Under the pieces are notes generated by a model. The model ran no database searches and was not told the origin of the DNA. It worked only from the letters and a program-made list of their open reading frames with translations. From positions 1 to 64,000 of the forward strand of contig PLBO01000063.1 of the NCBI GenBank assembly GCA_003134555.1: 64,000 bases of DNA, given 5' to 3'. Position numbers and translations under genes: made by a program. How positions within the stretch are numbered: the first letter of the stretch is position 1; every line of letters starts with the position of its first letter. The DNA comes from Actinomycetota bacterium. GTDB lineage: Bacteria; Actinomycetota; Acidimicrobiia; IMCC26256; PALSA-610. Below are positions 1 to 64,000 of this stretch, piece after piece.

Positions 1-387
1 GCGTACGTCGCGCACGACGATCAAAGTGACGACGAAGACGGCGATCCCAATCGTGACCCAGACCGACTGGATGCGCGCTTGCTGCGCGTAGTCTTTGCCG
101 CCGCCCGCGAGCCGGGCGATCATGACGAAACCGATGCCGTTCAACATCGCCGCGATGGGCAGGAGCGTTCCGTCGGCCGCCGGCGCGAATCGTCGCACCG
201 CGAGATGGGCGACGAGATAGAGCCCGAACACCCAGGCGAGCAGGATCGCGACGTTGGGAGGAAGCTTCGGGCCGTTGGCGAGCGCGACGAGGATGTAGCC
301 GCCGACCGTCACCGCGATGACGAGCAGGCCGAGCGACATCTCGGAGCGCCGCCGGCTCCGGGCGATGTTCGCGAACGCGGCAGTCAT
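1..387 (-). CDS. rodA: FtsW/RodA/SpoVE-family cell-cycle/elongation protein, N-terminal part
   Basis: N-terminal 129 residues of a multi-pass membrane protein that runs off the left edge. The SEDS family (FtsW, RodA) polymerises peptidoglycan glycan strands in the plasma membrane. Visible are at least three hydrophobic segments and the stretch ADGTLLPIAAMLNGIGFVMI, typical of actinobacterial RodA/FtsW. The ATG overlaps the stop of the upstream phosphatase gene as TGATG, so translation is probably coupled. The fhaA-fhaB-pstP order before it matches the mycobacterial pstP-rodA-pbpA-pknA-pknB locus, which favours RodA over FtsW; that choice is inference from context. The catalytic region lies outside the window. 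Confidence 0.85.
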   Translation of the reverse strand, partial: MTAAFANIARSRRRSEMSLGLLVIAVTVGGYILVALANGPKLPPNVAILLAWVFGLYLVAHLAVRRFAPAADGTLLPIAAMLNGIGFVMIARLAGGGKDYAQQARIQSVWVTIGIAVFVVTLIVVRDVR

Positions 388-1643
388 CAGGGCCCGACCT
401 TCGTCGTGACCGTGACGCGCGGTCTCGTCGTCGTGGTCGTGCGCCGCGGCCTGGTCGTCGTGGTCGTGCGTTTCGGCCGGGTGGTTGTGGTCGTGCTCGC
501 CACCGCGTCGGCCGCGGCCCGGAGCCGTCCGACGTACGCCACCGCAGTCGCGAGCGAGCCGCGCGCACCGTTCGTGGTGACGCGGTCGCGGTCGAGCGCG
601 GGCAAGCTCGCCACCACGAGGCCGGTGCGCCGGTCGACCGTGGGATTCCAACCGAGCACGCCACCGGGGACGCCCTTGTAGATAACGACCTCGCTGCCCG
701 ACGCGCCGACAAAGTACGAGCTGCGTGCGTACCACCCGAGCGCGGCCGTCGCCGCGCCGACGATGAGCAGGAGCGGTAGTACTACGAGGATCGCGCTGCG
801 AACCGTGCGCCCACGCGAACCCTTGGCGCGCGGCACGCGGGGCTCGGGCGGGTCGGGCGGTGCCACGACTGCAGACCGCGACACCGGCACCGTCTGTTCG
901 GCGACCAACGCGGTGGGATCGTGAGCGACCACCGGATCGGCCTCGAGCACGTCGATGACGATGACTGTGATGTTGTCCTCGCCGCCGGCCTCGTTGGCGG
1001 CGCCCACGAGCGCTTCGGCCAAACGCTGCGGGTCCTGCTCGGCGCGCGCCAAGCGCTCGATGTCGCGCTCGCGCACCATCGTGGTGAGCCCGTCGGAGCA
1101 GAGCACGACGCGGTCGCCCGTTTCGACGTCGAGCGTGTACAGATCGACCTCGACCTCGCTGTCGACGCCGAGCGCGCGCGTCACGATCGCGCGTTGGGGG
1201 TGCGCCTCCGCCTGCTCGGGTGTGAGGCGTCCTTCGCGGACGAGCTCCTCGACGAGACTGTGGTCGTCGGTCGCGCGGCGCAGTGTGCCGTCGTGCAGCA
1301 GATACGCGCGCGAATCGCCGACATGGCCGATGAGCAGCTGACGACCGCCGACCGCGACGACGGCCGTCATCGTGGTGCCCATGCCGGTGAGCTCGTCGTC
1401 GCCCGCCGCGCGCGTCAGGACCGCGGTGTTGGCGCGAGTGATCGCGTCGTGGAGCGGTGTGCCGTTCGCCATCGCCGCGCGCAGTGCCTCGATCGCCGTG
1501 TGACTCGCGACTTCGCCCCCGCGATGGCCACCCATGCCGTCGGCAACCGCGAAGAGCGCGCGTTGATCGTCGATGAGGAAGGCGTCCTCGTTGTTGGAGC
1601 GCACCCGGCCCTGGTCTGTGGCCGACGCCGCCGCGAGCCTCAC
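387..1643 (-). CDS. pstP: PP2C-family Ser/Thr protein phosphatase, membrane-anchored
   Basis: 418-residue phosphatase that would reverse Hanks-type kinase (PknA/PknB) phosphorylation at the inner membrane. The cytosolic PP2C domain (about 1-235) carries the metal-binding motifs: SNNED at 16-20, ADGMGGH at 34-40, GHVGDSRAY at 106-114, CSDGL at 182-186 and GGEDN at 220-224. A basic/proline linker leads to one membrane helix (about 283-304) and an extracytoplasmic part containing GVPGGVLGW, as in mycobacterial PstP. The far C-terminus is a Thr-rich repeat tail (see the repeat entry). The GTG start overlaps the FhaB stop by 4 bp, and the stop overlaps the next start, so the four genes look translationally coupled. 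Confidence 0.96.
   Translation of the reverse strand: MRLAAASATDQGRVRSNNEDAFLIDDQRALFAVADGMGGHRGGEVASHTAIEALRAAMANGTPLHDAITRANTAVLTRAAGDDELTGMGTTMTAVVAVGGRQLLIGHVGDSRAYLLHDGTLRRATDDHSLVEELVREGRLTPEQAEAHPQRAIVTRALGVDSEVEVDLYTLDVETGDRVVLCSDGLTTMVRERDIERLARAEQDPQRLAEALVGAANEAGGEDNITVIVIDVLEADPVVAHDPTALVAEQTVPVSRSAVVAPPDPPEPRVPRAKGSRGRTVRSAILVVLPLLLIVGAATAALGWYARSSYFVGASGSEVVIYKGVPGGVLGWNPTVDRRTGLVVASLPALDRDRVTTNGARGSLATAVAYVGRLRAAADAVASTTTTTRPKRTTTTTRPRRTTTTTRPRVTVTTKVGP
420..494 (-). repeat. Coding tandem repeat TTTTTRP in the PstP tail
   Basis: Residues 384-408 of the phosphatase are three copies of TTTTTRP separated by two basic residues. At DNA level this is a roughly 27-bp unit repeated nearly three times, visible as recurring gtcgtcgtggtcgtgcg on the + strand. 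The tail lies after the membrane helix and so outside the cytoplasm. Thr/Pro-rich repeats like this are often O-mannosylated or act as wall-spanning linkers in actinobacteria; that role here is inference. Copy number is a plausible site of strain variation. Confidence 0.8.
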
Positions 1644-2113
1644 CGTTGCGCCTCGAGGACCGTCTCGCCCACCTGGACCCGGTCGCCTTTGCGCAACTTC
1701 ACGGGTTCAGTGATGCGCTTGCTGTTCACGAGCGTGCCGTTGGTCGAACCGGCGTCTTCGACCCACAGCGTGCCGTCGCGGTCGAAGGCGCGCGCGTGCA
1801 CCTGCGACACGAACGTGTCGAACGTGAGCGCCACCGCGCAGCCACCGCCGCGGCCGATCGTCGAGTCGCCTTCGATCGGGTACGAGCGTCCGCGTTCGGT
1901 TTCCGGCGTCAGGACCACCAGCCGCCACTCGCGTCGCTTCGACGGGCGCGCCGCGCTGTTCGGGGGCGGCGCCGGTGCGGGCACGATCGGAGCCGCCGTG
2001 ACCGCCGCGCTGCCCCGGAGCTCGCGGGCGACGATCCAGACGACCCGCATGAGGAAGACGTAGAGCAACGCGAGGAGGCAGAACTTCAGGACTGTGAGGA
2101 TCGAATCGGACAT
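1640..2113 (-). CDS. fhaB: FHA-domain membrane protein (FhaB/FipA type)
   Basis: 157-residue protein with one N-terminal membrane helix (about 7-27), a proline/alanine linker and a C-terminal FHA domain (about 80-150) that would bind phosphothreonine peptides from Ser/Thr kinases. The domain shows TIGRGGGC, the SQVHAR strand and GSTNGT, the core phosphate-binding residues. The start was placed at the ATG giving [11 protein letters not shown] because this gives a clean membrane helix and leaves 7 bp after the FhaA stop. The mycobacterial orthologue (FipA) links PknA/B signalling to septum and wall synthesis; membership in the same operon supports the same role. Confidence 0.94.
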
Positions 2114-2120
2114 GTGCCCG

Positions 2121-2777
2121 CTACGACTCCTGGTACCGGAGAGACGTTGCACCGACGACGATCACGTCGCCGTCATTGAGCGAATGTTCCTTCACCACCA
2201 CTCCGTTGACCTGCGTGCCGTTGGTCGAACCCAGGTCGACGACGCGAAAACCGAATTCGTCCCGCCGCACCTCGGCGTGACGGCGCGAGACCTGCGGGTC
2301 GGAGAGCGGGACGGCGCACTCGGGCATGCGACCGATGACCGCCGGCTCGTCGCCGAGCGCGACGCGGCCGCCGTCGGGGAGAACCAGCGTGCTCGTCGTT
2401 CCCTGCCCGCCGCCGACGATCTCGGCGTCGACCCGGAGGTCGCCCTGGCGGGCATTCTCGTCGAGCACGAGCGAGACCTCGATGAGACCCTCGAAGTGGT
2501 AGCCCTCGTCGCGGCCGTGCTCACGCGCGGCGTCCGCGAGCTCGGCCGCCAGCGCGTCGTGGAAGCCGGAGAAGCGCTCGAGGTCGTCGCGCGACAGCCA
2601 GACCGTGAAGCGATTCGGCGCGACCGTGCCGCGTACGCCGAGCGTGCGGCCGGTGTCCATCTCGCGCGCTACGCGACGGCCGATCTCGACCGGTTGGAGA
2701 CCGCCGCTACGGAACGCCTTCGAGAAGGTGCCTTCGACCAGCCGCTCAAGCCTTCGCTCGAACCGCTGCAGTCCCAT
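2121..2777 (-). CDS. fhaA: FhaA: DUF3662 plus FHA domain signalling protein
   Basis: 218-residue cytosolic protein. Residues 1-115 form the DUF3662 domain, beginning [18 protein letters not shown] and including the [10 protein letters not shown] segment; residues 130-218 form an FHA domain ([20 protein letters not shown]). It is much shorter than mycobacterial FhaA, lacking the long Pro/Gln/Gly linker between the domains. The family binds phosphorylated PknB and the pseudokinase domain of MviN/MurJ to regulate peptidoglycan precursor export; that partner is known for mycobacteria, not shown here. First gene of the (-) operon; the frame stays open upstream into the tRNA, so the start was set at the conserved MGLQRFE. 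Confidence 0.95.
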
Positions 2778-2847
2778 CGAAGTGATGCTACCGGCGCGAC
2801 GACCGGCGGAAACGTGCACTTGGACTGGTACGATCACCTGCTCACAC

Positions 2848-2931
<84 letters not shown>

Positions 2932-2945
2932 CCGATAAGTGTGAG

Positions 2946-4412
2946 ATGCGTTCCGAGCCCACCGACGTCAATTCGAGCCTGATCTCGCCGCTGCGTCCGC
3001 ACGTCATGGTGCTGTTCGGCGCCACCGGCGATCTGGCCCGGCGCAAGCTCTTGCCCGGGCTGTTCCACCTTGCGCAGGCGGGTCTGTTGCCGGAGTGCCG
3101 GATCGTAGGCACCTCGCTCGACGACCTCGACGACGACGGCTTCCGTTCGTACGCGCGCGGTGCGCTCGACGATTTCGCGCACCACGGCGTGCCCGACGAC
3201 GAGTGGGACGCGTTCTCGTCGAGTCTCTTCTACGTCTGTCAGTCGGACGGTGACGAAGCGTTGGCGAAGGTCGTTGCGGAGCTCGAGCACGAGCTCGGCG
3301 GCGACGTTGCGCGACTCCACTACCTCAGCGTCCCGCCGGCTGCCGCGCCCGAGGTGGTGCAGCGTCTCGGAAAGCTCGGCTTGGCCGAACGCGCGCGCAT
3401 CATCATGGAGAAGCCGTTCGGTACCGACCTCGCCAGCGCGGTCAAGCTGAACAACACGCTGCATGCGACGTTCGACGAGAGCCAGATCTTCCGGATCGAC
3501 CACTTCCTGGGCAAGGAGGCGGCACTCAACATCTTGGCGTTCCGGTTCGCCAACGGGCTCTTCGAGCCCATCTGGAACCGACAACACATTGCTCACGTGC
3601 AGATCGACGTGCCGGAGACGTTGTCGATCGGGAACCGCATCGCGTTCTACGAGAAAACCGGTGCGTACAGAGACATGATGGTCAACCATCTGTTCCAGGT
3701 GCTGGCCTTCATGGCAATGGAGCCGCCGACCGCGCTCGAACCGCGGTCGATCGGCGAAGAGAAGAACAAGGTCTTTCGCTCCCTGAGCCCGATCGAACCG
3801 TCCCAGGTGGTGCGGGGACAGTACGAGGGCTATCTCGACGAGCCGGGAGTCGGGGCGCACTCGGAGACCGAGACCTTCATCGCGCTGCGGTGCGAGATCG
3901 ACAACTGGCGTTGGGCCGGAGTGCCGTTCTACTTGCGCACCGGCAAGCGCATGGCCCAAGGCGCGCGCATCATCTCGATCGCGTTCCGTGAACCACCCAA
4001 GAGCATGTTCCCGATCGGCTCGGGCGTCGGCGCCCACGGGCCGGACCACCTCACCTTCGATCTCGCCGACGCGTCGAGGCTCTCGCTGTCGTTCTACGGG
4101 AAGCGCCCCGGTCCGGGCATGAGGCTCGACAAGCAGAGTCTCCAGTTCTCCTTGCACGAGACCGGACGCACGACCGACCTGCTCGAGGCGTACGAGCGGC
4201 TGATCTACGACGCGATGTGCGGTGACCACACGCTCTTCACGAGCGCGGAGGGCATCGAGAAGCTGTGGGAGCGATCGAAACCGCTCCTCGAGAATCCGCC
4301 TCCGGTCCGGCCCTACCCACCAGGGTCGTGGGGGCCCAACGCCATCCACCAGCTGATCGCCCCCGACGCCTGGCGCCTGCCCTTCGAGCGGGGCTGGCGT
4401 ACCGCTTCGTAG
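2946..4412 (+). CDS. zwf: Glucose-6-phosphate 1-dehydrogenase
   Basis: 488-residue cytosolic enzyme that oxidises glucose 6-phosphate to 6-phosphogluconolactone with NADP+ (or NAD+), the entry to the oxidative pentose-phosphate pathway. The Rossmann motif [14 protein letters not shown], the EKPFG loop and the substrate/catalytic RIDHFLGKE (Asp-His pair and Lys) are all present, and length is normal for the family. The ATG at 2946 was chosen although no strong ribosome site precedes it; an internal ATG at 3006 would begin only two residues before the FGATG motif. The message probably comes from read-through of the adjacent tRNA-Leu. It converges with the CoA-transferase gene, 5 bp apart. Confidence 0.96.
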
Positions 4413-4417
4413 ACGAC

Positions 4418-5659
4418 TCAGCCCTCGCCGAACGCGCCTTGCGCGCGCGCCGCGGCGATGCGCGTGTCGTCCCAGCCGAGCACGTCGCGCAGTACCTGCT
4501 CGGTGTGTTGCCCGACCGTCGGCGCCTTGGTCGGCATCGGCAGCGTCTCGTCGACGAACTTGATCGGCGTCGGCAGCATGTCGGCGCCGACCAGCTCGGC
4601 CGGGAGGAGCTCGGTCCGGTCCTTGAACTGCGGATCGGCGTAGAGCGTCTTGGGGGAGTTGGCCGGCGCGATCGGCGTGTTGTGCTCGAGACCGAACGCG
4701 AGCCACTCCTGCGTCGTCCGGGTCGCGAAGACGTCGCGCAGGATGATGCGCAACTCGGTGTTGCCGCGCGCGTGATCGCCGTACTGCGAACCGGGCCAAC
4801 GCTCGAACAGCTCGGGTTGCCCGATGCCTTCGCAGAAGTTCTTCCAGAACTCGCGCTCGGAGGCCATGAACAGAAGATGGCCGTCGCGGGATGCGTAGAA
4901 CTGGTAGCGCACACCCGCTTCCATGCCGCCGGTTCCGGGCGCGCGGCGCTCGAAGTTGTCGGCTTCGTTGCCGGTGACCTCCGACTCGGGACGCTCGTAC
5001 GCGCGCCACGTCTCGCTGCGCAGCCAGTCGATCGCCGCGGCCGCGTCGGATTGGGCGATCTCGAGCTGACAACCTTCGCCCGACTCGCGCGCTCGGAGCA
5101 CGCCGGCGAGCAAGCCCAGGGCACCGAATACCGGCCCGGCGTTGATGCCGATCGACACGTGCTCGGGCATGTACGCGAAGCCGTCGTCGTCGACCTTCGG
5201 TTGCACGATTCCCGCCCAGGTGTCGTACGCGATGCCGTGGCTCGGCATGTCGCGATACGGCCCGGTCGCGCCGTAACCGGAGATCGTGCAGAACACGATG
5301 CGCGGGTTCACTTCGCGCAGCTGTTCGAAGCCGAGCCCGCGCCGTTCGAGCCCGCCCGGGCGCATCGCCTCGACCACCGCGTCGGCGTCGCGCACCAGCT
5401 CGATGAACGTGTCGCGTCCGGCATCGGTGCGCAGGTCGAGCACGACGCTGCGCTTTCCGCGGCTGACGTGCAGGAAGAGCAGCGAGACACCTTCGACGAT
5501 CGGCCACGTCATCCGGCGTCCGTAGTCGCCTTGCGGCGGCTCGACCTTGATGACGTCGGCGCCGAGGTCGGCGAGATGGGTCGTGAGGTTGCCGGGGCCG
5601 AGCATCGACACTTCGACGATGCGCAAGCCTGCGAGTGGAGCGGGGCGTTCGGCGGTCAC
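4418..5659 (-). CDS. CaiB/BaiF family III CoA-transferase
   Basis: 413-residue enzyme of the formyl-CoA transferase/CaiB family, which moves CoA between organic acids through an aspartyl-CoA intermediate. The N-terminus (LAGLRIVEV, LADLGADVIKVE) is diagnostic, and Asp146 in HGIAYDTWAG sits at the catalytic aspartate position. The C-terminal half holds the linker and the small domain typical of the intertwined dimer. The start is GTG. The substrate cannot be told from sequence; in actinobacteria such stand-alone genes often serve carnitine, succinate or bile-acid/sterol acyl groups. No pathway partner lies beside it, so a specific assignment would be guesswork. Confidence 0.9.
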   Translation of the reverse strand: MTAERPAPLAGLRIVEVSMLGPGNLTTHLADLGADVIKVEPPQGDYGRRMTWPIVEGVSLLFLHVSRGKRSVVLDLRTDAGRDTFIELVRDADAVVEAMRPGGLERRGLGFEQLREVNPRIVFCTISGYGATGPYRDMPSHGIAYDTWAGIVQPKVDDDGFAYMPEHVSIGINAGPVFGALGLLAGVLRARESGEGCQLEIAQSDAAAAIDWLRSETWRAYERPESEVTGNEADNFERRAPGTGGMEAGVRYQFYASRDGHLLFMASEREFWKNFCEGIGQPELFERWPGSQYGDHARGNTELRIILRDVFATRTTQEWLAFGLEHNTPIAPANSPKTLYADPQFKDRTELLPAELVGADMLPTPIKFVDETLPMPTKAPTVGQHTEQVLRDVLGWDDTRIAAARAQGAFGEG

Positions 5660-5684
5660 GGGGCCGCAAGCTACCTGCCCGCGG

Positions 5685-6074
5685 TCAGACCTCGCCTTGC
5701 AGCAAGCGGAGTTGATTGTCGGCCGTGTAGGTCATTCCGCGCTCGATCGCGTCGGCATGGCCATGCAGGCGCGCGTCGGCCAGCGCGACCAATGTCGCGC
5801 CCGCGAACGATGCCGGCAGTGGGGTGCAGGCGGCGACGTTCGCGGTGACGACCTGCAACCGAGTCACCGACTCCAACGCCGAGTCGACCGCGCCGCGGGC
5901 GTTGTTGCCCTCGCCGCGCACCATTTTCTCGATCTCGTCCCGCAGGCGGGCGATCTCGCGGCGCGCGTCGCGCTCGCGGGCCGGCGCGTCGATCTGATCC
6001 GGCTTGTGCTCATCGGGTTTGGGTGGCGCCGGGCGCGGCCGAAGCCACGCCTGCGCACTTTGCATGGACTGCAT
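5685..6074 (-). CDS. Small hypothetical protein with central coiled coil
   Basis: 129 residues, no family recognised. It begins MQSMQSAQAWLRPRP with a proline/lysine-rich segment, then a strongly charged helix (about 30-55: ARREIARLRDEIEKMV) likely to form a coiled coil, and an alanine-rich C-terminal half. No signal peptide or membrane segment. The start is well supported by GAGGGGG about 7 bp upstream. It lies 25 bp after the CoA-transferase start and 83 bp from the zinc-ribbon gene; transcription as a unit with either is possible but not shown. Confidence 0.7.
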   Translation of the reverse strand: MQSMQSAQAWLRPRPAPPKPDEHKPDQIDAPARERDARREIARLRDEIEKMVRGEGNNARGAVDSALESVTRLQVVTANVAACTPLPASFAGATLVALADARLHGHADAIERGMTYTADNQLRLLQGEV

Positions 6075-6157
6075 TACGAACCCCCTCGCCGCCCTTATCG
6101 GCGGAAAATGGGGGGTTCCTGAGGTGTGAGGCCCGAACTTGAAGGCCGACGGCGACC

Positions 6158-6778
6158 TCAAGATTGGACGGTATGGGAGTTGGAGATGGTGCCGATCACG
6201 AAGAGCGTGATCCAAAAGGCGATCGCCACGAACCCCAGGACGATGCCTGCCATGGCCAGGCCGTCGCCGCCCTGGCGGCCCTGGGAGTTGCGAATCTGAG
6301 TGCGGGCCACGAAGCCGAACACGACGGCCAGGATCGATCCGACACCGCACGGAACCCAGCCCACCAGGCCGAGAACGAGCGAGGCGATGGCGAGCCCGTT
6401 CGTGGAAGGCGCGTGGTATCCGGACGGTGGGTACGGCGGGGGGTACTGACCGTATTGACCCGCTCCCGGCGGCGCGTAGGCGCCGGGAGGGCCGTACGGG
6501 GCGGGTGGTGCGTACGGGTTCGGCGGAGCCGATTGCTGCGGCGGCGGGGCCGGAGGAGGCGGCGGCGGTTGGCCCGGCGCACCCCACTGGCCCGCGGGCG
6601 GCGGCGGCGCGGCGCCCCATGGGTTGGCCGGCGCGGGCGGCCCAGGCCCGCCGGCCGACGAAGCGGGGGGAGGACCGGGCGCGCCCGGCTGCGGCGGCGC
6701 GGCCGCGAGATCGACGCCACAGCGGACGCAGAACCGGTTGTTCGGGCTGTTGTCGTAGCCGCAGTTCGGGCAAGACAT
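6158..6778 (-). CDS. Zinc-ribbon, proline-rich, DUF4190-type membrane protein
   Basis: 206 residues in three parts: an N-terminal zinc ribbon (CPNCGYD...FCVRCG, four Cys within the first 20 residues), a very Pro/Gly/Ala-rich linker with PYAPPAPYGPPGAY-like repeats (about 25-125), and a C-terminal pair of membrane helices with GLAIASLVLGLVGW and the second helix near the end, matching the DUF4190 fold. The Gly-X-Ala-X-Ala pattern at the start of each helix is typical. Function is unknown; such proteins are common in actinobacterial membranes. Divergent from the lipoprotein gene at 6891. Confidence 0.85.
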   Translation of the reverse strand: MSCPNCGYDNSPNNRFCVRCGVDLAAAPPQPGAPGPPPASSAGGPGPPAPANPWGAAPPPPAGQWGAPGQPPPPPPAPPPQQSAPPNPYAPPAPYGPPGAYAPPGAGQYGQYPPPYPPSGYHAPSTNGLAIASLVLGLVGWVPCGVGSILAVVFGFVARTQIRNSQGRQGGDGLAMAGIVLGFVAIAFWITLFVIGTISNSHTVQS

Positions 6779-6890
6779 TCCGGACAGCCTACGGCCGCTC
6801 GGAAACCCTGCCTACGGGGACTCGAACGCGGCGAGGTGCCCCGCGGCGCGTTCGGTCGATTTCGGCGGTCACCGCGTACGCTCACGCCGC

Positions 6891-7169
6891 GTGCAGTGGC
6901 GTCGAGCGTTGCCCGTTATCGGATGCGTGGCGGGTGCACTCGCGCTCAGCGGCTGCGCGACGCCCGGCTACGACGCGAGCCGGCTCCAGTCCGAGCTCGT
7001 GCACGCGGGAACGACCGTCGAGCAGGCGCGCTGTGTCACGAAGGGCCTGACCGACAAGTTCGACGAGAGCCAGCTCGGCTCGCACTCCACTCCTTCTGAG
7101 AAGGAGTTCGCGACGACCCGAGCCATCCTGTCGAAGTGCAAGGTCACGCTCCCGCTGCAGCCGCGCTGA
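6891..7169 (+). CDS. Small putative lipoprotein
   Basis: 92 residues from a GTG start. Residues 1-22 form a lipoprotein signal (basic MQWRR, hydrophobic core, lipobox LSGC with Cys22), so the mature ~70-residue protein would be lipid-anchored outside the membrane. The mature part has two further Cys (Cys48 and Cys83) that could form a disulfide. No family is recognised. Its last 26 bp overlap the 3' end of the convergent pyrE gene. Confidence 0.72.
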   Translation: MQWRRALPVIGCVAGALALSGCATPGYDASRLQSELVHAGTTVEQARCVTKGLTDKFDESQLGSHSTPSEKEFATTRAILSKCKVTLPLQPR

Positions 7170-7701
7170 GCTCGCTCATCGTGTAGAGCGGGAAGAGCTC
7201 CAGATCGTCGGCCGCGAGCTTCTCGCGACCGCCCGATTCGCGATCGATCACGCAGATCACCGGACCGAGTCGGGCACCGCGGGCGCGTAACTCCGAGGCC
7301 GCGTCGAGGATCGCGCCGCCGGAGGTGACGACGTCTTCGACGATGCAGAGGCGCCGGCCGTCGATCTCGCCGCCCTCCGCAAGCTGGCAGGTTCCGTACG
7401 TCTTGGCCGCCTTTCGGACATACACCGCGGGTAGGCGCGTCGCCTGGGAGATCATCGTCGCGAGCGGAACGCCTCCGAGCTCGAGTCCGGCGAGCGCGTC
7501 CATGCCGTACGGCACCAGCGCCGCGCACGACGCGGCGATGTCGCTCAACAGCTGAGGGTCGGATTCGAAGCGGTACTTGTCGAAGTACTCGTGACTCACC
7601 ACACCCGACCGCAGGGTGAAGGTGCCGGTGAGATGCGAGGCGTCATAGATGCGGCGCGCGAGGTCCGCGCGGTCGGTGTGGTCCACGCGCCGACGGTACA
7701 T
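7144..7701 (-). CDS. pyrE: Orotate phosphoribosyltransferase
   Basis: 185-residue enzyme converting orotate and PRPP to orotidine 5'-phosphate in de novo pyrimidine synthesis. It has the type I PRTase fold: LAGLELGGVPLA (orotate/PRPP side), VRKAAKTYGT (the flexible catalytic loop with lysines) and the PRPP signature CIVEDVVTSGGAI at 119-131. The second Thr of the usual DVVTTGG is Ser, a conservative change. Starts are possible at ATG 7701 or GTG 7686; the ATG is shown. No other pyr genes are nearby. Confidence 0.93.
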   Translation of the reverse strand: MYRRRVDHTDRADLARRIYDASHLTGTFTLRSGVVSHEYFDKYRFESDPQLLSDIAASCAALVPYGMDALAGLELGGVPLATMISQATRLPAVYVRKAAKTYGTCQLAEGGEIDGRRLCIVEDVVTSGGAILDAASELRARGARLGPVICVIDRESGGREKLAADDLELFPLYTMSELSAAAAGA

Positions 7702-7838
7702 CGATCGAAGTGGTCGATTCGTCCCGTTGACCGCTCGGGCCTTCGCCCCCTACCGTTCACCTTCGCGGAAGGGGAAACACCGCGCCGGCCAGCGCCCGAT
7801 GCCATGCGTCGGGACGCCGGCTCGGAAGCAGAGGCACT

Positions 7839-7871
7839 GGGATGACGGAGCCGGGGGGGAACCGTCATCCC
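7839..7871 (-). terminator. Hairpin at the end of the kinase-like gene
   Basis: Perfect 10-bp inverted repeat GGGATGACGG / CCGTCATCCC around a 13-nt G-rich loop. It overlaps the stop codon of the kinase-like gene at 7865. No U-tract follows, as is common in actinobacterial hairpins that slow or stop polymerase. It separates that gene from pyrE on the same strand. Confidence 0.5.
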
Positions 7872-8554
7872 GGAGCCTTGCTCCGGCTCTCCTCGGCGAG
7901 TGCTCTCAGACGACGTAGTTCGTCGGGCGCCATGTTCTTGTCGAAGCACTTGAGCTCGGCCATCTCCGCCACCTGCCGGTAGAAGGTCGGCCCGACGTAG
8001 CGCTTCGCGAATGTGCGGCGCAGCACCGGAGCCCGCAGTGCGTTCAGCGCGGCCGCGAGGGGACGCGGCAAGGGGATGCGTCCGCAGCGGATCAGCGCGT
8101 AGGTGAGCGCGACGTCGGCCATCGGGTCTCCGCGGCGGGCGTTCGGCCAGTCGATCACGATGGGTCCGCGCGGCGACATGATCACGTTGAGCGGGTGCAG
8201 ATCAAGATGCAACAGCCGGTCGCCCCCACCGGGCATGGCCGCGAGCCAGTCGGGTCCCGGAATCTCGTGCAGTTGATCGTGGAGGTCGGCCAGGATGCGG
8301 AGGTGATCGCCGAGCTTCCACGGTGGCCGCACCATGGCATCGGCCATGATCGGGCCGTCGATGCGTTCCATCACGATCTCGGTGTCGTCGGCGCGCACCG
8401 CTTCGACACGAGGCACCGGGTAACCGCGGTCGGCGACGTAGCGCATTGTTCGCGCCTCATGCGCGATCGAGCGGCCGTCGCGTGTCTTGCGCAGCACGAG
8501 GCCGGGCGCGTATTCGAAGATGTCGCCGTCGCGTCCGCTCGCGAGCAGCTTCAT
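7865..8554 (-). CDS. APH-fold small-molecule kinase (phosphotransferase family)
   Basis: 229-residue kinase-like protein. The catalytic loop HLDLHPLNV matches the HxDxxxxN signature of the aminoglycoside/choline kinase fold and IDWPNARRGDP is the metal-binding DFG equivalent; the nucleotide-binding lobe includes LASGRDGDIFEY and LRKTRDG. Its ATG overlaps the acyl-CoA synthetase stop as TGATG, so it is translationally coupled to that gene. APH-fold kinases in acyl-CoA contexts (for example the ACAD10/11 kinase domain) phosphorylate 4-hydroxyacyl-CoA; that is the best contextual guess. An antibiotic-resistance role is not supported. Confidence 0.88.
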   Translation of the reverse strand: MKLLASGRDGDIFEYAPGLVLRKTRDGRSIAHEARTMRYVADRGYPVPRVEAVRADDTEIVMERIDGPIMADAMVRPPWKLGDHLRILADLHDQLHEIPGPDWLAAMPGGGDRLLHLDLHPLNVIMSPRGPIVIDWPNARRGDPMADVALTYALIRCGRIPLPRPLAAALNALRAPVLRRTFAKRYVGPTFYRQVAEMAELKCFDKNMAPDELRRLRALAEESRSKAPG

Positions 8555-10113
8555 CAGACGATGCGGCTCGTCTTGTCGCCCCAGTAGCGATCGCGCAGCA
8601 GGCGCTTGTAGAGCTTGCCCGTTTGTTCGCGCGGCAACTCGGGGTCGAAGTCGACCGCGAGCGGACATTTGTAGTGCGACAAGTGCGCGCGGCAGTAGGC
8701 GAGCAGTTCTTGCTCGAGCTCGGGGCCGGCGTCGTCCCACGCGGTCGGTTGCACGACCGCGTGCACGCGCTCGCCCATCTCGGGATCGGGGATACCGAAC
8801 ACCGCGACGTCGTAGACCTTCGGATGGTCGATGAGCAGGTTCTCGGCCTCTTGCGGATAGATGTTCACTCCGCCCGACACGATCATGAACGTGCGCCGGT
8901 CGGTGAGGAAGAGGTATCCGTCGGCGTCGAGGTAGCCCATGTCGCCGACGGTCGACCAGCCCTTGTCGTTGAACGAGTCGCGTGTCTTGGCTTCGTCCTT
9001 GTGGTACTCGAAGCCGGGACGGTTGGGCGGCGGCTCGAACCAGACGGTGCCGACCTCGCCGGCGGGTTGGCTTGCCCCGGACTCGTCGAGGATGTGGATC
9101 GGGCCCAGCATCGAGCGACCGACCGAGCCCGGATGCGCGAGCCAGTCGGGCGAGCTGACGTAGGTCGCGCCGGTGCCCTCGGTGGCCGCGTAGTACTCGT
9201 CGATGATCGGACCCCACCACTCGATCATCTTGCGCTTGGTCTCGACCGAGCACGGTGCGGCTGCGTGCAGCACGACCTTCTGCGACGACAGGTCGTACTT
9301 GGCGCGGACCTCGTCGGGCATCTTCAGCATGCGGACGAACATCGTCGGCACCCATTGCGAGTGCGTGACCTTGTACTGCTCGATGTAGGCGAGTGCGCGC
9401 TCGGGATCGAAGTGCTCCATGACGATCACCGTGCCGCCGAGACGCATCGTGCTCATCGAGTAGAAGAGCGGCGCCGAGTGATAGAGCGGCGCGGGCGAAA
9501 GATAGATGGCGTCGCCGTCCATCCCCCACACCGTCGTCATCATCCCCATCTCGACGGGCTGCTCGCCGACACGCTGCCGCGTGATCTTGTACTTCACCCC
9601 CTTCGGCCGCCCGGTAGTCCCCGACGAATAGAGCATGCGCGTGCCTTCGAGCTCCTCGTCGAGCGGAACCGCCGGATACCGATCCCGGGCAAGTGCGTAA
9701 GGCTCGTAGCCGTCGACGACCAACGCCTCCTCGCCAACCATCAGCCGAACCTTGACGCGCGGCATCTTGTCGACCAACTCCGCGGCAACATCCCGCAACG
9801 TGTCACTGGTGACGAGCACCTGCGCGTCACAGTCGTCGAGAATGTAAGCAACCTCGTCCGCATTGAAATGCGTATTGATACAAGTAAAGAACAACCCCGA
9901 CCGCTGCGCCGCCCAACAAGGCTCAAAAAACTCAGCCCGGTTCTCCATCAAAACCGCAACATGATCCCCAAACCTCAACCCCGCGTCCCAAAAAAGCTGC
10001 GCAAGCCGGTTCGACCGATCATCGAGCTCGCGGTAGGTGACGACCTGCCCGGACCCTGCCATCACATAAGCAGGATGAAGCGGCCGCTCGAGAGCGTGCT
10101 TACCAGGCCACAT
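8554..10113 (-). CDS. Acyl-CoA synthetase (AMP-forming, FadD-like)
   Basis: 519-residue ANL-superfamily ligase that would activate a carboxylic acid as acyl-AMP then acyl-CoA. The P-loop LYSSGTTGRPKGVK at 161-174, the ATEGTG adenine-binding motif, GDMGYLDADGY and the C-terminal PREQTGKLYKR catalytic lysine motif are all present. Length fits short/medium or aromatic acyl-CoA ligases. The first roughly 120 codons use T-ending synonyms far more than the rest of the gene (see findings). It precedes the coupled kinase-like gene and lies 139 bp downstream of an alcohol dehydrogenase on the same strand. Substrate unknown. Confidence 0.93.
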   Translation of the reverse strand: MWPGKHALERPLHPAYVMAGSGQVVTYRELDDRSNRLAQLFWDAGLRFGDHVAVLMENRAEFFEPCWAAQRSGLFFTCINTHFNADEVAYILDDCDAQVLVTSDTLRDVAAELVDKMPRVKVRLMVGEEALVVDGYEPYALARDRYPAVPLDEELEGTRMLYSSGTTGRPKGVKYKITRQRVGEQPVEMGMMTTVWGMDGDAIYLSPAPLYHSAPLFYSMSTMRLGGTVIVMEHFDPERALAYIEQYKVTHSQWVPTMFVRMLKMPDEVRAKYDLSSQKVVLHAAAPCSVETKRKMIEWWGPIIDEYYAATEGTGATYVSSPDWLAHPGSVGRSMLGPIHILDESGASQPAGEVGTVWFEPPPNRPGFEYHKDEAKTRDSFNDKGWSTVGDMGYLDADGYLFLTDRRTFMIVSGGVNIYPQEAENLLIDHPKVYDVAVFGIPDPEMGERVHAVVQPTAWDDAGPELEQELLAYCRAHLSHYKCPLAVDFDPELPREQTGKLYKRLLRDRYWGDKTSRIV

Positions 10114-10252
10114 TTTTGTCTTCCGCCCTTCCTCTCACCCGTGCGATGGAGGCGAGCAGGAACGAGAAAAGGAAAGGTGGAGGGCGACGTGCATACGGAG
10201 GTGAGTTGGAACCCGAACCGCAGTATGTGCGTCGCCCTCCACCGTCACAAGA

Positions 10253-11335
10253 TCAAAAGGCAGTGATGACCGACCGAATAACTTCCCCAGCCTCCATCGC
10301 GCGAAACGCCTCGTTCACTTCATCGAGCTTGATCGTGCGCGACACCAACGCCTGAGTGTCGAGACGACCGGTCTCGATCAGGTCGGCGAAGCGCTGGAAG
10401 TCGCGGCGCACCTGACCCGACCCGTACTTGCAACCCTTGAGCGTCTTCTCGTTGAAGAAGAGGTCGAAGGTCGACAGCGTGACCGTTGCTTCGGCGCGGG
10501 TCATACCGACCATGACCGCGGTTCCGCCCTTGCGGATCATGTTGAACGCCTGGAGCGTGGTTTCGGGAAGGCCGATGACCTCGAACGCGTAGTCGACGCC
10601 GCGCCCGCTCGTCAGCTGCTGGACCTGGGCGACCGGGTCGCCCTCGTTCGGGTCGACGAAGTCGGTCGCGCCGGCCTGCTCCGCCGTCTTGCGCTTCATC
10701 TCGACCGGGTCGACCGCGATGATGCGCGACGCGCCCGCGATGCGAGCGCCCTGGATAACGGCCTGGCCGACACCGCCGCAACCGATGACCGCGACCGTCG
10801 CGCCCGGGTGCACCTGCGCGGTGTTGAGCGCCGCGCCGACGCCGGTGGTGACGCCGCAACCGATGAGCGCGAGTTGGTCGTCGGTCACGCTGGTGTTGAT
10901 CTTGACGATCGACGACTGGTCGCACGTCATCGCCTCTGCGAACGTGCCGAGGCCGGTCATGGCCGAGTATTCGCTGCCGTCGGAGCGCTTGCCGCGCTGC
11001 TTCATCATGATCTCGAACTCGGTGTCGCACAGGTGCGACTGGTCGTGCAGGCAGAACCAGCAGGTGCCGCAGGCCGGGATGAACGACGCGATGATCCGGT
11101 CGCCCTTCTTGAGGCCGGCGACGTCCTTGCCGACCTCGACGATCGTGCCCGCACCCTCGTGGCCGAGGACGGTGCCGGGCATGATGCCGACGTAGCCGTT
11201 CTTCAGCGACAGGTCGGAGTGGCAGACGCCGCTGGCGCCGAGCTCGACCACGACATCGCGCGGCCCGGGGGGCGCGGGATCGATGTTCTCGATCGAGAGC
11301 GGCCCTCCGGTTTCGGTGAACACTGCAGCCCGCAT
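10253..11335 (-). CDS. Zinc-dependent alcohol dehydrogenase (class III-like MDR family)
   Basis: 360-residue NAD-dependent medium-chain dehydrogenase. The catalytic zinc site is Cys38 in SGVCHSD with GHEGAG at 58-63; the structural zinc lobe has Cys89, 92, 95 and 103; the cofactor motif is VIGCGGVGQ (about 183-191). It resembles the family annotated as Zn-dependent alcohol dehydrogenase in mycobacteria, used on aliphatic or steroid-side-chain alcohols. A strong AAGGAGGAAG site precedes the ATG. It is a paralogue of the MscR-like gene at 39800 but lacks the latter's [17 protein letters not shown] features. Position upstream of the acyl-CoA synthetase suggests alcohol to acid to CoA-ester flow (inference). 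Confidence 0.92.
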   Translation of the reverse strand: MRAAVFTETGGPLSIENIDPAPPGPRDVVVELGASGVCHSDLSLKNGYVGIMPGTVLGHEGAGTIVEVGKDVAGLKKGDRIIASFIPACGTCWFCLHDQSHLCDTEFEIMMKQRGKRSDGSEYSAMTGLGTFAEAMTCDQSSIVKINTSVTDDQLALIGCGVTTGVGAALNTAQVHPGATVAVIGCGGVGQAVIQGARIAGASRIIAVDPVEMKRKTAEQAGATDFVDPNEGDPVAQVQQLTSGRGVDYAFEVIGLPETTLQAFNMIRKGGTAVMVGMTRAEATVTLSTFDLFFNEKTLKGCKYGSGQVRRDFQRFADLIETGRLDTQALVSRTIKLDEVNEAFRAMEAGEVIRSVITAF

Positions 11336-11508
11336 GGGCTTCCTCCTTGACCTGCGTACGTGCGCTTGACCTGGGATGACGTCGCAAAGCTAGCGCCCCG
11401 CGTCCGTTCGGCGCCCGTGGGCCCGCGAACCGTCGCGCCTCGCTCCGCCTCGGGCACCGACCCGTCGTTGGCCGAGGTGCGGATCGGGTCGTCGTTTAGC
11501 ATTCGACG

Positions 11509-12438
11509 GTGCGGGTTGCGTATTTCGGTCCGGCCGGGACGTTCACCGAGGAGGCGCTGCTGTCGCAGCCCGACCTCGCCGCGGGTGATCGAACGCCGTT
11601 CGCGGCCGTGCCCGAGGTGATCGCGGCGGTCGAACGAGGCGACGCCGACGGGGGGGTCGTCCCGATCGAGAACATGATCGAAGGCTCCGTCTCGGTCACG
11701 CTCGACACGCTTGCCTTCGACAGCGAGCTCCTGATCCAGCGTGAGATCGACCTTCCGGTCTCGCTGAATCTGTGCGTGCGCCCCGGCGTCAGTCTCGCCG
11801 ACGTGCGTACGGTCGTGTCGTTCCCCCACGCCCTCGCTCAGTGTCGCGGCTGGCTCGCGAAGAAACTGCCGGGCGCGGAGGCGCGCGCGTCGCACTCCAC
11901 CTCCGACGCGGCGCGCGAGGTCGCGAAGTCGAAGCGCACCGACATGGCCGCGATATGTAACTCGCTCGCCGCGCAGCTCTACGGCCTGGAGGTGCTCGCC
12001 CGCGAGGTCGAGGATCATCCCGAGAACGAAACGCGTTTCGTGCTCGTCGGTCGGGGCGTGCCGGCGCCGACCGGTCACGACAAGACGTCGATCGTCTGCT
12101 TCCAGCGCGAAGACCAACCCGGTTCGCTGCTCTCGATCCTGCAGGAGTTCGCGGCGCGCGCGATCAACCTCACCAAGTTGGAGTCGCGCCCGACGAAGCG
12201 CGGCTTGGGCGACTACTGCTTCTTCGTCGACTGCGCGGGGCACGTCTCCGACGAAGTGGTCGCCGACGCGCTGCGCAACCTCGTCGCGAAGCAGGCCGAG
12301 GTCAAGTTCCTCGGCTCCTATCCGGTCGGCGGACCGGCCGAGGCCGGCGTCGTCCGGCGCAAGGCCGCGGGGCGCGCGTGGAAGAACGCGGCGACGTGGG
12401 TCGAGTCGCTGCGCGCGCAGATCCGGGAGACCGAGTGA
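11509..12438 (+). CDS. pheA: Prephenate dehydratase
   Basis: 309-residue monofunctional enzyme converting prephenate to phenylpyruvate in phenylalanine synthesis. The PDT domain begins VAYFGPAGTFTEEAL and continues with GVVPIENMIEGSV and the TRFVLVGR motif; an ACT regulatory domain follows (about 195-275, QPGSLLSILQEFA and NLTKLESRP, the ESRP phenylalanine-binding site). No chorismate mutase is fused. The start is GTG; TAGCAT lies only a few bases upstream, so a leaderless transcript is possible. The stop overlaps the serS start by 4 bp (GTGA). Confidence 0.96.
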   Translation: MRVAYFGPAGTFTEEALLSQPDLAAGDRTPFAAVPEVIAAVERGDADGGVVPIENMIEGSVSVTLDTLAFDSELLIQREIDLPVSLNLCVRPGVSLADVRTVVSFPHALAQCRGWLAKKLPGAEARASHSTSDAAREVAKSKRTDMAAICNSLAAQLYGLEVLAREVEDHPENETRFVLVGRGVPAPTGHDKTSIVCFQREDQPGSLLSILQEFAARAINLTKLESRPTKRGLGDYCFFVDCAGHVSDEVVADALRNLVAKQAEVKFLGSYPVGGPAEAGVVRRKAAGRAWKNAATWVESLRAQIRETE

Positions 12439-13688
12439 TCGACCTGAAGCGGCTGCGCGAGGAGCCGGAGTATCGCCGCGGCATCGAGCGCAAGCGCGTG
12501 CGCGACGATTTGATCGACGAGGTGCTCGCGGCCGATGCCGAACATCGGTTGCTCGTGCAGGAGGTCGATGCTCTGCGCGCCCGGCAGAACACGGCCAGCA
12601 AGGAGATCGGGAACGCTCCCCCCGACGAGCGGCCGGCGAAGATCGAGACCGCGGGGCAGTTGAAGGACGAGCTCACCACGCAGGAGAAAGAGCTCCAGGC
12701 CGTCGAGGCGCGCCTGCGCGAGCTCGCGCTGCAGCTCCCGAACCCGGCCGACGCGTCGGTGCCCGACGGCGGCGAGGACGAGGGAGAGGTCGTTCGAGTG
12801 GTGGGCGACACGCCGGCACCGCCTCCGCTCGACCACGCCGCGTTCTCGGAAGCGATGGGCTTCGTCGACACGAAGCGCGCGGCGGAGGCGAGCGGATCGC
12901 GTTTCGCGTACATCATGCGCGAGGGCGCGCTTCTCGAGCTCGCGCTCGTCAACTACGCGATGAGCACGATCGTGCGCCACGATTTCGTACCGGTGATCGC
13001 GCCCGCGTTGGTGCGTGAGCGCACGATGGAAGAGGCCGGGTTCTTTCCGACCGACCGGGCCCAGGTGTACGACGTCGACGACGGCGAGCTCTTCCTGCTC
13101 GGTACGAGCGAGGTCGCGTTGTCGGCGCTGCATCGTGCCGAGACGCTCACGCCCGAGGAACTTCCCGCTCGCTACGGCGGGTTCTCCACGTGCTTCCGGC
13201 GGGAGGCGGGCACGTACGGCAAGGACACGCGTGGCATCTTCCGCGTGCACCAGTTCGACAAGGTCGAGATGTTCTCCTACTGCGCGCCCGAGCAGAGCGC
13301 CGGCGAGCACGAGCAGATTCTGGCGATCGAAGAGGAGATCGTGACCGGGCTCGGCCTGCCGTACCGCGTCGTGAACATCGCGGCGGGCGATCTCGGCCCC
13401 GCGGCGGCCAGGAAGTTCGACATCGAGGCCTGGCTGCCGTCGGAGGGCGCGTACCGCGAGATCACGTCGTGCTCCAACTACACCGATTACTCCGCGCGCC
13501 GGCTCGGCACGCGCGTGAAGCGCGCCGGTGGCAGCGGTCTCGTACACACGCTCAACGGCACCGCGGTCGCGGTCAGCCGCATGCTCGTGTTCCTGTTCGA
13601 GCACTACCAGCAGCCCGACGGGAGCTTCGAGGTTCCCTACGTGCTGCGGCCTTACACCGGCTTCACCACCGTCGCCGCGCCCGCGTAA
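12435..13688 (+). CDS. serS: Seryl-tRNA synthetase
   Basis: 417-residue class II synthetase charging tRNA-Ser. The N-terminal antiparallel coiled-coil arm (about 30-105), which grips the long variable arm of tRNA-Ser, is followed by the catalytic core with motif 2 (FRREAGTYG...RVHQFDKVEMF) and motif 3 (TLNGTAVAVSRM). The GTG at 12435, giving MIDLKRLREEPEYRRG, was preferred over in-frame upstream starts because it matches the family N-terminus and makes a 4-bp GTGA overlap with pheA. A tRNA-Ser gene starts 19 bp after the stop on the same strand. Confidence 0.97.
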   Translation: MIDLKRLREEPEYRRGIERKRVRDDLIDEVLAADAEHRLLVQEVDALRARQNTASKEIGNAPPDERPAKIETAGQLKDELTTQEKELQAVEARLRELALQLPNPADASVPDGGEDEGEVVRVVGDTPAPPPLDHAAFSEAMGFVDTKRAAEASGSRFAYIMREGALLELALVNYAMSTIVRHDFVPVIAPALVRERTMEEAGFFPTDRAQVYDVDDGELFLLGTSEVALSALHRAETLTPEELPARYGGFSTCFRREAGTYGKDTRGIFRVHQFDKVEMFSYCAPEQSAGEHEQILAIEEEIVTGLGLPYRVVNIAAGDLGPAAARKFDIEAWLPSEGAYREITSCSNYTDYSARRLGTRVKRAGGSGLVHTLNGTAVAVSRMLVFLFEHYQQPDGSFEVPYVLRPYTGFTTVAAPA

Positions 13689-13707
13689 CGCCGGTAGCCT
13701 CGAACCC

Positions 13708-13790
13708 GGAGGGATGCCGGAGCGGCCGAACGGGGCGGTCTTGAAAACCGCTGTGCGCAAGCACCCAGGGTTCGAATCCCTGTCCCTCCG
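13708..13790 (+). tRNA. tRNA-Ser (anticodon UGA)
   Basis: 83-nt class II tRNA. The acceptor arm pairs GGAGGGA with TCCCTCC; the anticodon stem GCGGT/ACCGC encloses loop CTTGAAA (anticodon TGA); the long variable arm contains GTGCGCAAGCAC; the T-loop is GTTCGAATC; discriminator G. It lies 19 bp after serS, the gene for its own synthetase, and just before a flavoprotein gene. CCA is not encoded. Confidence 0.97.
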
Positions 13791-13853
13791 CAACGCTCCT
13801 GTTGTCAACTAATGGTCCGCGGGTCGGTTCGTCGTGCACACTGCCGGGTCGTG

Positions 13854-15251
13854 GTGGAGCGATTCGACATGGTGGTCATCGGAACCGGGCCCGCGGGCGA
13901 GAAGGGCGCGGCGCAGGCTGCCTACTTCGGTAAGCGCGTCGCGATCGTCGAGCGCAGCGCGCGGCCGGGCGGCGCGGCGGCGATCAACGCGTGGGTTCCG
14001 TCCAAGACGCTGCGCGAAGCCGCGTTGTACCTGACCGGCTTCCGGCACCGCGACGTGTACGAGGGGCTCAGTCTCGACCTGGACCCCACCTTCGCGGTCA
14101 GCCGGCTCCGATCGCGCTCGGCTCTGGTGGTCGACAAAATCACGAGTGAGGTGCGGTCGAACCTCGACGCCCACGGCATCGAGCTCGTGACGGGCGACGC
14201 GCGCCTCGGCCCGGACCGGTCGGTGCGCGTCACCACCGCGGACGGCGCGGTCCGCGAACTGCAGGCCGAAGCCGTCCTCATCGCGACCGGGTCACGCCCG
14301 CATCACCCCGCGGCGATCGACTTCGACGATCCGGACGTGGTCGATTCGGCGACCGTCCTGGACCTCGAGCGGCAGGTGCACCGCCTCGCGATCATCGGGG
14401 GCGGCGCCGTCGGCTGTGAGTACGCATCGATCTTCCGCGCACTCGGCACCGAAGTGACACTGATCGACAGCAGGACCCATCTGGTTCCCATGATGGACGC
14501 CGACGTTTCCGACGGGCTCGCCGCGGCCCTGCGCGACATCGGTGTGCGGGTCGTCCTCGAGGCGGGCGCCGTGCAGGTCGCGCGGGACGATGACGGCATC
14601 GCGGTCGAGATCCCGAATCAGCGCGTCGTCCGCGCCGACAAGGTTCTCTTTGCCGCGGGACGCGTCGGTAACACCGACGATCTGGCATTGGACGCCGCCG
14701 GCGTCGAGGTCGACGAACGAGGACGGATCACCGTCGACGATTGCTTTCGCACGACGGCGCCGGGTATCTACGCCGCCGGGGATGTGATCGGGCCGCCCGC
14801 GCTCGCATCGGTCTCGATGGAACAGGCGCGCGTCGCCGCGTGCCACGCGTTCGGCATTCCCTTCAAACAAATGGTCGACCCGATCACGCCCGCAGGCGTG
14901 TACTCGATACCCGAAGCCGCCGCGGTCGGGCTCACCGAACAACAGGCCGCTGCCGAGGGCATCGAATACGAGATCGGGCGGGCGCGCTTCGTGCACAACA
15001 GCCGGTCGGTCATCTCGGGAACCACCGACGGATTCATCAAGCTCGTGTTCCGCCGCGCCGACCGCCGGCTGCTCGGTGTGCACATCCTGGGCGAATCGGC
15101 CACTGAGCTCATACACCACGGACAGACGGTGCTCCACTTCGAAGGCACGATCGACTATTTCATCCAGAGCGTCTACAACGTGCCGACCCTCAGCGAGAGC
15201 TACAAGTACGCGGCCTACGACGGGCTGCAGCGGCTCGCGCGTCGCGCGTAG
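13854..15251 (+). CDS. SthA-like FAD-dependent pyridine nucleotide transhydrogenase
   Basis: 465-residue FAD/NAD(P) protein of the disulfide-reductase fold. It has the FAD motif VVIGTGPAGEKGA, the second Rossmann motif LAIIGGGAVGCEYA and the late FAD motif GIYAAGDVIG, plus the dimerisation domain. Where true disulfide reductases have the redox CxxxxC it reads AAINAWVPSKTL with no cysteine, as expected for the soluble transhydrogenase SthA group (which lacks the pair) rather than lipoamide or mycothione reductase. It would interconvert NADH and NADPH. Starts at ATG 13812 and GTG 13851/13854 are possible; MERFDMVVIG was chosen by family length. Confidence 0.88.
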   Translation: MERFDMVVIGTGPAGEKGAAQAAYFGKRVAIVERSARPGGAAAINAWVPSKTLREAALYLTGFRHRDVYEGLSLDLDPTFAVSRLRSRSALVVDKITSEVRSNLDAHGIELVTGDARLGPDRSVRVTTADGAVRELQAEAVLIATGSRPHHPAAIDFDDPDVVDSATVLDLERQVHRLAIIGGGAVGCEYASIFRALGTEVTLIDSRTHLVPMMDADVSDGLAAALRDIGVRVVLEAGAVQVARDDDGIAVEIPNQRVVRADKVLFAAGRVGNTDDLALDAAGVEVDERGRITVDDCFRTTAPGIYAAGDVIGPPALASVSMEQARVAACHAFGIPFKQMVDPITPAGVYSIPEAAAVGLTEQQAAAEGIEYEIGRARFVHNSRSVISGTTDGFIKLVFRRADRRLLGVHILGESATELIHHGQTVLHFEGTIDYFIQSVYNVPTLSESYKYAAYDGLQRLARRA

Positions 15252-15275
15252 AGCCGGGCGCGAGCCGAGGAAGCG

Positions 15276-18200
15276 TCAGCTCAGCCCGGCGCGTTGGCCG
15301 ATCTCCGCGGCGTCGACGCGGTTGGTGGTGTCGAGCTTGCGGAGGATGTTCGAGACGTGGACGCTCACCGTCTTCTTGCTGATGAAGAGCTCGTCGGCGA
15401 TCTGGCGGTCGGTTCGTCCGAGGGCGAGTTGCGCGAGGACCTCGACCTCGCGCGCGGTGAGCCCGAGGTCGTCAGCGACGGTCTGTCGCGGCGAGTCGGC
15501 GGACGTATCGCCGGCGAAGACGAGGGTGATGCGCGCGCGTTGCGCGAGACGTTCGACGCGCTCCCGTATCGGTGGCGCTCCGATCTCGACGGATGTCCGC
15601 CAGGCGGTCTGCGCGGCATCCGTCGCGCGCCCACGGCCGCCCCGGTTCGCAAATGTCGCTTCCGCCTCTCGCCACCGGCAGTACGCGGCGTGATAGGGCT
15701 CAGCTGCTTCGTCCCACAGTTCCGCCGCGGTGCGCCACCGGTCCGGATCGGATGCTTGCAGACGGGATTCCTCCGCCTTGCACGACGCGACCAGCGCAAA
15801 CGATCGGGGCGGGCGACGGACGCCTTCGTCCGAGCGCACGACGACCCGGCGCTCGGCTTCCTCGACGAGCGCACCCGCGAGCCGGCGGAACTTGTCGGTA
15901 TCGATCGTGCGTCGTCGCGCAAGAGCGGTGTCGTGTTCGTCGGCAAGGGCGCGTATGCCGACGGCGCACATTTCGACTCGGTACCCGATGTCGTCGGTGC
16001 CCGCGGCGACCATGAGGCCACGTTCGATCTCCTCGAAGGCCTCGGCAGGCTGGCCCCGCTCGAGCGCCAGCTCCGCGCGCAACAGGTGGAACCAGCCGCG
16101 GACCTGCACGGTGCCGAGGCCGGCCGACAGCTCGTCGGCATCGTCGAGCCGAACGTCGGCCTCGTCGAGCCGGCCGCGGCGGATGGCGAGCACTGCACGC
16201 AGCGCTTGCGGACCGAAGACGCAATCGGTGACGCCGCGTTCGTCCATGAGGCCGAGCAGATCGTCGGCCTCGTCCCACCGTCCCCGGCGAATGAGCGACT
16301 CGGCACTGTTTCCGCCCGCGCCGTTCAGCCGAACCCCGACGAGCCGCTCGTCGCGCGCGATGCCGTCGAAGACGACCTGCGCGGCCTCGTCGAGTCGTCC
16401 TGCTTGCATAAGCACGTGCGTGAGGATCTTGTAGCCCAGATCGAGACTGTCGGGGCGTCCCAGCTCTTCGGCAATCTCGACCGCCTCCCGCACGAGCGCG
16501 ATCCCGGCGTCGGGGTCGCCGTGCTCGGCCACACACGCGCCGAGGGTCGTGAGCGCGTGACTCTCCACGGCGCGGGCGCCGACGGCGCGGGCGACCGCCA
16601 CCGCGTCACGGCTGCGCGCTTCGGCCTCGTGGTCGTGCGCGATGAGCAAGAGGCTGCGGGCCTCTCCGGCCATGACGGCTGCAAGCTCGACCGATGGCGG
16701 CTCGACCGGAAGCAGCTCCGCGGCGCGGCGGTATGCGTCGAACGCGCCTTCGGCGTCGCCGATCGCCCACGCGGTGCGGCCGAGCATCGTCAGACCGGCC
16801 GCGGCGCGACGCGGATCCGAGACCGCGTCGATGCTGTCGAGCGCCAGCTTGACGAGCTCGAAAGATCGCTGCGGCGCGCCGGTGAGGTAGGCCGCCTCGG
16901 ACGTCTTCAAGATCAAGTCGACGTAGTCGATGGCGCGACGTCCGGTTTCGTCCGGGAGCCGTTCGCAGGCCGATATCGCGCGCTCGTAGTGCGCGTAGGC
17001 CTCCGGCATCGCGAGCAGGGCGGCCATCGCATCGGCGGCCGTGATCGATGCGTGCAGAGCATTCGACCATTCATTGGCTTGCCACCAGTGTCCGGCGAGC
17101 TCGATCTCGGCGTATCCCGGGCCCGCCGCGCGCAGCTCCGGGTTCGTGGTCAGCGCGACGGCGAGCCGGTGGTGCAGTCGAGCGCGCTCGGTGGGCAACA
17201 ACGCGTCGTCGACCGCGTCGCGTTGCAGAGCGTGGCGAAACCGAAAGCGCGACCGCTCGTCGACGGTCAGAACGTGAAGATCCACCGCTTCGGCGATCGC
17301 ATCCCGGAGAGGCTCCGTATCGAGATCGCAGGCCGCGGCGAGCAGACGGTGATCTATCGAACCGCCGGCAGCCGCGACGACGGCGGCGACGTGGCGGGCG
17401 TTTGCCGTGCAGCGATCGACGCGCAACATGATCACGTTGCGCAAGGCCGCGGGAAGTGATGTTGCATCGCGCGCCGCGGTGAGTTCCTCGGCGAAGAACG
17501 GGTTGCCTTCACACCGCGCGTGAACGGCTTCGAGGAGAGCCCACTCGGGTTGATGACCGAGAATCCCGGCCATCAACGCCGCGGTCGCGTCCAACTCGAG
17601 CCCGGTCAGTTCGAGTTGGGAAACCGCGCGATGCCTACCCAGCTCCGCGAGCATCCGCGACACAGATTGCTCTTGTTCGAGCTCGTCGCGGCGGTAGGTA
17701 CCGACCAGCAACACTGGGCTGCCGCCGAGATTGCGCGCGAGGAAGTCGATGACTTCGACGCTGGCCGAGTCGGCCCAGTGCAGGTCCTCGAAGACGACCA
17801 CTACCCGGGAGCGCTCGGCCAGCAACGTGAAGCAGTTCAACAGCGCCTCGAACAAGCGGGTCTTGCCCATCTCGCTCGGCGTCGTCGCATCTTCCCGCGG
17901 GCCCTCTGAGTGGGTGTCGAGCAGACCGAGCCCTTGACGGGCGGGTGTGAGGATCGCCGCGGCGGTCGGCTCGTCGAGCTGGCGGGACAGCTCGCGCAGG
18001 ACACCGACCACCGGGGCATACGGGAGTCCGCCGCCAACGGCCGGGGTGCACACCCCGGCCGCGACCAACGTTGCGGCGGCGCGGGCTCGATCCCGGAACT
18101 CCTCGATCAGGCGGGTCTTGCCGATACCGGCTTCGCCGCCGATCAGCACCGTCCGCGCGCCCGTCGCGTCGAGCGAGCCGAGGGTGTCGCACAGCAGGTC

Positions 18201-18281
18201 GAGCTCGGCCTGTCGACCTGCGAATGCGGTACCGGTGGCCTGCTCGCCCACGCCGGAATCCTCCCACAGCCCGGCGCTCAC
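15276..18281 (-). CDS. LAL-type AAA+ ATPase/LuxR transcriptional regulator
   Basis: 1001-residue large ATP-binding LuxR regulator. The N-terminus holds an AAA/NACHT-like ATPase with Walker A GGEAGIGKT (about 48-56) and Walker B VVVVFEDLHWAD (about 158-169); the long middle is alpha-helical TPR-like repeat; the last ~65 residues form a LuxR HTH (LTAREVEVLAQLALGRTDRQ ... ISKKTVSVHVSNILRKL). LAL proteins act as activators, often of sugar or secondary metabolism, with ATP and a ligand sensed by the middle region. Its GTG start overlaps the DUF4242 stop by 4 bp, so it is the third gene of a small operon. Target genes are unknown. Confidence 0.95.
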   Translation of the reverse strand: MSAGLWEDSGVGEQATGTAFAGRQAELDLLCDTLGSLDATGARTVLIGGEAGIGKTRLIEEFRDRARAAATLVAAGVCTPAVGGGLPYAPVVGVLRELSRQLDEPTAAAILTPARQGLGLLDTHSEGPREDATTPSEMGKTRLFEALLNCFTLLAERSRVVVVFEDLHWADSASVEVIDFLARNLGGSPVLLVGTYRRDELEQEQSVSRMLAELGRHRAVSQLELTGLELDATAALMAGILGHQPEWALLEAVHARCEGNPFFAEELTAARDATSLPAALRNVIMLRVDRCTANARHVAAVVAAAGGSIDHRLLAAACDLDTEPLRDAIAEAVDLHVLTVDERSRFRFRHALQRDAVDDALLPTERARLHHRLAVALTTNPELRAAGPGYAEIELAGHWWQANEWSNALHASITAADAMAALLAMPEAYAHYERAISACERLPDETGRRAIDYVDLILKTSEAAYLTGAPQRSFELVKLALDSIDAVSDPRRAAAGLTMLGRTAWAIGDAEGAFDAYRRAAELLPVEPPSVELAAVMAGEARSLLLIAHDHEAEARSRDAVAVARAVGARAVESHALTTLGACVAEHGDPDAGIALVREAVEIAEELGRPDSLDLGYKILTHVLMQAGRLDEAAQVVFDGIARDERLVGVRLNGAGGNSAESLIRRGRWDEADDLLGLMDERGVTDCVFGPQALRAVLAIRRGRLDEADVRLDDADELSAGLGTVQVRGWFHLLRAELALERGQPAEAFEEIERGLMVAAGTDDIGYRVEMCAVGIRALADEHDTALARRRTIDTDKFRRLAGALVEEAERRVVVRSDEGVRRPPRSFALVASCKAEESRLQASDPDRWRTAAELWDEAAEPYHAAYCRWREAEATFANRGGRGRATDAAQTAWRTSVEIGAPPIRERVERLAQRARITLVFAGDTSADSPRQTVADDLGLTAREVEVLAQLALGRTDRQIADELFISKKTVSVHVSNILRKLDTTNRVDAAEIGQRAGLS

Positions 18282-18529
18282 GCGCCCTCCTGAACCTCGG
18301 TGATCGAGTCGGCGACCAGCCCGTGGGCCTCCCGATGCACGGCGTGCGCCGCGTCGGCGTCGGGCGCTTCGACGAGGCAGAACACCTTGCCGCTGTTCTC
18401 GTCGAACCAGTAACGCAGATAGCGAACGCCATGCGCCTTTTGCACCTCGAGATCACGGCGATGCGCGCCGGCGACCGCATCAGCCGTCAGCCCCTCGACC
18501 TTCTCGTGAACATCCATGAACAGCGGCAT
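18278..18529 (-). CDS. DUF4242 (SCO4226-like) small protein
   Basis: 83-residue ferredoxin-like protein of the DUF4242 family; Streptomyces SCO4226 is a nickel-binding member. The family core is visible as VRYLRYWFDENSGKVFCLVEAP followed by HAVHREAHGL, with the histidines and Cys expected at the putative metal/ligand site. An AGAGGAG ribosome site precedes the ATG. It overlaps by 4 bp the large LAL regulator gene and follows a small membrane protein gene by 12 bp, so it could be a metal- or ligand-sensing accessory of that regulator (inference). Confidence 0.9.
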   Translation of the reverse strand: MPLFMDVHEKVEGLTADAVAGAHRRDLEVQKAHGVRYLRYWFDENSGKVFCLVEAPDADAAHAVHREAHGLVADSITEVQEGA

Positions 18530-18541
18530 CTTCAGCTCCTC

Positions 18542-18775
18542 TCAGCAGGGACGACCGATACGGCACCGGAATTCGCCGGCAGCCGACGGCGCCGGCACCG
18601 AGAGCGAGGGCGGCGCGATCACCGGCGAATCGTGGCGGACGCTCACGCTGGCGCGCCCGACGGTGAACGCGAGGGCGACGAACACGGCGAACACGAACAA
18701 CAAGGCGGCGGCGCGTTGCACGGCGGTCCAAGACCTCGTCAGCGCGGTCGGTGTCAGCACTGAAGTAGCAGTCAT
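18542..18775 (-). CDS. Small single-pass membrane protein
   Basis: 77 residues, not recognised. One clear hydrophobic helix (ALLFVFAVFVALAFTVG) after a short N-terminal cytosolic segment, then a Ser/Pro-rich outer part ending with two Cys. The ATG at 18775 is fixed by AAAGGAGAG about 6 bp upstream. It is the first gene of the operon with DUF4242 and the LAL regulator; the short spacing suggests joint expression. Confidence 0.72.
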   Translation of the reverse strand: MTATSVLTPTALTRSWTAVQRAAALLFVFAVFVALAFTVGRASVSVRHDSPVIAPPSLSVPAPSAAGEFRCRIGRPC

Positions 18776-18821
18776 CACGGCTCTCCTTTCACACGGCAAC
18801 CCCGCCGACCGGGGCGGCTCC

Positions 18822-18842
18822 TCGGAGGTCTTTCACCTCCGA
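18822..18842 (-). promoter_or_regulatory. Perfect inverted repeat upstream of the LAL operon
   Basis: TCGGAGGT-CTTTC-ACCTCCGA, an 8-bp perfect inverted repeat with a 5-nt loop, about 47 bp before the first start codon of the operon. A second short palindrome, CTCTCGAGAG, lies just beyond it. It could be an operator or a 5'-leader hairpin; the arm contains GGAGGT, so in RNA it would mask a Shine-Dalgarno-like sequence. Confidence 0.4.
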
Positions 18843-18912
18843 CCGTCACACCGTGCTCTCTCGAGAGCCCGCGCACATCGGAAGAACGCCTTAGATCCCC
18901 AACATGCGATAC

Positions 18913-19002
18913 CTATCTCGGTGCTTGGAGGAGCCCGATGAGGTTGCCGTCAGCGTCGGTCACCGCTGCGATCAGCTTGCCGCCCCCGAGGGGGCCGGTC
19001 GC
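18913..19002 (-). pseudogene. C-terminal remnant of a VOC/glyoxalase-fold protein
   Basis: Reading the minus strand into the TAG at 18913-18915 gives 29 residues with GGGKLIAAVTDADGNLIGLL, the usual end of actinobacterial VOC (glyoxalase/dioxygenase fold) proteins. No start codon or upstream domain precedes it: the frame runs straight into the region just before the SigJ gene and loses similarity. It therefore looks like a 5'-deleted gene fragment. VOC genes are frequent neighbours of SnoaL-tailed ECF sigma factors, so the original gene may have belonged to this locus. Confidence 0.5.
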
Positions 19003-19066
19003 TGTGTTACGTCGATCCGGTTTGAATCGTCAGTGGCATGACGGATCGCGACGGAAGAAGGAAACG

Positions 19067-19936
19067 GTGTCCGAACCCGACTGGCTCGTGAACCGCTTCG
19101 AGGATCACCGCGCCCATCTGAGCGCGGTCGCCTACCGGATGCTCGGGTTACGCGGCGAGGCAGACGATGCCGTCCAAGAGGCGTGGCTCCGGCTCAGCCG
19201 CTCCGATTCGAGCGCCATCGCGAACCTGGGCGGCTGGTTGACAACGGTCGTCGCGCGGGTGTCGCTCGACATGTTGCGCGCCCGTGGTGCCCGGCGCGAG
19301 GAACCCGCCGGCACGCGGCTGCGCGACCACATCGAGACCCCCGCGGCCGGCAGCGATCCCGAACACGAAGCGCTTCTGGCCGACACAGTGGGTTCCGCGC
19401 TGCTCGTGGTACTCGACACGCTCAGCCCGGCCGAGCGACTCGCGTTCGTGCTGCACGACGTGTTCGCCGTGTCTTTCGACGAGATCGGTTCGATCATCGG
19501 ACGCTCGTCGAACGCCGCGAAGCAGCTTGCGAGCCGGGCGCGCAACAAGGTGCAGGGATCCGGACCCATTGCCGACGCCGATCGCACTCGACAGCGAGAG
19601 ATCGTCGACGCGTTCCTCGCGGCCTCCCGCAACGGCGACTTCGACGCGCTCGTCGCGTTGCTCGACCCCGACATCGTGCTCGAAGCCGACACCGCGGCGG
19701 TGCGGATGGGTTCGCCGGAAGAGGTTCGCGGGGCGCCGGCCGTAGCGGGAACCTTCTCGGGCCGCGCCCTCGGCGCACAACCCGCGCTCATCGACGGCGC
19801 CGTCGGGATCGTGTGGGAGGTCGGCGGAAACCTCAAGGTCGCATGGGACTTCACGATCAGCGATGGCAAGATCGCCCACATCGACATGCTCGCGGCGCCC
19901 GAAAGCCTCGACGACCTCGACCTCACCGTTCTCTAG
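19067..19936 (+). CDS. SigJ-type ECF RNA polymerase sigma factor with SnoaL-like tail
   Basis: 289-residue sigma factor. Region 2 (about 9-70) has the AYRMLGLRGEADDAVQEAWL core, region 4 (about 108-160) shows LSPAERLAFVLHDVFAVSFDEI and the recognition helix SSNAAKQLASRAR; a C-terminal SnoaL-like fold (about 175-289) replaces an anti-sigma partner, as in the ECF41/SigJ group. In that group the tail itself modulates activity. The GTG start is fixed by AAGAAGGAAAC upstream and by the family N-terminus. The next gene starts 17 bp later and is probably co-transcribed. Confidence 0.93.
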   Translation: MSEPDWLVNRFEDHRAHLSAVAYRMLGLRGEADDAVQEAWLRLSRSDSSAIANLGGWLTTVVARVSLDMLRARGARREEPAGTRLRDHIETPAAGSDPEHEALLADTVGSALLVVLDTLSPAERLAFVLHDVFAVSFDEIGSIIGRSSNAAKQLASRARNKVQGSGPIADADRTRQREIVDAFLAASRNGDFDALVALLDPDIVLEADTAAVRMGSPEEVRGAPAVAGTFSGRALGAQPALIDGAVGIVWEVGGNLKVAWDFTISDGKIAHIDMLAAPESLDDLDLTVL

Positions 19937-19953
19937 GACTGGATTCTCTCAGC

Positions 19954-20364
19954 ATGCTCAGTGTCAACAAATACCCGCAGGACTACGTAGACGCATGTCG
20001 CGCACGAGTGAAGGCACAGGTCTCGACGTACAGAAATCTCATCAAGACAACGAAGAGTGAGTCCGCGATCGCATCGTTCGAGCCGGTGTTCTTCAACAAC
20101 ATGGCCATCATCTTGGACAGCTACTTCGTCCATCGAGCCAGGACTATGGAAGGCAAGGACGGCAACCCGCTGAACGAAGTCCGGGTCGTCTGCAATTCGT
20201 TGATCCAAAACGGCGGCGCGTTGAGCGCGGACAAGACGATCAGAATGAACCCGGCGAAGTCGGTTCTGAAGTACCAGGTCGGAGACGAGATTCGATTGAG
20301 CGAAGCAGACTTCCTGCGACTCGCCGAGGCCTACTTCGCCGAGATCGAGAGTAAGTATTCGTAG
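19954..20364 (+). CDS. Conserved hypothetical protein next to SigJ
   Basis: 136 residues, no named domain. Predicted all-helical and soluble: MLSVNKYPQDYVDACRARVK, a central FFNNMAIILDSYFVHRARTM, and LNEVRVVCNSLI before an acidic C-terminal helix. Base composition is clearly less GC-rich than the flanking genes. From memory, similar proteins recur beside SigJ-type sigma factors in other actinobacteria; I cannot check that here. The 17-bp gap to the sigma gene suggests one transcript, which would make it a candidate partner or target of that regulator. Confidence 0.82.
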   Translation: MLSVNKYPQDYVDACRARVKAQVSTYRNLIKTTKSESAIASFEPVFFNNMAIILDSYFVHRARTMEGKDGNPLNEVRVVCNSLIQNGGALSADKTIRMNPAKSVLKYQVGDEIRLSEADFLRLAEAYFAEIESKYS

Positions 20365-20447
20365 CCGGCGGGCCGCCTTGTCGCGGTTGTCCGGTTTACG
20401 TCCTCTTTCCGCTCAACCACGGCAACCCTCGTGCCGACTCACGGAGA

Positions 20448-21653
20448 GTGGGGGAAGTCGGTCGAAGCCGGTCGTGTCGCGAGCCGCGTTGGACCGCGGG
20501 CGCGCATCTGACTCGCGGAGTGGCATTCGCGCTAGCCCTGGCGTCGATTGTCGTCGGCTTGTCGGCGACGCCCGCCGTGGCCTCTCCGCAGACCGACTTC
20601 GTTACCGCGACCGCGCAAGCGGCGAAGCTCCAACTGCAGATCGCGGAGAACAGTCACCGCGCCGATGTGCTCGACGAGCGCTACCTGCAGGCCCAATCAG
20701 CCGTCGCAGCCGCGCTCCGGGAGATCGACGCGACACAGAAGCAGATCTCGGCGACTGATGCGTCGGCCGGCTGGTTGCGTAAACAACTCGCGGGTCGCGC
20801 CGCGCTGCTCTACATGGGCGCGGGCAGCGTCGACCCGATCGGCATGAACGTGTCGAGTGTCCAGGACCTCGGATCGCGAGCGAGTTACGGCGAGGCCGCC
20901 GCTCAGCAGAACGTCCGCATTCTCGACGTTCTCGGGCGCACGGAGGAGCATCTCAGCGCGCAACGCCACGATCTCACCGGGCAGTTGGCGGCCGCGCAGG
21001 ATCAGCAGCGCGCCGCGGACAGCGCTCGACGCGAGGTCGTGCATGTCAACGCCTCGATGCAGAAGCTGCTCGACTCGACCAACGCCAACGTGAAGGCACT
21101 CGCGGCCCGGATGGAGCGAGAAGCGCTCGCAGCCGCCGCGGCGGCGGAACGGGCGCGGCTTCAGCGGCTCGCCGCGAAGCAGGCGGCCGAGCGCCGGGCC
21201 AAGAGCGGTGGGGGTGGCGCCGGCCGGAGCCCGTCGCCCGACCCGGGAGGCATCGGTGCCGGTCCCGGCGAGGTCGCGGCGCCCAGCGCCGGGGCGGCGG
21301 CTGCGGTCGCGTATGCGCAAGCCCAACTCGGCAAGCCGTACGTGTACGCGGGTGTCGGTCCCGACTCGTTCGACTGCTCGGGCCTCACGATGATGGCCTG
21401 GCTCCAGGGCGGCGTTTCGATGGCCCACGGATCGCAAGCGCAGTACGCCGCGTTCCCGCACGTGCCGATCGACATGCTCCAACCCGGCGATCTCGTGTTC
21501 TTCGGACCGTCGGGGCCGACGAACGAACACGTCGGCATCGTCGTCGGCCCGGGAATGATGATCGACGCCCCGCACACCGGCGCGTTCGTCGAGCTTGTGA
21601 GCTATTACCGGACCAATCTCGTCCCGATGGGAGCGCGTCCCGGGTCACCGTGA
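20448..21653 (+). CDS. NlpC/P60-family secreted peptidoglycan hydrolase
   Basis: 401-residue secreted cell-wall endopeptidase. A signal peptide with a long basic n-region is cut near TPAVASPQ (about 45-47); a long coiled-coil region follows (about 55-250); a Gly/Pro-rich linker leads to the NlpC/P60 domain (about 285-400) with the catalytic Cys310 in FDCSGL, His361 in NEHVGIVVG and a third-position His376. This layout matches RipA/RipC-type hydrolases, whose coiled coil blocks or regulates the active site, often under FtsEX control. The GTG at 20448 is the best start; a later GTG at 20520 would leave a signal peptide without a basic end. Confidence 0.92.
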   Translation: MGEVGRSRSCREPRWTAGAHLTRGVAFALALASIVVGLSATPAVASPQTDFVTATAQAAKLQLQIAENSHRADVLDERYLQAQSAVAAALREIDATQKQISATDASAGWLRKQLAGRAALLYMGAGSVDPIGMNVSSVQDLGSRASYGEAAAQQNVRILDVLGRTEEHLSAQRHDLTGQLAAAQDQQRAADSARREVVHVNASMQKLLDSTNANVKALAARMEREALAAAAAAERARLQRLAAKQAAERRAKSGGGGAGRSPSPDPGGIGAGPGEVAAPSAGAAAAVAYAQAQLGKPYVYAGVGPDSFDCSGLTMMAWLQGGVSMAHGSQAQYAAFPHVPIDMLQPGDLVFFGPSGPTNEHVGIVVGPGMMIDAPHTGAFVELVSYYRTNLVPMGARPGSP

Positions 21654-21696
21654 CGTCCTGCGCGCTCCCATGTGCGCCCGGTCGTAGCGTTGTGAC

Positions 21697-24234
21697 GTGC
21701 CCAGCGCCGAGTGTCCGGGATGCGGCGCCGCCAACGACGCCGGTGCGGATGCGTTTTGCCCGTGGTGCGGACTCGACCTGCGCGGCCCTGAAGCCGTAGA
21801 GCTGCGGCGGCTTGCCGGCCAGCTCGGGGAGCTCGACCGTCAGCTCTGGGACCTCGACGGACGCCGCCGTCGACTCGCGGCCGAACTCGGTCGCCGACAG
21901 TTGGCCGCAAGTCGCGCGACAGTTCCGCCCCGGCCTTCGGGGTCGGAGCCGGCGTGGAGAGGGCCGCAAGCGTCGACGCCGTGGAAGTCGCCCGAGTGGT
22001 CGGTCGACCGGGTGCGCTCGCTCCTGCTGTGGGTCGGCGCGGCGTTGCTCGCGGCATCGGCCCTGACATTCACAGCCGTTGCCTGGGCCCACCTGGGTGA
22101 TGGTGGCCGAGCCCTGTTGCTCGTCGGGGTGACGGTGTTGAGCGTCGGTAGCGCGCTCGGATTGGCGCGGCGCCTTCCCGCGACGGCGGAGGCGTTCACC
22201 GCGCTGTCGATCGCGCTGGCCTTGATCGATTGGCTCGCGCTGCGCCGCGCGGGGATGACCGCGGGCCTGTCGGCTACGGCGTGGTGGGCCGTCGGCTCGC
22301 TCCTGGTCTCGATCCTCGCGTTCGCGCTCGGCACCGCGGTCGGCAAGCGAACGAGTCGAGTCGCCATCGCGCTGCTGGTTCCGCTCTCGCTCGAGCTCAC
22401 CGTCGCGACCGACGCCGGCGCGGCGTGGAGCTTCGCCTTGGGCTTCGCGCTGATCGCGGCAGTGGCGGCGCTCGCGTCGCGTCTGTTGCAAGGGCGCTCC
22501 GAGGAGATGCCGGCCCGAGTGGCGCTGACGGCTCACGCCATCGCGACGTGGTCGGCCGCCGCGGTCCTCGTCCTGATTGCGAGCGCGCATACGCACACAC
22601 TGGTGCAGTCGCTCGTGCCGGCCGGAGTGGTCCTCACGCTCGCGCTCGCGCCGCTTGCCGTGTTGCGCCGCGGGACGGCGCCGGAAGTCTTCGAGGCGCT
22701 CGCGGTAGTCGTGTGCGCGGTGATACCCGGCGCGCTCGTCGTCGGTGCGGCGGCGACGCTCGGCCCCCAAGGCAGGCTGGCGTGGGCGACTGTCGTCGGG
22801 GGCGCGGCGATCGTGATCGCGCCGTCGCTGCCTCGACGATGGACGCGTCCCGCGTGCATTGCCGGAGGTCTGTTCGGTGCGGCCGGGCTCGCGTACGGCG
22901 CGATCGCGGCGCAGGCTGCGATCTTCGGACCGCTCGCGTGGCTGCGCGATGCGTGGCAGGGCTCGCTCGCCTCGCCGGCCCGGGCGGTCTATGCCGGACG
23001 GAGTACCACGACCGTATGGCGGTTCGGCTGGCCCGCGGTTGTCGCACTTGGTTCGAGCGCGATCGCGCTTGCCGCGGTTGCGGTGCCGAGCCGGCGCCGG
23101 CACGCACTCGTCCCGGTTCAGTCGGCCGCGTCGGCGCTGGGCGGTGTCGCGACGTTCGCAGCTCTCGCCGCGTGTCTGGCACCGGTCGTCGCGGACGCCT
23201 CCGCGGGAGTTGCGTGCGCGACCACGGCGGGGGTGCTGAGCGCGTTGCTCGTCGGGGCAGCCATTCTCGATCGTTTCAAGCCGCGGCTGGCGGTCGTGGT
23301 GCTGCCGGTTGCGGTCCTCCCCGGGATCGCGGTCACGGGATGGGCTGCTTTGACGTCGACGGCGTCGGTCGTCGTGCTCGGTCTCGTCTGCGCCGTTGCC
23401 TTGTTGGCGACCGTCGTCGCCGCGTCGGACCGGATGCGCGCCGCGCTCGGCGCGATCTCGGGCGCGACTGCGATCTCGTTGGCGGGGGTCGCGACCGCCG
23501 CGTCGGGTAGGAGCGCCGGCTGCGCCGGCTTTGCGGCCGCGCTCGCGGCCGGCGCGATTCTCCTGGCCGGCGTGCACGGGCCGTGGCGCGTGCCCGAGGG
23601 CGTCGCCCTCGAGGTCGTCGGTATAGCCGGCGCAGTTGTGGGGGCGTCCGTCGCCGCGCAGCAGCCGCGCTGGCTCGCGGGCACGTTGACCGCGACCGTT
23701 CCGATCCTGCTGATCGCGGCGTTGTGGCGCGAGCGCGCGGTCGCGTACTCGATCGCGGCGGGAGCAGTCGCGGTCGGCGCGACGTGGGCCTGGCTCGCCG
23801 TCGCGCACGTCTCGGTCGTCGAGGCGTATACGTCGCCCGCGGCGGCGATCGCATTGGGCGTCGGTGTGTTCGAGTGGCGCCGCGGTCCGGCGCGCTCGTG
23901 GCTCGCGCTCGGGCCCGCGCTCGTGCTCACGCTCGGCCCGACCCTCGTGCTCGGTATCGCGCGCGACGACCTCGTCCGCACCGTCGCCGCCGCCGTCATG
24001 GCGTTCGCGATCGTCGGGCTCGGCGCGTGGAAGCAGTTGCAGGCTCCCCTCGCGCTCGGCTCCGTCGCGCTGCTCGCGCTGGCCGTCGACGCGTTCGGGC
24101 CGACTGTCGCGCGGCTGCCGCGCTGGCTGTCGCTCGCGGTCATCGGCGTGCTGCTCATGTGGATCGGCGCCACCTTCGAAAAGCGCCGTGACCGGGCGAA
24201 GCGGGCGACCCGCACGCTGCTCGACTTTGGTTGA
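21697..24234 (+). CDS. Very large zinc-ribbon multi-pass membrane protein (SCO7613-like)
   Basis: 845 residues. The N-terminus has a zinc ribbon (CPGCGAANDAGADAFCPWCG), then a helical hairpin rich in Arg/Leu (about 30-70) and roughly 20 hydrophobic helices filling the rest. This resembles the SCO7613 C-terminal-domain family of actinobacteria, of unknown function; neither transporter nor enzyme motifs are visible. Composition is extremely Ala/Val/Leu-rich, as usual for the family. The start is GTG. It converges with the DUF899 gene, 18 bp apart, and follows the NlpC/P60 gene by 43 bp on the same strand; any functional link is unproven. Confidence 0.85.
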   Translation: MPSAECPGCGAANDAGADAFCPWCGLDLRGPEAVELRRLAGQLGELDRQLWDLDGRRRRLAAELGRRQLAASRATVPPRPSGSEPAWRGPQASTPWKSPEWSVDRVRSLLLWVGAALLAASALTFTAVAWAHLGDGGRALLLVGVTVLSVGSALGLARRLPATAEAFTALSIALALIDWLALRRAGMTAGLSATAWWAVGSLLVSILAFALGTAVGKRTSRVAIALLVPLSLELTVATDAGAAWSFALGFALIAAVAALASRLLQGRSEEMPARVALTAHAIATWSAAAVLVLIASAHTHTLVQSLVPAGVVLTLALAPLAVLRRGTAPEVFEALAVVVCAVIPGALVVGAAATLGPQGRLAWATVVGGAAIVIAPSLPRRWTRPACIAGGLFGAAGLAYGAIAAQAAIFGPLAWLRDAWQGSLASPARAVYAGRSTTTVWRFGWPAVVALGSSAIALAAVAVPSRRRHALVPVQSAASALGGVATFAALAACLAPVVADASAGVACATTAGVLSALLVGAAILDRFKPRLAVVVLPVAVLPGIAVTGWAALTSTASVVVLGLVCAVALLATVVAASDRMRAALGAISGATAISLAGVATAASGRSAGCAGFAAALAAGAILLAGVHGPWRVPEGVALEVVGIAGAVVGASVAAQQPRWLAGTLTATVPILLIAALWRERAVAYSIAAGAVAVGATWAWLAVAHVSVVEAYTSPAAAIALGVGVFEWRRGPARSWLALGPALVLTLGPTLVLGIARDDLVRTVAAAVMAFAIVGLGAWKQLQAPLALGSVALLALAVDAFGPTVARLPRWLSLAVIGVLLMWIGATFEKRRDRAKRATRTLLDFG

Positions 24235-24252
24235 CCGCCGCCGTTCGCCCGC

Positions 24253-25005
24253 TCAATCGTCGACGGCGAAGTCGGGGCGCGCAGCGCGAGCGGTTTCCGC
24301 TCGGCCCTTCGGCTCCTCCCAGTCCTCCTGGCGGCCGAGCGCGGTCTCGTCGAGCATGTAATAGGACCCGCCGATCGTCTCCAGGCCGCGCGCGTAGACC
24401 GAGTAGGTGTGGAACACGCGGTCGTCGACGCGCAGGAAACAGCTTCGGCCCGGATCCTCGACGGGCCGGTCGTCCTCGACGTAGAGCGAAGTTCCCGCCC
24501 GCTCGTGCTCGGCCTTCGTCCGGTAGTTGTACTCGACCGGCGTGACTGCTTCGTGCAACGTGACGTGGAAGTCGAAGTTGAAGTCGGAGCCGTTCGACGA
24601 GTACCAGGGAAACGTCCAACCCCTACGCGCCTTGTACGCCTCGATCTTTGCCAACGGTGCGCGCGACACGTACGCGAACGTCGTGTCACGGGCATGCAGA
24701 TGCTCGAGGTGACCGTTCGACATCTCGTCGGCGCCGGCCGTGCAACTCGGGCAGCCGTCGTCCCAGCTCGGGTCGAACATGAAGTGACCGATGATGAGCT
24801 GGCGGCGCCCCTCGAACAGGTCGAGCAGACTCGCTTTCCCGTCGGGTCCGTCGAAGACGTATTCCTTTCCGATCTCGACCATGGGTAGCCGGCGGCGCTC
24901 GGCGCTCAGCGTGTCTCGCTGGTGGGTGAACGCCTTCTCCTTGGCGAGGAGCGCCTTGCGCGCGTCGAGCCACTCGTCTCGGGACACGACCGGCGGAAGA
25001 CTCAT
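24253..25005 (-). CDS. DUF899 thioredoxin-like protein
   Basis: 250-residue protein of the DUF899 family, a thioredoxin-fold group often found near ECF sigma factors. It begins VVSRDEWLDARKALLAKEKA and contains the family core FMFDPSWDDGCPSCTAGADE, with a CPSC motif in the thioredoxin active-site position, then the long WYSSNGSDFNFDF segment and a C-terminal region ending near WEEPKGR. The activity is not established; a thiol-oxidoreductase or peroxidase role is inferred from the fold. AAGGAGCG precedes the ATG. Confidence 0.92.
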   Translation of the reverse strand: MSLPPVVSRDEWLDARKALLAKEKAFTHQRDTLSAERRRLPMVEIGKEYVFDGPDGKASLLDLFEGRRQLIIGHFMFDPSWDDGCPSCTAGADEMSNGHLEHLHARDTTFAYVSRAPLAKIEAYKARRGWTFPWYSSNGSDFNFDFHVTLHEAVTPVEYNYRTKAEHERAGTSLYVEDDRPVEDPGRSCFLRVDDRVFHTYSVYARGLETIGGSYYMLDETALGRQEDWEEPKGRAETARAARPDFAVDD

Positions 25006-25097
25006 ATGCGCTCCTTCGAAGGCTGTTTCTCATACCGACGCCTCGGCCGGGCAGAACTCATCGGTGACTTCCTACCCAGCGGAGGGTCTTGTCCGTT

Positions 25098-25388
25098 GTG
25101 GAAGCCCGGCCCCCGAGATTGACCGTGATCTGCGACGTGAGTCAGATCACCGAACCCGACGAGCGCGCGTTGGAGGCGTTGGCGCGGTTGCAGCTGACGG
25201 CACAGCGACTCGGCGTTTCGATCCGGCTGCACAATGCAGTGTCTGGGCTCGTCGATCTCGTCGCCCTCGTCGGGCTCTCCGACGTACTGGTGTGCGCGGA
25301 ATCAGGCGTCGAGGTGGATCGGCAGGTCGAAGAGCGAAAAGAGGTTGGGGTCGACGAAGAAGTCCATCGCGGTGATCGCGCCGGCTGA
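25098..25388 (+). CDS. STAS-domain protein (anti-sigma antagonist/MlaB-like)
   Basis: 96-residue single STAS domain. It opens VEARPPRLTVICDVSQI and continues with LEALARLQLTAQRLGVSIRL and LVALVGLSDVLV, the strand-helix pattern of STAS. Instead of the usual phosphorylatable Ser at the helix cap this type has DERAL. The charged tail (VEVDRQVEERKEVGVDEEVH) is encoded entirely opposite the 3' end of the SigG-type gene: the two convergent genes share 87 bp. GGAGGG lies 11 bp before GTG 25098 but only 2 bp before TTG 25089, so the GTG was chosen. It may regulate a sigma/anti-sigma system or a lipid transporter. Confidence 0.75.
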   Translation: MEARPPRLTVICDVSQITEPDERALEALARLQLTAQRLGVSIRLHNAVSGLVDLVALVGLSDVLVCAESGVEVDRQVEERKEVGVDEEVHRGDRAG

Positions 25389-26282
25389 CAGCGTGACGAC
25401 GTGGATCGACCACGCCGTGAAACCACCGTCGGGATCGACCCGCCACTGCGCGAAGGCCGGTGCACCGTTTGCGTTGATGCGGGCCAGCCGGGATCCGCGA
25501 CAATCGCGGCCCGGCCCGAGGAGCCAGGTGCGGTATTCGCCGGCGCCCTGCATCCAAAGCGGGTACGGCGGCATCTGCATCGTGGCATCTTCGTGCAGTA
25601 ACGACACGAGCGACTCGATGTCGAAGCGTTCGAACGCGTCGACGTAGCGCGCGAGCAGTTCTTGTTGGTCGTCGTCGACGGGCTGCGGCACCGTATGCGC
25701 GGTGACGTTGCGATCGGCGAGCGTCGTCCGGGCGCGCTGGAGCGCGCTGTTCACCGACACGACCGTCGTGTCGAGCAGTTCCGCGACCTCGTTCGCCTTC
25801 CACTTCAGCACTTCACGCAGGATCAGCACCGCCCGTTGCCGGGCCGGGAGATGTTGCAGCGCGGCGACGAACGCGAGCCGGACCGATTCGCGGATCTCCG
25901 CTTCCTCGGCCGGATCACACGCGGCGGGTGTGACGCGACGATCGGGGACGGGCCCGACCCACATGTTCTCGCCGGTGGGCGGTTCGACGGGCCCGTCGGC
26001 CCGACCGACGGCCATGATGTCGATCGGCAGCGCCCGCCGCCGGCGACCTTTCAACATGTCGAAGCACACGTTGCTCGCGATGCGATAGAGCCACGATCGC
26101 ACAGCGGCGCGACCTTCGAACCGGTCGAAGCTGCGCCACGCGCGCACCAACGTCTCCTGGACTGCGTCGTCGGCTTCGAACGCCGAACCGAGCATCCGGT
26201 AGCAGAACGCGGTCAACTCGGCTCGGTGCTGCTCGAAGCCGAGCTCGGCCGCGGCCGGATCGAGGCTCGTCGTGCCTGTCAT
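25302..26282 (-). CDS. SigG-type RNA polymerase sigma-70 factor (TIGR02960-like)
   Basis: 326-residue ECF-like sigma factor. Region 2 reads AFCYRMLGSAFEADDAVQET with RSWLYRIASNVCFDML, region 4 reads LPARQRAVLILREVLKWKAN with SVNSALQRARTTL, and the C-terminal ~120 residues form a SnoaL-like fold ending LFSLFDLPIHLDA. This matches the SigG/TIGR02960 family of actinobacteria, usually next to VOC or DUF899-type genes, as here. AAGGAGCGGCCGC precedes the ATG. It probably shares a transcript with the VOC gene 52 bp upstream. Its last 87 bp are antisense to the STAS gene. Confidence 0.94.
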   Translation of the reverse strand: MTGTTSLDPAAAELGFEQHRAELTAFCYRMLGSAFEADDAVQETLVRAWRSFDRFEGRAAVRSWLYRIASNVCFDMLKGRRRRALPIDIMAVGRADGPVEPPTGENMWVGPVPDRRVTPAACDPAEEAEIRESVRLAFVAALQHLPARQRAVLILREVLKWKANEVAELLDTTVVSVNSALQRARTTLADRNVTAHTVPQPVDDDQQELLARYVDAFERFDIESLVSLLHEDATMQMPPYPLWMQGAGEYRTWLLGPGRDCRGSRLARINANGAPAFAQWRVDPDGGFTAWSIHVVTLSAGAITAMDFFVDPNLFSLFDLPIHLDA

Positions 26283-26334
26283 GCGCGGCCGCTCCTTCGT
26301 TCTGCTGCCCGGTCGACCACCGTACCGAACGCCC

Positions 26335-27105
26335 TCAACTCCCGGCTACGAGCTTGAACCGCGCGCCGGTGGGATCGGTGGCCTGCGCCAAGCGTCCGTA
26401 CGGCGTGTCTCCCGCGGGTTGCACGATCGAACCACCGAGATCGACGATCCTCGCCAGCGCCTTGTCGGTGTCGTCGGCGCCGAAATAGATCGACCAGCTC
26501 GCCGGGGTTCCGGCGGGCAGGAAGGCGCTTGCGTCCATGATCCCGGCCTGTTGGTTTTCGCCTTCGCCGAGCGTCGTGTAGCGGAACTCGGGGCTGTCGC
26601 CCGCGACATGCGTGTCCCACTTGAAGACGTCGCGGTAGAACTTGACCGACGCGTCGTACGCGCGGGTGTGCAACTCGAACCAGCCGGGCGCGCCCGGCTC
26701 GGCGACGATGCCGAAGCCCTTGTGCAGGCCCGGCTGCCAGATCCCGATGGTGGCCTGACCGGGGTCGGTCACGAAAGCCATGATCCCGAGCTCCATGACC
26801 GGCATCGGTGGCACCACGACCTGACCGCCGTTGGCGGCCGCGGCGTCGACGGTCGCCTGGGCGTTCTCGCTGGCCAGGTACACCGACCATTGGTCGGGCA
26901 TCCCCGACTGGCCGTCGTTGCGCATCGCGCCCGCGACGGGTACGCCGTCCTTGGAGAAGTTGATGTAGCCGCCGTACTCCGGGCCGGCGTCTTCGGCCTT
27001 CCAGCCGAAGAGCTTGCCGTAGAAGGCCTTGCTCTTGTCGGGGTCGGAGGTCGACAGATCGATCCAACACGGGGCACCAATGGGGGCTACGTCACGTTGC
27101 GGCAC
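26335..27105 (-). CDS. VOC-family protein with two glyoxalase-fold domains
   Basis: 256 residues forming two tandem VOC domains (about 8-122 and 130-256). Domain 1 begins GAPCWIDLSTSDPDKSKAFY and domain 2 GWFELHTRAYDASVKFY; both have the paired beta-alpha-beta-beta-beta modules seen in mycothiol-dependent and hydroxylase-like VOC proteins of actinobacteria. Conserved Glu/His metal-ligand positions are not clearly complete, so catalysis is uncertain. The GTG start is fixed by AAGGAGC 8 bp upstream. It lies 52 bp before the SigG-type gene, the common arrangement for this sigma family. Confidence 0.9.
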   Translation of the reverse strand: MPQRDVAPIGAPCWIDLSTSDPDKSKAFYGKLFGWKAEDAGPEYGGYINFSKDGVPVAGAMRNDGQSGMPDQWSVYLASENAQATVDAAAANGGQVVVPPMPVMELGIMAFVTDPGQATIGIWQPGLHKGFGIVAEPGAPGWFELHTRAYDASVKFYRDVFKWDTHVAGDSPEFRYTTLGEGENQQAGIMDASAFLPAGTPASWSIYFGADDTDKALARIVDLGGSIVQPAGDTPYGRLAQATDPTGARFKLVAGS

Positions 27106-27292
27106 GGCTCGCTCCTTCGCGGAAGGTTCTCGGCGGTCCAACCTAAGACTTCCCGGAGGCCGGGAAATCATCGCCCGGGATCGGGTCGGGGTGGACCGAC
27201 CATCTAGTCGGCACCGGACGAGCGCATCCGTCCCGCGCGAGTGCTTGACTGGTACGAGCGTCCGCGACACGAATCAACTGGGGGTTCTCGCG

Positions 27293-27913
27293 ATGCCCGA
27301 CTTCATGCCGATGGTCCATGCGGAGCGCGCGTCGCTCGGCGAATTTCTCGACACGCTCTCGCCCGACCAGTGGACCGCGCCGACGTGGTGCGACCAGTGG
27401 AACGTGCAAGAGCTCGTCGCGCACCTCACTGCCGCGGGCAACATCACCGCGGGCCACTTCTTCGCCGGCTTCGTCAAGTCGGGGTTCAGCTTCGACAAGT
27501 TCGTCGACGGCGATCTGCGTAACTACTCGAGCGGAACGCCGGCCGACGTGAAGGCTCGCTACGACGAGATCATCACCAGCAACCGCAAACCGCCCGGTCC
27601 CGCGTACGTCGCGCTGGGCGAGGTGATGGTGCACGGCGAGGACATCCGCCGTGCTCTGGGCGCGCGCGGCGAACATTCGCCCGAGCACCTCGTGACGCTG
27701 GCCGAGCTCTACAAGAAGACGGGCGCGCCCTTGCGCGCGAAGAAGCGCGTCGTCGGCCTGAAGCTGCAAGCGACCGACGTCGACTGGGCGACCGGCGAGG
27801 GCCCCGAGGTGAAGGGCCCGTGCATGTCGTTGATCCTCGCGATGGTGGGCCGCACCGGGGCGCTCGCAGATTGCGACGGCGCCGGCGTCGAGACGCTCCG
27901 GGCGCGCGCGTGA
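27293..27913 (+). CDS. Maleylpyruvate isomerase/mycothiol-dependent DinB-like protein (TIGR03083 type)
   Basis: 206-residue protein of the DinB/MDMPI superfamily: a metal-dependent four-helix bundle. The segment FLDTLSPDQWTAPTWCDQWN with VQELVAHLTAAGN is the signature of the TIGR03083/maleylpyruvate isomerase N-terminal group, with His in VAHL and the later HGEDIRRALG at expected metal-ligand positions. Members use mycothiol or unknown thiols; the substrate here is unknown. GGGGG lies about 7 bp before the ATG. It stands alone on the + strand and converges with the DUF1697 gene, 13 bp apart. Confidence 0.88.
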   Translation: MPDFMPMVHAERASLGEFLDTLSPDQWTAPTWCDQWNVQELVAHLTAAGNITAGHFFAGFVKSGFSFDKFVDGDLRNYSSGTPADVKARYDEIITSNRKPPGPAYVALGEVMVHGEDIRRALGARGEHSPEHLVTLAELYKKTGAPLRAKKRVVGLKLQATDVDWATGEGPEVKGPCMSLILAMVGRTGALADCDGAGVETLRARA

Positions 27914-27926
27914 CGAACCCCTTCGA

Positions 27927-28454
27927 CTAAGTCTTCGTCCTCGCCAGCTCGAGCAGCGTCGTAACCGTCTTCCAGTTGCGGGTCGTTGCTCTCGCGGCGA
28001 ACCTGCGTTCGAAGAGGCCGTTGTTGAGCTTCGTCGTCCCATAGCCGTTCGGGCAGTGCAGGAACACCTCCCGGCCGTGCACCGCGAACTCGTCGGGTGC
28101 GAACGGCGCCGGGTCGATGGCTTCGACCTTCTTGGCGTCGGCCGCCGTCTCGAGGAACGTCACGTACGCCGCGGCGCCGAAGGGGTTGTGCTCCACCGCG
28201 GTCGCGAGCTCGGCCGGGGTTCGCAGGAGAATCGTGACCTCGAAACCGAACGCGCCGGCGATGGCCTTCTCGATCGCGGCGCGCACACGGGCCGGTGGTC
28301 CGGCCTTCGCGGTGAAGACGACGTTGCCACTCTGGATGTACGTCCGGACGTCGGTGTGCCCGAGCTCGTCGAACAGTGCGCGGAGATCGCTCATCGGGAT
28401 CTTGCGATTGCCCCCGACGTTGATGCCCCGCAGGAGCGCGATGTACGTGGGCAA
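27927..28454 (-). CDS. DUF1697 protein
   Basis: 175 residues of the DUF1697 family: YIALLRGINVGGNRKIPM at the N-terminus, then LFDELGHTDVRTYIQSGNVVF and the C-terminal GYGTTKLNNGLFERR with ATTRNWKTV. This family is widely distributed, small and soluble; function is unknown. It is the last gene of a run with a PLP lyase (4-bp gap) and a sugar kinase, so co-transcription is likely, though the family often stands alone and need not share their pathway. Confidence 0.93.
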   Translation of the reverse strand: MPTYIALLRGINVGGNRKIPMSDLRALFDELGHTDVRTYIQSGNVVFTAKAGPPARVRAAIEKAIAGAFGFEVTILLRTPAELATAVEHNPFGAAAYVTFLETAADAKKVEAIDPAPFAPDEFAVHGREVFLHCPNGYGTTKLNNGLFERRFAARATTRNWKTVTTLLELARTKT

Positions 28455-28458
28455 CGCG

Positions 28459-29853
28459 CTACGGCCTCGGCAGGCCCTGGTGCTTGTCGAGCATGTCTTC
28501 CATCACCGAGCGGATGAATTCGTCGGCCTCGGAGGTCATGCCCCCTTCGACACCGCCGTAGATCGCCGCGCTCATGGGCTTTTCGTCCTTGTGCTCGTGT
28601 GCGTACTGCACCGCGTCGGCCAGGTCGGTCGCGAACGTGTCGGCGAGTCCGTCTTGCGTCTGCGGTCGGGTCACCGCCATGTGGATTGCATTCGGGTACT
28701 GCTGGCCGTTGAACCGCCAACCCTTCGTACGCATGAAGTCGTTGACGTGGTAGATGTCGAACTCGTCACTCGTGAAGCTGAAGCAGAAGGTCGGCGCTCC
28801 GAGGATGCGGAGCTCGGGGTGCGAGTGCACTGCGTCCTGCATCTTGAAGGCAGTCTCGAAGATGGCGCGCGCGTACTTCATGTAGCCGTCGCGACCCATG
28901 CTGACGAGCGACGCCCATGTGGACGCAAGGATCCCGCCCGAGCGCGAGCCTTCGATGCCGGGCGACGCGTATTTGCCGCCGCTCCAGTCGGTCAACAAGA
29001 AGTACTGGCTGTTGCGCAGCGCCTTGTCGCGGAACGCGAGGACCGACGCGCCCTTCAGCCCATAGCCGTACTTGTGGGTGTCGGCCGAGATGCTCGTGAC
29101 GCCCGGAACGCGAAAGTCGAACACGGGGATGTTGGGGTATCCGAGCTCCTGGCCCCACGGCAGGATGAATCCGCCGAGGCAACCGTCGACGTGCAGGCCG
29201 ACGCCGCGCTCGAGCGCGAGGTCGGCCATCGCGGCGATCGGGTCGATCGTGCCGTAGCCGTAGTTGCACGCGGAGCCGACCATCGCGATGGTGTTCTCGT
29301 CGACCAGCTTCGCGATCGCGTCGAGATCGGCCGTCATGGTCTCGGAATCGATCGGCGCGCGCCTGCATTCGACCCCGAGCAGGTGGCAAGCCTTGTCGAA
29401 CGCGGGATGCGCGGTTTCGGGCTTGACGAAGTTCGGCCGCTCGACGCCGCGTTCGTTGCGCGCCCATTCGCGGTACGCGAGCACCGCGTGGAGGATGCTG
29501 CCGCTGCCGCCCGACGTGACCAGTCCGGCCGGTTCGCTGCCGGTAATGGCGTCGGCGTGGAGCATGTCGAGGGTCATGGCGATGATCTCGCCTTCGAACT
29601 TCGTCATGCTCGGGCACATGTCGCGCTGGAGGGCGTTCATGTGCGCGAAGAGCTCGAACGCGCGCCCGAGGAACTCGTAGTGCGTGTGGTCGCCGCAGTA
29701 CATCGTCCCCGAGCACTTGCCCGTCTCCCACGTCTTGTCCTCGTCGTGGGCGAACGCCTCGAGCTCGGCGATGATCGAGTCGCGTGAGCGTCCTTCGGAC
29801 GGCATGCCACGCAGCACGTCGTGGGTGGTGGCGTAGGGGTAGGACGAGCTCAT
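28459..29853 (-). CDS. PLP-dependent group II decarboxylase / sphingosine-1-phosphate lyase-like protein
   Basis: 464-residue fold type I PLP enzyme. The cofactor lysine is Lys261 in SADTHKYGYGLKG, Asp223 (LHVDGCLGG) binds the pyridine nitrogen, His149 (TAHPAFDK) stacks on the ring and TSGGSGSI (113-120) holds the phosphate. The layout, with an N-terminal KCSGTMYCGD segment, resembles sphingosine-1-phosphate lyase and the related glutamate/tyrosine decarboxylase group more than classical GadB. The upstream gene is a carbohydrate kinase whose stop overlaps this start by 4 bp, so a phosphorylated amino alcohol or amino sugar might be the substrate (inference). Confidence 0.88.
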   Translation of the reverse strand: MSSSYPYATTHDVLRGMPSEGRSRDSIIAELEAFAHDEDKTWETGKCSGTMYCGDHTHYEFLGRAFELFAHMNALQRDMCPSMTKFEGEIIAMTLDMLHADAITGSEPAGLVTSGGSGSILHAVLAYREWARNERGVERPNFVKPETAHPAFDKACHLLGVECRRAPIDSETMTADLDAIAKLVDENTIAMVGSACNYGYGTIDPIAAMADLALERGVGLHVDGCLGGFILPWGQELGYPNIPVFDFRVPGVTSISADTHKYGYGLKGASVLAFRDKALRNSQYFLLTDWSGGKYASPGIEGSRSGGILASTWASLVSMGRDGYMKYARAIFETAFKMQDAVHSHPELRILGAPTFCFSFTSDEFDIYHVNDFMRTKGWRFNGQQYPNAIHMAVTRPQTQDGLADTFATDLADAVQYAHEHKDEKPMSAAIYGGVEGGMTSEADEFIRSVMEDMLDKHQGLPRP

Positions 29854-31385
29854 GAAAGTGCCTCACTGATCGGGAGGAGAGCAGAGTACGCAGCCTCGAA
29901 CTGTTCGTGTCTATCGGTGAAGAGGCCGCGATGCTCCGGGTCGGGTTCGAAGCGACGCGCGCCTGACGTCGGCTCCCGGTCGAGGTCGGCGCGCGACCGG
30001 GCGCCGGAGCGCTGCAACGCGAGGAGCGCGGTGGCGCGTGCGATCGCGACGTCGGGGGCGGAGAGCGCGATCACCGGCCGGTCGAGGACGTCGGCGAGAA
30101 CCTGGCACCATGCAACGGATCGGGCCGCGCCGCCGACCAGGGCAATCTCGTGGATCGGCCGGCGGCTGAAGGCCTCGACCGGGGGCACGAGCGCGCGGAG
30201 GTTGTGCGCGATTCCTTCGACGACGGCTCGCGTGAGATCACGTCGGGTCGTCTCGAGCGACATGTTCACGAAGCCGCCGCGCATCGCGTTGCCGCCCTGC
30301 GGCGCGCTCGCACCGCCGAGCCAGGGCAGGAACATGACGCCGCCCGCGCCGGCGTGAGTGGCGCGCAGCGCGTCGTCGAGCGCGGCGAACGGGTCGGCGG
30401 CGCCGTGATCGCCGAGCTCGTCGACCGCGTAGAAGAGATTGCGCAGCACGTGCTCCAGGAGCTTGCCGCCGAGGCCGTTCTCGGCGCACACGACGTACCG
30501 GTCGGGGTACGGGCCGGGCATCGAGAAGATCTGGTGCTCGAGGTCGACCCGGAACGCGTCGACCTCGTCGACCAGGACACTCGTGGTCCCGATCGAGATG
30601 CCGGCGCGCCCGGGCGCGAACGCGGCGGTCGCGACCGCGGCGGTCGCGGTGTCGTTCGTTCCCGCGTACACGGTCGCCGACTCGCTGAGGCCGAGCTCGC
30701 GCGCGACTCCCGGCAACAGCGAACCGACCGCGCTGTCGATCGGGACGAGCGGCGGCAAGCGGGTGGTGTCGACGCCCGCGAGCTTCACCAGCACGTCGTC
30801 GTACTCGAGAGAGTCGAGTGTGCGGTTGTCGCAGAGTTGATACATGTACGTGCTGTGCCGGCTCGCGGTGATGCGCCCCGTGAGCCGTGCGGTCACGTAG
30901 TCCATGGCTTCGACGTATGCCGCGGTGCGTTCGTGCACTTCGGGCCGGACTTCCTGCAGGTAGAGAATGTGCGCGAGTGACAGGCCGCCGCCGACGGGCG
31001 GTATCCCGTGGCGCTCGACGAAGGTGAAGAACGCGTTCTCGTCGCGCGTCATGATCTCGATGCAGTGATCGGTTCCCCGCTGGTCCTGCCACATCAACAT
31101 CGGAGTCAGCGGCCGGGCCTGCGCGTCGATCGGGACTATGGAGGAGTACTGGCTGCACACCCCGATCGCGTGCACGTCGCGGGCGTCGTTCGGATGGGCC
31201 GCGGTCACCTCGCGGACGGCGTCGATCAGCGACGACCACATCGTGTCGGCGTCCTGCTCCGCGAGCTCACCGGCGCGGGTCATGGGCAGCGGTCGCTGCG
31301 CACTCCCGGCCGTGCTGCCGTCGCCCCGCACGAGCGCGACCTTCACGTTGGTGGTGCCGACGTCGATCCCCAGCGCGTTCGCCAT
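29850..31385 (-). CDS. FGGY-family carbohydrate kinase
   Basis: 511-residue sugar kinase of the xylulokinase/gluconokinase family. Phosphate 1 motif LGIDVGTTNVKVAL is at the N-terminus, the MWQDQRG substrate loop near 110, AGTNDTATAAVAT and ISIGTTSVL in domain II, and the adenosine motif LVGGAARSVAWCQVL near 420. Catalytic Asp is in AGTNDTAT or DQR by family analogy. Length is normal. ATG 31385 was chosen because upstream in-frame codons have no family match. Its stop overlaps the PLP-lyase start as ATGA, and a MarR gene lies divergently 75 bp away, which may control both directions. Confidence 0.92.
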   Translation of the reverse strand: MANALGIDVGTTNVKVALVRGDGSTAGSAQRPLPMTRAGELAEQDADTMWSSLIDAVREVTAAHPNDARDVHAIGVCSQYSSIVPIDAQARPLTPMLMWQDQRGTDHCIEIMTRDENAFFTFVERHGIPPVGGGLSLAHILYLQEVRPEVHERTAAYVEAMDYVTARLTGRITASRHSTYMYQLCDNRTLDSLEYDDVLVKLAGVDTTRLPPLVPIDSAVGSLLPGVARELGLSESATVYAGTNDTATAAVATAAFAPGRAGISIGTTSVLVDEVDAFRVDLEHQIFSMPGPYPDRYVVCAENGLGGKLLEHVLRNLFYAVDELGDHGAADPFAALDDALRATHAGAGGVMFLPWLGGASAPQGGNAMRGGFVNMSLETTRRDLTRAVVEGIAHNLRALVPPVEAFSRRPIHEIALVGGAARSVAWCQVLADVLDRPVIALSAPDVAIARATALLALQRSGARSRADLDREPTSGARRFEPDPEHRGLFTDRHEQFEAAYSALLPISEALS

Positions 31386-31420
31386 CTCCGGAATCATGCC
31401 GGTCCCGGGTGGCCTTCCGT

Positions 31421-31441
31421 AAATAGTTCGACTCTCTAATG
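31421..31441. promoter_or_regulatory. AT-rich divergent control region between kinase and MarR genes
   Basis: The 75-bp gap between the kinase start and the MarR start contains one AT-rich run, aaatagttcgactctctaat, unusual for this sequence. MarR proteins typically bind such sites in their own divergent promoter. Only a weak inverted symmetry is seen, so the operator assignment is tentative. Confidence 0.3.
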
Positions 31442-31460
31442 GTTCGGTACCCTGGCGAGC

Positions 31461-31922
31461 GTGGTCGAACGTGCCGACGATCTTCCCCGAGCCGCCCGGG
31501 CCCTGACGCTCGCGGCCCGAGCCATGGAGCGCGCCGCGGCCGCGCGCGATCTCACGCTCGCGCAGTTCCGGGTGCTCGCGCTGATCGCCGCCGGAGACGA
31601 ACGCTCCTCGCTGCTGGCGGAACGGCTCGCGGTCGCGAAGCCCACGATCACCGCGGTCGTCGACGGCCTGGTCGACCGCGGGCTCGTCGCGCGCGAGGCC
31701 GTCGCCGGCGACCGCAGGTCGATCCGCGTCGCGCTCACTCCGGGCGGCGTCGCTGCGCTTCGTGCGGCCGAACAGGAGATGAGCGAGACCCTGAGTCGGA
31801 TCTTCGAGCACGCCCGCGAACGAGACGCGCTGCTCGGCGCGCTGCTCGATCTCGACGACGCGCTCGCGCTGCGCATGGAGGCGCGTTTGCGGGGAGAGCG
31901 TGGTCACGAGGTGCCGACGTGA
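31461..31922 (+). CDS. MarR-family transcriptional regulator
   Basis: 153-residue winged-helix repressor. The helix-turn-helix is at about 50-75 (SLLAERLAVAKPTITAVVDG), the beta wing has DRRSIRVALTPGG, and long terminal helices form the dimer. The start is GTG. The stop overlaps the exporter start as GTGA, so the regulator and transporter are translationally coupled, the classic layout for MarR repressors of drug exporters. It may sense a substrate of the exporter (inference). Confidence 0.93.
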   Translation: MVERADDLPRAARALTLAARAMERAAAARDLTLAQFRVLALIAAGDERSSLLAERLAVAKPTITAVVDGLVDRGLVAREAVAGDRRSIRVALTPGGVAALRAAEQEMSETLSRIFEHARERDALLGALLDLDDALALRMEARLRGERGHEVPT

Positions 31923-34900
31923 AGCCGCACAAGGTGAAGAAGCAAGGCTGGATTCGTCGCCTGGTCGGCTACATGAAGCCGCACAAGAAGAACGCGTACA
32001 TCGCGTTCGGGGTCGCGATCGGCGGTCAGCTCATCCAGTCGTTGCTCCCGGCGGTGCAGAAGGTCGTCATCGACGACGTCATCACCCACCACAACAAGCC
32101 GCTGGCGCCCTGGCTGGCGTTGATGATCGTCATGGGTGTGCTGACGTTCGTCTTCGCGTACAACCGTCGGTTCCGCGGCGGGCGCATCGCGCTCGACGTG
32201 CAGCACGATCTGCGGACCGCGATCTTCCGGCAGCTGCAGCGGCTCGACTTTGCCCGCCACGACGAGATGTCGACCGGTCAGCTCGTGAGCCGCGCGTCCT
32301 CCGACGTCGCATTGATCCAGGGCTTCCTCCAGTTCCTCCCGATCGGTGTGGCGAACGTCCTGCTGTTCATCGTCTCGTTGACCGTGATGTTCGTGTTGTC
32401 GGTACCACTGGCGTTCGTGATGCTCGCGGTCGCTCCGCTGTTGCTCGTCACGGCGATGAAGTTGAGAACGTCGGTCTTCCCCGCGAGCTGGGACGCGCAG
32501 CAGAAGGCGGGCGACGTCGCCAACGTCGTCGAGGAGGACGTCACCGGAGTGCGGGTCGTGAAGGGCTTCGGTCAGGAGGGCCGCGAGCTCGAACGCCTGG
32601 CCGACCGGTCGGAGTCGATGTTCGCGTCGCGCGTACGCCTGGTGAACATCCAGGCCCGGCTCCAACCCGCGATGCAGACCATTCCGGCCTTCGGCCAGGT
32701 CGCGGTGCTCGCGCTCGGCGGGTGGCTCGCGCTGCACCACCACATCACGTACGGAACGTTCTTCGCGTTCGCGTCGTACATGCTGCTCATCACGCCGCCC
32801 GTGCGCCAGCTCGCCGCGATCCTCACAGTCGGCCAGCTCGCCCGAGCCGGGGCCGAGCGCATCTACGACCTGCTCGACTCGACCCCGCTCGTCCAGGATC
32901 ATCCCGATGCGCGCGAACTGCACGTCGAGCGCGGCGCGATCTCGTTCGACCACGTGACCTTCGGCTACACGTCGACACAACCGGTGTTGCGCGATTTCAC
33001 CCTGCACGTCGCGCCCGGCGAGACGGTCGCGCTCGTAGGCGGGTCGGGCTCGGGAAAGTCGACCGTCGGACTGTTGTTACCCCGGTTCTACGACGTGCAC
33101 GCGGGCGCGGTGACGATCGACGGCGTCGACGTGCGCGACGCCACGTTGCAATCGCTGCGACGCAGCATCGGCGTGGTGTTCGAGGACTCGTTCCTCTTCT
33201 CCGACTCGATCACCGCGAACATCGCGTTCGGCCGTCCCGACGCGACACCGGCCGAAGTCGAGACCGCGGCGCGCGCGGCCGAGGCGCACGAGTTCATCAT
33301 GCAGCTTCCGTTCGGCTACGACACCGTTGTCGGCGAGCAGGGTCTGACCCTCTCGGGGGGTCAGCGCCAGCGCGTGGCTCTGGCGCGGGCGCTGCTCTCC
33401 GATCCCGAGATCCTGCTCCTCGACGACGCGACCTCGTCGGTCGACGCCCGCATCGAGGAGGAGATCCATGCAACCCTGCGCCGGATCGCGAGCACGCGCA
33501 CCACGTTGCTCATCGCGCACCGTCGCTCGACGTTGTCGCTCGCCGATCGGATCGTCGTCGTCGACAAGGGTCAGGTCGTCGACGCGGGAACGAACGAGGA
33601 GCTGACCGCGCGCTGTCCGCTCTACCGGATGCTCCTGTCGGGTCCGGGCGACGACGCGGAAGGCATCGACGCCGTCGAGGAACGCGTCGAGGACGACACG
33701 CGCGTCGACGGGATAACGCCGTCGGCGTGGCGCGGCCTCGAGGACGAGGAGCTCCGGAGTGTGCTGATCGCCGATCGCACGCGTACTGCGAGCCCGGCCG
33801 CGATGCGTTTCGGAGGTCCGACCGGAGGTGGCGGTGGCGGCGCGGCCGGAGGCGCGGCATGGGGCGGCGCGCTCGCGCCGACACCGGAGCTGCTCGCCCG
33901 GGTCGACGCGCTCGAACCTGCCGACTCGGATCCGCACGTCGACGTGGCGTTCGAAGCAGTGCCCGCGCCCGACTTCTCGTTCCTCGGATTCCTGCGGCGC
34001 TACCGCGGGTGGTTGCTCGTCGGGATGTTCCTCGTCGCGCTCGACGCGCTGTGCACGCTCGCGGGCCCGTTGCTCGTGCGGTACGGCCTCGACAACGGCG
34101 TCGCGAAGAATTCACCCGGCGCGCTGTGGCTCGCGACGTTCGTGTTCCTCGCGATCACGCTGTTCGATTGGTGGGTGATGTGGGGCGAGGCGCGCGTGAT
34201 GGGCCGTACCTCCGAGCGCCTGTTGCACGCGCTCCGGATCAAGGTGTTCGCACACCTGCAACGCCTCGGCGTCGACTACTACGAGAACGAGATGGCCGGC
34301 CGGATCATGACGCGGATGACGACCGACATCGACGCGCTGTCTCAGCTATTGCAGAACGGTCTCGTCAACGCGCTCGTCAATCTCGTGACGTTCGTCGGTG
34401 TGGGCGTCGCGCTCTCAATCATGAATCCGCGCCTCGCGTTGGTGAGCGCCGGAATCCTGCCGCCGCTCTTCATCGCCACGGTGTGGTTCCGCAACCAGTC
34501 GAGCAAGGCGTACGAGGCGGCCCGTGAGCGGATAGCGGCCGTGAACGCGAATCTGCAGGAGGGCCTTTCCGGCGTCCGCGTGTCGCAGGCCTTCGTCCGG
34601 GAGGAACACAACCAGGCGCAGTTCGAGGAGGTCGCCGGCGGTTACCGGGACGCGCGGGTGCGGGCCCAACGATTGGTGGCGATCTACTTTCCTTTCGTCG
34701 ATTTCCTCTCCGACATCGCGGTCTGCCTCGTGCTCGGCGCGGGCAGCGTGCTCGTCGCGCAGCACTCGCTCTCGGTCGGCGCCCTCATCGCGTTCCTCTT
34801 GTACCTGAACCTGTTCTTCGCGCCGATCCAGCAGCTGTCCCAGGTCTTCGACTCGTACCAGCAAGCGCGAGTCGCGATCTCGCGGATCACCGAGCTGCTG

Positions 34901-35704
34901 GCGACGCCGTCCTCCCTGGTGCCCCCTGCGCATCCGGTTGCGGTTCCCCGGCTCGCCGGCGACGTCGAGCTCGAGCACGTGCGTTTCCGCTACCGCAACG
35001 CGACCGAGGACGCGCTGCGAGGTGTCGACCTCCACATCCGCGCCGGCGAGACCGTGGCCCTGGTCGGCGAGACCGGCGCCGGGAAGTCGACCGTGATCAA
35101 GCTGGTCGCTCGCTTCTACGATCCGACCGAGGGAAAGGTGAGCGCCGACGGAGTTTCGGTGAACGCCTACGACCAGGTCGCGTTCCACCAGCAGCTCGGC
35201 GTCGTGCCGCAGGAGGCGTTCCTGTTCTCCGGCACGATCCGCGACAACGTCGCCTACGGGCGCGACGACGCGACCGACGCAGCGGTCGAGGCCGCCGCCC
35301 GCGCCGTCGGCGCGCACGAGTTCATCGCCGGTCTGCCGGGCGGCTACCTGCAATGGGTCAGCGAGCGGGGCCGGTCGTTGTCGTCGGGTCAACGCCAGCT
35401 CATCGCGCTGGCGCGCGCCCACCTCGTCGACCCCGCGATCCTGTTGCTCGACGAGGCGACGTCGAACCTCGACCTCCGCACCGAGGCGAAGGTGCAGGCC
35501 GCGATGGGCGTCGCCGCGCACGGCCGGACCACCATCCTGATCGCGCACCGCTTGCAGACCGCTCGTCTCGCCGACCGCATCGTGGTGATCGATCACGGTC
35601 GCGTCGTCGAAGACGGGGCGCACGACGAGTTGGTCGCGCGCCGCGGCGCGTACGCGCGGATGTGGGCCGCCGCCGAAGGCGAACCCTCCGCCGCCGCCAA
35701 CTGA
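31919..35704 (+). CDS. Single-chain ABC exporter, two TMD-NBD halves fused
   Basis: 1261 residues with layout TMD1-NBD1-linker-TMD2-NBD2. NBD1 has Walker A GGSGSGKST (about 373-381), LSGGQRQ (about 478) and a Walker B reading LLLDDATSS, where the catalytic Glu is Asp. NBD2 has GETGAGKST (about 1049), a variant signature LSSGQRQ (about 1153) and a normal LLLDEATSN. One ATP site is thus degenerate and the other intact, as in heterodimeric exporters of the TM287/288 type, which are normally two genes. A Gly-rich linker (near residue 640) joins the halves. Each TMD has six helices. Likely a drug or lipid exporter, controlled by the coupled MarR gene. Confidence 0.94.
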   Translation: MKPHKVKKQGWIRRLVGYMKPHKKNAYIAFGVAIGGQLIQSLLPAVQKVVIDDVITHHNKPLAPWLALMIVMGVLTFVFAYNRRFRGGRIALDVQHDLRTAIFRQLQRLDFARHDEMSTGQLVSRASSDVALIQGFLQFLPIGVANVLLFIVSLTVMFVLSVPLAFVMLAVAPLLLVTAMKLRTSVFPASWDAQQKAGDVANVVEEDVTGVRVVKGFGQEGRELERLADRSESMFASRVRLVNIQARLQPAMQTIPAFGQVAVLALGGWLALHHHITYGTFFAFASYMLLITPPVRQLAAILTVGQLARAGAERIYDLLDSTPLVQDHPDARELHVERGAISFDHVTFGYTSTQPVLRDFTLHVAPGETVALVGGSGSGKSTVGLLLPRFYDVHAGAVTIDGVDVRDATLQSLRRSIGVVFEDSFLFSDSITANIAFGRPDATPAEVETAARAAEAHEFIMQLPFGYDTVVGEQGLTLSGGQRQRVALARALLSDPEILLLDDATSSVDARIEEEIHATLRRIASTRTTLLIAHRRSTLSLADRIVVVDKGQVVDAGTNEELTARCPLYRMLLSGPGDDAEGIDAVEERVEDDTRVDGITPSAWRGLEDEELRSVLIADRTRTASPAAMRFGGPTGGGGGGAAGGAAWGGALAPTPELLARVDALEPADSDPHVDVAFEAVPAPDFSFLGFLRRYRGWLLVGMFLVALDALCTLAGPLLVRYGLDNGVAKNSPGALWLATFVFLAITLFDWWVMWGEARVMGRTSERLLHALRIKVFAHLQRLGVDYYENEMAGRIMTRMTTDIDALSQLLQNGLVNALVNLVTFVGVGVALSIMNPRLALVSAGILPPLFIATVWFRNQSSKAYEAARERIAAVNANLQEGLSGVRVSQAFVREEHNQAQFEEVAGGYRDARVRAQRLVAIYFPFVDFLSDIAVCLVLGAGSVLVAQHSLSVGALIAFLLYLNLFFAPIQQLSQVFDSYQQARVAISRITELLATPSSLVPPAHPVAVPRLAGDVELEHVRFRYRNATEDALRGVDLHIRAGETVALVGETGAGKSTVIKLVARFYDPTEGKVSADGVSVNAYDQVAFHQQLGVVPQEAFLFSGTIRDNVAYGRDDATDAAVEAAARAVGAHEFIAGLPGGYLQWVSERGRSLSSGQRQLIALARAHLVDPAILLLDEATSNLDLRTEAKVQAAMGVAAHGRTTILIAHRLQTARLADRIVVIDHGRVVEDGAHDELVARRGAYARMWAAAEGEPSAAAN

Positions 35705-35739
35705 GCCGGCCCGCAGTCGGGCCGGGTAGCGTCTCGCGC

Positions 35740-37356
35740 ATGCCGCAGATGCCTGCCGACCGCGCGGGTCGCACCTGGTGGCGCGACGGGGTGCTCTACC
35801 AGATCTACCCGCGCTCTTTCATGGACACCAACGGTGACGGCGTCGGCGATCTGCGCGGGATCACGCACCGTCTCGACCATCTCCAGTGGCTCGGCGTCGA
35901 CGGCATCTGGCTCGACCCGATCATGGTCTCGCCGAACGACGACTGGGGCTACGACGTCGCCGACTACGTCGCAGTCGATCCTTCGTTCGGCACGCTCGCC
36001 GAAGCCGACACGCTGATCGAGGAAGCCGCCAAGCGCGGCATCCGCGTGATCCTCGACCTCGTTCCCAACCACACGAGCGACCGCCACCCTTGGTTCGTCG
36101 ACGCGAAGTCGGGGCGCGACGCCCGGCATCGCGATTGGTACGTGTGGGCCGATCCCAAGCCCGACGGCTCCGTGCCGAACAACTGGGGCATGGCCTTCGA
36201 TCCCCGCCGGCCGGCGTGGACCTTCGACGAGGCGAGCGGCCAGTACTACCTCAATCAGTTCCTCTCCTCGCAGCCCGATCTCAATTGGTGGAACGAAGAG
36301 GTCCGCGACGCGTTCGACGCGATCTTGCGCTTCTGGTTCGACCGCGGGATCGCCGGTTTCCGGATCGACGTGTGCCATTCGGTCATCAAGGATCGCGAGC
36401 TGCGCGACAACCCACCGGCCACTGCCGACGACCACTGGTACGTGCAGATGATGGGCCAGCGCTCGGTCTACAACGCCTGCCGGCCCGAGGTGCACGACGT
36501 GCTCCGGCGTTGGCGCAAGGTCGCCGAGAGCTACGACCCACCGCGCGTCCTCATCGGAGAGACGTACGTGCTGGAGCCGGAGGCCTTCGCGTCCTTCTAC
36601 GGCACGGGCGACGAGTTGAACCTCGCGTTCAACTTCATGCTGTTGCATTCCGAATTTCGTGCCGCCCAGTTGCGCGAGGCGGTCGAGCACGCCGAGCAGC
36701 TGTTGCCCTCCGACGCGTGGCCGGTCTGGACCGGTGGCAATCACGACAATCACCGCTTCCCGACCCGCTGGTGCAAGAACGATCCCGCGCGGACGCGCGC
36801 GGCGTTGGTCATGTTGCTCGGACTGCGCGGTACGCCGTTCCTCTACTACGGCGACGAGATCGGCATGGTCGATACCGCCGTTCCGAAGGATCGCATCCTC
36901 GACCCGGTCGGCGTCTTTCACGGCGCGCGCATGGGTCGCGACGACGAGCGCACACCGATGCACTGGTCCGCGGAAGCCGGGGCGGGCTTCTCCGAGCCCG
37001 GCGTCGAGCCGTGGCTCCCCTACGGCGACTACGCGGCGTACAACGTGGCCGACCAACGACACGATCCCGATTCGGTGCTCGCGCTGACGCGCGATCTGAT
37101 CGGTCTACGAGACGCGATGCCGGAGCTGCGCGACGGCTCCTACCGCACGTTGCCCGGTCCGAACGACGACGTCTGGGCGTGGCGACGCGGCGAACGCACC
37201 GTGGTTGCGTGCAACCTGTCGGGCGATGCCGTCGAAGTCGCCGATGTCGGTCCCGGCGCGATCCGGATCTCGACGATCCGAGCCCGCGCCGACGAGCGCG
37301 TCGACGGCGCGTTGCACCTCGCGCCCTGGGAAGCCGCGATCGTGTGGCGCGACTGA
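35740..37356 (+). CDS. GH13 alpha-glucosidase (oligo-1,6-glucosidase-like)
   Basis: 538-residue glycoside hydrolase. It starts WWRDGVLYQIYPRSFMDTNG, and has the four GH13 regions: DLVPNHTS, the nucleophile Asp in GFRIDVCHS, the acid/base Glu in LIGETYVL and the third Asp in GGNHDNHR. The QIYPRSF motif and length point to the oligo-1,6-glucosidase/trehalose-6-phosphate hydrolase subfamily. No signal peptide, so cytosolic. It would hydrolyse short alpha-glucosides taken up from outside. It follows the ABC exporter gene by 35 bp and converges with the PHP-domain gene with a single intervening base. Confidence 0.94.
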   Translation: MPQMPADRAGRTWWRDGVLYQIYPRSFMDTNGDGVGDLRGITHRLDHLQWLGVDGIWLDPIMVSPNDDWGYDVADYVAVDPSFGTLAEADTLIEEAAKRGIRVILDLVPNHTSDRHPWFVDAKSGRDARHRDWYVWADPKPDGSVPNNWGMAFDPRRPAWTFDEASGQYYLNQFLSSQPDLNWWNEEVRDAFDAILRFWFDRGIAGFRIDVCHSVIKDRELRDNPPATADDHWYVQMMGQRSVYNACRPEVHDVLRRWRKVAESYDPPRVLIGETYVLEPEAFASFYGTGDELNLAFNFMLLHSEFRAAQLREAVEHAEQLLPSDAWPVWTGGNHDNHRFPTRWCKNDPARTRAALVMLLGLRGTPFLYYGDEIGMVDTAVPKDRILDPVGVFHGARMGRDDERTPMHWSAEAGAGFSEPGVEPWLPYGDYAAYNVADQRHDPDSVLALTRDLIGLRDAMPELRDGSYRTLPGPNDDVWAWRRGERTVVACNLSGDAVEVADVGPGAIRISTIRARADERVDGALHLAPWEAAIVWRD

Positions 37357-37357
37357 C

Positions 37358-38380
37358 TCAGGCGGTCGTCGGGTGCGCGGCGCACCACGCCAGGAGATCG
37401 TCGACGCTCCGGGCGTTGACGACCTGCTCGGCCACGACACCGCATTCGGCCGCGCGGTCGGTTCCGTACTGCTGCCACTCCAACTGGTCGGCAGCGTGCG
37501 CGTCGGTGCTGATCGCGACCTTGATGCCGGCATCCACCGCCTTGCGCAAGATGTCCCTCGGAGGATCGAGTCGCTCGGGCCGGCAGTTCACCTCGATCGC
37601 GGTGTCGAAGACGCGGCACGCCTCGATCACGACGTCGGAGTCGAACTCCGACGTCGGGCGACCGCGACCCACGAGGAGGCGCCCGGTGCAGTGGCCGAGC
37701 ACGTCGACGTGCGGGTTCGCGATCGCGGCGACCATCCGGCGCGTCATCGCGACCGGCTCCATGCGCAACTTCGAATGCACACTCGCCACGACGACGTCGA
37801 CGCGCGCGAGCAATTCCTCCAACCCGTCGAGCGCACCGTCTTCGAGGATGTCGCACTCGACTCCGGTGAGTATCCGGAACGGGTCCATCTCGTCGTTCAA
37901 CGCGGCGACGACGTCGAGTTGTTCGCGCAACCGCTCCGGCGGCAAGCCGTGCGCGATCGTCAGCCGGGGTGAGTGATCGGTGAGCGCGAAGTAGTCGTGC
38001 CCGAGCGCGCGCGCTTTTTCAGCCATGGTGCGAATCGTGTCGCCGCCGTCCGACCAGTCGGAGTGCACGTGCAGGTCGCCTTTCAGCTGGGTGCGCAACG
38101 CATCGCCCGCCTCGGTGCCCGGTGTCTGCGCGTGCTCGAGCAGCTTCTGCAAGTACTGGGGTGTCTCCCCGGCGAGCGCTTCCGCGATGACCGCCGCCGT
38201 CGTGTCGCCGATGCCCGGGAGATCCTGCAGCCGTCCGGCGTCGGCGAGGAACTGCAGCTCGGACTCCGGCACCCGGGAGATCTCGCGCGCCGCGCGGCGG
38301 AACGCCTGTTGTCGGGGGCCCGGCGCACGCGCTCGCATGAGCAGCTCGGCGATGCGCTCGAGGGCCTCGACGGGCGTCAT
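37358..38380 (-). CDS. PHP-domain protein with helix-hairpin-helix (PolX-like without polymerase core)
   Basis: 340 residues. The N-terminal part (about 1-90) resembles the helical 8-kDa and HhH segments of DNA polymerase X, with LQDLPGIGDTTAAVIAEAL as the HhH motif; the PHP metallo-phosphoesterase domain follows (about 95-335) with metal ligands in HVHSDWSDG, ALTDHSPR, GVECDIL, ASVHSKL, LGHCTG and STDAHA. The nucleotidyltransferase palm of PolX is absent. Stand-alone PHP-HhH proteins of this length occur throughout actinobacteria; a role as a DNA repair exonuclease or phosphatase is inferred, not shown. Confidence 0.92.
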   Translation of the reverse strand: MTPVEALERIAELLMRARAPGPRQQAFRRAAREISRVPESELQFLADAGRLQDLPGIGDTTAAVIAEALAGETPQYLQKLLEHAQTPGTEAGDALRTQLKGDLHVHSDWSDGGDTIRTMAEKARALGHDYFALTDHSPRLTIAHGLPPERLREQLDVVAALNDEMDPFRILTGVECDILEDGALDGLEELLARVDVVVASVHSKLRMEPVAMTRRMVAAIANPHVDVLGHCTGRLLVGRGRPTSEFDSDVVIEACRVFDTAIEVNCRPERLDPPRDILRKAVDAGIKVAISTDAHAADQLEWQQYGTDRAAECGVVAEQVVNARSVDDLLAWCAAHPTTA

Positions 38381-38421
38381 GCACCCGACCGTACCCCGGC
38401 GCCGTTTGCGGGACGCCCTCG

Positions 38422-38427
38422 TATACT
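38422..38427 (+). promoter_or_regulatory. -10 element of the tRNA-Ser(GCU) promoter
   Basis: TATACT ends 10 bp before the mature tRNA 5' end, the usual distance for a sigma-70 -10 box of a tRNA gene. A convincing -35 hexamer at 17 bp was not found. It is the only promoter visible for the tRNA and the RraA-like gene behind it. Confidence 0.45.
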
Positions 38428-38437
38428 CGCTGGCTCC

Positions 38438-38530
38438 GGAGGGCTGACCGAGTGGCCGAAGGTGCTCGCCTGCTAAGCGAGTAGGGGGTTACAAGCTCCC
38501 TCGAGGGTTCAAATCCCTCGCCCTCCGCCA
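38438..38530 (+). tRNA. tRNA-Ser (anticodon GCU), CCA encoded
   Basis: 93 nt including the encoded CCA. The acceptor arm pairs GGAGGGC with GCCCTCC, the anticodon stem CTCGC/GCGAG holds loop CTGCTAA (anticodon GCT), the long variable arm contains GGGGGTTACAAGCTCCCTC, the T-loop is GTTCAAATC, discriminator G. Of the four tRNA genes here it is the only one with CCA encoded. The very next three bases after CCA are ATG (see findings). Confidence 0.97.
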
Positions 38531-38544
38531 ATGAGCTTCCTTCG

Positions 38545-39168
38545 ATGACCGACGACTACGCAGCTGCCTTCGCCGCATTGGGTGCCGCGACGCTCGGGGA
38601 GAGCGGCGGCCGACCGATGGCGCCCCGGATCCGCCCCGCCTGGCGCGGCGCGCGCGTCAGCGCGCCCGCGTTCCCCGTCAACTGCAGCACCGCCGACAAC
38701 CTCGCGATCCACGTCGCGGTCGCGGAGGCACCGACCGGGTCGGTGCTCGTCGTCAACGTCGGCCACGAGCCCGCGCGCGGCTACTGGGGTGAGGTGCTGA
38801 CAACCGGCGCGGAAGCGCGGGGGCTACGCGGTCTGGTGATCGACGGCGGCGTACGTGACGTCGACGCGCTCGAAGCGCACGGCTTCCCGGTGTTCTCGAC
38901 GATGATCGCGCTGCGCGGGGCGACCAAGCAGGAGCCCGGCCGCATCGGGGGCACGGCGATCGTCGGTGAGGTCGAAGTCGCCCACGGCGACTGGATCGTC
39001 GCCGACACCGACGGCGTCACCGTCGTTCCCAACGCGCATCTGGACGACGTGCTCGCCGCGGGCCGGGCGCGCGCGGAAAAGGAAGAGCACTACTTCGCAG
39101 AGCTGCGGGCCGGCCGCACGACGATTCAATTGCTCGCGCTCGACGACTCGCCGATCGAACGCGACTGA
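38545..39168 (+). CDS. RraA/HMG-aldolase-family protein
   Basis: 207 residues of the RraA-like superfamily (regulator of RNase E activity A, HMG/CHA aldolases, oxaloacetate decarboxylases). The core GLRGLVIDGGVRDVDAL, with the metal-dependent substrate Arg in GGVRD, and the preceding GEVLTTGAEARG match the class II aldolase/oxaloacetate-decarboxylase subgroup. No evidence separates RNase E inhibitor from aldolase. The ATG is 14 bp after the CCA of tRNA-Ser(GCU); a 5-codon frame (MSFLR) fills that gap and its TGA overlaps this ATG, so the gene may be translated by re-initiation. Confidence 0.9.
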   Translation: MTDDYAAAFAALGAATLGESGGRPMAPRIRPAWRGARVSAPAFPVNCSTADNLAIHVAVAEAPTGSVLVVNVGHEPARGYWGEVLTTGAEARGLRGLVIDGGVRDVDALEAHGFPVFSTMIALRGATKQEPGRIGGTAIVGEVEVAHGDWIVADTDGVTVVPNAHLDDVLAAGRARAEKEEHYFAELRAGRTTIQLLALDDSPIERD

Positions 39169-39189
39169 CGAGCGGAGTTCCGTGCCGGC

Positions 39190-39750
39190 TCAGCCGACGC
39201 GTTGCAACAGGTTGCGGTCGGTGTGCTCCACGACGGAGCCGAAGCGCGCGTGTTCCACGGTCGTGAGCTCGTCGTAGGCCCAGGTGCCGTCGGGATTGAC
39301 CGTCACCGTGCACTTGTAGTTCGAGGTGCGGGCCGCCGACGCGAGGAAACGGTTCGACAGAACTCCGTAGGTCTCCGAGCCGCACTCGGCGTGCATGGTG
39401 AAATCGGTCGCGTCCGGTGCGGCGTCGCCGCCCGCCATGACCAGGCTGCCGCGCGGCACGACGAAGCACCGCATCACCTGTCCGTCGGCTGCATCCCAGA
39501 GCCAGTAGCCGACCTCGGTGTGGAACGGGTTCTCTTCGGCGCCGCGCCACGCCGCCATGCGGTAGTCGAGCCCGAACAGCACTTGTTTTCCGTTCTCGAC
39601 GGGCCCGAACGGCTTCATCGAGGTCTTCTCGCGGTACGGCGTGTCCTTGACCTTGCCCTCGGCGTTCGCGTAGGCGAAGTCGAGTCCCTGCTCGCCTTCC
39701 CATTCACCGATCAGTGCGGCCAGCGGTCCCCATTCGGCGTTGTCGCTCAT
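39190..39750 (-). CDS. Nitrobindin-like heme-binding beta-barrel protein (DUF1794)
   Basis: 186-residue small beta-barrel of the nitrobindin/DUF1794 family. It opens with the GEWEGEQG lipocalin-like signature, and the C-terminal VVEHTDRNLL region provides the expected proximal heme histidine. Nitrobindins bind ferric heme and nitric oxide and isomerise peroxynitrite to nitrate. It follows the mscR gene by 49 bp on the same strand; MscR enzymes also reduce S-nitrosomycothiol, so the pair may serve reactive-nitrogen defence. Confidence 0.9.
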   Translation of the reverse strand: MSDNAEWGPLAALIGEWEGEQGLDFAYANAEGKVKDTPYREKTSMKPFGPVENGKQVLFGLDYRMAAWRGAEENPFHTEVGYWLWDAADGQVMRCFVVPRGSLVMAGGDAAPDATDFTMHAECGSETYGVLSNRFLASAARTSNYKCTVTVNPDGTWAYDELTTVEHARFGSVVEHTDRNLLQRVG

Positions 39751-39799
39751 GCCCGCATGCTATTGGGACAGCTCACGGAGCGCTCGGCCGGTGTTCCGT

Positions 39800-40888
39800 C
39801 TAAAGAAGCACGACAGATCGGAGCACCTCGCCGCGCTCCATCTTGTGGAACGCGGACTCGACTTCGTCGAGCGAGATCGTCTCCGAGACGAACATGTCGA
39901 GCGGGAAACGGCCCTGCAGATACAAGTCGATCAATGTGGGGAAGTCGCGCGACGGTAGGCAATCGCCGTACCAGCTCGGCTTCAGCGCGCCACCGCGTCC
40001 GAAGAAGTCGATCATCGGGATGTCGGGCAGCGCCATGTCGGGCGTCGGAACACCCACCTGCACGACCGTGCCCGCGAGGTCGCGGGCGTAGAACGCCTGC
40101 TTCAATACCTCGGGCCGGCCGACCGCCTCCACGCACAAATCGGCGCCGTTGCCGTCGGTGAGCGCGCGGACCGCCTCGACCGCGTCCTCCTTGGACGCGT
40201 CGACGGTGTGCGTCGCCCCGAAGCCGACCGCCCACTCCAGCTTCCGCGCGTCGAGATCGATGGCGATGATCGTGCGCGCGCCGGCGAGGCGCGCGGCCGC
40301 GATCGCCGCATCGCCGACCCCACCGCAGCCGAAGACCGCGACGGTGTCGTCGCGCTGGACACCCCCCGTGTAGGTCGCGGCGCCGAAGCCGGCCATCACT
40401 CCGCACCCGAGCAGGCCGGCCGCGGTCGGATCGGCACGCCCGTCGACTTTCGTCGCCTGACCTGCGGCCACGAGCGTCTTCTCCGCGAACGCGCCGATGC
40501 CCAGCGCAGGCGACAGGGGTGTGCCGTCGGCCCGCGTCATCTTCTGCGTCGCGTTGTGGGTGTTGAAGCAGTACCACGAGCGGCCGCGGCGACACGCCCG
40601 GCACTCGCCGCACACGGCGCGCCAGTTCAGGATCACGAAATCGCCCGGCGCGATGCCCGTGACGTCGGGCCCGACCGATTCCACGACGCCCGCGGCCTCG
40701 TGTCCGAGCAGGTACGGGTAGTCGTCGCCGATGCCGCCTTCGCGATAGTGCAGGTCGGTGTGGCAGACACCACACGCCTGGACGCGCACCTTGGCCTCGC
40801 CCGGACCGGGGTCGGGAACCACGATCGTCTCGACGGTGACGGGCGCCTTCTTCGCGGTCGCCACGACGCCGCGTACTCGCTCGCTCAT
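39800..40888 (-). CDS. mscR: S-(hydroxymethyl)mycothiol dehydrogenase
   Basis: 362-residue zinc alcohol dehydrogenase using the mycothiol adduct of formaldehyde, giving S-formylmycothiol; mycobacterial MscR also reduces S-nitrosomycothiol. The diagnostic stretches [37 protein letters not shown] and [13 protein letters not shown] are present, along with the structural zinc cysteines and the ACQUIRED cofactor motif [11 protein letters not shown]. Length is exactly typical of the family. Mycothiol use marks the host as an actinobacterium. The ATG at 40888 gives [14 protein letters not shown]. Downstream is the nitrobindin gene. Confidence 0.95.
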
Positions 40889-40909
40889 GGCGCCGAGGCT
40901 ACGCGTCGA

Positions 40910-41863
40910 TCACGGCGGCGTCACGACGTTCGTCGGTGTGCCGCCGGCGAGCACCGTCGCAACCGCGGTCGTCGCCATCGTGGCCATCCGCGTGCGGGTC
41001 GCCTGCGATGCGGAACCGATGTGCGGGAGCAACACGGTGCGCGGCGCGCTCAGCAATCGCGGCTCGATCGCGGGTTCGCGCTCGTAGACGTCGAGCCCCG
41101 CCGCGAACAAGCGTCCGTCGTGCAGAGCTTCGGCCAGTGCGAGCTCGTCGACGACCGTGCCGCGCGCACTGTTCACGAGCACCGCGGTCGGCTTCATGAG
41201 CGCGAGCCGCCGCGCGTCGATCAGGTGGTGGGTGGCGGCGCCGCCGGGCGTGTGCAACGACACGATGTCGGCCGCCGCGAGCAGCTCGTCGAGGTCGGCG
41301 ACATAGCCCGGCTCGTCGGTGGAGTGACGCGCATGGTGGAGCACCCGCATCCCGAACCCTTCGGCGCGGCGGGCGACCGCGCGTCCGATGCGACCGAAGC
41401 CGACGACGCCGAGTGTGGCGCCGTGCACGTCGCGTCCGAGGTACTGGGTGACGCCCCAGCCCTTCCACCGCCCGGTTCTCAGATCGGCTTCCGCGGTCGA
41501 CGCGAGCCGGGACGCCGCCAGGATCAACAGGAACGCGGTGTCGGCGGTCGTGTCGTCGAGCACACCGGGCGTGTTGCACACGGTGATGCCGTGCGCCGCC
41601 GCAGTACGCACGTCGATGTTGTCGTAGCCGACTGCGACGTTCGCGACCACGCGCAAACGGCCGCTCTGCGCGCCGGCGTCGAGCACGTCGGCGTCGATGC
41701 GGTCGGTGAGCAACGACACGATCGCGTCGCACTCGCGTGCGTACGCGCGGAGCTCCTCGGGTGTGTACGGCGTGTCGTCGAGATTGGGACCGACGAGATC
41801 GTGACCCGCGAGCGGATCGAGCCCGCCGTCCGGAAGACGACGGGTGACGAGCACCCGGCCCAC
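40910..41863 (-). CDS. D-isomer-specific 2-hydroxyacid dehydrogenase (glyoxylate/hydroxypyruvate reductase-like)
   Basis: 317-residue NAD(P)H enzyme. The nucleotide motif GVVGFGRIGRAVA follows the substrate-binding N-terminal lobe; the catalytic set is Arg in NSARGTVVDE, the following Glu in LDVYEREP and His in LLPHIGSAS. The N-terminus RVLVTRRLPDGGLDPL matches GyaR-like glyoxylate reductases. The start GTG at 41863 gives MGRVLVTRR with 5 bp after the cupin stop, suggesting a two-gene operon. It would reduce glyoxylate, hydroxypyruvate or a related 2-keto acid. Confidence 0.9.
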   Translation of the reverse strand: MGRVLVTRRLPDGGLDPLAGHDLVGPNLDDTPYTPEELRAYARECDAIVSLLTDRIDADVLDAGAQSGRLRVVANVAVGYDNIDVRTAAAHGITVCNTPGVLDDTTADTAFLLILAASRLASTAEADLRTGRWKGWGVTQYLGRDVHGATLGVVGFGRIGRAVARRAEGFGMRVLHHARHSTDEPGYVADLDELLAAADIVSLHTPGGAATHHLIDARRLALMKPTAVLVNSARGTVVDELALAEALHDGRLFAAGLDVYEREPAIEPRLLSAPRTVLLPHIGSASQATRTRMATMATTAVATVLAGGTPTNVVTPP

Positions 41864-41868
41864 GCGCG

Positions 41869-42249
41869 TCAGCTCGTGTAGTCGACCGGCCCGGCGCCGT
41901 CGACGCCGACCGCGAACGCGAAGCAGTGAATCGGCGCGTGGTCGCTGACCGGTCGCAGCGAGTGCACGGCATTGGGCGGGATGTGCACGAGGTCGCCTTG
42001 GCGGATCTCGCGATCCTCGCCGGAGATGGTCATGATCCCCCGGCCGGCGGTGACGTAATAGAACTCGTGGGTCGGATGATGGTGCGGGTCGACGAACCCG
42101 CCGCCGGCGACCTCGAACTCGCTCACGAGCTCGAGGTGTCCGCCTTTGGTGATGTCGAACATCTCGCGGGGGCTCACCAACCACCACACGGGAACGGTGC
42201 CGTTGTGCTCGATGACCGGCTCGACGTCCTCGATCGACCGCACGTCCAT
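41869..42249 (-). CDS. Single-domain cupin protein
   Basis: 126-residue cupin. Motif 1 reads DPHHHPTHEFYYVTAGRG with three His and Glu as metal ligands; motif 2 reads GDLVHIPPNAVHS with the fourth His. Proteins like this act as small dioxygenases, isomerases or sugar/lactone-binding sensors; the ligand is unknown. It begins the operon with the 2-hydroxyacid dehydrogenase and is divergent from the AllA-like gene around a perfect 16-bp palindrome. Confidence 0.9.
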   Translation of the reverse strand: MDVRSIEDVEPVIEHNGTVPVWWLVSPREMFDITKGGHLELVSEFEVAGGGFVDPHHHPTHEFYYVTAGRGIMTISGEDREIRQGDLVHIPPNAVHSLRPVSDHAPIHCFAFAVGVDGAGPVDYTS

Positions 42250-42281
42250 TGCGTGACCTCCGCGCCCACGATGGAGTAAGA

Positions 42282-42297
42282 CTGACGCTCGCGTCAG
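42282..42297. promoter_or_regulatory. Perfect palindromic operator between cupin and AllA-like genes
   Basis: CTGACGC-TC-GCGTCAG, 7-bp perfect arms with a 2-bp spacer, in the 77-bp divergent promoter region. The TGACGC..GCGTCA form is typical of TetR- or GntR-family operators. No such regulator is encoded nearby, so the protein would act in trans. It is well placed to co-control the two divergent units. Confidence 0.65.
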
Positions 42298-42326
42298 CCT
42301 AGAGGAGTAACAGGGAGTCGGGATTG

Positions 42327-42827
42327 GTGAGGACGGTCAGGCTCGAGGCGCAGCCGGCGACGCGCGCGTCGTTCGCCCCGTTCGGCGCCGTGCCTCCGGA
42401 AGAGGACGACGGCAATCCCACGGCCGACCTCGAGTTCCTCTGGAACGACGGCGCGGTGAACTTCATCGGGCACACGCTCGACGAGCTCGAGGTCGTCGAC
42501 GGATGGCTGCGGTGCGAGCTGCTCAATCGGCACGACACACACACGCAGACCTTGATGCCGATGAGCGGCGACGCCATCGTTGTGGTCGCCCCGGCTGATG
42601 TCGACTTTTCGGAGCCGGCTCACCTCGACACGGTTCGGGCGTTCGCGCTGGCGCGCCACAGCTGTGTACATCTGCACCGCGGCACCTGGCACTGGGGCCC
42701 GTATCCATCGGGTTCGGACTCCGTCCGGATCCTCAACGTGCAGGGCCGGGGCTATGCCCAAGACAACGGGATTGCGTGGCTGGCGCGTGATCACGGCGTG
42801 ATCTACGAGGTCCCCGCTCAAGTCTGA
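42327..42827 (+). CDS. AllA-like ureidoglycolate lyase family protein
   Basis: 166 residues of the ureidoglycolate lyase (AllA) cupin family. Characteristic segments are LMPMSGDAIVVVAPADVD and HLHRGTWHWGPYP, where AllA binds substrate. AllA releases glyoxylate and urea from ureidoglycolate at the end of allantoin breakdown. The divergent hydroxyacid dehydrogenase could reduce the released glyoxylate, so the locus may be a small ureidoglycolate/glyoxylate module; no other allantoin genes lie in the window. GTG 42327 (GGGAG 9 bp upstream) is preferred to TTG 42324. Confidence 0.82.
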   Translation: MRTVRLEAQPATRASFAPFGAVPPEEDDGNPTADLEFLWNDGAVNFIGHTLDELEVVDGWLRCELLNRHDTHTQTLMPMSGDAIVVVAPADVDFSEPAHLDTVRAFALARHSCVHLHRGTWHWGPYPSGSDSVRILNVQGRGYAQDNGIAWLARDHGVIYEVPAQV

Positions 42828-42889
42828 GCCACCGCGCGCTCGATGAAGAGAGTGCGGGAATCGGACCGGGTGGCTCGAGAGGGGAAGCT

Positions 42890-43621
42890 ATGCCGGCAAC
42901 GGTTACCACGATCGACCGGGAGATCGCGCTCGAGGAACGCCGGGTCGGGCTACCGACCGACCGGCCGCTCACCGATGGGGCAATCGCCCGCCGTCGATTG
43001 CAGATCGCAGCCGTACTCGGCGCGAGTGGATTCGTCGCGTTGTTCGCGGTGATCGTCGCGGGCGGGTTGGTGCGTGTGGCTGCCATCCTGCTCGCGCTCT
43101 GGTTCGCGGCGTACGCCGTGGAGAAGGACCATCATCTCCGCCGGCTGGCCGCGTTGCGAGGAGATTCGATGCGCATCACGCTGGCGGTCGCGAACGAGTT
43201 GATGTGCTCGGGCGCGCTCGCCGGCGATCGCGAGTTGCTCGACCTGCGTGACGGCACTGGCCGCGCGGCAGGGCGGCTCGCGGCAGGTCTGGCCGATGTC
43301 GTCCGCGCCGATTGCACGCGCCTGCGGCTGCTCGGACCGTCGGGTGAGGTCCCGGTTGCGGCGGAGCGCGAGCTCACGGCGCGCGGGTCGGTGCCCGACG
43401 ATTCGACCGCCGCGCTCAAGGCCCTACGCAGCCGGACCACGGTTCGCGAAGTGACGCTCGACGGTCGCGGCGTCCTCGTGGTCGCGATGCGGCGCGGCGA
43501 CGAGGTGCTGGCCTTGCTGGAGGCGGTCGCGCCGCGCGGAGATCGCTATCGCCCGGCCGACGTCGCCCAGGCCGACGCCTACGCGCGCGGCGCGGTCGCC
43601 GCTCTCGCCGCACACGGCTAG
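42890..43621 (+). CDS. Membrane protein with C-terminal GAF-like domain
   Basis: 243 residues. A basic N-terminal segment is followed by two adjacent membrane helices (about 38-58 and 62-80) and a C-terminal domain (about 95-243) whose pattern, with LADVVRADCTRLRLLG and a late GVLVVAMRRGDEVLALLEAV, resembles a GAF or similar small-ligand domain. No effector domain or catalytic motif is seen. It may be a membrane-anchored sensor fragment. GAGGGGAAGC precedes the ATG. Confidence 0.72.
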   Translation: MPATVTTIDREIALEERRVGLPTDRPLTDGAIARRRLQIAAVLGASGFVALFAVIVAGGLVRVAAILLALWFAAYAVEKDHHLRRLAALRGDSMRITLAVANELMCSGALAGDRELLDLRDGTGRAAGRLAAGLADVVRADCTRLRLLGPSGEVPVAAERELTARGSVPDDSTAALKALRSRTTVREVTLDGRGVLVVAMRRGDEVLALLEAVAPRGDRYRPADVAQADAYARGAVAALAAHG

Positions 43622-43645
43622 CGAGACCCGTTAGCGTCGCCGCCC

Positions 43646-44434
43646 GTGGGTGAGCTCGACGGGCAGGTCGCGATGATCACCGGTGGTGCGTCGGGCATCG
43701 GACGCGCCACCGCCGTGCGGTTCGCGGCCGAGGGCGCGACCGTGGCCGTCCTCGATCGTGACGGCGAGGCCGCGGCGCGGGTCGCTCAGGAAGTCGGGGG
43801 GAGCGCCCACGCGGTCGACGTGCGCGACGGCGAGGCGCTCGCCGCCGCGCTGCGCGCCGTTGCCGACGCCACCGGCCGGTTCGACGTGCTCTTCAACAAT
43901 GCGGGCACGGGCGACCTGCGTCCGCTGCACACTGTCGACGACAAGTTGTGGCACCGCCTCATCGACGTGAATCTGACGGGGACGTTCAACGGCATGCGTG
44001 CCGCGGTGCCGCTCATGCTGGAGACCGGTCACGGCGCGATCGTCAACAACGCATCGGTTTCGGCTCTCACACCGACCCGCAACGAGGCCGCCTATTCCGC
44101 CGCGAAGGCGGGGGTCATCGCGCTCACCAAGAGCGGGGCGCTCGAGTACGGACCCTCGATCCGGGTGAACTGCGTCGCCCCCGGACACGTCCGCACCCCG
44201 CTCACTGCGGTGTGGGAGCAGTTTCCCGAGGTCTTCGACCCGGTCGCGAGGGCCATCCCGCTGGGGCGCATCGGTCATGCCGACGAGGTCGCCGAGGTGG
44301 TCTTGTTCCTCGCATCGGCTCGGGCGAGCTACGTCACCGGCCAGACCATTGTGGTCGACGGCGGCATCTCGCTCCCCCAGGCCGGTACCGACGCCGCCCT
44401 GACCCAGCTCCTCGAGAAGTTCAGCGGCGCCTGA
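43646..44434 (+). CDS. Short-chain dehydrogenase/reductase
   Basis: 262-residue classical SDR. The cofactor motif TGGASGIG is at about 12-19, NNAG at about 88-91, the catalytic Ser in NNASVS and the YSAAK catalytic pair at about 153-157, with the usual VDGGIS C-terminal region. Charged residues after the second strand (VLDRDG) suggest NAD over NADP. The substrate is not evident. GTG start, 24 bp after the membrane-protein gene. It ends in a long hairpin (see terminator). Confidence 0.93.
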   Translation: MGELDGQVAMITGGASGIGRATAVRFAAEGATVAVLDRDGEAAARVAQEVGGSAHAVDVRDGEALAAALRAVADATGRFDVLFNNAGTGDLRPLHTVDDKLWHRLIDVNLTGTFNGMRAAVPLMLETGHGAIVNNASVSALTPTRNEAAYSAAKAGVIALTKSGALEYGPSIRVNCVAPGHVRTPLTAVWEQFPEVFDPVARAIPLGRIGHADEVAEVVLFLASARASYVTGQTIVVDGGISLPQAGTDAALTQLLEKFSGA

Positions 44435-44436
44435 CT

Positions 44437-44469
44437 GTCTCGAGGAATCTTCCGAAGAATCGTCGAGAC
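44437..44469 (+). terminator. Hairpin after the SDR gene
   Basis: GTCTCGA ... TCGAGAC forms a 7-bp perfect outer stem; inside it TCTT..AAGA pairs further. It begins 2 bp after the SDR stop. No U-run follows, but position and stability fit an actinobacterial terminator. Confidence 0.45.
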
Positions 44470-44521
44470 GGAGATTCTGCGGGCGCTCAGCGCTGGCGGT
44501 GATCGTGCCGATTGGGATGTC

Positions 44522-44968
44522 GTGTTCGATCCGGAGCGCGACGAAGACCATGACGCCCGTCCCTACTACCTGCGGCTGCTCGCCGTCCTCGTGGTCTCGG
44601 CCGCGGGATGCCTTGCGCTGCTGCCGTCGGTCACCGGCTTTTCGTCCGGGGTCGACCACGAGAAGGGTTGCCTCGCGCTCGTCGACGGATGGCACGGCGA
44701 CCGGGGCCTGAGTGCGGAGGAGAAGGCCGCACAAAGCGAGTTCATGGGCCCGAACCCGTCGGCCCGCCAGCTCGAGCTCCTCAAGAGTGCGGAGCCGTAC
44801 CTCGAATGGAGGAGCGGACCCGGAGCTTGCGTGCCCGAGAGCCGCCACCGGCTGATCCTCTCCGCGCTCGGCCTCGGCGGGCTCGCGGCGGTCGTCGGCG
44901 GGGCACTCGTCGTGCGCCGGACGCGAACCAGCCTGCGTCGTGCACCCGCGGTCGCTGCGGGAACCTGA
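44522..44968 (+). CDS. Hypothetical two-helix membrane protein
   Basis: 148 residues, not recognised. An acidic N-terminus leads into membrane helix 1 (about 21-40), an extracytoplasmic loop with two Cys (residues about 50 and 103) able to form a disulfide, and helix 2 near 113-133 before a basic end. The pattern suggests a small membrane protein with a disulfide-closed outer loop. The GTG start has only a weak ribosome site. Confidence 0.6.
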   Translation: MFDPERDEDHDARPYYLRLLAVLVVSAAGCLALLPSVTGFSSGVDHEKGCLALVDGWHGDRGLSAEEKAAQSEFMGPNPSARQLELLKSAEPYLEWRSGPGACVPESRHRLILSALGLGGLAAVVGGALVVRRTRTSLRRAPAVAAGT

Positions 44969-44993
44969 CGCAGGCTCGGTTCGGGAAAAGCTC

Positions 44994-45947
44994 TTAGACG
45001 GCTTCGAGGAGCTCGCGGGCGCCGACGTCGGCGGACGGGTGCCGCAGCTTCGACATCGCCCGGGCCTCGATCTGACGGATGCGCTCGCGGGTGAGGCCGA
45101 AGTGCTCGGCCACCTCCTCGAGCGTGCGCTCGCCGCCACCGTCGAGGCCGAAGCGCAGGGTGAGAATCGTGCGCTCCCGCTCGTCGAGCACCGAAAGCAC
45201 CTTTGCCACCTCGCCCGGCAACAGGCTCGTCGCCGCGTGCTCGAACGGTGCGACCGCGTTGCGGTCCTCGACGAAGTCGCCGAGCTCGGCGTCGCCGTCG
45301 TCGCGGACGGGCTCGTCGAGCGAGACGGTGTCGACCGCGTACCGCAGCACTTCGACGACCTTCTCGAGCGGCAGCTCGGCTTCACGAGCCAGCTCGGCGA
45401 GCGTCGGCGTGCGGCCGAGCGAACCTTCGAGCTGGGCGCGGAGCTTGAGCAGTGCCGTGAGCATGTCGCCCGCGTGTACCGGGAGCCGGATGACGCGTGC
45501 CGAGTTGGCGATGCCGCGCTGGATCGCCTGGCGGATCCACCACGTCGCGTACGTCGAGAACTTGAAGCCCTTGCGCCAGTCGAACTTGTCGACGGCGTGG
45601 ATCAGGCCGAGGTTGCCCTCCTGCACGATGTCGAGCAGCGGGAGACCCGAGCTCTGGTACTTCTTCGCGATCGACACGACGAGCCGCAGGTTCGAGTTGA
45701 CGAACTGGCGGTGTGCTTCCTCGCCCTGACGGACTTCGCGCCGGAGATGGCGCCGCTGGGTGGGCGTGAGCTTCTTCGCGGCGTCGAGACGCTCGCGCGC
45801 CGCGGTGCCGGCTTCGATCGCCTGGGCGAGCCGGCCTTCGTCGTCCTTTGTAAGGAGGTTGTGGCGACCTACGTCCTCGAGATAGAGGCGGACGAGGTCT
45901 TCGTAGTCGCGGTCTTCGCGCCGGGCCTTCATGTGCTTGACGGCCAT
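44994..45947 (-). CDS. Group 1/2 RNA polymerase sigma-70 factor (SigB/HrdB-like)
   Basis: 317 residues. Region 1.2 reads LVRLYLEDVGRHNLL; region 2 contains VNSNLRLVVSIAKKYQ and LDIVQEGNLGLIHAVDKFDW; regions 3 and 4 include RTLEEVAEHFGLTRERIRQI with recognition helix RERIRQIEARAMSKL. There is no long region 1.1, so this resembles the mycobacterial SigB-type principal-like factor rather than full RpoD/SigA. It would recognise -35/-10 promoters of ordinary type. The ATG at 45947 gives MAVKHMKARR. A canonical promoter lies about 220 bp upstream, giving an unusually long leader. Confidence 0.95.
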   Translation of the reverse strand: MAVKHMKARREDRDYEDLVRLYLEDVGRHNLLTKDDEGRLAQAIEAGTAARERLDAAKKLTPTQRRHLRREVRQGEEAHRQFVNSNLRLVVSIAKKYQSSGLPLLDIVQEGNLGLIHAVDKFDWRKGFKFSTYATWWIRQAIQRGIANSARVIRLPVHAGDMLTALLKLRAQLEGSLGRTPTLAELAREAELPLEKVVEVLRYAVDTVSLDEPVRDDGDAELGDFVEDRNAVAPFEHAATSLLPGEVAKVLSVLDERERTILTLRFGLDGGGERTLEEVAEHFGLTRERIRQIEARAMSKLRHPSADVGARELLEAV

Positions 45948-46170
45948 TTCTTCACTTTCGGAGTCGAAGGGAACTGGGCTTCGCGGTTGGTCAGTCTTGC
46001 ATTCAGTATCGGCTGCATGCCGGGTCAGGGGGAGTATCTGGGCCTCGGGCGTGCACCTGGGGCGGCGGACGTGCATCTGCTGCAACGCTCGCCAACCGGG
46101 AGGTTGTTCCTCGAAGCTGGCATACGACTGGGGGGAAATTCCGGGTGCCGTTGGCGAATGCCGGTCCTCA

Positions 46171-46199
46171 ATCATATCCGAGGTAGGCGGGGATCTCAA
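46171..46199 (-). promoter_or_regulatory. Consensus sigma-70 promoter upstream of the sigma factor gene
   Basis: On the minus strand TTGAGA (46199-46194) is followed by exactly 17 bp and then TATGAT (46176-46171), near the TTGACA-N17-TATAAT consensus and exceptional in this GC-rich sequence. Transcription would start near 46164, giving a leader of about 215 nt before the ATG at 45947. Confidence 0.75.
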
Positions 46200-46283
46200 G
46201 CTGTAATATTGGGTCTGACCAGGCCAAACGCGGCGGCGCCGCCTTTGTCGTCCTACCCGGGCCGCCCGGGTTCAACCGGATGG

Positions 46284-47654
46284 TCAAGCCGGTCCGAGCC
46301 AGATCTGGATCGCTCCGTACGCCCGCCAGGGTCGCCAGGCCTCGGCCCGGGCGGACGGGTTGTCGCCGAGTGCACGTCGCAATCCCAGATCGGACGCCGG
46401 GAACGCGTCGCGCTCGCCGCAGGCCCGCATGGCGACGTATTGCGCGGTCCAGGGCCCGAAGCCGGGGAGGGTCTGGAGCTCCGCCACCGTGTGGTCGAGG
46501 TCGCGGGCGCGGTCCAGCTCGAGGTCGCCCGCCGCGACCGATCGAGCCAACGCGTTGACGGCGCCCGCTCGCGCCCGGGTGAGCCCGACATCCGTGAGGT
46601 CGGCGCGGGCCAGCGACGCGGCGTCGGGGAAAAGATGAGTGAGACCGAGCGCGGCGATGCCGGGAACCGGGCATCCGTAGCGCTCGACGAGGCGTCCGGC
46701 CAACTTGGTCGCGGCGCCCACCGACACCTGTTGGCCGAGGACGGCTCGCACGCTCACCTCGAACGGGTCGATCGCGCCGGGCACCCGGACGCCGCGCCGG
46801 GCGCGCACCAGTGGCCTCAGGGTGCGGTCCCGCGCGAGCGCGGTGTCGATCACGGCCGGATCGGCGTCGAGGTCGAAGAGCCGGCGCACGCTCGTGAGGA
46901 GGTGCACCAGGCCGTCGAAGGCCGGGAGGTGGAGGCGCAGCCGCAGTGCCGCGCGCGCGGGCTCGTCCCACACTTCGATGACGCCGGGCGCGTCGCCCAG
47001 CGCGACGACGCGCCGGTAGATGCCGCCTTCGAGGTCGATCGTCTCGACGCCGGGGATCGCGCGGGGCGCGAGGAAGGAGAGCATCGCCGGCCATGCGAGA
47101 GGCGGCCGGTAGGGCACGCGCAGCTCGAGGCCGCCGTCGGCCACCAATCGATCCGGTGCGTGCCGGCGCGCCCGAAGCTCCTGCGGGGTGAACCGGAAGA
47201 CGTCCTTCATCACCCGGTTGAACTGACGGACGCTGTTGAACCCCGCCGCGGCGCTGACGTGCGCGAGCGGGAGATCGGTGTCGTCGAGCAGACGCCGGGC
47301 GAAATGGGCCCGCCGGCTGCGCGCGACCTCGGCCGGCGTCGCGCCGACGTGGACGTCGAACAGGCGGCGGAGATGGCGGGCGCTCACGCCCAGACGCGCC
47401 GCGAGCGCGTCCTCGGTGGCGTCGTCGAGCGCGCCGTTGGCGATCGAACGCAGGGCCCGGCACACGAGCTCGGGCGCGTCGACCCATCCGGGTGCAGGCT
47501 CGCGGTCGGGGCGGCACCGCAGGCACGGGCGAAAGCCGGCGGCTTCGGCCGCGGCGGCGAACGTGTACGGCCGGGTGTTGCGCTGCAGCGGCGCGCCGCT
47601 GCACCCCGGCCGGCAGTAGATGCCAGTGGTGACGACTCCGGTGAACGCGTCCAT
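46284..47654 (-). CDS. Ada-type sensor fused to AlkA DNA glycosylase
   Basis: 456-residue fusion for alkylation damage. The N-terminal Ada zinc domain has IYCRPGCSG and LRCRPD (four Cys; one is the methyl acceptor in Ada), followed by an AraC HTH pair (about 85-165, with VSARHLRRLFD) and a C-terminal HhH-GPD glycosylase (about 175-456) with LPGFGPWTAQYVAMRA and catalytic Asp422 in FPASDLGL. It lacks the usual first ~15 Ada residues (a DxxRCY-like segment). A methylated-phosphotriester repair event would convert it into an activator. It is divergent from ogt across a long inverted repeat. Confidence 0.93.
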   Translation of the reverse strand: MDAFTGVVTTGIYCRPGCSGAPLQRNTRPYTFAAAAEAAGFRPCLRCRPDREPAPGWVDAPELVCRALRSIANGALDDATEDALAARLGVSARHLRRLFDVHVGATPAEVARSRRAHFARRLLDDTDLPLAHVSAAAGFNSVRQFNRVMKDVFRFTPQELRARRHAPDRLVADGGLELRVPYRPPLAWPAMLSFLAPRAIPGVETIDLEGGIYRRVVALGDAPGVIEVWDEPARAALRLRLHLPAFDGLVHLLTSVRRLFDLDADPAVIDTALARDRTLRPLVRARRGVRVPGAIDPFEVSVRAVLGQQVSVGAATKLAGRLVERYGCPVPGIAALGLTHLFPDAASLARADLTDVGLTRARAGAVNALARSVAAGDLELDRARDLDHTVAELQTLPGFGPWTAQYVAMRACGERDAFPASDLGLRRALGDNPSARAEAWRPWRAYGAIQIWLGPA

Positions 47655-47682
47655 TCCACCGTTCTATGTCATCGCGATGGAC

Positions 47683-47715
47683 GGATCCGGACACGGCTCG
47701 GTCCTGTCCGGATCC
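47683..47715. promoter_or_regulatory. 11-bp perfect inverted repeat between ada-alkA and ogt
   Basis: GGATCCGGACA, 11-bp spacer, TGTCCGGATCC, fully symmetric, in the 90-bp divergent promoter. It is the obvious binding site for a dimeric regulator of both alkylation-repair genes; the AraC-type domain of the Ada-AlkA protein is the likely binder (inference). Confidence 0.65.
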
Positions 47716-47744
47716 GGCGAGCCATATGGGCGTACAACATACGC

Positions 47745-48239
47745 ATGACGATTGATCTCGCAGTGGTCCGGTTCGCACTCGGCTCGTTTCGCGCAACGGT
47801 CGACGACGGTGTGGTGCGGGGCGCGACGTTCGATCCGACGCCGCAACCGGTGCAGCGTGACCGGTTCGGTGTGCACGACGTGTTGGAGGCCTATTTCGCG
47901 GGCGACGTCGAGGCCATCGACACCTTGATGGTCGTGACGCGGGGCACGCCGTTCCAACAGGAGGTGTGGCGTCGGCTGCGGGAGATCCCGGTGGGCTCGA
48001 CGATCTCGTACGGCGAGCTGGCGCGGCGCGTCGGACGGCCGAAGGCGCAACGAGCGGTGGGGATGGCGAACGCTTCGAATCCCGTCGCCTTGATCGTGCC
48101 GTGCCACCGCGTGATCCGCACCGGCGGCGCGCTCGGCGGCTACGCGTTCGGCCTCGACTACAAGCGCTGGCTGCTCGCGCACGAGGCGAAGGAGCCGCCG
48201 CTGCTCGAAGGGTCGCTTCGTCAGACCGTGATCGCGTAG
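47745..48239 (+). CDS. ogt: Methylated-DNA--protein-cysteine methyltransferase
   Basis: 164-residue suicide repair protein removing methyl from O6-methylguanine. The acceptor Cys120 is in LIVPCHRVIRTGGALGGY, and the DNA-binding HTH with the arginine finger lies in ISYGELARRVGRPKAQRAVG. Length and the N-terminal beta-rich domain are typical. ATG 47745 was chosen from family length. Together with the divergent Ada-AlkA gene it forms a complete small adaptive-response locus (O6-meG and 3-meA repair). Confidence 0.94.
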   Translation: MTIDLAVVRFALGSFRATVDDGVVRGATFDPTPQPVQRDRFGVHDVLEAYFAGDVEAIDTLMVVTRGTPFQQEVWRRLREIPVGSTISYGELARRVGRPKAQRAVGMANASNPVALIVPCHRVIRTGGALGGYAFGLDYKRWLLAHEAKEPPLLEGSLRQTVIA

Positions 48240-48287
48240 GCCGACCACCTGCCGCGGCCGCCCGCGGGTCCGGTAGGTTCGCACGTG

Positions 48288-49577
48288 ATGGCGGCGCCGA
48301 ATCGACCGCGCGCGGCAGCCCCGGTGACGTTTCGCTGCCATGGGCATCCGCAAATCTCGGGGAGCCACACCAAGACCATCGAGCTCACGCGCGACGCCGA
48401 CGTGACCGGCCGCGCCACATGCGTGCTGGGGGTTCGCAGTGAGCACGACGATCGGGAGCTCGGGCGCCTGCGCGGCGACGTGGAGATCACGCTCGACTGT
48501 GCGGGTGTGCGCGACACCTTCACCGCCACGATGAGCGCCTTCTTTCTCGGCGACGACGCGCTCGTGTTCCGGCGCGGCCCGGGCCTGCGCGGTCGCACGT
48601 TCGCGTACGACGCGAACAAGAGCGCGGCCGACATAGACCGGAAGCTCGTCGGCGCCGTAGGCGATCCCACTGCTGAGTTGCAGGTGACGATTCGCGAGCT
48701 GGGCAGTGGCGACCGGCGCGGCGCGCTCTTCGTGGTGTCGGTCCCGATCGGCAACGACGACGACTTGTCGCCGCGTGCCCGTCGGGTGCTCGAAGCTGCC
48801 GACCTCGTCCTCGCGGAGGACACGCGTCGTTTCCGCGACCTGGCACAGCGGACCGGATTGCACGTCGACGGACGAGTGCTCAGCTATCACGACCACAACG
48901 AGGCGGAGCGCGCGAGCGAGGTGCTCGGCCAGCTCGAGCGCGGCGCGAGGGTCGCGCTGGTCAGCGACGCGGGCACACCGCTGTGCAGCGACCCCGGTTA
49001 CGTCGTCGTCAACCGTGCAGTCGACGCGGGCTTCGCGGTGAGCCCGGTGCCGGGTCCGTCGTCGCTGCTCGCAGTGCTGAGCGCGTCGGGGCTCGCAGTC
49101 GATCGTTTCACCTACGCCGGTTTCCTCCCTCGACGTTCGGCGGCGCGCCAGGCCGAGCTCCGTCGTCTCACCGAGCGCGGTGACGCGTTCGTCGTGCACG
49201 AGGCGCCCCGGCGGGTCGGCGGGTTGCTCGCCGACCTCGCGGCGGTCGGCCCGGAGTGGGAGGTGTGCATCGGTCGCGAGGTGACGAAGGTATTCGAGGA
49301 GTTCCGGCGCGGCACCGCGGCCGACCTCGTGGCCGAGTTGTCGGACGCCGACGACGCGCGGGGCGAGTTCACGATCGTCGTCGCGCCGCCCCAGGGGGTT
49401 CGAGGAGAGACGAGCGAGATCGACGCAGCCGCGGATGACCAACTCGATCGGCTCGTGCGCGCGCTGCTCGGCCAGGGTGTGACTCCCAAGACGCTCGCGA
49501 AGGCGCTGTCGGAGCTTCCCGGAATGAGCCACAAGCAGGCGTACGAGCGCGTGCTCGCGATTGCGAAGCGCGGATGA
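48288..49577 (+). CDS. rsmI: DUF371-like domain fused to RsmI 16S rRNA (C1402 2'-O) methyltransferase
   Basis: 429 residues, about 145 longer than normal RsmI. Residues 1-140 match DUF371, a family best known in archaea: VTFRCHGHPQISGSHTKTIE, DADVTGRATCVLGVRSEHDD, and near the end FAYDANKSAADIDRKLVGAV. From about residue 150 the RsmI/YraL fold begins: GALFVVSVPIGNDDDLS, LAEDTRRF, SDAGTPLCSDPGY and SPVPGPSSLLA, the SAM-binding and catalytic signatures. RsmI methylates the ribose of C1402 in helix 44. The ATG at 48288 (or GTG 48285) starts the fusion; no stop or gap separates the parts. Its stop overlaps the next methyltransferase start by 4 bp. Confidence 0.9.
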   Translation: MAAPNRPRAAAPVTFRCHGHPQISGSHTKTIELTRDADVTGRATCVLGVRSEHDDRELGRLRGDVEITLDCAGVRDTFTATMSAFFLGDDALVFRRGPGLRGRTFAYDANKSAADIDRKLVGAVGDPTAELQVTIRELGSGDRRGALFVVSVPIGNDDDLSPRARRVLEAADLVLAEDTRRFRDLAQRTGLHVDGRVLSYHDHNEAERASEVLGQLERGARVALVSDAGTPLCSDPGYVVVNRAVDAGFAVSPVPGPSSLLAVLSASGLAVDRFTYAGFLPRRSAARQAELRRLTERGDAFVVHEAPRRVGGLLADLAAVGPEWEVCIGREVTKVFEEFRRGTAADLVAELSDADDARGEFTIVVAPPQGVRGETSEIDAAADDQLDRLVRALLGQGVTPKTLAKALSELPGMSHKQAYERVLAIAKRG

Positions 49578-50239
49578 CACTGACCCGCGTCGTCGGCAAG
49601 GGCCGGACCTCCGAGATGCCGGCATCCGAGCTCGACGCGCTGCGCGGCGCGTACGTCAAGTGCGCGGTCGACGTCGGTACCGGCGACGCGCGCTTCGCGT
49701 ACCACCTCGCGTCGGAGCGTCCGGACTGGTTGGTGTTGGGACTCGACGCCCTCGACGAGCCGCTGGGTGAGATCGCGTACCGGGCCGCGCGCAAGGCGGC
49801 GCGCGGTGGCCGCCCCAATCTTGTGTTGCTGCGCGCCGCGATCGAAGCCTTGCCCGGCGAGCTCGCGCGCATCGCGGACGAGGTCGACGTGTTGTTGCCC
49901 TGGGGCGCCTTGCTCGAGGGCATCGTTCGCGCGCGTCCCCACGTGGTCGGCGGGATCGCGGCGCTCGCCCGGCCGGGGGCGCTCGTGCAGGTCACGCTCA
50001 ACGGCGAGATCTGGCTCGATTCGACGCCGGCGCGCTACGCGGACCTTCCGGTGCCGACGCTGGAGTACGTCGCCGAGGCGATCGAACCGGAGTTCCGCCG
50101 TAGCGGCATCGATCTCGGCCCGGCGCGCTATCTGACCGCCGCCGAGGCCAAGGGGCTGCCGACCACTTGGGCGCGCCGGTTGGGTCACGGCCGGTCCCAT
50201 CCGAGGTTCGTGCACTTCGAGGGCGTGCGCCGGGGTTGA
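49574..50239 (+). CDS. KamB/NpmA-like 16S rRNA (adenine1408-N1) methyltransferase
   Basis: 221 residues. It aligns by eye with NpmA/KamB: SAM motif AVDVGTGDARFAY (Asp33), Asp59 in LGLDALDEP, Trp110 in LLPWGALLEG and Trp199 in TTWARRLGHGR, which match NpmA Trp107 and Trp197 that clamp A1408, plus the basic RRLGHGRSH end. In producers and resistant bacteria these enzymes methylate A1408 in helix 44 and block kanamycin/apramycin-type drugs. Here the ATG lies inside the rsmI stop (ATGA), so the two enzymes for the same rRNA region are translated together. It could be intrinsic resistance or a housekeeping modification; sequence alone cannot decide. Confidence 0.85.
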   Translation: MTLTRVVGKGRTSEMPASELDALRGAYVKCAVDVGTGDARFAYHLASERPDWLVLGLDALDEPLGEIAYRAARKAARGGRPNLVLLRAAIEALPGELARIADEVDVLLPWGALLEGIVRARPHVVGGIAALARPGALVQVTLNGEIWLDSTPARYADLPVPTLEYVAEAIEPEFRRSGIDLGPARYLTAAEAKGLPTTWARRLGHGRSHPRFVHFEGVRRG

Positions 50240-50319
50240 CGGCGGCGGCCAGGGTCACGCTGCGCGTTACTTCGACCCCGGTTCGTCGTCAGAGTTCAGG
50301 CGCGCGAGGCTATCCAGCC

Positions 50320-51198
50320 ATGTTGACCTTCTTCCGGGCGATCGTGATCGGCCTCTTCCAGGGTGTGACGGAGTTGTTCCCGGTATCGAGCCTGGGTCAC
50401 TCGGTGTTGATTCCTGCGCTCGTCGGCTGGGACGACCTCGTCAAGGCGCAGTCGACCGAGTCGCCATACCTCGCGTTCCTCGTCGCGCTGCACGTCGGCA
50501 CTGCGCTCGCGTTGCTCGTCTACTTCCGCGACGACTGGATCAAGATCGTCGGCGGCCTCCTCGACAGCGCCCGTCAACGCCGCGTCACGACGCCCGACGC
50601 GCGGGTGGGCATGCTGCTGATCGTCGCGACGATCCCGACCGGCATCGTCGGCCTGCTGTTCGAGCACTCGCTGCGAACGCTCTTCGCCAAGCCGACCGCG
50701 GCGGCGATCTTCCTCACGATCAACGGCGGCCTCCTGCTCGTCGGCGAAAAATTACGCCGCCGGGTCGCGGCCGGCGCGGGATATCGAGGCGATGGTTTCA
50801 CAGGCGGCCGCCGGATCGATTCGCTCAGCTTCGGCGAGGCGATTTTCATCGGCTTTACGCAGATCGGCTCGCTGTTCGCCGGTATCAGCCGCTCGGGTAT
50901 CACGATGGTCGGCGGCCTCATGCGGGGACTCGACCACGAGGACGCGGCGCGGTTCTCGTTCTTGCTCGCGACGCCGATCATCCTCGCCGCGGGCGTCTAC
51001 AAGATTCCCGACCTCTTGGGGCCGCTCGGTGACGGCATACGCGGGCAGGCATTCGTCGGCGCGGTTGTCGCGGCGGTCGCCGCGTATTTCTCGACGCGCT
51101 TCCTCGTGCGCTTCTTCCAGACGCAGAGCTTGACGCCGTTCGGTATCTACTGTCTCGCGGCCGGCGCCTTCTGCATCGTCCGCTTCGCGATTTTCTAA
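50320..51198 (+). CDS. uppP: Undecaprenyl-diphosphatase (BacA family)
   Basis: 292-residue integral membrane phosphatase that recycles the undecaprenyl carrier of peptidoglycan synthesis. The two family motifs are present in slightly variant form: GVTELFPVSSLGHSVL (usual GxTEFLPISSTGH) and FAGISRSGITM. About eight membrane segments are visible. ATG 50320 is preferred. It follows the methyltransferase gene by 80 bp on the same strand and may not be part of that unit. Overproduction of such enzymes gives bacitracin resistance in other bacteria. Confidence 0.94.
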   Translation: MLTFFRAIVIGLFQGVTELFPVSSLGHSVLIPALVGWDDLVKAQSTESPYLAFLVALHVGTALALLVYFRDDWIKIVGGLLDSARQRRVTTPDARVGMLLIVATIPTGIVGLLFEHSLRTLFAKPTAAAIFLTINGGLLLVGEKLRRRVAAGAGYRGDGFTGGRRIDSLSFGEAIFIGFTQIGSLFAGISRSGITMVGGLMRGLDHEDAARFSFLLATPIILAAGVYKIPDLLGPLGDGIRGQAFVGAVVAAVAAYFSTRFLVRFFQTQSLTPFGIYCLAAGAFCIVRFAIF

Positions 51199-51230
51199 CT
51201 GGCGTCGAGAACTGCGAGTCGACCCAGAAA

Positions 51231-53165
51231 TTACGAAACGACGCGCAGCATCTCGTCGATGCTGAGGTCGCCGAGTAGCACGCGGCGCAGGGCGGCGACC
51301 CGCAACGTGTCCATTCCTTGTTCGACCGCGACCCGCTCGATGTCGGCGCTCGGCGCGCGCTCGACGATGAGTCGGGTGATGTCCTCGGTGACGGGCATGA
51401 TCTCGAAGAGCGCGGAGCGTCCGAGGTAGCCGGTCTGGCGGCACATCTGGCACCCGACCGCGGACCGTACGTTGATGCCTACTTCCAGCATCGCCTCGGT
51501 GGCGCCGAGCCGGCGGAGCGTCGCGAGGTCGGGATTCTCGACCGGTATTGCGCAGTTGTCGCACAGCTTTCGGGCGAGTCGTTGGGCGGCGATGCACGAG
51601 ACCGCGGAAGCCACCAGGTAGGGCTCGACACCCATGTCGATGAGCCGGATGGGCGCGGCAGCGGAACGGGTCGCGTGCAGCGTCGACAGCACCAGGTGGC
51701 CTGTGATCGACGCGTCGGCGGCGATCCGCGCCGTCTCGGCGTCGCGAACCTCGCCGATGAGGATCACGTCGGGGTCGGCGCGCAACGTCGAACGCAACGC
51801 GCTCGGGAAGGTCATGCCGGCGCGGGTGTTGATCTGGATCTGCTTGATTCCGTCGAGCCGGTACTCGACCGGGTCCTCGACCGACACGATGCTCTTGTCG
51901 CGCGTGTTGACCGACGAGATCAACGCGTACAGCGTCGACGACTTTCCGGATCCGGTCGGTCCGGTCACGAAGATCGCACCCTGCGGCACGTGGAACGCGC
52001 TCACGAGGCGGTCGTGCTCGTAGGGGGAGAGTCCGATGCTGTCGAGATCCATGGCGCCGCGCACCGGGTCGAGCAGACGAAGCACGACCGATTCGCCGGC
52101 CGCGGTTGGCACCGTCGCGATGCGCACGTCGATCGGCCGACCCCGCACGCTCAGCGAGAAGCGGCCGTCCTGGGGAAGGCGATTCTGCGCGATGTCGAGG
52201 TTGCCCATGACCTTGAGGCGGCTCACCATCGGTCGGAGGATGTTGAGCGGAGCTTCGGAGGTGTCGTGCAGGATGCCGTCGATGCGCATCCGGATGCTGA
52301 CGTTCTTCGACGCCGGTTCGATGTGGAGGTCGGACGCGCGGTCGGCGACTGCCTTCTCGAGCAGCGCGTTGACCAGCTTGACGACGGGACCGTCGTCGAC
52401 GAGCGCGCCCTGACTGATCTCGGCCTGGAGGTCGGCGTCGTCGACCGCGTCGTCGAGCGAGCTCTCGATCAGGTCGGATCCCGAGTAGGCGCGCTCGATC
52501 GCGGCGAGGAGATGTCCGGTGTCGGCGAGCGCGGCCAGGATCGACTGTCCCGTAAGCACGCGGATGTCGTCGAGCGCGAACACGTCGTTCGGGTTCGCCA
52601 TCGCGATGACGATCTGACCGCTCCAACGCTCGACCGGCAGCGCGCAGTAACGACGCGCGACTTCTTCGGGGATCATTCCGGCGAGCAGGACGTCGGGCGG
52701 GTGGGTCTCGAGATCGACGAAGGGGACGCCGAGGTGATCGGCCAGTGCCTGGGAGAGCTGGAAGCTCGTGAGCGCGCCGATGTCGATGAGTGATTCACCG
52801 AGGCGCTTGCGGGTGACGCTTTGGTGCTCGAGCGCGCGCTCGAGGTCGTCCGGCGTGATGAGGCCGCGATCGACCATCGCCTGGCCGAGGCGGGTCATCG
52901 ATGCCCGGCCCTGCGAGGGGAGTCGCATGAAGGGCGGGAAGTCACTGGGCGGCTGTTCGCCGGCGGGCTCCGGTGCGTCGATGGTGTCGAGGTCGTCGTC
53001 CGTGCCGGTGGTCGGCTCGGGGTCGGGCGGCGGGTGCAGCCGCATCGAGTCGAGGATTTGCTGCAGCCGAGCCTCGGTTTCGGGAGCGCTCGCCCGGCGG
53101 GACTCGGCCTTTTGCGGCGTTTGGGTGATTACGTCGGAGCCCTCATGAGAAACCACACCAGGCAA
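51231..53165 (-). CDS. GspE/PilB-type secretion or pilus assembly ATPase
   Basis: 644-residue hexameric motor ATPase. Two N-terminal MshEN/GSPII-E domains (about 95-230) precede the motor core with Walker A GPTGSGKSST (about 405-414), the ASP-box segment EDPVEYRLDGIKQIQINTRAG, Walker B DPDVILIGEVRD, and the HIS box GHLVLSTLHATRS. A tetra-cysteine zinc motif follows (CDNCA, CQMCR). Such ATPases drive type IV pilus or type II secretion assembly in the cytoplasm; no partner genes lie in the window, so the machine it serves is elsewhere. The TTG at 53165 has GGGAGG 4-5 bp upstream; a GTG nine bases later is possible. Confidence 0.93.
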   Translation of the reverse strand: MPGVVSHEGSDVITQTPQKAESRRASAPETEARLQQILDSMRLHPPPDPEPTTGTDDDLDTIDAPEPAGEQPPSDFPPFMRLPSQGRASMTRLGQAMVDRGLITPDDLERALEHQSVTRKRLGESLIDIGALTSFQLSQALADHLGVPFVDLETHPPDVLLAGMIPEEVARRYCALPVERWSGQIVIAMANPNDVFALDDIRVLTGQSILAALADTGHLLAAIERAYSGSDLIESSLDDAVDDADLQAEISQGALVDDGPVVKLVNALLEKAVADRASDLHIEPASKNVSIRMRIDGILHDTSEAPLNILRPMVSRLKVMGNLDIAQNRLPQDGRFSLSVRGRPIDVRIATVPTAAGESVVLRLLDPVRGAMDLDSIGLSPYEHDRLVSAFHVPQGAIFVTGPTGSGKSSTLYALISSVNTRDKSIVSVEDPVEYRLDGIKQIQINTRAGMTFPSALRSTLRADPDVILIGEVRDAETARIAADASITGHLVLSTLHATRSAAAPIRLIDMGVEPYLVASAVSCIAAQRLARKLCDNCAIPVENPDLATLRRLGATEAMLEVGINVRSAVGCQMCRQTGYLGRSALFEIMPVTEDITRLIVERAPSADIERVAVEQGMDTLRVAALRRVLLGDLSIDEMLRVVS

Positions 53166-53307
53166 TCGGCCTCCCAGGACGATCCTGGAGTAATTGACGC
53201 GCCGCGGCGGCTCAATTCACATGCCGAGTCCGGGCGTCGCCGGATCGCCGGCCGCGCTCGGACTCGGATCTATCGTCGGCCGATCGGCCCCCGGCAAGGA
53301 GGAGACG

Positions 53308-53466
53308 ATGGCAACTGCCGACGAGGTGCGCGACGCGTTGCTCGAGCGCATCGCGTATCACACGGTCAGCGCCGACGCGAACGAGGTTCTGACGCTCGCG
53401 AAGGCGTACCGATATCTGCTCGACGAGGAGGACGAAGACGACGACGAGGATGACGACGACGAGTAG
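53308..53466 (+). CDS. Small acidic-tailed protein
   Basis: 52 residues, not recognised. A single helix-rich segment (ATADEVRDALLERIAYHTVSA) is followed by LTLAKAYRYLL and an extreme acidic tail of about 13 Asp/Glu. A very strong AAGGAGGAGACG ribosome site supports real translation. It lies between a secretion ATPase and tRNA-Arg. The charged tail could bind a basic protein, DNA-binding region or metal; that is speculation. Confidence 0.8.
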   Translation: MATADEVRDALLERIAYHTVSADANEVLTLAKAYRYLLDEEDEDDDEDDDDE

Positions 53467-53516
53467 TTGAACGCCCGGGAGGTCAGTAGGGACCTCGTCT
53501 ACACTTGTCGCCTCCG

Positions 53517-53589
53517 GCGCTCGTAGCTCAATGGATAGAGCATCTGACTACGGATCAGAAGGTTGGGGGTTCGACTCCCTCCGAGCGCG
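53517..53589 (+). tRNA. tRNA-Arg (anticodon ACG)
   Basis: 73 nt. The acceptor arm pairs GCGCTCG with CGAGCGC; D-arm AGCTCAATGGATAGAGC; anticodon stem TCTGA/TCAGA with loop CTACGGA (anticodon ACG, read as ICG after deamination); T-loop GTTCGACTC; discriminator G. CCA is not encoded. TACACT about 12 bp upstream may be the -10 box. A hairpin follows at 53597. Confidence 0.97.
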
Positions 53590-53596
53590 CTGAGTT

Positions 53597-53631
53597 GGTG
53601 CAGGTCAGAGCCCATATGGGCTCGCCGCACC
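53597..53631 (+). terminator. Terminator hairpin after tRNA-Arg
   Basis: GAGCCCATATGGGCTC is a perfect 16-bp palindrome, and GGTGC/GCACC forms an outer stem around it, starting 8 bp after the tRNA end. The unusually symmetric core and position fit transcription termination of the tRNA gene. Confidence 0.6.
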
Positions 53632-53811
53632 TTCGCCAAACCGGCCTGCTTGCTAACGGTTGCTCACAAGCGGTTCGTCTGATCGCGGAACACCCCGCGC
53701 AGCAGCTCCACCAAACGAACCTGACGACGACGAGAGATCACGCGAGCGTCCACGCCATGTCTCTACCCGAGCTACCAGCGGGCGGTTCGGGAGCAACGAA
53801 CCCAGGCCGGG

Positions 53812-54453
53812 TCAGAGCCAACCTTCTTTGGTTGCACGCAGTGCCGCCTCGACGCGGTTTCGGACCTGGAGTTTCCGGAAGATCTCTTGGATGTGCGACT
53901 TCACCGTGTTCTCGCTGAGATGAACCCTCGACGCGATCTCTCGGTTGGAGAAACCCTCGGCGATCAAACGGAGAATCTTGTATTGGCTGTCGCTGAGCTG
54001 CGCGTGCGGTTCGGTCGACTCCTGCTTGGCTGGTGCGCCGCGCAGCCGGTCGAGGACCTTGGCGGCCACCGCGGGCGAGACCGCGCCCTCGCCTCGATAG
54101 ACAGCACGAATGCTCTCCTTGAGCGAGAACTGTTTGATGTCTTTGATGACGTAGCCCTTGGCGCCGGCCGAGATGCATTCGTGGACCAGCTCGTCGTCGG
54201 AGTAGGTCGAAACGATCAGCACAGCCGCTTCTGGATGAGACGCGGCGAGCAGCCGGGTGGCTTCGGGCCCACTGATTCCGGGCAGCCGTGCGTCCAGGAG
54301 CACGACATCGGGACGGGCGTCGTCGACGAGCGCGACGATGCCGTCTGCCGAACCGCTCTCGGCAACGACATCGAAGTCCTCTTCGGGCTGCAGGATGGTG
54401 CGGAGACCTTCGCGGACCATCTCGTGATCGTCGACGATCGCGATGCGGATCAC
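53812..54453 (-). CDS. NarL/DevR-type response regulator
   Basis: 213-residue two-component regulator. The receiver domain has Asp8-Asp9, the phosphorylation site Asp54 in VLLDARLPG, Thr83 in VSTYSDD and Lys104 in YVIKDIK; the LuxR HTH is at about 148-213 with LSDSQYKILRLIAEGFSNRE and SENTVKSHIQEIFRKL. Its GTG start overlaps the histidine-kinase stop (GTGA), so kinase and regulator are a coupled pair. In actinobacteria GAF kinases of this type sense oxygen, NO, redox state or light; the signal here is unknown. Confidence 0.95.
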   Translation of the reverse strand: MIRIAIVDDHEMVREGLRTILQPEEDFDVVAESGSADGIVALVDDARPDVVLLDARLPGISGPEATRLLAASHPEAAVLIVSTYSDDELVHECISAGAKGYVIKDIKQFSLKESIRAVYRGEGAVSPAVAAKVLDRLRGAPAKQESTEPHAQLSDSQYKILRLIAEGFSNREIASRVHLSENTVKSHIQEIFRKLQVRNRVEAALRATKEGWL

Positions 54454-55667
54454 CCGGCGGCCTCCGATACGGGAAGGCTGACACGGATGATCGTTCCGGC
54501 CTCTTCGCCATTGCCGACTTCGAATGTGCCCCCGAATTCGACGATCCGTTGGCGCATGTGTCGCAACCCGAAATGCAGGTAGCTGTCCGGAAAGGTGTTG
54601 AGGACCAGATCCGGCACGCCCACACCATCGTCTTGGATGACGAGGTCGAGGCGATCGTCTTCGTAGCGGATGCTGATGAGCACCGTCCCCGCTCGGGCAT
54701 GCCGTTCGACGTTGCTGAGGGCCTCGTTGACGACGGAGACGAGCACGTCCTGAGGCTCGCCCAACCGCGGCAGCGGCGATCCGCTCACGACGAGATGGGT
54801 CTCCAACTCGGACCTCCGTTCGAGCTCCCGGAGCAGAGATTGCACCTCGGACACGAGGTCACCCTCGCCGTGTCCGGGCACCACGAGAGCGAAGATCGCG
54901 CGCCGTACCTCGTCGGCGGTCGTGACGGCGAGGTGTCGTATCGCGAGCAGGCGATCCGCGACATGCTGATCGATGTCGTCCCCCTCGAGGAGCGAGTTGA
55001 TACCAAGCCCGATGGAGAACACCTCTTGTTCGATCTGGTCATGGAGCTGACCGGCGATGCGCTCGCGCTCGCGTGTGAGCAACTGGGTTCGCTCCGCTTC
55101 GTCGAGGCGCACGTGCAGCTGCTCCAGGCTGGTGATCATCGCTCGCTGTCGTTCGTAGAGTCGGGCATTGTCGATCGCCACCGCGACCTGGTTCGCGAAG
55201 GTAGTAAGGATGCGTTCGTCGTCGGAGTCATAGCCGTCGGACTTGTTGGCGACGCCGACCATGCCGATGAGGTCCGTCCCGACGCGGAGCGGGACTCCGA
55301 GAAACTTCCGAACGGGCGGATGCCCCTGCGGCTGACCCACGCTGTTCGGGTCGTGGGGGACATCGTTGGAGATGGTGGGGCGATTCTCCTGGATCGTCAC
55401 GCCCACGACACTCCGGCGAACTGCCATGAGGTGGAACTGATCGTAGAACTCTTCGCCGACGCGTTCGAAGCCTTCGATCGCGGCCACGTCCATCACCCGC
55501 GGTCCGTCAACGAGCAGACCGATGAAGCCGAACTCGGAGACTGTGAGTTGCAGGCAATACTCGAGAGCCCGCTGTTCGATGTCGGAGATCTCGTGCAGCG
55601 CCGCGATTTCCACCGAGATGGAATGGAGCGAGTCGAGCTGGTCCCGGAGGTCGTCGCTGATCGTCAT
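54450..55667 (-). CDS. GAF-domain sensor histidine kinase (HisKA_3 type)
   Basis: 405 residues, soluble. A GAF domain (about 25-175) precedes a HisKA_3 helix (about 190-260) with phospho-His209 in RERERIAGQLHDQIEQ, and the HATPase domain (about 300-405) shows NEALSNVERHARA, DDGVG and FGLRHMRQRI, so it is a competent kinase. No membrane segment, hence a cytosolic sensor. The GAF domain has no obvious heme-binding pattern I can assign. GGGGAG precedes the ATG at 55667. It would phosphorylate the coupled NarL regulator. Confidence 0.93.
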   Translation of the reverse strand: MTISDDLRDQLDSLHSISVEIAALHEISDIEQRALEYCLQLTVSEFGFIGLLVDGPRVMDVAAIEGFERVGEEFYDQFHLMAVRRSVVGVTIQENRPTISNDVPHDPNSVGQPQGHPPVRKFLGVPLRVGTDLIGMVGVANKSDGYDSDDERILTTFANQVAVAIDNARLYERQRAMITSLEQLHVRLDEAERTQLLTRERERIAGQLHDQIEQEVFSIGLGINSLLEGDDIDQHVADRLLAIRHLAVTTADEVRRAIFALVVPGHGEGDLVSEVQSLLRELERRSELETHLVVSGSPLPRLGEPQDVLVSVVNEALSNVERHARAGTVLISIRYEDDRLDLVIQDDGVGVPDLVLNTFPDSYLHFGLRHMRQRIVEFGGTFEVGNGEEAGTIIRVSLPVSEAAG

Positions 55668-56058
55668 CGGGCTCCCCTCGGGGGGATCACGGCCTCGACC
55701 GAGGTCGAAACGAGCGTAGGTCACGGAGCGCGATGCGGCATGCTCACACCCGATCGGGTGATCCCGCTCCCTCGATCGAGCGTCCTGCGCCGCGAACTCC
55801 ACTCCGAGCGGTGTTGCGAAGTTCATTCGTCTGGTTGGTGACCGTCGCGGGTCGGGTCGCAACACTGAAGGCATGAGACCTCGTCGTGATCCCTCGTCTT
55901 CATGCGCGGCGCGAGGTACGGCCAGCCCGTATTGATTCTGCGGTGGAGGGCGCGGAACCTTGCGGCGGGTCGCCGTACCGTCGATGCGATTCCTTTCGTA
56001 CGTTCTGAGGCTGATCGGTACGCCGTGACCGGCGCACGCTCTCGGCGCTACGCAGAAG
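55668..56058. other. 391-bp non-coding region with regulatory palindrome
   Basis: Between the GAF kinase (-) and the atypical regulator gene (+). I see no convincing gene. It includes a 14-bp palindrome at 55747-55760 (separate entry) and a more distant 9-bp inverted repeat, GTGTTGCGA at 55811-55819 with TCGCAACAC at 55857-55865. It must hold the divergent promoters of the two signalling units. Confidence 0.55.
55747..55760. promoter_or_regulatory. 14-bp palindrome upstream of the GAF kinase
   Basis: CACCCGATCGGGTG, a perfect 14-bp palindrome about 80 bp before the GAF kinase start codon. LuxR/NarL regulators bind short inverted repeats, so autoregulation by the coupled regulator is plausible but unproven. 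Confidence 0.45.
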
Positions 56059-56793
56059 TTGGAGGGTCCTACGCAAACCGAAAAAGCCGGACTCTCCAAG
56101 CTGGAGGGGCGATCTCCGTCCGACGCCGCCGGAGAGGACGATGGTCCGGCTTCGCCTCGGTCGAACCGCGTCGACGTCGTGCTCGTCGACAATCGGATCG
56201 TGGTTCGGGAGGGGGTGTGCGCTCTCGTCGAACGGCAGCCCGATTTCTTCGTTGTGGGACAAGCGGCAACCATCCGCGGCGCGCTCGGCCTCGGCCTCAA
56301 ACCCCGCGTCATCGTCACGGAGGTCGATCTGCCCGATGCGAAGCACGGTGAGGTCATCGGCCGGCTCCGCGAATGCTTCTCGGAGGCTTCGATACTGGTT
56401 CTGACACTCGTCGACCGTCCCGCGAAGGTCCAGTCCGTGCTCGCGGCCGGCGCCGATGGCTACCTGCTCAAGACGGCGGCCACCACAGACCTGTTTGCAG
56501 CCATTCGGGCGGTCGCCGCCGGCGAGTTCTATCTCCAGCCCTCGCTGGGAGTCGAGCTTGCGCGCTGGCATCGGCCTCGCGACACGAGCGGACTCTCGCG
56601 GATGGAACAGCTTGTACTGAAGTGGATCGCGCTCGGCCACACCAATCCCGAGATTGCCCGGATCTGTCACGTCAGCCTCCGCACTGTCGAGGCACACCGG
56701 GCGCACCTTCAACGAAAGCTCAATCGCCATACGCGAGCCGAGCTCGTCGAGTACGTGCGAAATGTGGGTCTCGTCGAATTCGACCTTCCGTGA
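56059..56793 (+). CDS. Atypical NarL-like response regulator (phospho-site Asp replaced by Glu)
   Basis: 244 residues. A ~36-residue disordered start precedes a receiver-like domain and a C-terminal LuxR HTH (about 180-240, SLRTVEAHRAHLQRKL). By alignment with the neighbouring NarL protein, the phosphorylation Asp is Glu88 (VIVTEVDLPD) and the first acidic pair is Asp44-Asn45, while Lys138 is kept. It therefore probably does not use normal phosphorylation and may be constitutively active or ligand-controlled. The TTG start lacks a clear ribosome site, so the N-terminus is uncertain. It probably shares a transcript with the GGDEF-EAL gene 18 bp later. Confidence 0.85.
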   Translation: MEGPTQTEKAGLSKLEGRSPSDAAGEDDGPASPRSNRVDVVLVDNRIVVREGVCALVERQPDFFVVGQAATIRGALGLGLKPRVIVTEVDLPDAKHGEVIGRLRECFSEASILVLTLVDRPAKVQSVLAAGADGYLLKTAATTDLFAAIRAVAAGEFYLQPSLGVELARWHRPRDTSGLSRMEQLVLKWIALGHTNPEIARICHVSLRTVEAHRAHLQRKLNRHTRAELVEYVRNVGLVEFDLP

Positions 56794-56811
56794 GACTGCG
56801 ACTCGCGCGGA

Positions 56812-58932
56812 GTGCGCACATGCGGTCCTCCGCCGCGCTCGGGTGGGAACTCCGTGAACCGGAGCGGTGACGCAACAGCAAGCGTACGGCGTCACCGCGA
56901 CGTGCGACCTGGACCGAGACGGAGGCGGCGTCGAACGAAGCATGATGCGCCGGCGACTGCAGACACTGTGAGGAGTGCGGAGCGGCCGTTCGGCCCTACG
57001 CGCATCGCGGCTTCGGGAATGACGCTGGTGCTCGTGGCTCTCGCGGTCTTCGCGACGTGGTCGAACCTGGCCGCGTCGGCGGCGGCCAGGAGAGTCGCGA
57101 CGGCGACGGACCTGCTTGAGTCGTATGACCGCGCGCGTTTCGACCTCAGCCAAGAAGAGTCACTGGACCGCAAGTACCGCATGCAACCGACGAGCGAGAT
57201 TTCGGCCGCTCACACCGAGGTCAGCGTCGACCTGACCGCGACGCTCGATCACCTCCCGGCCGGCGACCGTACGCAACGGCTCGGGCTTGCTCGCCTCCAG
57301 GCGCTCCACAAGACATACACGCAGGGGTTCCCCAGGGTTTTCGCCGCGGTCGACGCGGGGAATTCGACACTCGCCGCGCGTCTCGACTCGTCGATAACTG
57401 AGCCCGCCCTCGTTTCCCTCGAGGCGGCGATCTACGCGGATGCCAATCAGCAAGCTCTGATCACGGCTGCCACGATCCACGACCTGCGGGGCGCCACGCG
57501 TGGCATGTTGCTCGCCACTCCAGTGGCCTTCGCAATCGGCGTACTGGTACTCCTCGTGTTCCTGCGCATCTCACGTAACGATCGGCGCACGATCGAGACT
57601 CGAACCAACCGCGACGCTCTCACCGGTCTTCCAAATCGAGGATCCTTCTACGACCGAGGCGCGCAGGCACTTCTCGGCGAGGAACGAAACGAGTCGATGA
57701 CGTCGGTCCTGGTCATAGATCTCGATCGGTTCAAGGAGGTCAACGACACGCTCGGCCACCGTTTCGGCGATCAGCTCCTTTGCCAGATCGGCCCGCGGAT
57801 CAGCCCGCTGCTGCGACGAACCGACACGCTGTCGCGACTCGGGGGTGACGAGTTCGCGATCCTCTTGCCTGACAGCGGCGGACCCAAGGCGGCGCACCAG
57901 GTCGCGCGGCGCCTCATCTCGTGTCTGCGCGAGCCGTTCATGCTCGACACGCTCAAGTTCACGATCGACGCCACTTGCGGTCACGCCACCTCACCGCAGG
58001 ATGGCACCGACATCGACGCGCTGCTGCAGCACGCCGACGTCGCGATGTACGTAGGCAAGGCGGCCCACAGCGGCGTCGTCGGCTATGACCCGACCCTCGA
58101 TGTCAACTGTCCGGCGCGCCTCGCGATCCTCAACGAGCTCCCCACGGCGATTCGTGACGGAGAGTTGGTGCTGCAATACCAACCCAAGAGAGACATTCGG
58201 ACAGGAAGGGTCGTCGGCGCCGAGGCGCTGGTGCGCTGGCGACACCCCACCCGAGGCCTGATCGCGCCGGACGACTTTGTCCCGGCGGCCGAGCACAGCG
58301 GTCTGATCACGCCGCTGACGACCTGGGTCATCGACGCCGCGCTGACTCAGTGCCGGCACTGGAACGACGGGCCGCCGCGCCCGTACGGACGCGCCGGCCT
58401 GAGCGTCGCGGTCAACGTGTCGGCGCGTAACCTGCTCGACGACAACTTCCCCGTCGAGGTACGCGAGGCCCTCGATCGCCACGGCGTGCCGGCCGCGCTC
58501 CTTGTCCTCGAAGTGACGGAGACGGCGATCATGGCCGATCCGCCTCGGGCCCACGCCATTCTCCAACATCTCCACGACCTCGGTGTGCGGCTCTCGATCG
58601 ACGACTTCGGAACCGGTTACTCATCCTTGTCGTACCTCAAGCTGCTCCCGGTCGATGAGCTCAAGATCGACAAGTCGTTCGTGAGACATATGAACGACGA
58701 GTACAACGACCTCACCATCGTGCGTTCGGTGATCGACCTTGCGCACAACCTCGGGCTCGGAACCGTCGCCGAAGGGATCGAGGACCGGATCACGCTCGAG
58801 CGCCTTGCGGAGCTCGGATGCGACGTCGCCCAGGGTTACTACCTCGCGGGCCCCATGTACGCGGACGCGTTCGATAGCTGGATCCTGGCCGCCGTCGAGA
58901 CGTCGCTCGTCCCGACGAAGTCGGGTCGATGA
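56812..58932 (+). CDS. Membrane GGDEF-EAL cyclic-di-GMP signalling protein
   Basis: 706 residues. The basic N-terminus is followed by two membrane helices (about 65-87 and 225-246) enclosing a ~135-residue extracytoplasmic sensor; then a GGDEF domain (about 262-420) with intact GGDEFAIL and the DLDRFKEVND motif, and an EAL domain (about 430-690) with GAEALVRW, DDFGTGYSSL and EVTETA metal/catalytic positions. Both activities look possible, so it may make and break c-di-GMP depending on the signal. ATG 56812 has GGAG 7 bp upstream, supporting this start over internal GTGs. It lies in one unit with the atypical regulator. Confidence 0.95.
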   Translation: MRTCGPPPRSGGNSVNRSGDATASVRRHRDVRPGPRRRRRRTKHDAPATADTVRSAERPFGPTRIAASGMTLVLVALAVFATWSNLAASAAARRVATATDLLESYDRARFDLSQEESLDRKYRMQPTSEISAAHTEVSVDLTATLDHLPAGDRTQRLGLARLQALHKTYTQGFPRVFAAVDAGNSTLAARLDSSITEPALVSLEAAIYADANQQALITAATIHDLRGATRGMLLATPVAFAIGVLVLLVFLRISRNDRRTIETRTNRDALTGLPNRGSFYDRGAQALLGEERNESMTSVLVIDLDRFKEVNDTLGHRFGDQLLCQIGPRISPLLRRTDTLSRLGGDEFAILLPDSGGPKAAHQVARRLISCLREPFMLDTLKFTIDATCGHATSPQDGTDIDALLQHADVAMYVGKAAHSGVVGYDPTLDVNCPARLAILNELPTAIRDGELVLQYQPKRDIRTGRVVGAEALVRWRHPTRGLIAPDDFVPAAEHSGLITPLTTWVIDAALTQCRHWNDGPPRPYGRAGLSVAVNVSARNLLDDNFPVEVREALDRHGVPAALLVLEVTETAIMADPPRAHAILQHLHDLGVRLSIDDFGTGYSSLSYLKLLPVDELKIDKSFVRHMNDEYNDLTIVRSVIDLAHNLGLGTVAEGIEDRITLERLAELGCDVAQGYYLAGPMYADAFDSWILAAVETSLVPTKSGR

Positions 58933-59167
58933 GACTCAGCTGCCTGACCTGCCTCAGCTGCGGAGGTTGGCGAGCGCACACAACGGGACCTAGGAGGCTC
59001 TCCCAGACGCGCAAGGTCCGACGGGTTCTGCGTCCCCGCCGGGCCTTCTTAGCTAACCGGAACCGAGCAGAGGCTTGGGGCGCCGCCGAATTGGCGGCCG
59101 CTGGTCGTTCGCTCGACCGGCATCGGAACACTTTCACCTGAACTCTCTCACGGAAGGGTTGGGTGAT

Positions 59168-60100
59168 TCAGGGAGCGGTCGTGGCCGTTCTCGCCGGCGA
59201 TGACTGGCTGGTGAAGCCGAATATCGAGAGTCCCTTCCCGATCTCGATGTGGCATTGGCTTCGGGCGGCGTCGTCGACGTTGATGATGGCGGCGTCTTGA
59301 TCGTTGTAGCTGACGGGTGAGCGCGAGTTGAGGATGAGCGCCTTGAGGAACGTCCGCATCGTGGTGAGGTCGTCGCGAACTCGGGGCGGCGCGACGGCTA
59401 GGAGGTACTCGACCTGCGCAGCTGAGCGTAGGAACCCTTGCTGAGCTGACATGTTCGGCACGTCGGAATTGTCCCGAAGTGTTTCGCGTGCTCTGGCGCA
59501 GAACGTCGCAGGGTCTCCGGGACCGGCTCGGTCCGGGAGTATCTCCCAGGACGGCCAATCGGGTCGGGTATCGGAGACTCGATAGGCGACCTTGCCGCTG
59601 GTGCTGTCGATGAACACGAGTGCCCACGGCGCGGGTGGGCCGTGCCCGAGCGCGATCGTGTTCGGCGCGTGGACGTAGATCAACCAGAAGGACGACTTCG
59701 TGCTAACGGCGGTCTCGGCGGGCTGAAGGCGTACGGGCTTCAAGGGTGCGACGCCACCGTTGGCTGCGAAGATGTAGTCATCGAAGTTGATGAGCTTTGC
59801 TCGCACGATCGCCGACGGCGGAAGATGCGCGTCCAAGGCGCGAGCTGCAGCGATGGCGTCGGCGCGAGCGATGACGCTCGTTCCCGGCTGCACGCTGACC
59901 GACGGAGACTTCGATCGTCTGGCCGCGACAATCCCAACGATGCCGGCAACTCCGACAGCGACCACGACGACGGCACAGATCGCGCGGACGGCTCGCCGCC
60001 GCGTCCGTCGACGAGCACGAGCCATGATCAAATGGACCGGCTCGTCGAAGTGGCTGGCGACATCGGTGAGTGAGCCGAGCGCGTCGTCCAGGTCGATCAT
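59168..60100 (-). CDS. Membrane partner of the ECF sigma factor (putative anti-sigma)
   Basis: 310 residues. A short cytosolic part (about 1-36, containing FDEPVHLIMARARRR) is followed by one membrane helix (about 38-60) and a ~250-residue outer domain of no recognised family. The ATG overlaps the sigma-factor stop by 4 bp (ATGA), the classic layout for a sigma/anti-sigma pair. No zinc-binding HxxxCxxC anti-sigma motif is present, so it would be a different class. The start is taken from the overlap. Confidence 0.72.
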   Translation of the reverse strand: MIDLDDALGSLTDVASHFDEPVHLIMARARRRTRRRAVRAICAVVVVAVGVAGIVGIVAARRSKSPSVSVQPGTSVIARADAIAAARALDAHLPPSAIVRAKLINFDDYIFAANGGVAPLKPVRLQPAETAVSTKSSFWLIYVHAPNTIALGHGPPAPWALVFIDSTSGKVAYRVSDTRPDWPSWEILPDRAGPGDPATFCARARETLRDNSDVPNMSAQQGFLRSAAQVEYLLAVAPPRVRDDLTTMRTFLKALILNSRSPVSYNDQDAAIINVDDAARSQCHIEIGKGLSIFGFTSQSSPARTATTAP

Positions 60101-60594
60101 TCCGACACCTCCGCCTGATCTGTGAGCTGGGCCGCCAGTGCGGCTCGCGCGTGCGTCAACGTCGCGCCGACCGTCCCCGGAGCGATCCGCATCACGGTCG
60201 CAACCTCCGCCTGGGTAAGACCGACGACGTACTTCAGCGCGATTGCCTCGCGTTGACGATCGGGAAGCTTTCGCACGGCCTCCCACAACACGTCGTCCAA
60301 CTGCGGTGGAAGCGTCGACCCCCCGCTCGCGAATCGTGCGATCGCCCGCTGCTCGATCGCCTCACGGCGACGGCGACGGCGCAGCACATTCACGCCGACC
60401 TGATACACCCAACCCTCGGGCCGTTCCATACGCGAGACCCGACGCCAGCGCTCACACGCTCGCGTGAACGCCTCGGATGCAGCGTCGCCGGCCGCGTCCC
60501 AGTCTCCGCAGAACACCGCGAGACCAGCAACGATCCTGTCGCGTGCCGCTCCATAGAAGGATGCGAAATCGTCGTGGTCGCTGACCGCCTCCAT
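60097..60594 (-). CDS. ECF RNA polymerase sigma factor
   Basis: 165 residues, shorter than usual. Region 2 (about 10-75) reads FYGAARDRIVAGLAVFCGDW and WVYQVGVNVLRRRRRR; region 4 (about 100-155) has LPDRQREAIALKYVVGLTQA and GTVGATLTHARAAL. It belongs to the SigE/actinobacterial ECF group often paired with a membrane protein. The downstream membrane gene overlaps by 4 bp and may control it. ATG 60594 is preceded by an overlapping GTG codon that is also possible. Confidence 0.88.
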   Translation of the reverse strand: MEAVSDHDDFASFYGAARDRIVAGLAVFCGDWDAAGDAASEAFTRACERWRRVSRMERPEGWVYQVGVNVLRRRRRREAIEQRAIARFASGGSTLPPQLDDVLWEAVRKLPDRQREAIALKYVVGLTQAEVATVMRIAPGTVGATLTHARAALAAQLTDQAEVSE

Positions 60595-60696
60595 CACACC
60601 CAGTAAGTCACAAGTCGCACCGATTGTTTAGCGAGATCGATTTGGACTGCTGAGGCTTCATCCAACCATCCTGGGCTCTGACATTCAGCTCCAGCT

Positions 60697-61077
60697 TCAC
60701 CCGGTGGCATACACCTTCACGCGTTCCCCGGACGCAGCGGACTTGTCGATGGCGGCGATGGTCTCGTGGCGCCGAACGGCATCGGCGAAGTCGGGCACGG
60801 AGTGCTTCCCGTTGTCGATGTCCGCCGCGAACGCGGCGTAGGTGCGCCCGACGTTGAAGGCGGGCGTCCCCACCGGGAATGCGCCGCCGAGCTTCGGGTC
60901 GCTCGTGCCCGAGTCACTCGAGAACGATGGGACACAGAGGACGTGGCATCGCAGCCCGCAGGGTACGAAGTGGAGAACGGCCCCGACGACGTCCGACTCC
61001 TTCGTCGTCGAGTGCTCCGATCCGTCCGCGGCCCGAGCGCTGGCCGCGTCGGCATCCTTCAAGAACGAATCGTGATC
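60697..61077 (-). pseudogene. Remnant of a Gfo/Idh/MocA-family oxidoreductase
   Basis: About 126 codons in one frame match the C-terminal part of a Gfo/Idh/MocA dehydrogenase: DVVGAVLHF, then FNVGRTYAAFAADIDNG and VPDFADAVRRHETIAAIDKSA. The N-terminal Rossmann half and the catalytic EKP region are missing, and the segment between the two matches looks deleted. Upstream the frame stays open only as a GC-bias artefact. This is most easily read as a decayed gene; the flanks also contain a degenerate GGDEF protein, suggesting an eroding region. Confidence 0.5.
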
Positions 61078-61224
61078 ACCTGAGCGGTCCGTGCGACATC
61101 GCGTCGACGCCGCTGTTGCGTGGCGGTGGGCGGAGCGGAGACATGGGGCCAACAGCGAAATGCCCCTGTCAGCGGAGCGGCCGAGAGCCGTTGGGACCTC
61201 GGCCGTTCCGTGACCGCAGCCCGG

Positions 61225-61788
61225 ATGGACGGGTCCGAGCGAGACCTCAACCGGCCGCCTTGGTGCGTCGATAGGACCACTGTGTACGGAGCGAAGGCGA
61301 CAGCGCGCGACCACGGCCATACGGGACAGAAGGTCGGCTTCGACGAGGCCACCGGCGTCTGGAATCGCGCCGGGTTCATCGCCGCGGCGACGCCGTTGTA
61401 CGTGTCGTGCCAACGCCGCGACGCGCCCAGCGCGTTGGCGTACTTCGACTTCCACACGCCGGACAGCGCGCGCACGGCTTCCGACGATGCGATGATCGAA
61501 CGCGTCCTGGCGGCAATGGCCCACGAAATGCGCAAGGCCTTCCGCGCGTGCGACATCGTCGGCCGGGTCGACGCGTTCCGGTTCGCGGTGCTGTTCGCCG
61601 ACTCCACCGACGAGACGCTCGCTGCAGTCGAAGGTGTGCGCGCCGTCGCCGATCACTCGACGTCGGTGAATGGGCGCACCCTCACCGTCGCAACGATCAC
61701 GAGCTCTCCCGGCGAGACGCTCGAGCACCTCATGCTCAGTGCCGACGCACGCATGCAAGAGATCAAGCGCGCTCCGACCGCCGTCTGA
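61225..61788 (+). CDS. Degenerate GGDEF-domain protein
   Basis: 187 residues resembling one GGDEF domain: DEATGVWNRAGFI matches the DxLTGLxNRRxF start, and DIVGRVDAFRFAVLFAD sits where RxGGDEFaxLL should be, with the catalytic GGDEF reading VDAFR. The half-site and metal residues are therefore lost, so it cannot be a normal diguanylate cyclase; it may bind a nucleotide or be a relic. Possible starts are GTG 61120 and ATG 61225; the ATG is shown. It lies beside the Gfo/Idh remnant. Confidence 0.65.
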   Translation: MDGSERDLNRPPWCVDRTTVYGAKATARDHGHTGQKVGFDEATGVWNRAGFIAAATPLYVSCQRRDAPSALAYFDFHTPDSARTASDDAMIERVLAAMAHEMRKAFRACDIVGRVDAFRFAVLFADSTDETLAAVEGVRAVADHSTSVNGRTLTVATITSSPGETLEHLMLSADARMQEIKRAPTAV

Positions 61789-61867
61789 CCGTCGGGCGTC
61801 CGCGCTCAAAGTTTCGCGGTGACGTCGACGCCGTACCGCGTCGAATGAATTCCAACGTCGAGGGCCG

Positions 61868-62458
61868 CTATGTGATGGTGAACGCCTTCGTCCGGGACAG
61901 AATGAGCCCGACGATGGAGATCCGTCCGGTGTGTCCCGGCGCAACTGTGTTGGCGCACGCTTGCGCGACGGTGAAAGTGCTCGGTGACACCACCGGCTTG
62001 TAGTGGTACTGCCCGCTCACGAAATGACCTGCGAACAGACCGGACGCGACGGTGCCGTTCACGTTCGCGAGACGGGTCGCGCCGGTGAACGAGATCGTCA
62101 ACGTGAGCGTGGAGCTCGTCGAGTTCTGCCAGCTGATCGTCGCGCTCGTGCTGACCGCGTGCGCCTGGGTGATGAGCGTGCAGGTCTTCGCGGTCAACGT
62201 TTTGAACGTGAACTTCAGAGTCCCCGTCCCGCCGGTCGCCGTCGACGGTGAACACCGGGTCAGGTTGATCTTCGCGGCGACGGTGGGATTCACCGGGAAG
62301 CCGTTCAGGCCCGGACTCACCGTCGCGCGACCCGCTTGGGTCGTCAGCGTCGGACCCGTACAGGTCTGCACCGCGGTCGCGGCGCTCGCTGGTGAACTCA
62401 CGCCGACCAAAGCCGTGGACAACATCCCGATGAGCGTCAACGTCCGAATCATCCGCAC
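61868..62458 (-). CDS. Putative secreted beta-rich protein
   Basis: 196 residues beginning with a clear signal peptide (basic start, IGMLSTALVGVSSPASAATA, cleavage after SASA near 27). The mature part is Thr/Ser/Gly-rich and predicted beta-sandwich, with Cys at about 33, 69, 92 and 168 that may form two disulfides. No family recognised. GGGAG lies 6 bp before the GTG at 62458, which supports this start over ATG 62452. It follows the NUDIX gene on the same strand. Confidence 0.75.
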   Translation of the reverse strand: MRMIRTLTLIGMLSTALVGVSSPASAATAVQTCTGPTLTTQAGRATVSPGLNGFPVNPTVAAKINLTRCSPSTATGGTGTLKFTFKTLTAKTCTLITQAHAVSTSATISWQNSTSSTLTLTISFTGATRLANVNGTVASGLFAGHFVSGQYHYKPVVSPSTFTVAQACANTVAPGHTGRISIVGLILSRTKAFTIT

Positions 62459-62555
62459 CGCATTCTCCCGACGTCGTCTGCGAGCACCGCCGCAGGACGA
62501 CGATAACTGTGCCCTGCCGGCGCCGCCAGCAGACAAAGCCGCCAAATCGCGCGAC

Positions 62556-63104
62556 TCAACGCTCGGGCTCATCCAGCTCGCCGAACGCGAGCGCGTACGC
62601 GACTGCCGTGAGTGACATGCCGTCGAGCATCTCGTTGTCGTGCAGGATCCTGCGCACCTCGCGCACGGGCACCCATTCGATGCGTTCCGACTCGCCGACG
62701 TCGGTCGGCTCGCCCACATAGGTCGCGCCGTCGGCGACGAACGTGTGAAAGATCTGATCGCTGATCCCGTTGGTCGGGCTGAAGTGCACGAGCGGCCGCA
62801 GCCGGCCGGGTTGCCAACCGGTCTCCTCGAGCGTTTCGCGCGCCGCCGCTTCCTCGGGCGTTTCGCCCGGGTTCATTCCGCCGGCCGGGATCTCCCAACC
62901 CCACTCGTCGGTGATGAAGCGGTGGCGCCACAACAGCAGCAGGCCGCGATCGCGATCGTGCACCACCGCGCCCGCCGCCTTGTTCGGCATGCGCACGACG
63001 TGGTGCTCGAAGCGCTCCCCACCGGGAATCTCGACGTCGACGAGCGAGAGTCGGACCCAGGCGCTGTCGTACAACACCCGTTCACCGTGTACGTGCCAGC
63101 GCAC
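62556..63104 (-). CDS. NUDIX hydrolase
   Basis: 182 residues. The NUDIX box GGMNPGETPEEAAARETLEE with the following TGW fits GX5EX7REUXEEXGU. The N-terminal strand region (VRWHVHGERVLYDSAWVRLS) and C-terminal helix resemble ADP-ribose pyrophosphatase-type members. It would hydrolyse a nucleoside-diphosphate derivative; the exact substrate is not readable. GTG 63104 was chosen; the upstream frame has no family similarity. It lies between the secreted-protein gene and the YcnI gene, 35 bp after the latter's stop. Confidence 0.88.
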   Translation of the reverse strand: MRWHVHGERVLYDSAWVRLSLVDVEIPGGERFEHHVVRMPNKAAGAVVHDRDRGLLLLWRHRFITDEWGWEIPAGGMNPGETPEEAAARETLEETGWQPGRLRPLVHFSPTNGISDQIFHTFVADGATYVGEPTDVGESERIEWVPVREVRRILHDNEMLDGMSLTAVAYALAFGELDEPER

Positions 63105-63139
63105 CGAGCGAATGTAGTGCCGGGAAGCTCGGCTCCGGC

Positions 63140-63826
63140 TTACGCGGCCCGGCGCCGGCCCCTCGCCAGTCCGCCGATGCCCGCGAGCAGACCGAGCGCG
63201 CCCACGACGATGCCGATGATCGCAATCGTCTTGGCGTTGTCGACGTCGCTCTGCTTCACCGTGCTCGTCGCCGCGGTGGTGGGCGTCGTCGCTCCGGCAC
63301 CGGACGCGGCGGTCAGCGTCAAGACCGGCACGGGATTGTCGGCTTCCGGTCCGCCGGCAGGACTCACCTGCACCCACTGCACGGTCGAGCCGTCGCTGTA
63401 GGTCTGTGTCGTCGGGAACGAGAGAGAGTCGGCGTCGGAGGGCAGTCCGACGGAGACCCGGAACTCCTGGAAGTTCTCGACGGGGATGCCTTTGCCCGTC
63501 GCGGTCCAGGTCACGTCTTTGATCCCGGTCGAGACCGGCCCGGCGTCGGTCTGGATCGGAGTCTTCAGGGTGAACTGCGTCTTCTCCGCCGTCCAGCCCG
63601 GGATGGGTTCGACGAGCGCATCGGCGATCGGGTGGTCGGTCGGGAACTGCACGACGACCTTGGTCGTGGTCTGCGGGTCCTTCTCGTTCGGGACGACGAA
63701 CGCGAGCACCGCGTCGCTGCCCTTCGTTGCAGTCTCGGGCTCGATCTTGACGTGGGCCCAGGCCGGTGCCGCCACCGCGACGAGCGCGAAACCGGCCGCT
63801 GCGAGAACGATTGCGATACGTCGCAC
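63140..63826 (-). CDS. YcnI/DUF1775-family copper-binding membrane protein
   Basis: 228 residues: signal peptide (about 1-24, cut before AHVKIEP), a YcnI beta-sandwich domain (DUF1775, about 25-160), a Thr-rich linker and a C-terminal membrane helix (about 200-222) with a basic anchor. The mature N-terminus His25 (AHVKIEP) fits the Cu(II)-binding His brace of YcnI proteins. Members take part in periplasmic/extracellular copper handling, often with PCuAC or CopD, none of which is in the window. GTG start preceded by GGGGGAG at good spacing. Confidence 0.9.
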   Translation of the reverse strand: MRRIAIVLAAAGFALVAVAAPAWAHVKIEPETATKGSDAVLAFVVPNEKDPQTTTKVVVQFPTDHPIADALVEPIPGWTAEKTQFTLKTPIQTDAGPVSTGIKDVTWTATGKGIPVENFQEFRVSVGLPSDADSLSFPTTQTYSDGSTVQWVQVSPAGGPEADNPVPVLTLTAASGAGATTPTTAATSTVKQSDVDNAKTIAIIGIVVGALGLLAGIGGLARGRRRAA

Positions 63827-63907
63827 GAGTCTCCCCCTGGATGATCAGTCGTGATGTCTTGGTGATGTTCGTGCCATGTCGTGTCGTGCACCGGTCGCTC
63901 GGCCCGG

Positions 63908-63920
63908 CGAAAAAGTTCCC
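63908..63920 (-). promoter_or_regulatory. Possible ECF-type -35 element upstream of ycnI
   Basis: On the minus strand GGGAACTTTTTCG lies about 85 bp before the YcnI start; GGAAC is the common core of ECF sigma -35 boxes. A suitable CGTC/GTT -10 at ~16 bp is not clear, so this is a weak call. Confidence 0.3.
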
Positions 63921-64000
63921 GAGTTCTTACCCGAACGGTTTCTACGACACCGGCGAGACGACGCGCAGGTCCGGGCGCGGGCGACTCCGGCGGCCTCGGG

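Follow-up and report, generated by a model that had tools for sequence, protein, structure and literature searches.

We found that a gene for a fusion of DUF371 with the 16S rRNA methyltransferase RsmI overlaps a gene for a KamB/NpmA-type methyltransferase in a member of the class Acidimicrobiia, and that DUF371 and kamB genes are neighbors in four lineages of this class, in four different arrangements. The recurrence of the pairing in rearranged form suggests that the two proteins work together, and we regard a functional link between the two genes as likely. Both enzymes belong to known families; it is their recurrent linkage that is new here. In the open-access literature mentioning KamB, RsmI, RlmH or DUF371 (subscription literature lay outside the search) we found no description of this unit.

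A DUF371-RsmI fusion gene overlaps a kamB-like gene

Coordinates are positions in the window, by which we mean the whole 64,000-nt stretch of contig PLBO01000063.1 that was analyzed, and both genes are on its + strand (Table 1). The start of the first gene at ATG 48288 is supported by the sister species, with a GTG also present at 48285. That its product joins DUF371 to RsmI, as an earlier note on this DNA had proposed, was borne out by profile searches: the DUF371 match exceeds its Pfam gathering cut-off, and the RsmI equivalog model TIGR00096 scores 182.2 bits (cut-off 167.9). The residues reported for E. coli RsmI are D100, A124, F144 and R174 (PMC5053481). When the fusion protein is aligned with solved RsmI structures, three of these are identical (D236, F280 and R310 in a 430-residue count) and the other, A124, is replaced by S260; this mapping assumes that the numbering is shifted by 17, a value deduced from chain length. 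An AlphaFold2 model of the fusion, made from a three-row alignment, had a mean pLDDT of 45 and was set aside.

Table 1. Coordinates and basis of the features at the locus.
Feature	Position	Strand	Basis
DUF371-RsmI fusion gene, 429 aa	48288..49577	+	Profile searches; sole RsmI found in window genome
DUF371 domain	48333..48695	+	PF04027, aa 17-137 (counted from 48285); 62.2 bits, cut-off 25
RsmI TP_methylase domain, key motifs intact	48726..49328	+	PF00590, aa 148-348 (counted from 48285); 99.7-100.2 bits; aligned with solved RsmI structures
RsmI C-terminal HTH domain, weak	49425..49562	+	PF23016, 11.9 bits, under cut-off 27
ATGA start/stop overlap of both genes	49574..49577	+	Sequence; comparison with sister species
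KamB/NpmA-type 16S rRNA (A1408-N1) methyltransferase gene, 221 aa	49574..50239	+	PF24675 and solved relatives CacKam, KamB, NpmA
SAM motif VDVGTGDAR	49667..49693	+	aa 32-40
Trp110 codon	49901..49903	+	Aligns with CacKam W113
Trp199 codon	50168..50170	+	Aligns with CacKam W203

The second protein matches PF24675 (NpmA) with 216.4 bits against a gathering cut-off of 60, in agreement with the family named in the earlier note, and its best solved-structure relatives are CacKam and KamB. The SAM motif and the two tryptophans predicted to clamp A1408 are also present, as reported there, and the CacKam counterparts of these tryptophans, W113 and W203, are both essential (PMC4705659). Loss of D36, R43, D61, R73, E94, W113, W203 or R206 in CacKam abolishes resistance (PMC4705659), and by alignment all of these residues are kept in the window KamB, the SAM-pocket acids (D36, D61, E94) and the basic docking residues (R43, R73, R206) being identical. 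The positions of CacKam S201/S202 are Thr/Thr, and two tolerant positions, R66 and K115, have different residues. Judged from these residues, the enzyme very probably methylates A1408, a modification that makes cells resistant to kanamycin, neomycin and apramycin (PMC4705659). Near the window kamB we recognized no aminoglycoside producer context.

The window genome (98% complete) contains one strong NpmA match and one RsmI, both at this locus. Of the four genomes available for the genus, three have the pair, and the other has a contig that breaks off within rsmI. Across the three species the proteins are conserved (identities of 88/82% and 91/80%), the 4-bp ATGA overlap described in the earlier note is kept in the two sister species, and dN/dS between species is 0.14-0.20, alike for DUF371, RsmI and KamB, so all parts of the pair are under purifying selection. 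Neither KamB nor DUF371 was found in any of ten other sampled genomes of the family. We rejected chance adjacency in one assembly, because the pair is common to three sister assemblies and to three further families.

We did not count two neighboring genes as part of the unit. The upstream gene ending at 48239 (Ogt-like by eye) is not a neighbor in sister species G002 and G003, and the downstream UppP-like gene follows kamB in G001, with a different, perhaps broken copy in G003. This G003 copy (L077 1133-2071, G003:C195) seemingly consists of two reading frames, unlike those in G000 and G001. A promoter and terminator scan at the locus gave nothing useful. Elsewhere in the window, a long ORF at 53505-53918 runs across a tRNA-Arg gene (53517-53590) and probably encodes no protein.

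The linkage recurs, rearranged, in three further families of the class

The earlier note had called for a search for adjacent rsmI and kamB-like genes in other genomes. We surveyed the same 395 genomes of the class for both proteins and found DUF371 in seven and KamB in nine. In six of the seven DUF371 genomes KamB adjoins DUF371, and the seventh is the window-genus contig that ends inside rsmI. The overlap between the two sets of carriers has P of about 1e-10 counted by genomes, or 1e-7 by genera, in a plain count that ignores relatedness. Descent of the linkage from one ancestral block would inflate this association; only four lineages are known. Beyond the window genus, where the genes overlap head to tail, the adjacency occurs in three further families of the class, represented by genomes G343, G204 and G327. 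In G343 the genes for DUF371-RsmI, RlmH and KamB all run in one direction; in G204 RlmH overlaps KamB and the DUF371-RsmI-like gene is convergent; in G327 the DUF371-RsmI-like gene and KamB are divergent, about 60 bases apart. Since these arrangements differ, the adjacency has outlived rearrangement. The families of G343 and G204 have few members in the collection, and family-level searches around these two genomes accordingly found no further DUF371 genome.

RlmH, the methyltransferase for 23S rRNA Psi1915, a site close to the decoding centre (PMC5430550), was found in two of 66 class genomes tested, both times within the KamB locus (L089 9395-9871 and L090 9695-10147), and is absent from the other 64. 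The window genome has none.

In a sample of 396 genomes from the phylum, DUF371 occurs only in the window genome, and among control genomes only in archaea. KamB was found outside the class in five genomes of two families, with no DUF371-like gene recognized in the KamB contexts that were opened there. One family of the class likewise has KamB and lacks DUF371. Family f10 (L078, L079 and L080; G039, G033 and G022) has a divergent KamB (29-33% identity) without DUF371, located in all three genomes between genes resembling ribB and pdxH (named by eye). In family f73, KamB-like genes are interrupted in frame near codon 16, by TAG in L099 (G421:C958) and by TAA in L100 (G434:C257), with one TAA near codon 16 reported in L088 (G407:C337). 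The stop is at the same codon in G421 and G434, where dN/dS is about 0.26 before it and 0.34 after it (purifying selection on both sides), and no in-frame ATG, GTG or TTG was seen from the stop up to the SAM motif. The stop may reflect readthrough, re-initiation or early decay.

DUF371 on an RsmI-like body is the constant partner of KamB

The earlier note read the locus as a module modifying both C1402 and A1408. The link between the genes held up in all four lineages, and C1402 methylation as its constant feature did not: G204 and G327 each have a separate normal RsmI, and their DUF371-fused copy has lost its match to the methylase domain. Over its full length, the fused protein of G204 nevertheless aligns with the window protein (hhalign probability 98.8); it lacks the PIGN...EDTR part but retains a weak RsmI C-terminal match (20.9 bits). 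That of G327 can be aligned over DUF371 and a little further. All six aligned proteins have the DUF371 signature GHP...H...E...C without variation. As far as the sequences go, the constant partner of KamB is thus DUF371 on an RsmI-like body, rather than C1402 methylation, because this protein adjoins KamB even where another gene can serve C1402. In the window genus and in G343 the fused RsmI is the sole RsmI, and for this reason the window-genus fusion should make Cm1402.

The fused RsmIs of the window genus and G343, which belong to different families, form one clade (support 100/99), and a tree grouping the window genus with three RsmIs of its own family was rejected (AU P = 0.008). A source outside the family is therefore probable for the fused RsmI, which would have replaced the native one, with the caution that both fused rows are long branches in this tree. 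For KamB, a single clade of the DUF371-linked proteins was neither shown nor rejected (AU P = 0.10).

Proposed function and alternatives

We put at about even the chance that the locus is a chromosomal decoding-site (A-site) modification module, probably for drug protection, with a dedicated partner protein. The KamB-type enzyme would dock on the 30S subunit and methylate N1 of A1408 in helix 44 after flipping this base between its own two tryptophans, and the resulting m1A1408 should shield the A site from kanamycin-, neomycin- and apramycin-type drugs. DUF371-RsmI would be its dedicated partner, in the window genus also making Cm1402. DUF371 on its RsmI-shaped body most likely binds the same helix 44 region or the same 30S face, and it may help or time the action of KamB, or let subunit maturation proceed with m1A1408 in place. 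We hold this accessory role somewhat tentatively, and slightly more so its fullest form, in which a DUF371 protein built on a scaffold derived from RsmI, in some cases without catalytic activity, would dock on helix 44 to enable or gate the KamB-type methylase, and with RlmH would make up an island of three genes acting on both faces of the helix 44 / helix 69 contact. CacKam is active in E. coli without a DUF371-type partner (PMC4705659) and other families have KamB without DUF371, so DUF371 is not required in general; as KamB enzymes elsewhere work alone, the partner would be an addition of this lineage.

The foreign origin of the fused RsmI within its family and the patchy distribution of KamB would also fit a horizontally moving rRNA-methylase island, in which kamB, DUF371-rsmI and sometimes rlmH travel together without joint action and drug resistance is the selected trait. 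We consider this rather unlikely, because the adjacency is kept despite reshuffled order and orientation, the pair is stable in the genus, pseudo-RsmI bodies are retained, and searches of 72,556 plasmids with both proteins gave no match. Less likely again is that the fused protein is a compensating RsmI, able to make Cm1402 on m1A1408 subunits where the housekeeping enzyme is hampered. Helix 44 resistance methylases do interfere with RsmI and RsmF, but the reported block of RsmI was by ArmA (G1405), whereas NpmA blocked RsmF (PMC12406665). Being the sole RsmI in the window genus and G343 suits the fusion to such a task; against it, the methylase core is missing from the fused copies of G204 and G327, and these genomes, like genomes of f10, f71 and f73, have a normal RsmI as well as KamB.

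We find it improbable that m1A1408 is a constitutive decoding adjustment, native to the genus and tuning fidelity or stress tolerance instead of conferring drug resistance. Conservation under purifying selection in the three sister species with a complete locus agrees with this idea, as does the reported effect of KamB on fidelity and acid tolerance in E. coli, but no other sampled genus of the family has KamB, and 386 of the 395 class genomes lack it, so it has no housekeeping role common to the class.

Aminoglycoside resistance due to KamB-type enzymes is very high and is treated as determined by a single gene. If the modification module with its conserved partner is real, it would help explain permanent m1A1408 in environmental bacteria. 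The linkage also provides a clue to the role of DUF371, a domain conserved in archaea whose function is unknown, and an example of RsmI apparently turned pseudoenzyme while still adjoining another decoding-site methylase.

Comparison with known systems

The fusion resembles RsmI in scoring above the equivalog cut-off and in keeping the SAM and RNA residues. It differs in its N-terminal DUF371, in having PIGNDDD where most relatives have PIGNLGD, in its place in a clade apart from the family's own RsmIs, and in lying outside their usual surroundings, which in the four family genomes opened have the order rsmI, metG, tatD, rsmA (genes named by eye). DUF371 itself has a beta-barrel fold of unknown function (PMC4256011). 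With archaeal DUF371 (MTH639, PDB 3cbn) the fusion shares the GHP...H...E...C signature and a second conserved half, but the archaeal proteins of solved structure are stand-alone, with 151 and 137 residues.

TlyA-type modification targets the same region near the decoding centre, at the helix 44 / helix 69 contact. RlmH and TlyA are similar to KamB and RsmI in the region they target, and RlmH is present in two of the related loci, but the enzymes and sites differ, and the window genome has no RlmH. The closest known systems are CacKam, KamB and NpmA, with which the window KamB has in common the fold family, SAM motif, two clamp tryptophans, basic helix 44-docking residues and length. It scores low with the allele-specific NCBIfam models (self_KamB, 164 of 350), and it differs from all three in being encoded with a DUF371-RsmI partner.
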